A stretch of DNA of 18,180 nucleotides from assembly GCA_023807065.1 (NCBI GenBank), contig JAJJLU010004125.1, positions 1 to 18,180 of the forward strand, written 5' to 3'. The number at the start of each line of letters is the position of its first letter. Position 1 is the first letter of the stretch. Both the position numbers and the translations under genes were made by a program. This document shows positions 1-18,180 of the stretch, one piece after another. Below the pieces are notes generated by a model. The model saw nothing but the letters and a program-made list of their open reading frames with translations. It ran no database searches and had not been told where the DNA came from. The stretch comes from Isotricha intestinalis (Eukaryota; Ciliophora; Litostomatea; Vestibuliferida; Isotrichidae).

Positions 1-42
1 ATTTATCATTCAATCAATATATTTATTTTAACTTATTTTAAA

Positions 43-1944
43 TCAACTAACATTTTTAAAAAATGAATCAATAGAGCTATAATAAGTATAACTTTTATTT
101 ATTAATGAGTTTATAAAAGATTGTTCAATATCTTTTGATTTTAATTTCATTCTTTTAACACCAAAATAATCATCTAATTCAATTGAGAATTTAATATTTT
201 TTTTTGAAGATAAACTAAATTCTAATAATTTTTGATTTTGATTAAATGAAATGATAATAATTCCATCTTTTTCAATATTTAAATGTTCATTAATATATTT
301 AAGATTCCTATTCATTATTATTAATATTATCTTACTCTCTATTCATTATTATTAATATTATCTTACTCTCTATTCATTATTATTAATATTATCTTACAAC
401 CTATTCATTATTATTAATATTATCTTACTCACTATTCATTATTATTAATATTATCTTACCCTCTATTCATTATTATTAATATTATCTTACCTCCTATTCA
501 TTATTATTAATATTATCTTACAATCTAAATTTTAATTTTTCTTTCTTTACAATCTTTTTTTATTTAATTCTTACTCACTTTTTTCATTTAAATTATAATT
601 ACAATCTTTTTATTATTAATTTTATATTACTCACTATACATTAAAATATTTTTACTCACTATTCATAATTAATATTAATTTTACTAACTATTCATTAATA
701 TTATTATAATTTACTAACTATTAATTTAAACTATTTGAAATAATACTCACTAATATATTTATTCATTTTAAATTACGTCCTAATTATATTTATTTTAATT
801 GATTTACTGACTATATAATTAAATCTATTATTTAACAAACTAAAAATTAATTTTATATATACTATCTATTTCAAAATATTTTTTAAATTTATATTACTCT
901 CTATTTTATTTTTAATTCTTATCTTACTCACTATTCTTTTTAATAAATTATATTACTGACTTTTATTAATTATTATCTTACCTTCTATTTAATTATCATA
1001 ATTTTTATCTTACTCCCTATTTTATTTTAATTATTTATATACCTTCTATTTAATTATAATATTTATTATCTTACCCACTATTTTATTTTTATTTTAATAT
1101 CTTACAATTCAATCTCAATAATTGATTCCTTTAAAAACATATTATAATCTTTAAAAAAATTAGTCATATATTCTAATTCTTTCCAAATATTACCTCCGCG
1201 TGAATTAAATTTAATATTATTAAATTGTAAAATATTTTTTGTATTAATTATTATATTTGGATTTAATTGTTGACTTTTATCTTTCATTTTATATGTTTCT
1301 AATATTTCATTTGCTAATTTAATTTCTAATAAATGTTTTTCTTTAAATTCTTTTAATTGTTTATTAATCATATTTTTCACTTTTTCAATTATTTTATTAC
1401 ATTTATTTTCTACTCTTTTAATCATTTCTTCCATATTTTTAATAATTTTTTCATATTCTTTTATTTCTTTATCTTCTAATAGCATATGATTAATTGGAAT
1501 TATATTATGTGATTTTGGTTCTTTACATAAAAAACAACATGATTTATTACAATCTTTACAATAATTAATTTCTCTATTATGTTTTAAACATTTAATATCT
1601 ATTTCATTAATTGATATTAAAATATGATCTTTATTATTCATATCATGTTTCATTTTACAATTTGAACAAATAAAAGAATTACATTCATTACAATATAATA
1701 ATTGTTGATTATTTTCACAATATTTACATTTTGAATTATCAATTGAAAAACTTTTACTTTTAATAAGATAATCTTCTAAATTTATTTCTCCTTTATGTCC
1801 ATTAATACATTCATATTTAATATAATCTTTATCTTTTTTTCTTATTAATTCAATTTGAGGAATATTAATACAATTTGGACATCTTGAAATATTCATTTCA
1901 GATAATGGAAATATAATTGAAGGTTCAGAGATTAAATCTGTCAT
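43..1944 (-). CDS. Double B-box zinc-finger protein with micro-exon array
   Basis: Proposed 393-residue protein in 28 exons: exon 1 is 1944-1106 (839 nt), then 26 exons of 3 nt, then a last exon 307-43 (265 nt, stop TGA). Exon 1 encodes a Cys/His knuckle (C22, C25, C46, H50), B-box 1 (C73, C76, C85, C88, C93, C96, H100, H107) and B-box 2 (C119, H122, C129, C132, C137, C140, H146, H153). A helical, probably coiled-coil stretch follows at about 155-215, as in TRIM-like proteins but with no RING. B-boxes usually mediate protein contacts; the partner and role here are unknown. Read continuously, the ORF stops at a TAA (1102-1104) that lies inside the GTAAG of the first mini-intron. The downstream ORF's own ATG (313-315) lies inside the last intron, so it is unlikely to be a real start. 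The start at 1944 is the first Met and begins the conserved region. Exon 1 is certain; the joining is inferred. Confidence 0.75.
308..521 (-). repeat. Seven identical 28-nt units at 31-nt period
   Basis: Seven perfect copies of one 28-nt element (minus strand GTAAGAT...AATGAATAG) lie at 308-335, 339-366, 370-397, 401-428, 432-459, 463-490 and 494-521. The triplets between them read, in gene order, GAG, AGG, TGA, GTT, AGA, AGA. The 196 repeat bases show no mismatch while the six triplets take five forms. The units look like the youngest part of the larger array; upstream copies (522-1105) share ends and spacing but differ in sequence and length. The perfect identity suggests recent amplification or homogenisation. 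Confidence 0.95.
308..1105 (-). other. Array of 27 mini-introns separated by 26 three-nt micro-exons
   Basis: Every base of this 798-nt stretch is accounted for by 27 GT...AG segments (21-32 nt) and 26 spacers of exactly 3 nt. Introns, in gene order: 1105-1078, 1074-1046, 1042-1017, 1013-985, 981-960, 956-931, 927-901, 897-866, 862-840, 836-811, 807-780, 776-750, 746-718, 714-688, 684-659, 655-634, 630-606, 602-578, 574-554, 550-525, 521-494, 490-463, 459-432, 428-401, 397-370, 366-339, 335-308. The 3-nt exons are the gaps between them, for example TGG at 1077-1075, AAG at 1045-1043, GGA at 1016-1014, GAC at 779-777, GAG at 493-491 and GTT at 400-398. The 5' site is GTA in 26 of 27 (GTT once, at 836). 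The 3' site is TAG in 23 and AAG in 4. All introns sit in phase 2. Joined, the triplets give 27 junction codons with no stop, beginning FGRESHEEYF and ending LLRGELEE. Both other phases contain a TGA. Spacers are about 31% G+C; intron interiors are far lower. Splicing itself is not observed. Confidence 0.8.
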
Positions 1945-2037
1945 TTTATTTTATATTTATTAAAATTTTTTAATTCTTTATATAATATAATAAATTATTA
2001 TTTATAAGAATTTATATATTTTTTTAATGAAATTTCA

Positions 2038-4710
2038 TTATTGATTATTTAAAATAATAACACAAGGTAAAGGACAAGCAGATAAAAAAATTTTAGTATT
2101 TTCTTTAATATCTCCTATAAAAGAACTTAATAATTCATATTGTGGTAAATTATATTTATTTATATAACCATCAAGTGAAATAGAAGTAAATTTAATCTAT
2201 CATTAATATAAATATCAACAATTATTTTATAATGAACTCAAATAATTTGATATAATTCTTTATTTTTATAAATAAATAGAATTCCAGTATCTACTCCATA
2301 AATACTATAAATTATATTAGTTTCCCCTTTAAAATTATTTGAATTTGTATAATAAAATATATCTTTTTCAGTTATATCTTTTAAAGAATTAGAATCAGTT
2401 GATTTTCTTGAAAAAGATTGATTATTCTTTTGTTAATGCTTTTCTTGAAGAAAATCATTTATTTTTGAAATAGGATTAAATCAAATTTCAAATAATTTAT
2501 AAAAATTATGTATTTCATCTTTAGGAATTTTCCCTTTTAGTATTTTTTCATGAATTAAAGGATGATAACAATAAGGCATATAAATATTATATTTAATTTT
2601 CCTCAAATTTATTTTGATTTTTTTTGTAAAATATAAATCAAACTAATAATTAATATCTTTATTACATTTTTCTTCTAATAAATTTCTAAATTGACAAACA
2701 AATAGAATAGGATTATCTTTACAAGGAATAAGAACTTCATCAACAAAAACATCATCTTCATCTTTTAAATTTCTTTTTTTTTTAAAATAACAGCAGTAGC
2801 TTTTTCATTTTGTTGTTTATTTTTTTATAATTTTTCTAAATTTAATTTATTAATATTAATAAACATTTCAGGTAAAATAAAAAATTCAGAATAATTTCTC
2901 TTAAATCATTTTTTTGAGAAGTAACACTATCAAAAGTTTTATTTAAATTAATAAATAATCTTTCAAGAGCTGCAAAAGTATGAATTTCAATAGCAGTTAA
3001 AGTAAAAGGAAATAATCTTGTTAAATAATTAGAAACATAAGCTGGATTTGAAAAATGATTTCCAAAAACATATGGTATTTTTTCATAATCTAATTCAATA
3101 TTATCTATTTCTTTTTTGTTAAGTGTTAGAAATCAAATAATTTATCTTTAAATGTTTTTTCTGGTAAATTTAATTCTTCTACCATCATTTTATAAGAATA
3201 TATACAATTATTTTTTCTGTCTTTTCCTTTCTCAGTTAATTCCATTAATGCAACTGGAAGTTTAAAATCACGAATTTCTGGTTTTGTTATTAAATCTTCA
3301 TTTAATTCATATTTTGAAGAATACAAGTAAATATAGGATATTGTGTTATATCTCTTAATGCTCTATTTGAAAAAAATTTAACCAAATTATATATTCTAAA
3401 TTAGATATTTGTCCATTTATCCATTTTTTCTGATATTCTTCTAAATTTTTATTATTTATTTTACTATTAATATGATATTATCATTTTCAGTTTTAAATCT
3501 AAAGTAAAATGTTTTATTTATATTTGTAAATATTTCACAAGCTGTTTTATTAAAATAATATTCTCTTCTAAGTATTAGATATATATTTTATAATTTATTC
3601 TTTTAAAATATCCTTTTCCGCTTCTTGATGGTATTAAATTTCCATAACAAATCTTTTTATTTTTATCTAATTCATCATATTCAAAATCATTTAAATCATT
3701 TTCTGACTAAAAAATAGATTCAATAAATATTAAATTTTCGTTTTCAAAATAAAGATTTCCATTTATATGATTTGTTATAGTTATTAAACAACATTTTAAA
3801 TCATATTTTTTTTTGGAATTTTTTCTTCATTAATTGGAAAAGTATTTAAATCAATTAAATATGAACTATCTTCTCTAAATATTGATTTAAATTTATTAAT
3901 ATTGGGTTTGAATGAATTTATATCTATAATAGGTTTTAAAAATGGACAAACCATTTCTTTAGTTAAAAAATGACAAATTTTATATTTTACATCCTTCTTT
4001 TCATTATAAAATACTTTAGAATCGCAATATGAACTATTAAAAGAAAATAATTTTTTTTTTATTTTTAATTATCTTTTTCTATTTTCATAATAACTATAAT
4101 CATTATTTTCTTCTTTTTTATTTTTTAATAATTTTTTAGAGCCATACAAAAATTTGGATTTATATTTTCTAATATTGATATCATTTTTTCAATTTGAGCT
4201 TTATTATAATTTTCAACAAATAATAATAAAATACAAAAAAAATGAGTTTTTTCAGCTATTTAATTGAGTCATCTGATTTTTGTGAAAAAAAATTTAATAA
4301 AATTTCTTATAAATTTAATAATAGTTCATTCATTTCATTTCATTAAATATTTTTTATATAATTCTTCAAATATAGGTAGTAATATATTAATTCGACAAAT
4401 ACAAAGAATTTTTTTTTTTTCCTTTTTTTATATAAAATATTTAACATATTTAAATTAGATAATAAATCTTTTGAAGATAATTCATTTTTTCTTATTTTTT
4501 CACCTAAATATTGACAAATAAAATCTATTCGTTTTTTTGAATAATCTATTTTTCCTTCATATAAATCTAAATTATTAATTATATTTTCCTTATTTTTTTA
4601 TTTATATATATTTTTCAAGTAAATAATCAAAATCAAATTTTTCTAAATATTTTCCTAGCCTATTTTTTTAAAAGTGTGAGTATTTTATCGTCTTTCTTTA
4701 AATTTTCCAT
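2038..4710 (-). pseudogene. Decayed PH-BEACH-WD protein gene
   Basis: No long ORF remains, but three-frame reading recovers a continuous relic of about 890 codons from a possible start at 4710 (MENLKKDDK) to TAA at 2038-2040. About 3450-3900 resembles a PH-BEACH domain (NGNLYFENENLIFIE; LILRREYYFNKTACEIF). The BEACH domain follows: KKWINGQISNLEYIIWLN (about 3360-3450), then ALRDITQYPIF, then PYVFGNHFSNPAYVSNYLTR (about 3010-3080), then a FFILPEMF block. The tail (about 2050-2300, including SLDGYINKYNLPQYELL) looks WD-repeat-like. Intact BEACH proteins work in membrane and lysosome traffic. Lesions include TGA at 2238-2240 and 2481-2483, TAG at 2643-2645 and 3707-3709, and TAA at 2433-2435, 2825-2827 and 4069-4071. 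There are also about ten frameshifts, several in A or T runs (about 2775, 3372, 3815). The stops at 2238, 2481 and 2643 sit where Trp is expected. One frameshift near 2195 could alternatively be a 23-nt GT...AG intron, but introns cannot explain the stops at Trp positions. Confidence 0.85.
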
Positions 4711-4802
4711 TTTTATTTGTTTTAATAAATTAAATCTTCTAATTATTTTATATTTTTTATAAAATATTTCCAAAAAAACATTTAAAAAAAATAATCTTTA
4801 TT

Positions 4803-6089
4803 TTATTCAACTTCATTATCAATTTGAGCATCTGGTACTAATTCTTCATAATTCGAATATTTATTATTATTATTCAATAAATAATTTTGTAATAATTCAT
4901 CAGATTTTTTTCCAATTTTTCCTTCATTATATTTTTTCTATCATAAATAATCATAAACAAAAGCAAAATTTTTCCTTTCTTCAAGTAATTTTTTATTTCT
5001 TTCTCCAAAATTACTTTCAATAGTATAACCACTATTAGTAGTATAAGACTTAGATTTAAAAATAATTCCTCTTTGATTATCAATTTCTTTTTGTAATTCA
5101 ACTTTTCTTCTTTGTATTTTAGAATAATCATTAAATAATCTTTCACTAATAATTTTACTATTATTAGGAGAAGTTATTCTATGATTTGAAATAGAAGTTT
5201 TTGATTTTGCTTTTTTTGGTATCAATGGTGATTGATATTTACTTTTAATATTTAAATTTTTATTATTTAATCTTGGAGAAAAAGAACATAATAATTGCAT
5301 TTCTTCTTCATTTTTATAATAAGCTTTTTCTCTATTTTTTTGGATCTTTGTATAATATTTTTCTTGTCTATCTATAAAATCTCTTGTAATTCCTTCTAAT
5401 TCACGTTTTTTATTTTCATATAATATTTTATTTATATTTGCTTTGTATAAAACTTTTTTGTTTTCATTTTTATTCTGTAAATTATTATTTTGATTATTAT
5501 TATTATAATTAGGAATATTATTATTATTATTTTGATTATAATTTTCTTTATTATAATTAGGAATATTATTATTAATATTTTTATTATAATTTTCATTATT
5601 ATAATTAGGAATATTATTACTATTATTATTATTATTATAATTATTATTATTCTCTATGTTTACATTTAATATTTCATTGTCTTTTTCTTTTTTTAATGTA
5701 TTTATCCATTTTTTTAAATAATATTTAATAGAATTATTCTCATAAATTTCAATTAATCTAAAAGTAAATTTATATTTTATTTTATTTTTATTTTCATTAT
5801 AACCATCAATTATTCCTTTAGCTAAAACTTTTAATTGATTAGGACTTAAAGAAGAAATATAATCAAAAATAGTTCGAATTATAATTTCATATTCTGAAGG
5901 AGTAGGGTTTGTAAAAATATTATTTAAAGATTTATCATCATATAATTTTTGCTCAGGTGGATTTTTGATCTTCTGATTAATCCCAGTAATAACAGCATTA
6001 TAAACACTAATAAAAGTAATTACAGATTCATCGTTTAAAAATTTAATATATTTCAAATAATCCAAAAACTCTTTAATATAATTTTCCAT
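4803..6089 (-). CDS. Asn-rich protein with CSFSPRLN motif, likely one 21-nt intron
   Basis: The uninterrupted ORF runs 6089-4941 (382 codons). Beyond its TGA-TAG, the same frame stays open from 4937 to TAA at 4803-4805 and encodes a plausible tail (KKYNEGKIGKKSDELLQNY...). Removing a 21-nt GT...AG segment (4938-4958) joins both parts into a 421-residue protein. The N-terminal ~130 residues form a compact, mostly helical region. Residues ~145-215 are Asn-rich with three NIPNYN repeats. Residues ~225-275 are charged and helical, leading into the short CSFSPRLN motif. Similar C-[ST]-F-x-P-x-[LI]-N motifs occur in many uncharacterised protist, often cytoskeletal, proteins; I infer nothing firmer. 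The gene is divergent from the Vps29-like gene with 81 bp between the starts. If the intron is not real, the protein simply ends at 4941. Confidence 0.8.
4938..4958 (-). other. Candidate 21-nt intron, phase 0
   Basis: On the minus strand this segment begins GTTTATG and ends GATAG. It contains two in-frame stops (TGA at 4941-4943, TAG at 4938-4940), and its removal restores a 45-codon open continuation. Its size matches the smallest member of the 308-1105 array (21 nt at 554-574). Because 21 is divisible by three, stop readthrough would also keep the frame. An ordinary stop followed by fortuitously open 3' sequence is the main alternative. Confidence 0.5.
5490..5645 (-). repeat. Asn-codon microsatellite with NIPNYN repeats
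   Basis: Lies inside the Asn-rich gene. AAT-type triplet runs alternate with three copies of a segment encoding NIPNYN followed by Asn or Lys-Glu-Asn-Tyr-Asn. It is translated in frame and probably changes length by slippage. Confidence 0.75.
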
Positions 6090-6170
6090 ATTGTTTGATT
6101 ATATTCTAAAAATCAAAAATAATAATTTAAAAAAAAGAAAAAATAAAAATAAAAATATTTTTAAAAGAAA
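6090..6170. promoter_or_regulatory. Shared 81-bp divergent promoter region
   Basis: The only sequence between the start codons of the Asn-rich gene (-) and the Vps29-like gene (+) is A-rich on the plus strand. It must hold both promoters and 5' leaders. I see no TATA-type or initiator motif that stands out from the base composition. Confidence 0.4.
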
Positions 6171-6935
6171 ATGTCAACGAAAATGTTTTCAGATATTAAA
6201 CCATCTTCAAATACAAAAATGTTTGGTTCAGTTAAAAATGATCCATTATCAAATCCAAAGCCAGTAAATCAAACATCAAATCAAAAGAGTCAAACAACAA
6301 CAATAAATCAAAATAATAATAAACCAATACCTCAGGAACCAGAAAAAGATGTACCAGAATGTATATTAATAATGGGTGATGTTCATATACCTAATAGAAT
6401 TGATTCTCTTCCTCCAGAAATAACAAATATATTAGAAGAAAATAAAAATAAATTCAATAGAATAATATGTACTGGAAATTTTGGAAATATGGAAAATTAT
6501 AATTATTTTAAATCTTTATTAGGAAAAGATTATCAATTTAATTTTAATTGTGTTAAAAATGATTTCCAAGATACTTCACTTAGTTTTCCAGAAACTTTAA
6601 CAATAAAATCAAATGAATATAAAATAGGAGTTATTAATGGATATCAAATTGTTCCTTGGGGAGATTTAACAACATTAAGTTCATATAGTAAAAAATTAGA
6701 ATGTGATATATTAATTAGTGGATTTACTCATATAAGGGGAGTATATAATTTTGAAGGAAAATATTTTATTAATCCTGGTACTATAACTGGAGCTTTTAGT
6801 TCTTTAAGTAATAATCCTCCTCCTAGTTTTATGATATTAATTACTGTCAATGATTCTGCTACTTTATATCAATATGAATTAAATCAGAATACTAAAAGCT
6901 TTGATGTTTCAAAAATTGAATTAAATAAAAGTTAA
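6171..6935 (+). CDS. VPS29: Vps29-like retromer subunit with N-terminal extension
   Basis: Encodes 254 residues. Residues ~64-250 match the metallophosphoesterase fold of Vps29, the retromer subunit that binds Vps35 and supports endosome-to-Golgi or surface recycling. Landmarks are LIMGDVHIP (67-74), CTGNFGN (100-106), VKNDF (128-132), INGYQIVPWGD (155-165), LISGFTH (181-187) and INPGTITGA (200-208). Several residues that bind metal in related phosphoesterases are changed: the HGH-type block reads N156-G-Y158, and the GHTH block reads G-F185-T-H187. This fits the known non-catalytic, scaffold role of Vps29. Human and yeast Vps29 begin near the first beta strand, so the ~62-residue Ser/Thr/Gln/Asn-rich N-terminal extension (two KMF motifs, residues 4-6 and 16-18) is unusual. 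The start is the first ATG, after an A-rich leader. Identification is firm; the role of the extension is unknown. Confidence 0.93.
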   Translation: MSTKMFSDIKPSSNTKMFGSVKNDPLSNPKPVNQTSNQKSQTTTINQNNNKPIPQEPEKDVPECILIMGDVHIPNRIDSLPPEITNILEENKNKFNRIICTGNFGNMENYNYFKSLLGKDYQFNFNCVKNDFQDTSLSFPETLTIKSNEYKIGVINGYQIVPWGDLTTLSSYSKKLECDILISGFTHIRGVYNFEGKYFINPGTITGAFSSLSNNPPPSFMILITVNDSATLYQYELNQNTKSFDVSKIELNKS

Positions 6936-7092
6936 AATAAAATTTTTTGTTTTTATATTTTATTATAGTTGTTTTTAAAAAATAGTTTTTTTAAAGTTTA
7001 TTCGAAATTTTCATTAAATAAAAAAGAAAATTAAATAATAATTAACAATAGGATTATTATTTTTCATTTAATATTTATACTTTTTTTGATTG

Positions 7093-8769
7093 TTAATAAT
7101 TAATATATTCAATTTGATTGTTGTCAAATATTTTTGAATCTATTTTTGATATTATATCTTTCATTCCTTTCACTAATTCATTATTATTTACATTTGGATC
7201 ATTTTGTAAGTTTGAATTACAACAATGATTAATGCCTAAGTAACTTAATCCTTGTGCAGTATAAAGAGAATTATTTAAATTTAAATTTGCATCATTCATA
7301 TTTCTTTCCAAAGTAATTGCATAATCCTTTAAAGCAATAAGTGAATTAATTAAATTTTTAACTCTTTCATTTAATTCATTGTTACTTAATTTAAGTAATT
7401 GTACTTTTTTTTCATATTTTGCTTTTAAAATTTCTAAATCATTATTACATTTTGTATTTAATTGAGATAATTTATTTATTTCATTTTGATGTTCTTTTTC
7501 TTTCATATCAAAAGCTTTTAATAAATCATTATATTTTTGATCCATTTTCATATTTTCATCTATTTGAGATTTATTATTTAATTCATATTGTTTTAATTGA
7601 TCCTTTAAATTTTCAATTTCATTTTCCTTTGAATTTTTATTTTTTGATAATTTATTTTTTTCTTCATCTAGCATTAATAATTTTTTTTGTAATATATCTA
7701 TTTCTTGTTGAGATGAATTTTGAAAATCAATAAAATCATTTTGCTTATTATTTATTTGCCTTTGTAATATTTCTTTATCATTTGATAAAGATGATATAAT
7801 ATTATTTTTTTCATTTAAAAGATTTATTTTTGTTTCTAATTCATTTCCTAAATCAATTACTGCTTGATTTAATTTGTAAATATGATTATCTTTATTTTGA
7901 TTATCATTTAATAAATTTTCTAAATCTTCTTTTAATTTTTCTAATAATTGTTTTGTATTGATAGAATCATTTTGAATTTTTAATTTTGAATCATTTAATC
8001 GTTGTTGTAAATCAAGTATTGTCTTATTTAATCTTTCATTTTCTTTATCTTTTCCTTTAATCATTTTTTTTATATCTTCTTTTTGATTTGAAAATTTATC
8101 ATATAAATCTTCATATCTTTTATTTAAATTTCCTAAATCTGTTCTTAATTTTTCATTTTCTAATTTTAATCCATTAATCTCATCTTCATAATGTTTAATT
8201 TGACTTTTATGATTTTTTTCTAAATTATTTATTTTCATTTTTTGAATTTGATTTTTTTTTTCATATTCATCTTTCATATTTTCAATTTTATTTTCATAAT
8301 CATTAATTTGATCATTAAGTTCTTCATTGTTTTTTAACATATTTGGAAGAGTCTTTAATTTATTTTCTCTTTCATTATTTAAAGCTTTTAATTGTAAATT
8401 ATGCTTATCTAGCATTTCAAATTTTTCTTTGCTTACTTCAAGCATTTTTTGATATTCATCAATCAAACAATTTTTACTGTTTATTGCATCCATTAATTGT
8501 GAATTTTGTAATTTCAAACATTCAAATTCAGATTCTAATTCTGTATAATTTTTATTTAAAGAATTATATTCTACAACTAAATTATCATGTTCAGTTATTT
8601 TTTTATTTTGTTCAACTGTCATTATTTGATATGCTTTTAATTTTTGTTGTAATGTTTTTATTTTATCTTTCAATTCTTTTTGAGTTTCTTCATTATTGTT
8701 TGGGTTTGTATTTGATGTTTGATATGAATAACTTACTTGTTTTGAATAATCTGTTTGGATATTATCCAT
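7093..8769 (-). CDS. Long coiled-coil protein, function unknown
   Basis: Encodes 558 residues, mostly Lys, Glu, Asn, Leu and Gln. Near-continuous heptad-like coiled coil runs from about residue 28 to 490, with regular Leu/Ile/Met spacing and few Gly or Pro. The head is a short Tyr/Ser-rich segment (DYSKQVSYSYQTSN). The last ~80 residues leave the coiled coil and include LKDYAITLERNMNDANLNL and a Cys pair in GINHCCNSN, perhaps a small conserved tail domain. No motor, kinase or membrane segment is seen. A structural or tethering role (cytoskeletal, Golgi or centrosomal type) is possible, but composition alone cannot decide. The gene converges on the Vps29-like gene with 157 bp between their stops. 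Long open frames on the other strand here are composition shadows. Confidence 0.9.
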   Translation of the reverse strand: MDNIQTDYSKQVSYSYQTSNTNPNNNEETQKELKDKIKTLQQKLKAYQIMTVEQNKKITEHDNLVVEYNSLNKNYTELESEFECLKLQNSQLMDAINSKNCLIDEYQKMLEVSKEKFEMLDKHNLQLKALNNERENKLKTLPNMLKNNEELNDQINDYENKIENMKDEYEKKNQIQKMKINNLEKNHKSQIKHYEDEINGLKLENEKLRTDLGNLNKRYEDLYDKFSNQKEDIKKMIKGKDKENERLNKTILDLQQRLNDSKLKIQNDSINTKQLLEKLKEDLENLLNDNQNKDNHIYKLNQAVIDLGNELETKINLLNEKNNIISSLSNDKEILQRQINNKQNDFIDFQNSSQQEIDILQKKLLMLDEEKNKLSKNKNSKENEIENLKDQLKQYELNNKSQIDENMKMDQKYNDLLKAFDMKEKEHQNEINKLSQLNTKCNNDLEILKAKYEKKVQLLKLSNNELNERVKNLINSLIALKDYAITLERNMNDANLNLNNSLYTAQGLSYLGINHCCNSNLQNDPNVNNNELVKGMKDIISKIDSKIFDNNQIEYINY

Positions 8770-8988
8770 TTAAAATTTTAAAATATTTTTATGTATACAT
8801 TAATTTATAATTTTAAAGTTTTTTCATATTATACAAATTTTTTTATATTAAAAGATTATATTAAGTAATAATGAGTCTTTAGGAATTTAAAATAAATTTT
8901 TAAAATAAAAAATAATATATAAGGTAAAATTTAAGATATATTTATTATTTATATTTTATTTGTTTGAAGAATTTAAAAATTTGATTCT

Positions 8989-9885
8989 TTATATTTCATT
9001 TAAGGAAAAGCTTAAATTTTCTCTCTTTTCATTTGAATAATTTTTTTTGATAGAATTAATTGATAAAATGGCGGAATTATTATAATAAATATTAGAAACA
9101 TTAATATTAAAATCTGAATCATTTAGAGTTTTCTTGTTAAAATTTTGTATAAAATCTCTTATATAATCTTTATTATTATAATTAATATTTGAATTTTTTT
9201 GTGGAATATTTTCCATTTGATAATACAAAAAATCATTACTATTTTCTTTTTTATCATCAAAAGAAAAAGAATTTTCTGATGTGGTTGAAAATATAATTTC
9301 ACTATCATTATTTGTATCTAGTTCTTTTTCGTTTTCATTATTATTATTAATATTTGTTATATCAGTTTTAATCAGTTTCTTTTTTTTTACAAATTTTTTT
9401 TTGATTTTTCCTTTATGATAAGAAGTATCATTTAAAATTTTATATATAATATCATCAGGAAAAGATTTTTTAATTAATTGAATTACTTTAGACCAACTGA
9501 GTGAAAGATCAATATTATTCTTTTTTAAATATTCATTATTTCTTAATTTTAATAAAAATTTTTGAGCGTGAGAACGAGCTTGAGTACTTGATCTAGTAGA
9601 AACATAATTTTGAACTTTTTTCCAATCATTTCCAAATTTAATTATTCCTTCAATAAATTTATCATGTTCTTCTTTACTCCATCTTCCATTTGAAGAAGTT
9701 GGTTCATTTGATGAAACAGAAATTAATTCTCGATTTTTTTTCTTTCCAAGATTTGAATTTTGAGGTTCTATTTGAGTTATTACAAATTTTGGATTATTAT
9801 TTGGTTTATTATTTTCAAAAAAAGAAGAATATTCAATTTCATTTAATAATAATGATTCATTTTCATTTGGAGAGACTTTAAACAT
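8989..9885 (-). CDS. SHAQKF-type single-repeat Myb protein
   Basis: Encodes 298 residues. One Myb/SANT repeat lies at about 67-115: GRWSKEEHDKF, then NDWKKV with the second Trp at 88, then TRSSTQARSHAQKFLLKL. The SHAQK[YF] signature at 105-110 marks the plant and protist single-repeat Myb subfamily, which binds DNA to control transcription. The region after it (LSWSKVIQLIKKSFPDDIIYKIL, ~128-150) looks like a second short helical unit. It is followed by a basic run (KGKIKKKFVKKKKLIK, ~158-173) suited to nuclear import. The Asn/Ser-rich C-terminal half has no recognised domain. No intron is seen. Targets cannot be predicted from this window. Confidence 0.92.
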   Translation of the reverse strand: MFKVSPNENESLLLNEIEYSSFFENNKPNNNPKFVITQIEPQNSNLGKKKNRELISVSSNEPTSSNGRWSKEEHDKFIEGIIKFGNDWKKVQNYVSTRSSTQARSHAQKFLLKLRNNEYLKKNNIDLSLSWSKVIQLIKKSFPDDIIYKILNDTSYHKGKIKKKFVKKKKLIKTDITNINNNNENEKELDTNNDSEIIFSTTSENSFSFDDKKENSNDFLYYQMENIPQKNSNINYNNKDYIRDFIQNFNKKTLNDSDFNINVSNIYYNNSAILSINSIKKNYSNEKRENLSFSLNEI

Positions 9886-10135
9886 TTTATTTCCCTTTTA
9901 ATGAATATATGAATAAAATTTTTGAAAAAACAATATTTATATTGATGAATTATAAAAATATTTTATTAATTGTAGAATATTAATTTGTTCTATTATATAT
10001 TATAAAATAATAATTGGAAAAAAATAAATAACTAAATAAATAAATAATTTAAAAAAAATAAATAGTAAAAAAAAGAATAAAAAAACAAAAAAAAAAAAAC
10101 AAATTTTTAATAAAAAATAAATCAAAAAAAAAAAA

Positions 10136-10648
10136 CTACTCATCATCCTTCATACTAGCTTCCACACAATCTTTAACTCTTTTATTATATTCCTGAATAT
10201 TGCTATTATATAACTTAGCTGCTTCAACATTAGCAGGAGAAGAAGGATTAGGATCAGTTAAAAGTGATTGAATTGAAGTTAAAATAGATTTAACATCATA
10301 AATAGGACTCCATTGATCTTGTAAAATATCTAAGCAAATTCTTCCATCATTATAAAAATTAGGATGAAAAACTTTTGATGTCATTTTCACTTCTGGAGCT
10401 TTATTTGGGTAATCAGATGGAAATTTCATTATTAATTTAAAACAACCTCCATCCCATATTGTATCCTCTGGACCAAATATTACACATTCCCATTCCATTA
10501 TATTATCTTCTTTTGGTGAAGCTAAAACTGTGTCATCATCATTATTAAATTGTTTTAAATCATTTATTAAACGCTTTTGGGCTAAACTTAAATTTGATGA
10601 CTTCATTTTTTTTTTATGTTTTTTTTTTTTAAAATGAGTTTTTTTCAT
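10136..10648 (-). CDS. Ubiquitin-conjugating enzyme E2, Rad6/UBE2A-B type
   Basis: Encodes 170 residues. The UBC fold spans about 22-168, with the HPN triad at 95-97, active-site Cys at 105 ([14 protein letters not shown]) and [24 protein letters not shown] after it. These features match Rad6-class E2 enzymes, which pass ubiquitin from E1 to substrates with an E3 and act in DNA-damage tolerance and histone H2B ubiquitination. The stop is TAG. The first 15 residues are an unusual Lys-rich block ([15 protein letters not shown]). Met15 would give the usual Rad6 N-terminus, so either start is possible; the block could act as a nuclear signal if used. The acidic ending MKDDE is much shorter than yeast Rad6's acidic tail. 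Confidence 0.95.
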
Positions 10649-10944
10649 ATTTTTTTGAATTTTTGAGATTTAATTTTTTATTTTATTTTATTTTTTTTTT
10701 GTTTTTTGGAAGTAAAATTTTAGGATTAAATGATGATAATATAAATTAAGGAATTTGGGTTTTCTATTAATATTTGAGTGCAATTTCCAATATCATGTAT
10801 AAATAAAAAATTTATTAAAATATAATTTTTATCTCAAAATTTTTTTTTCCAAATGATAATTACCAATATTTAATAAGAAAAAACAAAAAATATATAAAAC
10901 ATTAATAAACAATGCAAAAAATTATTTTCTCCCCAAAAAATAAT

Positions 10945-11685
10945 TTAATCAACCTTCATTTTACTTTCCTCCTGCTCAAAAATATCTTTATAAATTTCTC
11001 GAAAATGAATTCCACAAGCAAAAGAATATAAATCATTTCTCACAGCACATCCTTTTTCCAAAGCTTTCTTACATAAAAAATGGAATAAATTATCAATATT
11101 AACTAAATGAACATTAATAATTTCAGTAGTTTCTAATTTTTGTTCGATTTTCTTATTTTTATCTAAATCAATAACAAAAAGAGCCATAGCAGTAGAATCT
11201 TTACTAAGCCAAGGATCACTATAAACATCAGCAAAAAACAAAGGAGGAACTTTAACAGAATCTAAAGTGAAAAATTTAACAAATTCACCATCATAACCAG
11301 TTTCTTCTTTTAATTCTCTTTTAATAGCATTTATTGCAACTTCACTTGCTTTCGAATCATCATTTCCTACTTCATTCTCATCATACATTCCTGATGGAAA
11401 TTCTATACATGATTTATCTATTGGATATCGAAAATTTTCTATTAATACTACTTCTCTTGTCTGCTTTATTATCGCTATACATCCTACTCCATGTGCATAT
11501 TTTAAAAGGTGAGAATTGTTAGGCTCATATGTCTCCATTTCACGAAATATTTCTCCTTTTTCATCTAGGTATTTCTTAGAATTCATTCTACGCCATTTAC
11601 CCTTGTGTAATATCTCTTCACTATCAAATTTGGGATTTTGAGAATGAATTGATTTTTTATGAGAAAGAGGTTTTTCTTTTTCCAT
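10945..11685 (-). CDS. Nudix hydrolase, ADP-ribose pyrophosphatase-like
   Basis: Encodes 246 residues. The NUDT5/Ysa1-like core includes VVLIENFRYPIDKSCIEFPSG (~79-99) and a Nudix box in two parts: GMYDENE (99-105) and RELKEETGY (123-131). All catalytic Glu/Arg positions of the Nudix helix (R123, E124, E127, E128) are present. The linker between the parts is 17 residues instead of the canonical 7, a ten-residue insertion rich in Asp and Ser. The following SVKVPPLFFADVYSDPWLSKD segment replaces the usual post-box proline and Ser-Pro-Gly loop. Family members hydrolyse ADP-ribose and related nucleoside diphosphates to clear reactive ADP-ribose; the exact substrate here is not shown by sequence. 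A 296-bp AT-rich spacer without visible features separates it from the E2 gene. Confidence 0.9.
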   Translation of the reverse strand: MEKEKPLSHKKSIHSQNPKFDSEEILHKGKWRRMNSKKYLDEKGEIFREMETYEPNNSHLLKYAHGVGCIAIIKQTREVVLIENFRYPIDKSCIEFPSGMYDENEVGNDDSKASEVAINAIKRELKEETGYDGEFVKFFTLDSVKVPPLFFADVYSDPWLSKDSTAMALFVIDLDKNKKIEQKLETTEIINVHLVNIDNLFHFLCKKALEKGCAVRNDLYSFACGIHFREIYKDIFEQEESKMKVD

Positions 11686-12104
11686 TTTTATTTTTATTTT
11701 TTATTTTTAAGGTATTTATTTATTTTTTTATTTTTTTTTGATAAATTTTTTAAATGGGGATAATTATCCTTTTTATAAAGAAAAACCAAAGAAATATACT
11801 CACATGAAAAAATGGAGTTCTTCTTTAAGTTTTACACAGAATATATTTTTCTTATTCATCAACAAAGTTCTTTTCTTTGAACTTAAACTAGACATTCTTT
11901 CAGAAAACTCTTTAAAATTCATTTTTTCTTTTTTCTCCAGTTTGAATTATACTAAAAATAAATAAAGAGTTTTATATCTTTTTTTTATTAACTTTATTTT
12001 TAGGAATTTCAATTATATATTAATTTATTGGAGAATAAATGAGTTTAAATGAAAATATTTATTTATTTGATTTTTAAAATTTTTAACATGAGTAAAAATT
12101 ATTT
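11686..12104. other. 419-bp spacer, mostly featureless
   Basis: Lies between two minus-strand genes and must carry the 3' end of the 12105 gene and the promoter of the Nudix gene. The plus-strand frame at 11738-11965 has no ATG at its start and looks like a shadow. The only possible content is a short minus-strand ORF, listed separately. T-rich runs occupy 11690-11740 and 11975-12075. Confidence 0.6.
11750..11922 (-). CDS. Doubtful small gene, 40-45 residues
   Basis: An ATG at 11922 opens a 40-residue frame (MNFKEFSERMSSLSSKKR...) ending in TGA at 11800-11802. It is less T/A-biased than the surrounding spacer. A 35-nt GTGAGT...AAAAAG segment (11769-11803) could be an intron that merely replaces the end with MIIIPI and TAA at 11750. 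No domain is recognised and no homolog can be named. It could equally be a random ORF in the leader of the Nudix gene. Confidence 0.2.
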
Positions 12105-13289
12105 TTATGAATCATATTTTCTTAAATTATATTTAAAAGCTTCATTGACTTCTGATAAAGGTCGATAATTATTACTTGTTTCTTTTTTATTTCTTTCTTT
12201 CATATATGATGGAGTTGTTAAATTATAACGTTTATAATATTTATCATTTGGATTTTGTAAGTCTTTCAATATATTTTTTAATATTAATATATCAAATTTA
12301 TAATTTATTAATTTTGTTAAAAATTCTTTATAATCAATATCATAATTTAATGATGATGGATTTATATATTTATCAACTAAATATTCTTTTATATCATTTG
12401 CTGTATTTACTAATTTTAATATTTCATTTGTTACCTTTAATATTTCAATTTCTTTGCTTTTAACAATAGAAATATTATCATTTGAATAACTAACACGATC
12501 TATTGCACTTATATTAGAATTAAATATTTTAATATTATTATTAATATAAGATTTAAGATTACTACTATTATTATAAAAAGAATTACTATTAATATTACTA
12601 TGTGTCTTTGGAATTTCATCACTATTTATTGATAAAGGATTATCTTCAATATTACTATTTGAAAGATTTGATAAATGCTTATTTAAAATCATTCTTAATG
12701 GTTTTCTTTTACTTTTATGTATTTCATTAGGTAAATAAATTTTTTTTTCTCTTGGAATTTTTTTAAATAATTCTCTTAAAGGTTTTCTTAAAGGCTCAAT
12801 ATCTTCTTTTTGAGAAATATTTTTAAAATTGTTTTCAACTATCAACGGTTCTTTAATAGTTTTTTTATCAATTGATTCTTGAATTTTAATATTACTATCT
12901 GAATTTTTACCAATAATATTATTTTTTAAATTAATATCTTCAATTATTATTTTTTCAATTTTACTGTTATTACTTATTGAACTTTTATCTTGATTATAAA
13001 TACTATTATAATTATTTGCTTTATATAACTTTTGCTCCTGTAATAATCTTTCATTTTCACTTAATAAACTTTTTATTGCTTGAACAGCTTGTTTAATAAC
13101 AGAATTAAAATCTTCAATAATCATAACAACATCATTAGTAAAATTTCCGTCACAATAATTTTTCATATAATTAATCATATTTAATTTCATTTCATCCCCT
13201 ACAAATTTATTTTCAAAATCTCTAATTAACTCTGAATAAACATAATCTTCTCCTTCATTGGAATTATTAAAACTCTTTAAATTATCCAT
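12105..13289 (-). CDS. Hypothetical protein with paired KPLR motifs
   Basis: Encodes 394 residues from the ATG at 13287-13289. The frame is open upstream to 13388, but that part is a Phe-rich translation of T tracts and overlaps the divergent gene, so the inner Met is preferred. Residues ~1-100 are mixed helical and include a short coiled coil (IKSLLSENERLLQEQ). The middle is Asn/Ser/Ile-rich and probably disordered. Two related basic motifs stand out: EPLRKPLRELFKKI and KSKRKPLRMILNKH, each with KPLR followed by hydrophobic-Lys helix residues. The C-terminal ~100 residues return to helical sequence (DYKEFLTKLINYKFDILILKN) and end YNLRKYDS. Family unknown. Confidence 0.82.
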   Translation of the reverse strand: MDNLKSFNNSNEGEDYVYSELIRDFENKFVGDEMKLNMINYMKNYCDGNFTNDVVMIIEDFNSVIKQAVQAIKSLLSENERLLQEQKLYKANNYNSIYNQDKSSISNNSKIEKIIIEDINLKNNIIGKNSDSNIKIQESIDKKTIKEPLIVENNFKNISQKEDIEPLRKPLRELFKKIPREKKIYLPNEIHKSKRKPLRMILNKHLSNLSNSNIEDNPLSINSDEIPKTHSNINSNSFYNNSSNLKSYINNNIKIFNSNISAIDRVSYSNDNISIVKSKEIEILKVTNEILKLVNTANDIKEYLVDKYINPSSLNYDIDYKEFLTKLINYKFDILILKNILKDLQNPNDKYYKRYNLTTPSYMKERNKKETSNNYRPLSEVNEAFKYNLRKYDS

Positions 13290-13351
13290 TAATAAAAAAA
13301 CAAAAAAAAAAAAAAATTGAAAATTATAAAAAAAACTCTTGCATAAAAAAA
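13290..13351. promoter_or_regulatory. 62-bp divergent promoter region
   Basis: This is the whole gap between the start codons of the minus-strand hypothetical gene and the plus-strand acidic-protein gene. It is almost entirely A-rich on the plus strand and must serve both genes unless the promoters lie within coding sequence. No recognisable core motif is visible. Confidence 0.4.
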
Positions 13352-13738
13352 ATGGGAGGAGTAAGTACCAAAGAAGAAATAATCGCACGTTTAGATGAAT
13401 TAGACAGGAAAGAACTTGCCTTAAATATTCAATTAAGAGATCTTCAAAAACAATTAAATGATATAGTTCCAGATGAAGAAAAAGTAAAAGTAAATGAAAA
13501 TTTAGGAAGAGAAGATGATATTGCTGAAATTAATGAAGTTGGTAATTCCAATAAAAGAAATAAGATGAAAGAAAATACTAAAAGAAGTCAAAATCAAAAA
13601 AGAAATAAAAGAAGAGATGAAAGTGATGATGATGAAAGTGAAGGTGACGATGATGATGATGATGATGATGACGAAGAAGAAGAGGAAGAAAGTGAAGAAG
13701 AAATTCCAAAAAAAAAAAATAGAAGAAGAAGAAACTAA
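13352..13738 (+). CDS. Small acidic-basic protein, possible N-myristoylation
   Basis: Encodes 128 residues. The N-terminus MGGVSTKEE fits the N-myristoylation pattern (Gly2, Thr6, Lys7). A short amphipathic coiled coil follows (~8-38, ELDRKELALNIQLRDLQKQL). The second half is basic (NKRNKMKENTKRSQNQKRNKRRD), then a run of Asp and Glu (~90-115), then a basic tail ending NRRRRN. The coiled-coil head makes a real gene likely. The charged tail resembles nucleolar or histone-binding acidic tracts but is low complexity. Myristoylation and nuclear-type basic runs pull in different directions, so location is open. Confidence 0.75.
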   Translation: MGGVSTKEEIIARLDELDRKELALNIQLRDLQKQLNDIVPDEEKVKVNENLGREDDIAEINEVGNSNKRNKMKENTKRSQNQKRNKRRDESDDDESEGDDDDDDDDDEEEEEESEEEIPKKKNRRRRN

Positions 13739-13908
13739 AAAGGTTTTAATTATATTTTTTTTCTTATAATGTAAATCATATTCTGATAAAAATTTTTTCA
13801 AATTTTCTAATTTTTTATATGTAATTTTATAATGAAATTTTATTAGATTGTTAAAATAAATAAATAATTCTTTTTTATTCATTAAAAAATAAAGCAAAAA
13901 GATTAAAA

Positions 13909-16900
13909 ATGAATCTTATAAAATTTATTTTTCATTTTCTCCTATTTAAATCCATTTTATCTTGTAGAAGAACAGAAGAAGGAACAGAAGAGGAATGTCC
14001 AGAAAATTGTTTTAATGGAACATGTGATTCAGATTGTAAATGTTTATCATGTATAACAGGATTTCACGGAGATTATTGTGAAACACCGTGTTCTTCTTTA
14101 GATACAAATTGTTTAGAATGTACTCAAAATGGAGAATGTACAAAATGTAACTCAACTTATTATTTAAAAAATTATACATGTCATATTTGTAATGAACAAT
14201 GTCTTAATAAATCATGTGAAGATGAAACAGGTTATTGTTCACAATGTGAAGATGGGAAATATGGTAATTATTGTGAAGAAGAATGTTCTGGTGGATGTGT
14301 TGATGGGAAATGTAATAAAGAAGGTAATTGTACATGTAAGCCTAAATTTTATGGAGAAAAATGTAATAAAAATTGTTCTGATTCTTGTGTAGATTGCGAG
14401 CAAATAAGTGGTAATTGCACTGAATGTGTTGATAAAAAGAAATATGGACAATTATGTAATGAAATTTGTGATTTGAAATGTAATAATGGAGAATGCTATA
14501 TTAATGGAAGTTGTATTAGTTGTGCTGAAGGTTATTCTGGGGAAAAATGCTGTCCTGAAAATTGTGAAAATAATGATTGTGATGATAATAGTAATTGTTA
14601 TAATTGTAAAAATAATACTTTTTTTGGAAATACTTGTAAAGATAAATGTAATGAAAATTGTTTAGAAAGAAAATGTTTCAAAAATAATGGTAATTGTTTT
14701 AATTGTTCAATAGGATATTATGGTGAAAAATGTCTCAATCCTTGCCCACAAAATTGTTTTGAGCATGAATGTGATAAAGAAGGAAACTGTAAAAAATGTG
14801 AGGATGGATGGTATGATAAACAATGTAATCAAAGATGTGGGAATTGCAAAAATGGTACATGTGGAAATGAAGGGGAATGTGATTCTTGTCAAGAAACTTA
14901 TTATGGACCAAAATGCAACACAAAATGTCCAGAAAGTTGTTTGAATCAAACATGTGATCAAAATGGAACTTGTTTAGAATGTAATGAAACATTTTACGGT
15001 GAATTGTGTAATAAACAATGTAATATTAATTGTAAAGATGGGAAATGTAATAGAACAGGACAATGTTATGATTGTGAAGATGGTTTTTATGGAGAGGATT
15101 GTAGTATTGGATGTCCTCCAGGTTGTTTAAATTCAAAATGTTCTAGAGATTTAGGTGAATGTAATGGATGTACTAATAACACTCACTATGATACTGATTG
15201 TAGGTTAGTTTGTAATGAGAATTGTTTAGATAATAAATGTAATCAGAATGGCACTTGTTTGGGATGTGAAGATGATAAATATTATGGTAATATGTGTGAA
15301 AACACTTGTTTTGAGCATTGTTTAGATAATAAATGTAATCAGAATGGCACTTGTTTGGGATGTGAGAATGGTTACACAGGAGAAAATTGTACATTGAATT
15401 GTTCTTCTAATTGTTATGAAAATAGATGTTCACAAAATGGTACTTGTTATGAATGTGAAAAAGGATACACTGGATATGATTGTTCTTCTAATTGTTCTTC
15501 TAATTGCGATGATCAAGGATGTGAGCAAATTACAGGAAATTGTACAAATTGTAAAATTGGTTTCTATGGAGATAAATGTCTTTATGAATGTAAGAGTTGT
15601 GGTGATTTAGGATGTAATAGAAATGGAACATGTATTAATTGTCCTTTTTTGAAATATGGAGAATATTGTGAAGAAAATTGTTCTTCTTGTGGTGAACAAG
15701 GATGTAATATGAAAGGAGAATGTAACGATTGCCCTGAATCTATGTATGGTTTGTATTGCCAAAATGAATGTGGAGAATTTTGTATAAATAAGACTTGTGA
15801 TTTGATGACTGGTAATTGTGAATGTAGAGGAGGATACTTACCTAATTGTACAGAACAATGTCCTTCTAATTGTAAAAATGAAGTTTGTGATATTAATAAT
15901 GGAAGTTGTACTTTAGGATGCAATGAAGGTTTTTATGGTGATCGCTGTTCTAAACAATGTGGAACAAATTGTTTGAACGATCAATGTGAACAAAATGGGA
16001 AATGTAAAGGATGTAAAAAAGGATTTTATGGTGATTTTTGTACTAATGAATGTCCTACAAATTGCAATGAAAATGTATGTGATCAAAATGATGGACATTG
16101 TAATGAGTGTATAACTGGAAAATATGGGAATGATTGTTCTCTAGATTGTAAAGAAGGTTGTAACGTAACTGAATTTAATTGTGATCAACAAACAGCTTTT
16201 TGTCATTCATGTTACACTAAATTTTATGGAGATGATTGTGGAGAAAATTGTCCTTCTGAGTGTGAAAATGGATGTAGTAAAGACGGACAATTATGTAATA
16301 ATTGCACAGAAGGTTGGACAGGAACAGATTGTTCTCAGCGATGTCCTTCTAATTGCACTTCTAAAGGATGTAATCAAATTTCTCAACATTGTTTTGAATG
16401 TATAAAAGGATACTATGGAGATAAATGTGAAAAAGAATGTTCCACAAATTGCAAGTCTCAGTGTAATAAAACTAATGGAGAATGTTTTGAATGTATTAAT
16501 AATTATGGACCTTTTTGTGAAAATGAATGTCCGTTAAATTGTTTAGGTAGATGTGATAAAAAAACTGGAGAATGTCCTCAATGTAGACAAGGATTCTTTG
16601 GTAAAAATTGTTCAAATAATTGTAATGATGGTTGTGAAGGTAATACTTGTGATTTTGTTACTGGAAATTGTACTTGTAAAATTAATTATTTTAATGAGAA
16701 TTGCAAAGATGAATGTCCTCAAAATTGTGATAGAAATGTAAAAGGTAGAATATGTGATATTACAACTGGAAAATGTGAAAAATGTAGAATTGGATTTAGT
16801 GGTGATTTCTGCACAGAGCCATGTCCTAACAACTGTTTAAATCCTTCAGAAAATTGTGTTAGGGAGACAGGAGAATGTAAAGAGTGTGTTTTAGGTTTTT

Positions 16901-18180
16901 ATGGTAATTATTGCAATCATACCTGTTCTGAAGGGTGTGTAAAAACAGAAAATTGTAAACATGATGATGGAAAGTGTGATAACTGTTTAGATAATTATTA
17001 TGGAGAATATTGTGAAAATAAATGTCCAAATAATTGTGATAAGAATGTTCAAAATGAATTAATTTGTGACAAAAGTGGAAAATGTACTAAATGTTTATCT
17101 AATTATTATGGAAATAATTGTTCACTAAAATGTCCTGGTCATTGTGACTCAAAATGTAGTCAAGAAAATGGAACTTGTTTAGAGCAATGTGAAGGGAAAC
17201 AATATTATGGAGAAAAATGTGAAACTCCATGTGATGACAATTGTAAAGATAGAAAATGCTCTAAGCAAGATGGTACATGTATTGGATGTAAAGACGGTTA
17301 TTATGGTAACAAATGCCAGATTGAGTGTGAAAAAGGATGTGAGACTAATTTTTGTGAACAAACTTATGGTACATGTGAATGTAAAGAAGGTTTTTATGGA
17401 GAGAAATGTAATTTAAATTGTTCTATATATTGTCTTAAAGGTTGTAATCAAGAATCCGGATCATGTAATGGATGTGTACCACATAAAAAAGGAACTAAAT
17501 GTGAAGAAGATTGTCCTATTCAATGTAAAAATAATAATTGTTCACAAGAAGGAGAATGTATTGAAGGTTGTAGTTCAAGTTATTTTGGAAATAATTGTCA
17601 AAACATATGTTCTAATTGTAAAAATGAAACATGCGATGATAATGGAATTTGTCTATATGGATGTAAAGATCAATATTATTCTGAAGATTGTTCTAAAAAA
17701 TGTGATTCAAATTGTGAAGGACAAAAATGTGACTATATCACAGGAAAATGTGAAAAATGTATAGAAGGTAAATTCGGAGATTTCTGTTTATCAAACTGTT
17801 CAGCTAATTGTGAGGGAGGATGTGAGCAAAATGGAAATTGTATAAATTGTAAACCAAAATACTATGGATTACAATGTGATACAAAATGTTCAGGTGATTG
17901 CAATTCAGAGGAATGTGACAGAGAAGGAAATTGTTTTTCTTGTATAGATGGGAAATTTGGAGATAAATGTGAGTATGATTGCTTATTGTATGAAAAATGT
18001 AAAAAGTGTGAGCAAAAAAGTGGAAAATGTTTTATATGTGTAAAACATTCATACGGCGAACATTGTGAATCATCATGTGATAATTGTTTGTTAGAAGGAA
18101 ATAATAATTGTGATATTATTACTGGAGATTGTACTACTTGTGTTAATAATACTTTCTTTGGAAGTGGTTGTAAAGAAAAA
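13909..18180 (+). CDS. Giant secreted/surface EGF-like cysteine-rich protein (3' partial)
   Basis: The frame is open for 1424 codons from ATG 13909 to the window edge, with no stop or intron. A signal peptide is evident at residues 1-19 (MNLIKFIFHFLLFKSILSC). The rest is about 40 tandem units of ~30-37 residues. Each follows roughly C-P-x-N-C, x4-C, x5-G-x-C-x2-C, x4-[YF]-[YF]-G-x2-C, an EGF/laminin-EGF-like or MEGF-like pattern. CxxC motifs occur in almost every unit, and cysteines are about one residue in five to six. Trp is almost absent. Such ectodomains occur on adhesins, variant surface proteins and, in Entamoeba, on transmembrane kinases. No membrane segment or kinase has been reached, so membrane anchoring and the intracellular part are unknown. 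Each neighbouring unit differs enough to exclude assembly collapse, except one recent duplication near 15221-15365. Confidence 0.93.
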   Translation, partial: MNLIKFIFHFLLFKSILSCRRTEEGTEEECPENCFNGTCDSDCKCLSCITGFHGDYCETPCSSLDTNCLECTQNGECTKCNSTYYLKNYTCHICNEQCLNKSCEDETGYCSQCEDGKYGNYCEEECSGGCVDGKCNKEGNCTCKPKFYGEKCNKNCSDSCVDCEQISGNCTECVDKKKYGQLCNEICDLKCNNGECYINGSCISCAEGYSGEKCCPENCENNDCDDNSNCYNCKNNTFFGNTCKDKCNENCLERKCFKNNGNCFNCSIGYYGEKCLNPCPQNCFEHECDKEGNCKKCEDGWYDKQCNQRCGNCKNGTCGNEGECDSCQETYYGPKCNTKCPESCLNQTCDQNGTCLECNETFYGELCNKQCNINCKDGKCNRTGQCYDCEDGFYGEDCSIGCPPGCLNSKCSRDLGECNGCTNNTHYDTDCRLVCNENCLDNKCNQNGTCLGCEDDKYYGNMCENTCFEHCLDNKCNQNGTCLGCENGYTGENCTLNCSSNCYENRCSQNGTCYECEKGYTGYDCSSNCSSNCDDQGCEQITGNCTNCKIGFYGDKCLYECKSCGDLGCNRNGTCINCPFLKYGEYCEENCSSCGEQGCNMKGECNDCPESMYGLYCQNECGEFCINKTCDLMTGNCECRGGYLPNCTEQCPSNCKNEVCDINNGSCTLGCNEGFYGDRCSKQCGTNCLNDQCEQNGKCKGCKKGFYGDFCTNECPTNCNENVCDQNDGHCNECITGKYGNDCSLDCKEGCNVTEFNCDQQTAFCHSCYTKFYGDDCGENCPSECENGCSKDGQLCNNCTEGWTGTDCSQRCPSNCTSKGCNQISQHCFECIKGYYGDKCEKECSTNCKSQCNKTNGECFECINNYGPFCENECPLNCLGRCDKKTGECPQCRQGFFGKNCSNNCNDGCEGNTCDFVTGNCTCKINYFNENCKDECPQNCDRNVKGRICDITTGKCEKCRIGFSGDFCTEPCPNNCLNPSENCVRETGECKECVLGFYGNYCNHTCSEGCVKTENCKHDDGKCDNCLDNYYGEYCENKCPNNCDKNVQNELICDKSGKCTKCLSNYYGNNCSLKCPGHCDSKCSQENGTCLEQCEGKQYYGEKCETPCDDNCKDRKCSKQDGTCIGCKDGYYGNKCQIECEKGCETNFCEQTYGTCECKEGFYGEKCNLNCSIYCLKGCNQESGSCNGCVPHKKGTKCEEDCPIQCKNNNCSQEGECIEGCSSSYFGNNCQNICSNCKNETCDDNGICLYGCKDQYYSEDCSKKCDSNCEGQKCDYITGKCEKCIEGKFGDFCLSNCSANCEGGCEQNGNCINCKPKYYGLQCDTKCSGDCNSEECDREGNCFSCIDGKFGDKCEYDCLLYEKCKKCEQKSGKCFICVKHSYGEHCESSCDNCLLEGNNNCDIITGDCTTCVNNTFFGSGCKEK
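15221..15365 (+). repeat. Recent in-frame duplication of one EGF-like unit
   Basis: Two 49-bp stretches, 15221-15269 and 15317-15365, are identical and lie 96 bp (32 codons) apart within the EGF-like gene. They encode the same CLDNKCNQNGTCLGC core. Other units share only the cysteine spacing, so this pair reflects a recent unit duplication or gene conversion. Confidence 0.9.

Follow-up and report, generated by a model that had tools for sequence, protein, structure and literature searches.

Models of splicing assume that an exon must offer enough space to be recognised and that the spliceosomes of adjacent introns must keep clear of one another. The nearest known counterpart of the locus described here would be the micro-exon genes of Schistosoma. 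In these genes, very short exons follow one another in large number, and most have a length divisible by three; the exons are mostly 15 bp long (6-81 according to the main text, 3-81 according to the abstract), the introns measure 0.1-5 kb, and 10-20 exons are present (PMC10526429). Ultra-short introns are described for ciliates, with about 25 bp in Paramecium and Nyctotherus and a median of 15 bp in Stentor (PMC5014332, PMC10946202). Among animals, an exon of 3 bp is reported for homothorax of Drosophila (PMC7392893) and one of 4 bp for MPC1 (PMC9929638). The introner elements of the alveolate Amoebophrya are repeated introns that spread, use non-GT donors and carry inverted and direct repeats (PMC7789003). 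These statements come from excerpts of the papers named. The literature consulted, mainly open-access and in the form of listings, abstracts and passages, contains no description of tandem arrays of 3-nt exons.

The window, i.e. the whole stretch of 18,180 nt from Isotricha intestinalis that was analysed, carries on its minus strand the part of a B-box protein gene that is laid out in Table 1. Its first exon ends at position 1106 with the TT of a split Phe codon. The 798 bases that follow were parsed with intron lengths of 15-40 nt permitted and spacers of 1-9 nt tried. With 3-nt spacers, exactly one complete parse of 1105..308(-) exists, consisting of 27 introns and 26 triplets; with spacers of 1, 2 or 4-9 nt there is none. 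The 3-nt register claimed in the original prediction for 26 of 26 spacers is thus the sole parse, and the longest 3-spaced GT-AG chain reached in 2,000 dinucleotide shuffles was 4 (mean 1.98) compared with the 27 observed. A chance origin of the register is ruled out by these shuffles and by the genome-wide pattern controls given below. The intron interiors had also been said to vary; the introns measure 21-32 nt, and the last seven (521-308) are identical 28-mers. The latter are part of a tandem repeat of period 31 spanning 307-521, and this section of the array is a recent tandem array. The six triplets separating the seven identical introns (GAG, AGG, TGA, GTT, AGA and AGA) are of five kinds. 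The array is very probably a series of one-codon exons between ultra-short introns of the ciliate type, with spliceosomal removal of the introns and growth of such arrays by copying of intron+codon blocks.

Table 1. Features of the window gene, in the order in which they are read on the minus strand.
Feature	Positions	Strand	Length, content or basis
First exon	1106..1944	(-)	839 nt; Pfam zf-B_box (E 6.7e-07) and downstream part
Micro-exon array: 27 GT..AG introns of 21-32 nt, 26 exons of 3 nt	308..1105	(-)	unique parse
Micro-exon 1, TGG	1075..1077	(-)	unique parse
Micro-exon 2, AAG	1043..1045	(-)	unique parse
Micro-exon 3, GGA	1014..1016	(-)	unique parse
Micro-exon 4, AAG	982..984	(-)	unique parse
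Micro-exon 5, TCA	957..959	(-)	unique parse
Micro-exon 6, TGA	928..930	(-)	unique parse
Micro-exon 7, AGA	898..900	(-)	unique parse
Micro-exon 8, ATA	863..865	(-)	unique parse
Micro-exon 9, TTT	837..839	(-)	unique parse
Micro-exon 10, TCA	808..810	(-)	unique parse
Micro-exon 11, GAC	777..779	(-)	unique parse
Micro-exon 12, TGA	747..749	(-)	unique parse
Micro-exon 13, TTA	715..717	(-)	unique parse
Micro-exon 14, TTA	685..687	(-)	unique parse
Micro-exon 15, TGA	656..658	(-)	unique parse
Micro-exon 16, TGA	631..633	(-)	unique parse
Micro-exon 17, ATT	603..605	(-)	unique parse
Micro-exon 18, TGA	575..577	(-)	unique parse
Micro-exon 19, ATT	551..553	(-)	unique parse
Micro-exon 20, ATT	522..524	(-)	unique parse
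Seven identical 28-nt introns, GTAAGATAATATTAATAATAATGAATAG	308..521	(-)	7 exact copies
Micro-exon 21, GAG	491..493	(-)	unique parse
Micro-exon 22, AGG	460..462	(-)	unique parse
Micro-exon 23, TGA	429..431	(-)	unique parse
Micro-exon 24, GTT	398..400	(-)	unique parse
Micro-exon 25, AGA	367..369	(-)	unique parse
Micro-exon 26, AGA	336..338	(-)	unique parse
Last exon, conserved C-terminal domain and stop codon	43..307	(-)	alignment with C570, C72 and C519

When the window triplets are joined, the required frame is free of stops and connects the two open reading frames at 1106 and 307, as had been predicted; the other two phases contain 6 and 2 stops. The required frame stayed stop-free in 693 of 10,000 shuffles of triplet order and in 124 of 10,000 sets of random triplets from intron interiors. 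The expectation that the triplets are richer in G+C was borne out, with 31% in the triplets (78 nt) versus 4% in the intron interiors (477 nt). The codon-usage score of the required frame is 31.6 versus a mean of 21.2 in shuffled order, and 0.96% of 20,000 shuffled orders reached the value of the window. Coding evidence from the window alone is good but moderate; it is strong when the other loci are added. In an unspliced reading, a stop lies directly after the first exon (TTG TAA), and 38, 52 and 60 stops are spread across the array in the three frames. The joined peptide of the window array has no recognisable domain, and omission of all 26 micro-exons would likewise preserve the frame. Elsewhere in the window, positions 2040-3000 (-) look by eye like a decayed coding region, with protein-like pieces, stops and frame changes, and a large open frame with teneurin-like EGF repeats at 13909-18180 (+) runs past the contig end.

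Arrays are present genome-wide, beyond the window. In the 57.3 Mb assembly, a pattern of three AG-NNN-GTAA junctions at short-intron spacing gave 296+204 matches (500 in total), and its reversed control 0+1. The same three-unit pattern with 4-nt spacers gave 0+0 matches, and its reversed control 2+0. The 100 places listed among the matches to the three-unit pattern are spread over 17 contigs. For the comparison of spacers, 59 of 69 loci were used (10 were dropped, most as duplicates); chains of at least five with spacer 3 number 82 in these 59 loci, overlapping loci being counted repeatedly, and no chains of that size with spacers of 1, 2 or 4-12 nt were found in them.

A gene model with free exon length, applied to seven arrays, assigned exactly 3 nt to 332 of 348 internal exons; five shuffles per array yielded 68, 67 and 60 exons of 1, 2 and 3 nt, respectively, and a long tail. 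The pool of 21 arrays on 19 contigs contains 726 introns and 705 internal exons, of which 661 are exactly 3 nt long, a proportion that is raised by the fact that the pooled loci were mostly chosen by the 3-nt pattern, with spans bounded by 3-nt chains. Another 18 internal exons measure 6, 9 or 12 nt. C506 (L088), which is without a chain of five, was excluded from the pool. C1452 was fetched for its B-box rather than for an array, and all 25 of its internal array exons are 3 nt long. The longest run, in C826, comprises up to 64 consecutive micro-exons. The gene model also inserts introns, probably spurious, into long exons, including both long exons of the window gene and the first exon of each of C18, C148 and C1452. 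Exon boundaries outside the arrays are unreliable in the model when it is started at ATG; in C570, started in this way, no more than 21 of the 28 internal exons come out at 3 nt. Stretches of C453, C231 and C1460 remain as long exons.

Arrays or copies of their unit are located within about 1-2 kb of a contig end on C570 (L009), C72 (L012), C1460, C1705, C538, C515, C1306, C1364 and C1974 as well as in the window (308-1105); the arrays of C2, C94 and C148 are contig-internal. Two array contigs, C570 and C72, are capped by CCCCAAT telomere repeats, a repeat also reported, according to excerpts of the publications, for Entodinium caudatum, Balantidium ctenopharyngodoni and Muniziella cunhai (PMC6211341, PMC10978948, PMC11316547). 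The rRNA of the assembly is eukaryotic (SSU match of 1642 nt), and its SSU sequence seems to be of ciliate affinity; with the telomere repeat, a trichostome ciliate is the probable source of the genome. Tubulin genes form head-to-head pairs on C1462, C1640 and C1974, the last of which also carries array units at 24-82.

In the B-box paralogs C1561, C570, C72 and C519, the window gene included, the array starts at E[IV]xF with the Phe codon split TT|T (4/4). C570 and the window gene are 60% identical over exon 1 and 54% identical over 84 residues of the last exon. The arrays of C570, C72 and C519 end before a C-terminal domain that can be aligned with that of the window gene. The linker between these conserved flanks is unlike among the window gene, C570, C72 and C519; the linkers of C570 and C519 are uncertain in part, and that of C570 was partly assembled by hand. 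The C570 linker contains three repeats of TTA TTT GAA, and copies of one intron recur at intervals of about 91 nt; what has been duplicated here is a block that comprises three intron+codon units. B-box proteins form a large family, with 116 six-frame matches in the genome. Among 28 B-box loci (L012-L039), 3-nt-spaced chains of at least 7 are present in two (L012 and L039).

In the protein database, relatives were found for exon 1 only (P0001-P0004). P0001 and P0004 end at the would-be start of the first intron, with Leu in place of the spliced Phe, and P0003 ends earlier. P0002, from a public contig, continues for eight residues past the splice site in a manner that fits the first intron of the window; judged from P0002, this intron may be conserved. 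All four look like genomic reads and are no test of splicing. Close relatives of exon 1 were absent from prokaryote species genomes and viral contigs.

The joined triplets of other loci decode to parts of a common domain with two cysteine knuckles. Its N-terminal motif, W[EG]L[RK]CxxC, was obtained from joined triplets in 8 of 19 contigs (C18, C148, C1452, C231, C453, C281, C826 and C1460), with a weaker form in C21. The motif CPxC was obtained in C18, C21, C148, C231 (second array), C281, C826, C1349 and C1705, so that one or both motifs are present in 11 of the 19 contigs. Both are absent from the arrays of the window, C570, C72, C519, C2, C94, C275 and C398. The domain reads KWELKCTNCQHQFWKGEFEP...ICKDEDPCPKCG in C281, LWELRCMDCNYIFYKGEEIP...ICKDDKPCPNCR in C18, KWELRCTKCGYQYYNGEEEP...ICDDDDKCPKCG in C826 and EWELRCKKCYYQFWKGKYKP...ICNDKEPCPICR in C148, where it is located downstream of a kinase and a B-box (Pfam). 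One stretch of the joined-codon peptide of C281 would read WELKCTNCQHQFWK; the model of this gene has 79 aa and 63 introns, and 60 of its exons measure 3 nt, one 1 nt and one 6 nt. A 1-nt exon completes the Arg/Lys codon preceding the first Cys in C18, C21, C148, C1452, C826 and C1460, its base being A in five of these genes and G in one. Between genes, the middle of the domain is very variable in length and sequence.

Neither the six-frame genome, where an empty result is not proof of absence, nor a search of 5.8 billion proteins yielded an uninterrupted relative of the cysteine domain, which is therefore visible only through the micro-exon model. Pfam matches to the domain were to zinc ribbons only and were all below threshold, and a 71-aa tail decoded from one array had no six-frame match in its own genome. 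The C2b array lies downstream of a trypsin-like domain (Trypsin_2, 27.2 bits, just under the cut-off of 27.6). Read by eye, the C94 array likewise follows a trypsin-like domain, and the C275 array appears as a charged, coiled-coil-like stretch.

Of the 55 pairs formed by 11 loci, 15 show similarity at E<=0.001 (best 2e-7), compared with 0 of 55 in shuffled codon order and 1 and 0 of 55 in the two other phases. Triplets taken from the introns as controls gave 14 and 12 of 55 pairs at +9 and +12, with E down to 4e-20, and no pairs at +6 and +15. The strongest of these control pairs (4e-20) exceeds the best exon pair (2e-7); the control pairs are likely due to near-identical introns that translate into repetitive peptides. 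GT-only chains, which were found without any coding condition, contain a stop-free phase in 46 of 46 cases with at least 6 introns (32.4 expected from shuffled bases) and in all 21 chains of 12 or more triplets (10.1 expected). Within a gene, the chains have a stop-free phase in common; C519 is the exception, as its two chains need different phases. At the sequence level, the original reading of micro-exons under intron definition is thus supported, other loci decoding a common cysteine domain.

It is unlikely, but conceivable, that the triplets are exons with variable inclusion that make many isoforms, a form of the micro-exon reading whose probability overlaps with the latter. All units being multiples of three, the frame would be kept under any skipping, and the middle of the cysteine domain differs greatly in length and sequence between genes. 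Alternative splicing is also discussed for the schistosome genes in the excerpts used (PMC10526429). However, the conserved cysteine codons are themselves carried by exons of 3 nt, and this speaks for faithful inclusion, at least at those positions.

A 28-mer intron, GTAAKATAATATTATTAATTAATTATAG, has 182 near-copies in the genome at <=2 mismatches, often 31, 62 or 93 nt apart; its reversed control has none, and the unit is absent from the viral contigs. It is improbable that the window array amounts to a single large intron (or a few) bearing a minisatellite, with an mRNA that joins 1106 to 307. In favour of this view, a direct join likewise preserves the frame, the final seven window units are identical 28-mers with period 31, and 3-spaced GT-AG chains as long as 15 arose from repeats alone in 80 prokaryote control contigs taken from at least 119 matched stretches. 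Nevertheless, the chains did not exceed 5 in 75 of the 80 control contigs, and the two longest control chains listed are made nearly of a single triplet (GGA 12/14, GAT 6/6), whereas the window spacers differ while the GT..AG boundaries hold. Within the C826 array, similarity is 89% among the 35 introns of 28 nt and 37% among the triplets, for which composition alone would give 33%, so the spacer does not repeat, unlike in a minisatellite. Joined triplets of other genes, moreover, encode a common domain. As a general explanation, a minisatellite in a single intron was rejected in view of variable triplets, constant boundaries and a domain common to several loci.

The micro-exon reading includes growth by copying, of which C826 (L081) provides an example: a block of 12 codons with their introns is duplicated there, reading DSWVKDLGDEER and then DSWVKDLGDEEL, and block duplication is the plain reading. 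In small numbers, 11 of the 12 codons have no differences and their introns 1-3 each; the twelfth codon differs at all three places. Copying of intron+codon units explains the strict 3-nt spacing more easily than random insertion would. If units were copied, the cysteine domain must have originated in array form or been rebuilt in that form.

It is very improbable that the arrays have no product and represent pseudogenes or parts of genes in decay. The arrays of C570 and C453 parse badly in places, and many arrays lie near contig ends; against this stand the stop-free phase kept by all 46 GT-only chains, the recurrence of the cysteine pattern and, in small numbers, the duplicated C826 block with its unchanged codons and differing introns.

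The introns of the pool, to be removed by the spliceosome under the preferred micro-exon reading, are 20-37 nt long (the model allowed 17-38). GT is the donor of 27 of 27 window introns and of 671 of 726 pool introns (92%); the acceptor AG was required by the pool gene model. The 55 modelled introns with other donors include 23 AT-AG introns, mostly beginning with ATAAGA, and 11 each with GA and TT. AAGA at +3 to +6 is present in 87% of the 23 AT-AG introns versus 13% of GT introns, which suggests that a better downstream match offsets the lost G. Among the 671 GT introns, 25% do not end in TAG. That the segments are not introns but IES-like germline DNA eliminated in macronuclear development, or are skipped by ribosomes, is scarcely credible: the host genome is probably a ciliate's and short Paramecium IESs resemble the array segments in length, but the boundaries are GT..AG and not TA..TA, the TAG end is missing from the quarter of GT introns just mentioned, the arrays of C570 and C72 lie on CCCCAAT-capped contigs and so probably in somatic DNA, and 92% of the segments start with GT although ribosome skipping would not depend on ends that look like splice sites; IES-like elimination was rejected on the basis of the boundaries and the telomere-bearing contigs.

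U6 is encoded twice in the genome, which also encodes U1, with ACTTACCTG close to the 5' end, and PRP8, whose PROCN domain (E 2e-228) lies within a 2473-aa open frame. An unknown excision process, which the original prediction had offered as an alternative, is therefore not needed. Ordinary genes seem to be intron-poor in a small sample (PRP8 and tubulin), 11 of 17 tubulin matches being located in open frames of 427-513 aa.

An ordinary spliceosome is predicted to remove all 27 window introns, after which the triplets would be read as 26 codons. Under intron definition the introns would be the units recognised, exon length would be irrelevant, and each removal would join a codon to its neighbour. 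Arrays would lengthen in frame through duplication of intron+codon units or blocks, and near-identical 28-nt introns would spread or become homogenised among the units. Since each unit adds 3 nt, duplication, loss or skipping would never shift the frame. The variable stretch between the conserved knuckles could thereby change freely in length and sequence, and in the window family the linker between the two conserved parts could likewise vary freely. A further step is possible but rather doubtful: every codon of the domain would be its own exon, self-copying 28-nt introns would add codons singly, and the arrays would act as a frame-safe engine for diversifying a loop, possibly with codon-by-codon alternative splicing.

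If the micro-exon reading is true, splicing operates on exons far smaller and denser than textbook models allow, and dozens of consecutive one-codon exons represent a limiting case for such models. Only pure intron definition with ordered removal would solve it, and the arrays would open that model to direct testing. Genes of this kind escape six-frame searches and probably standard annotation, and their proteins may be missed in other AT-rich protist genomes. With near-identical introns between unlike codons, the arrays also offer a system for studying intron multiplication.

The ultra-short introns of ciliates resemble those of the arrays in length; tandem one-codon exons are not mentioned in the excerpts on Paramecium, Nyctotherus and Stentor. 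The animal micro-exons of 3-4 nt, as far as the excerpts describe them, indicate that spliceosomes can include exons this small, but they are single and not arranged in arrays. Near-identical intron copies, of which the 182 of one 28-mer are an example, are shared with introner elements; unlike the introners of Amoebophrya as described in the passages used, the copies found here are 3 nt apart in arrays. The long run of short exons in multiples of three is shared with the micro-exon genes of Schistosoma, which differ in that nearly all exons of the present arrays are 3 nt long, the introns measure 20-37 nt, and up to 64 such exons are consecutive.
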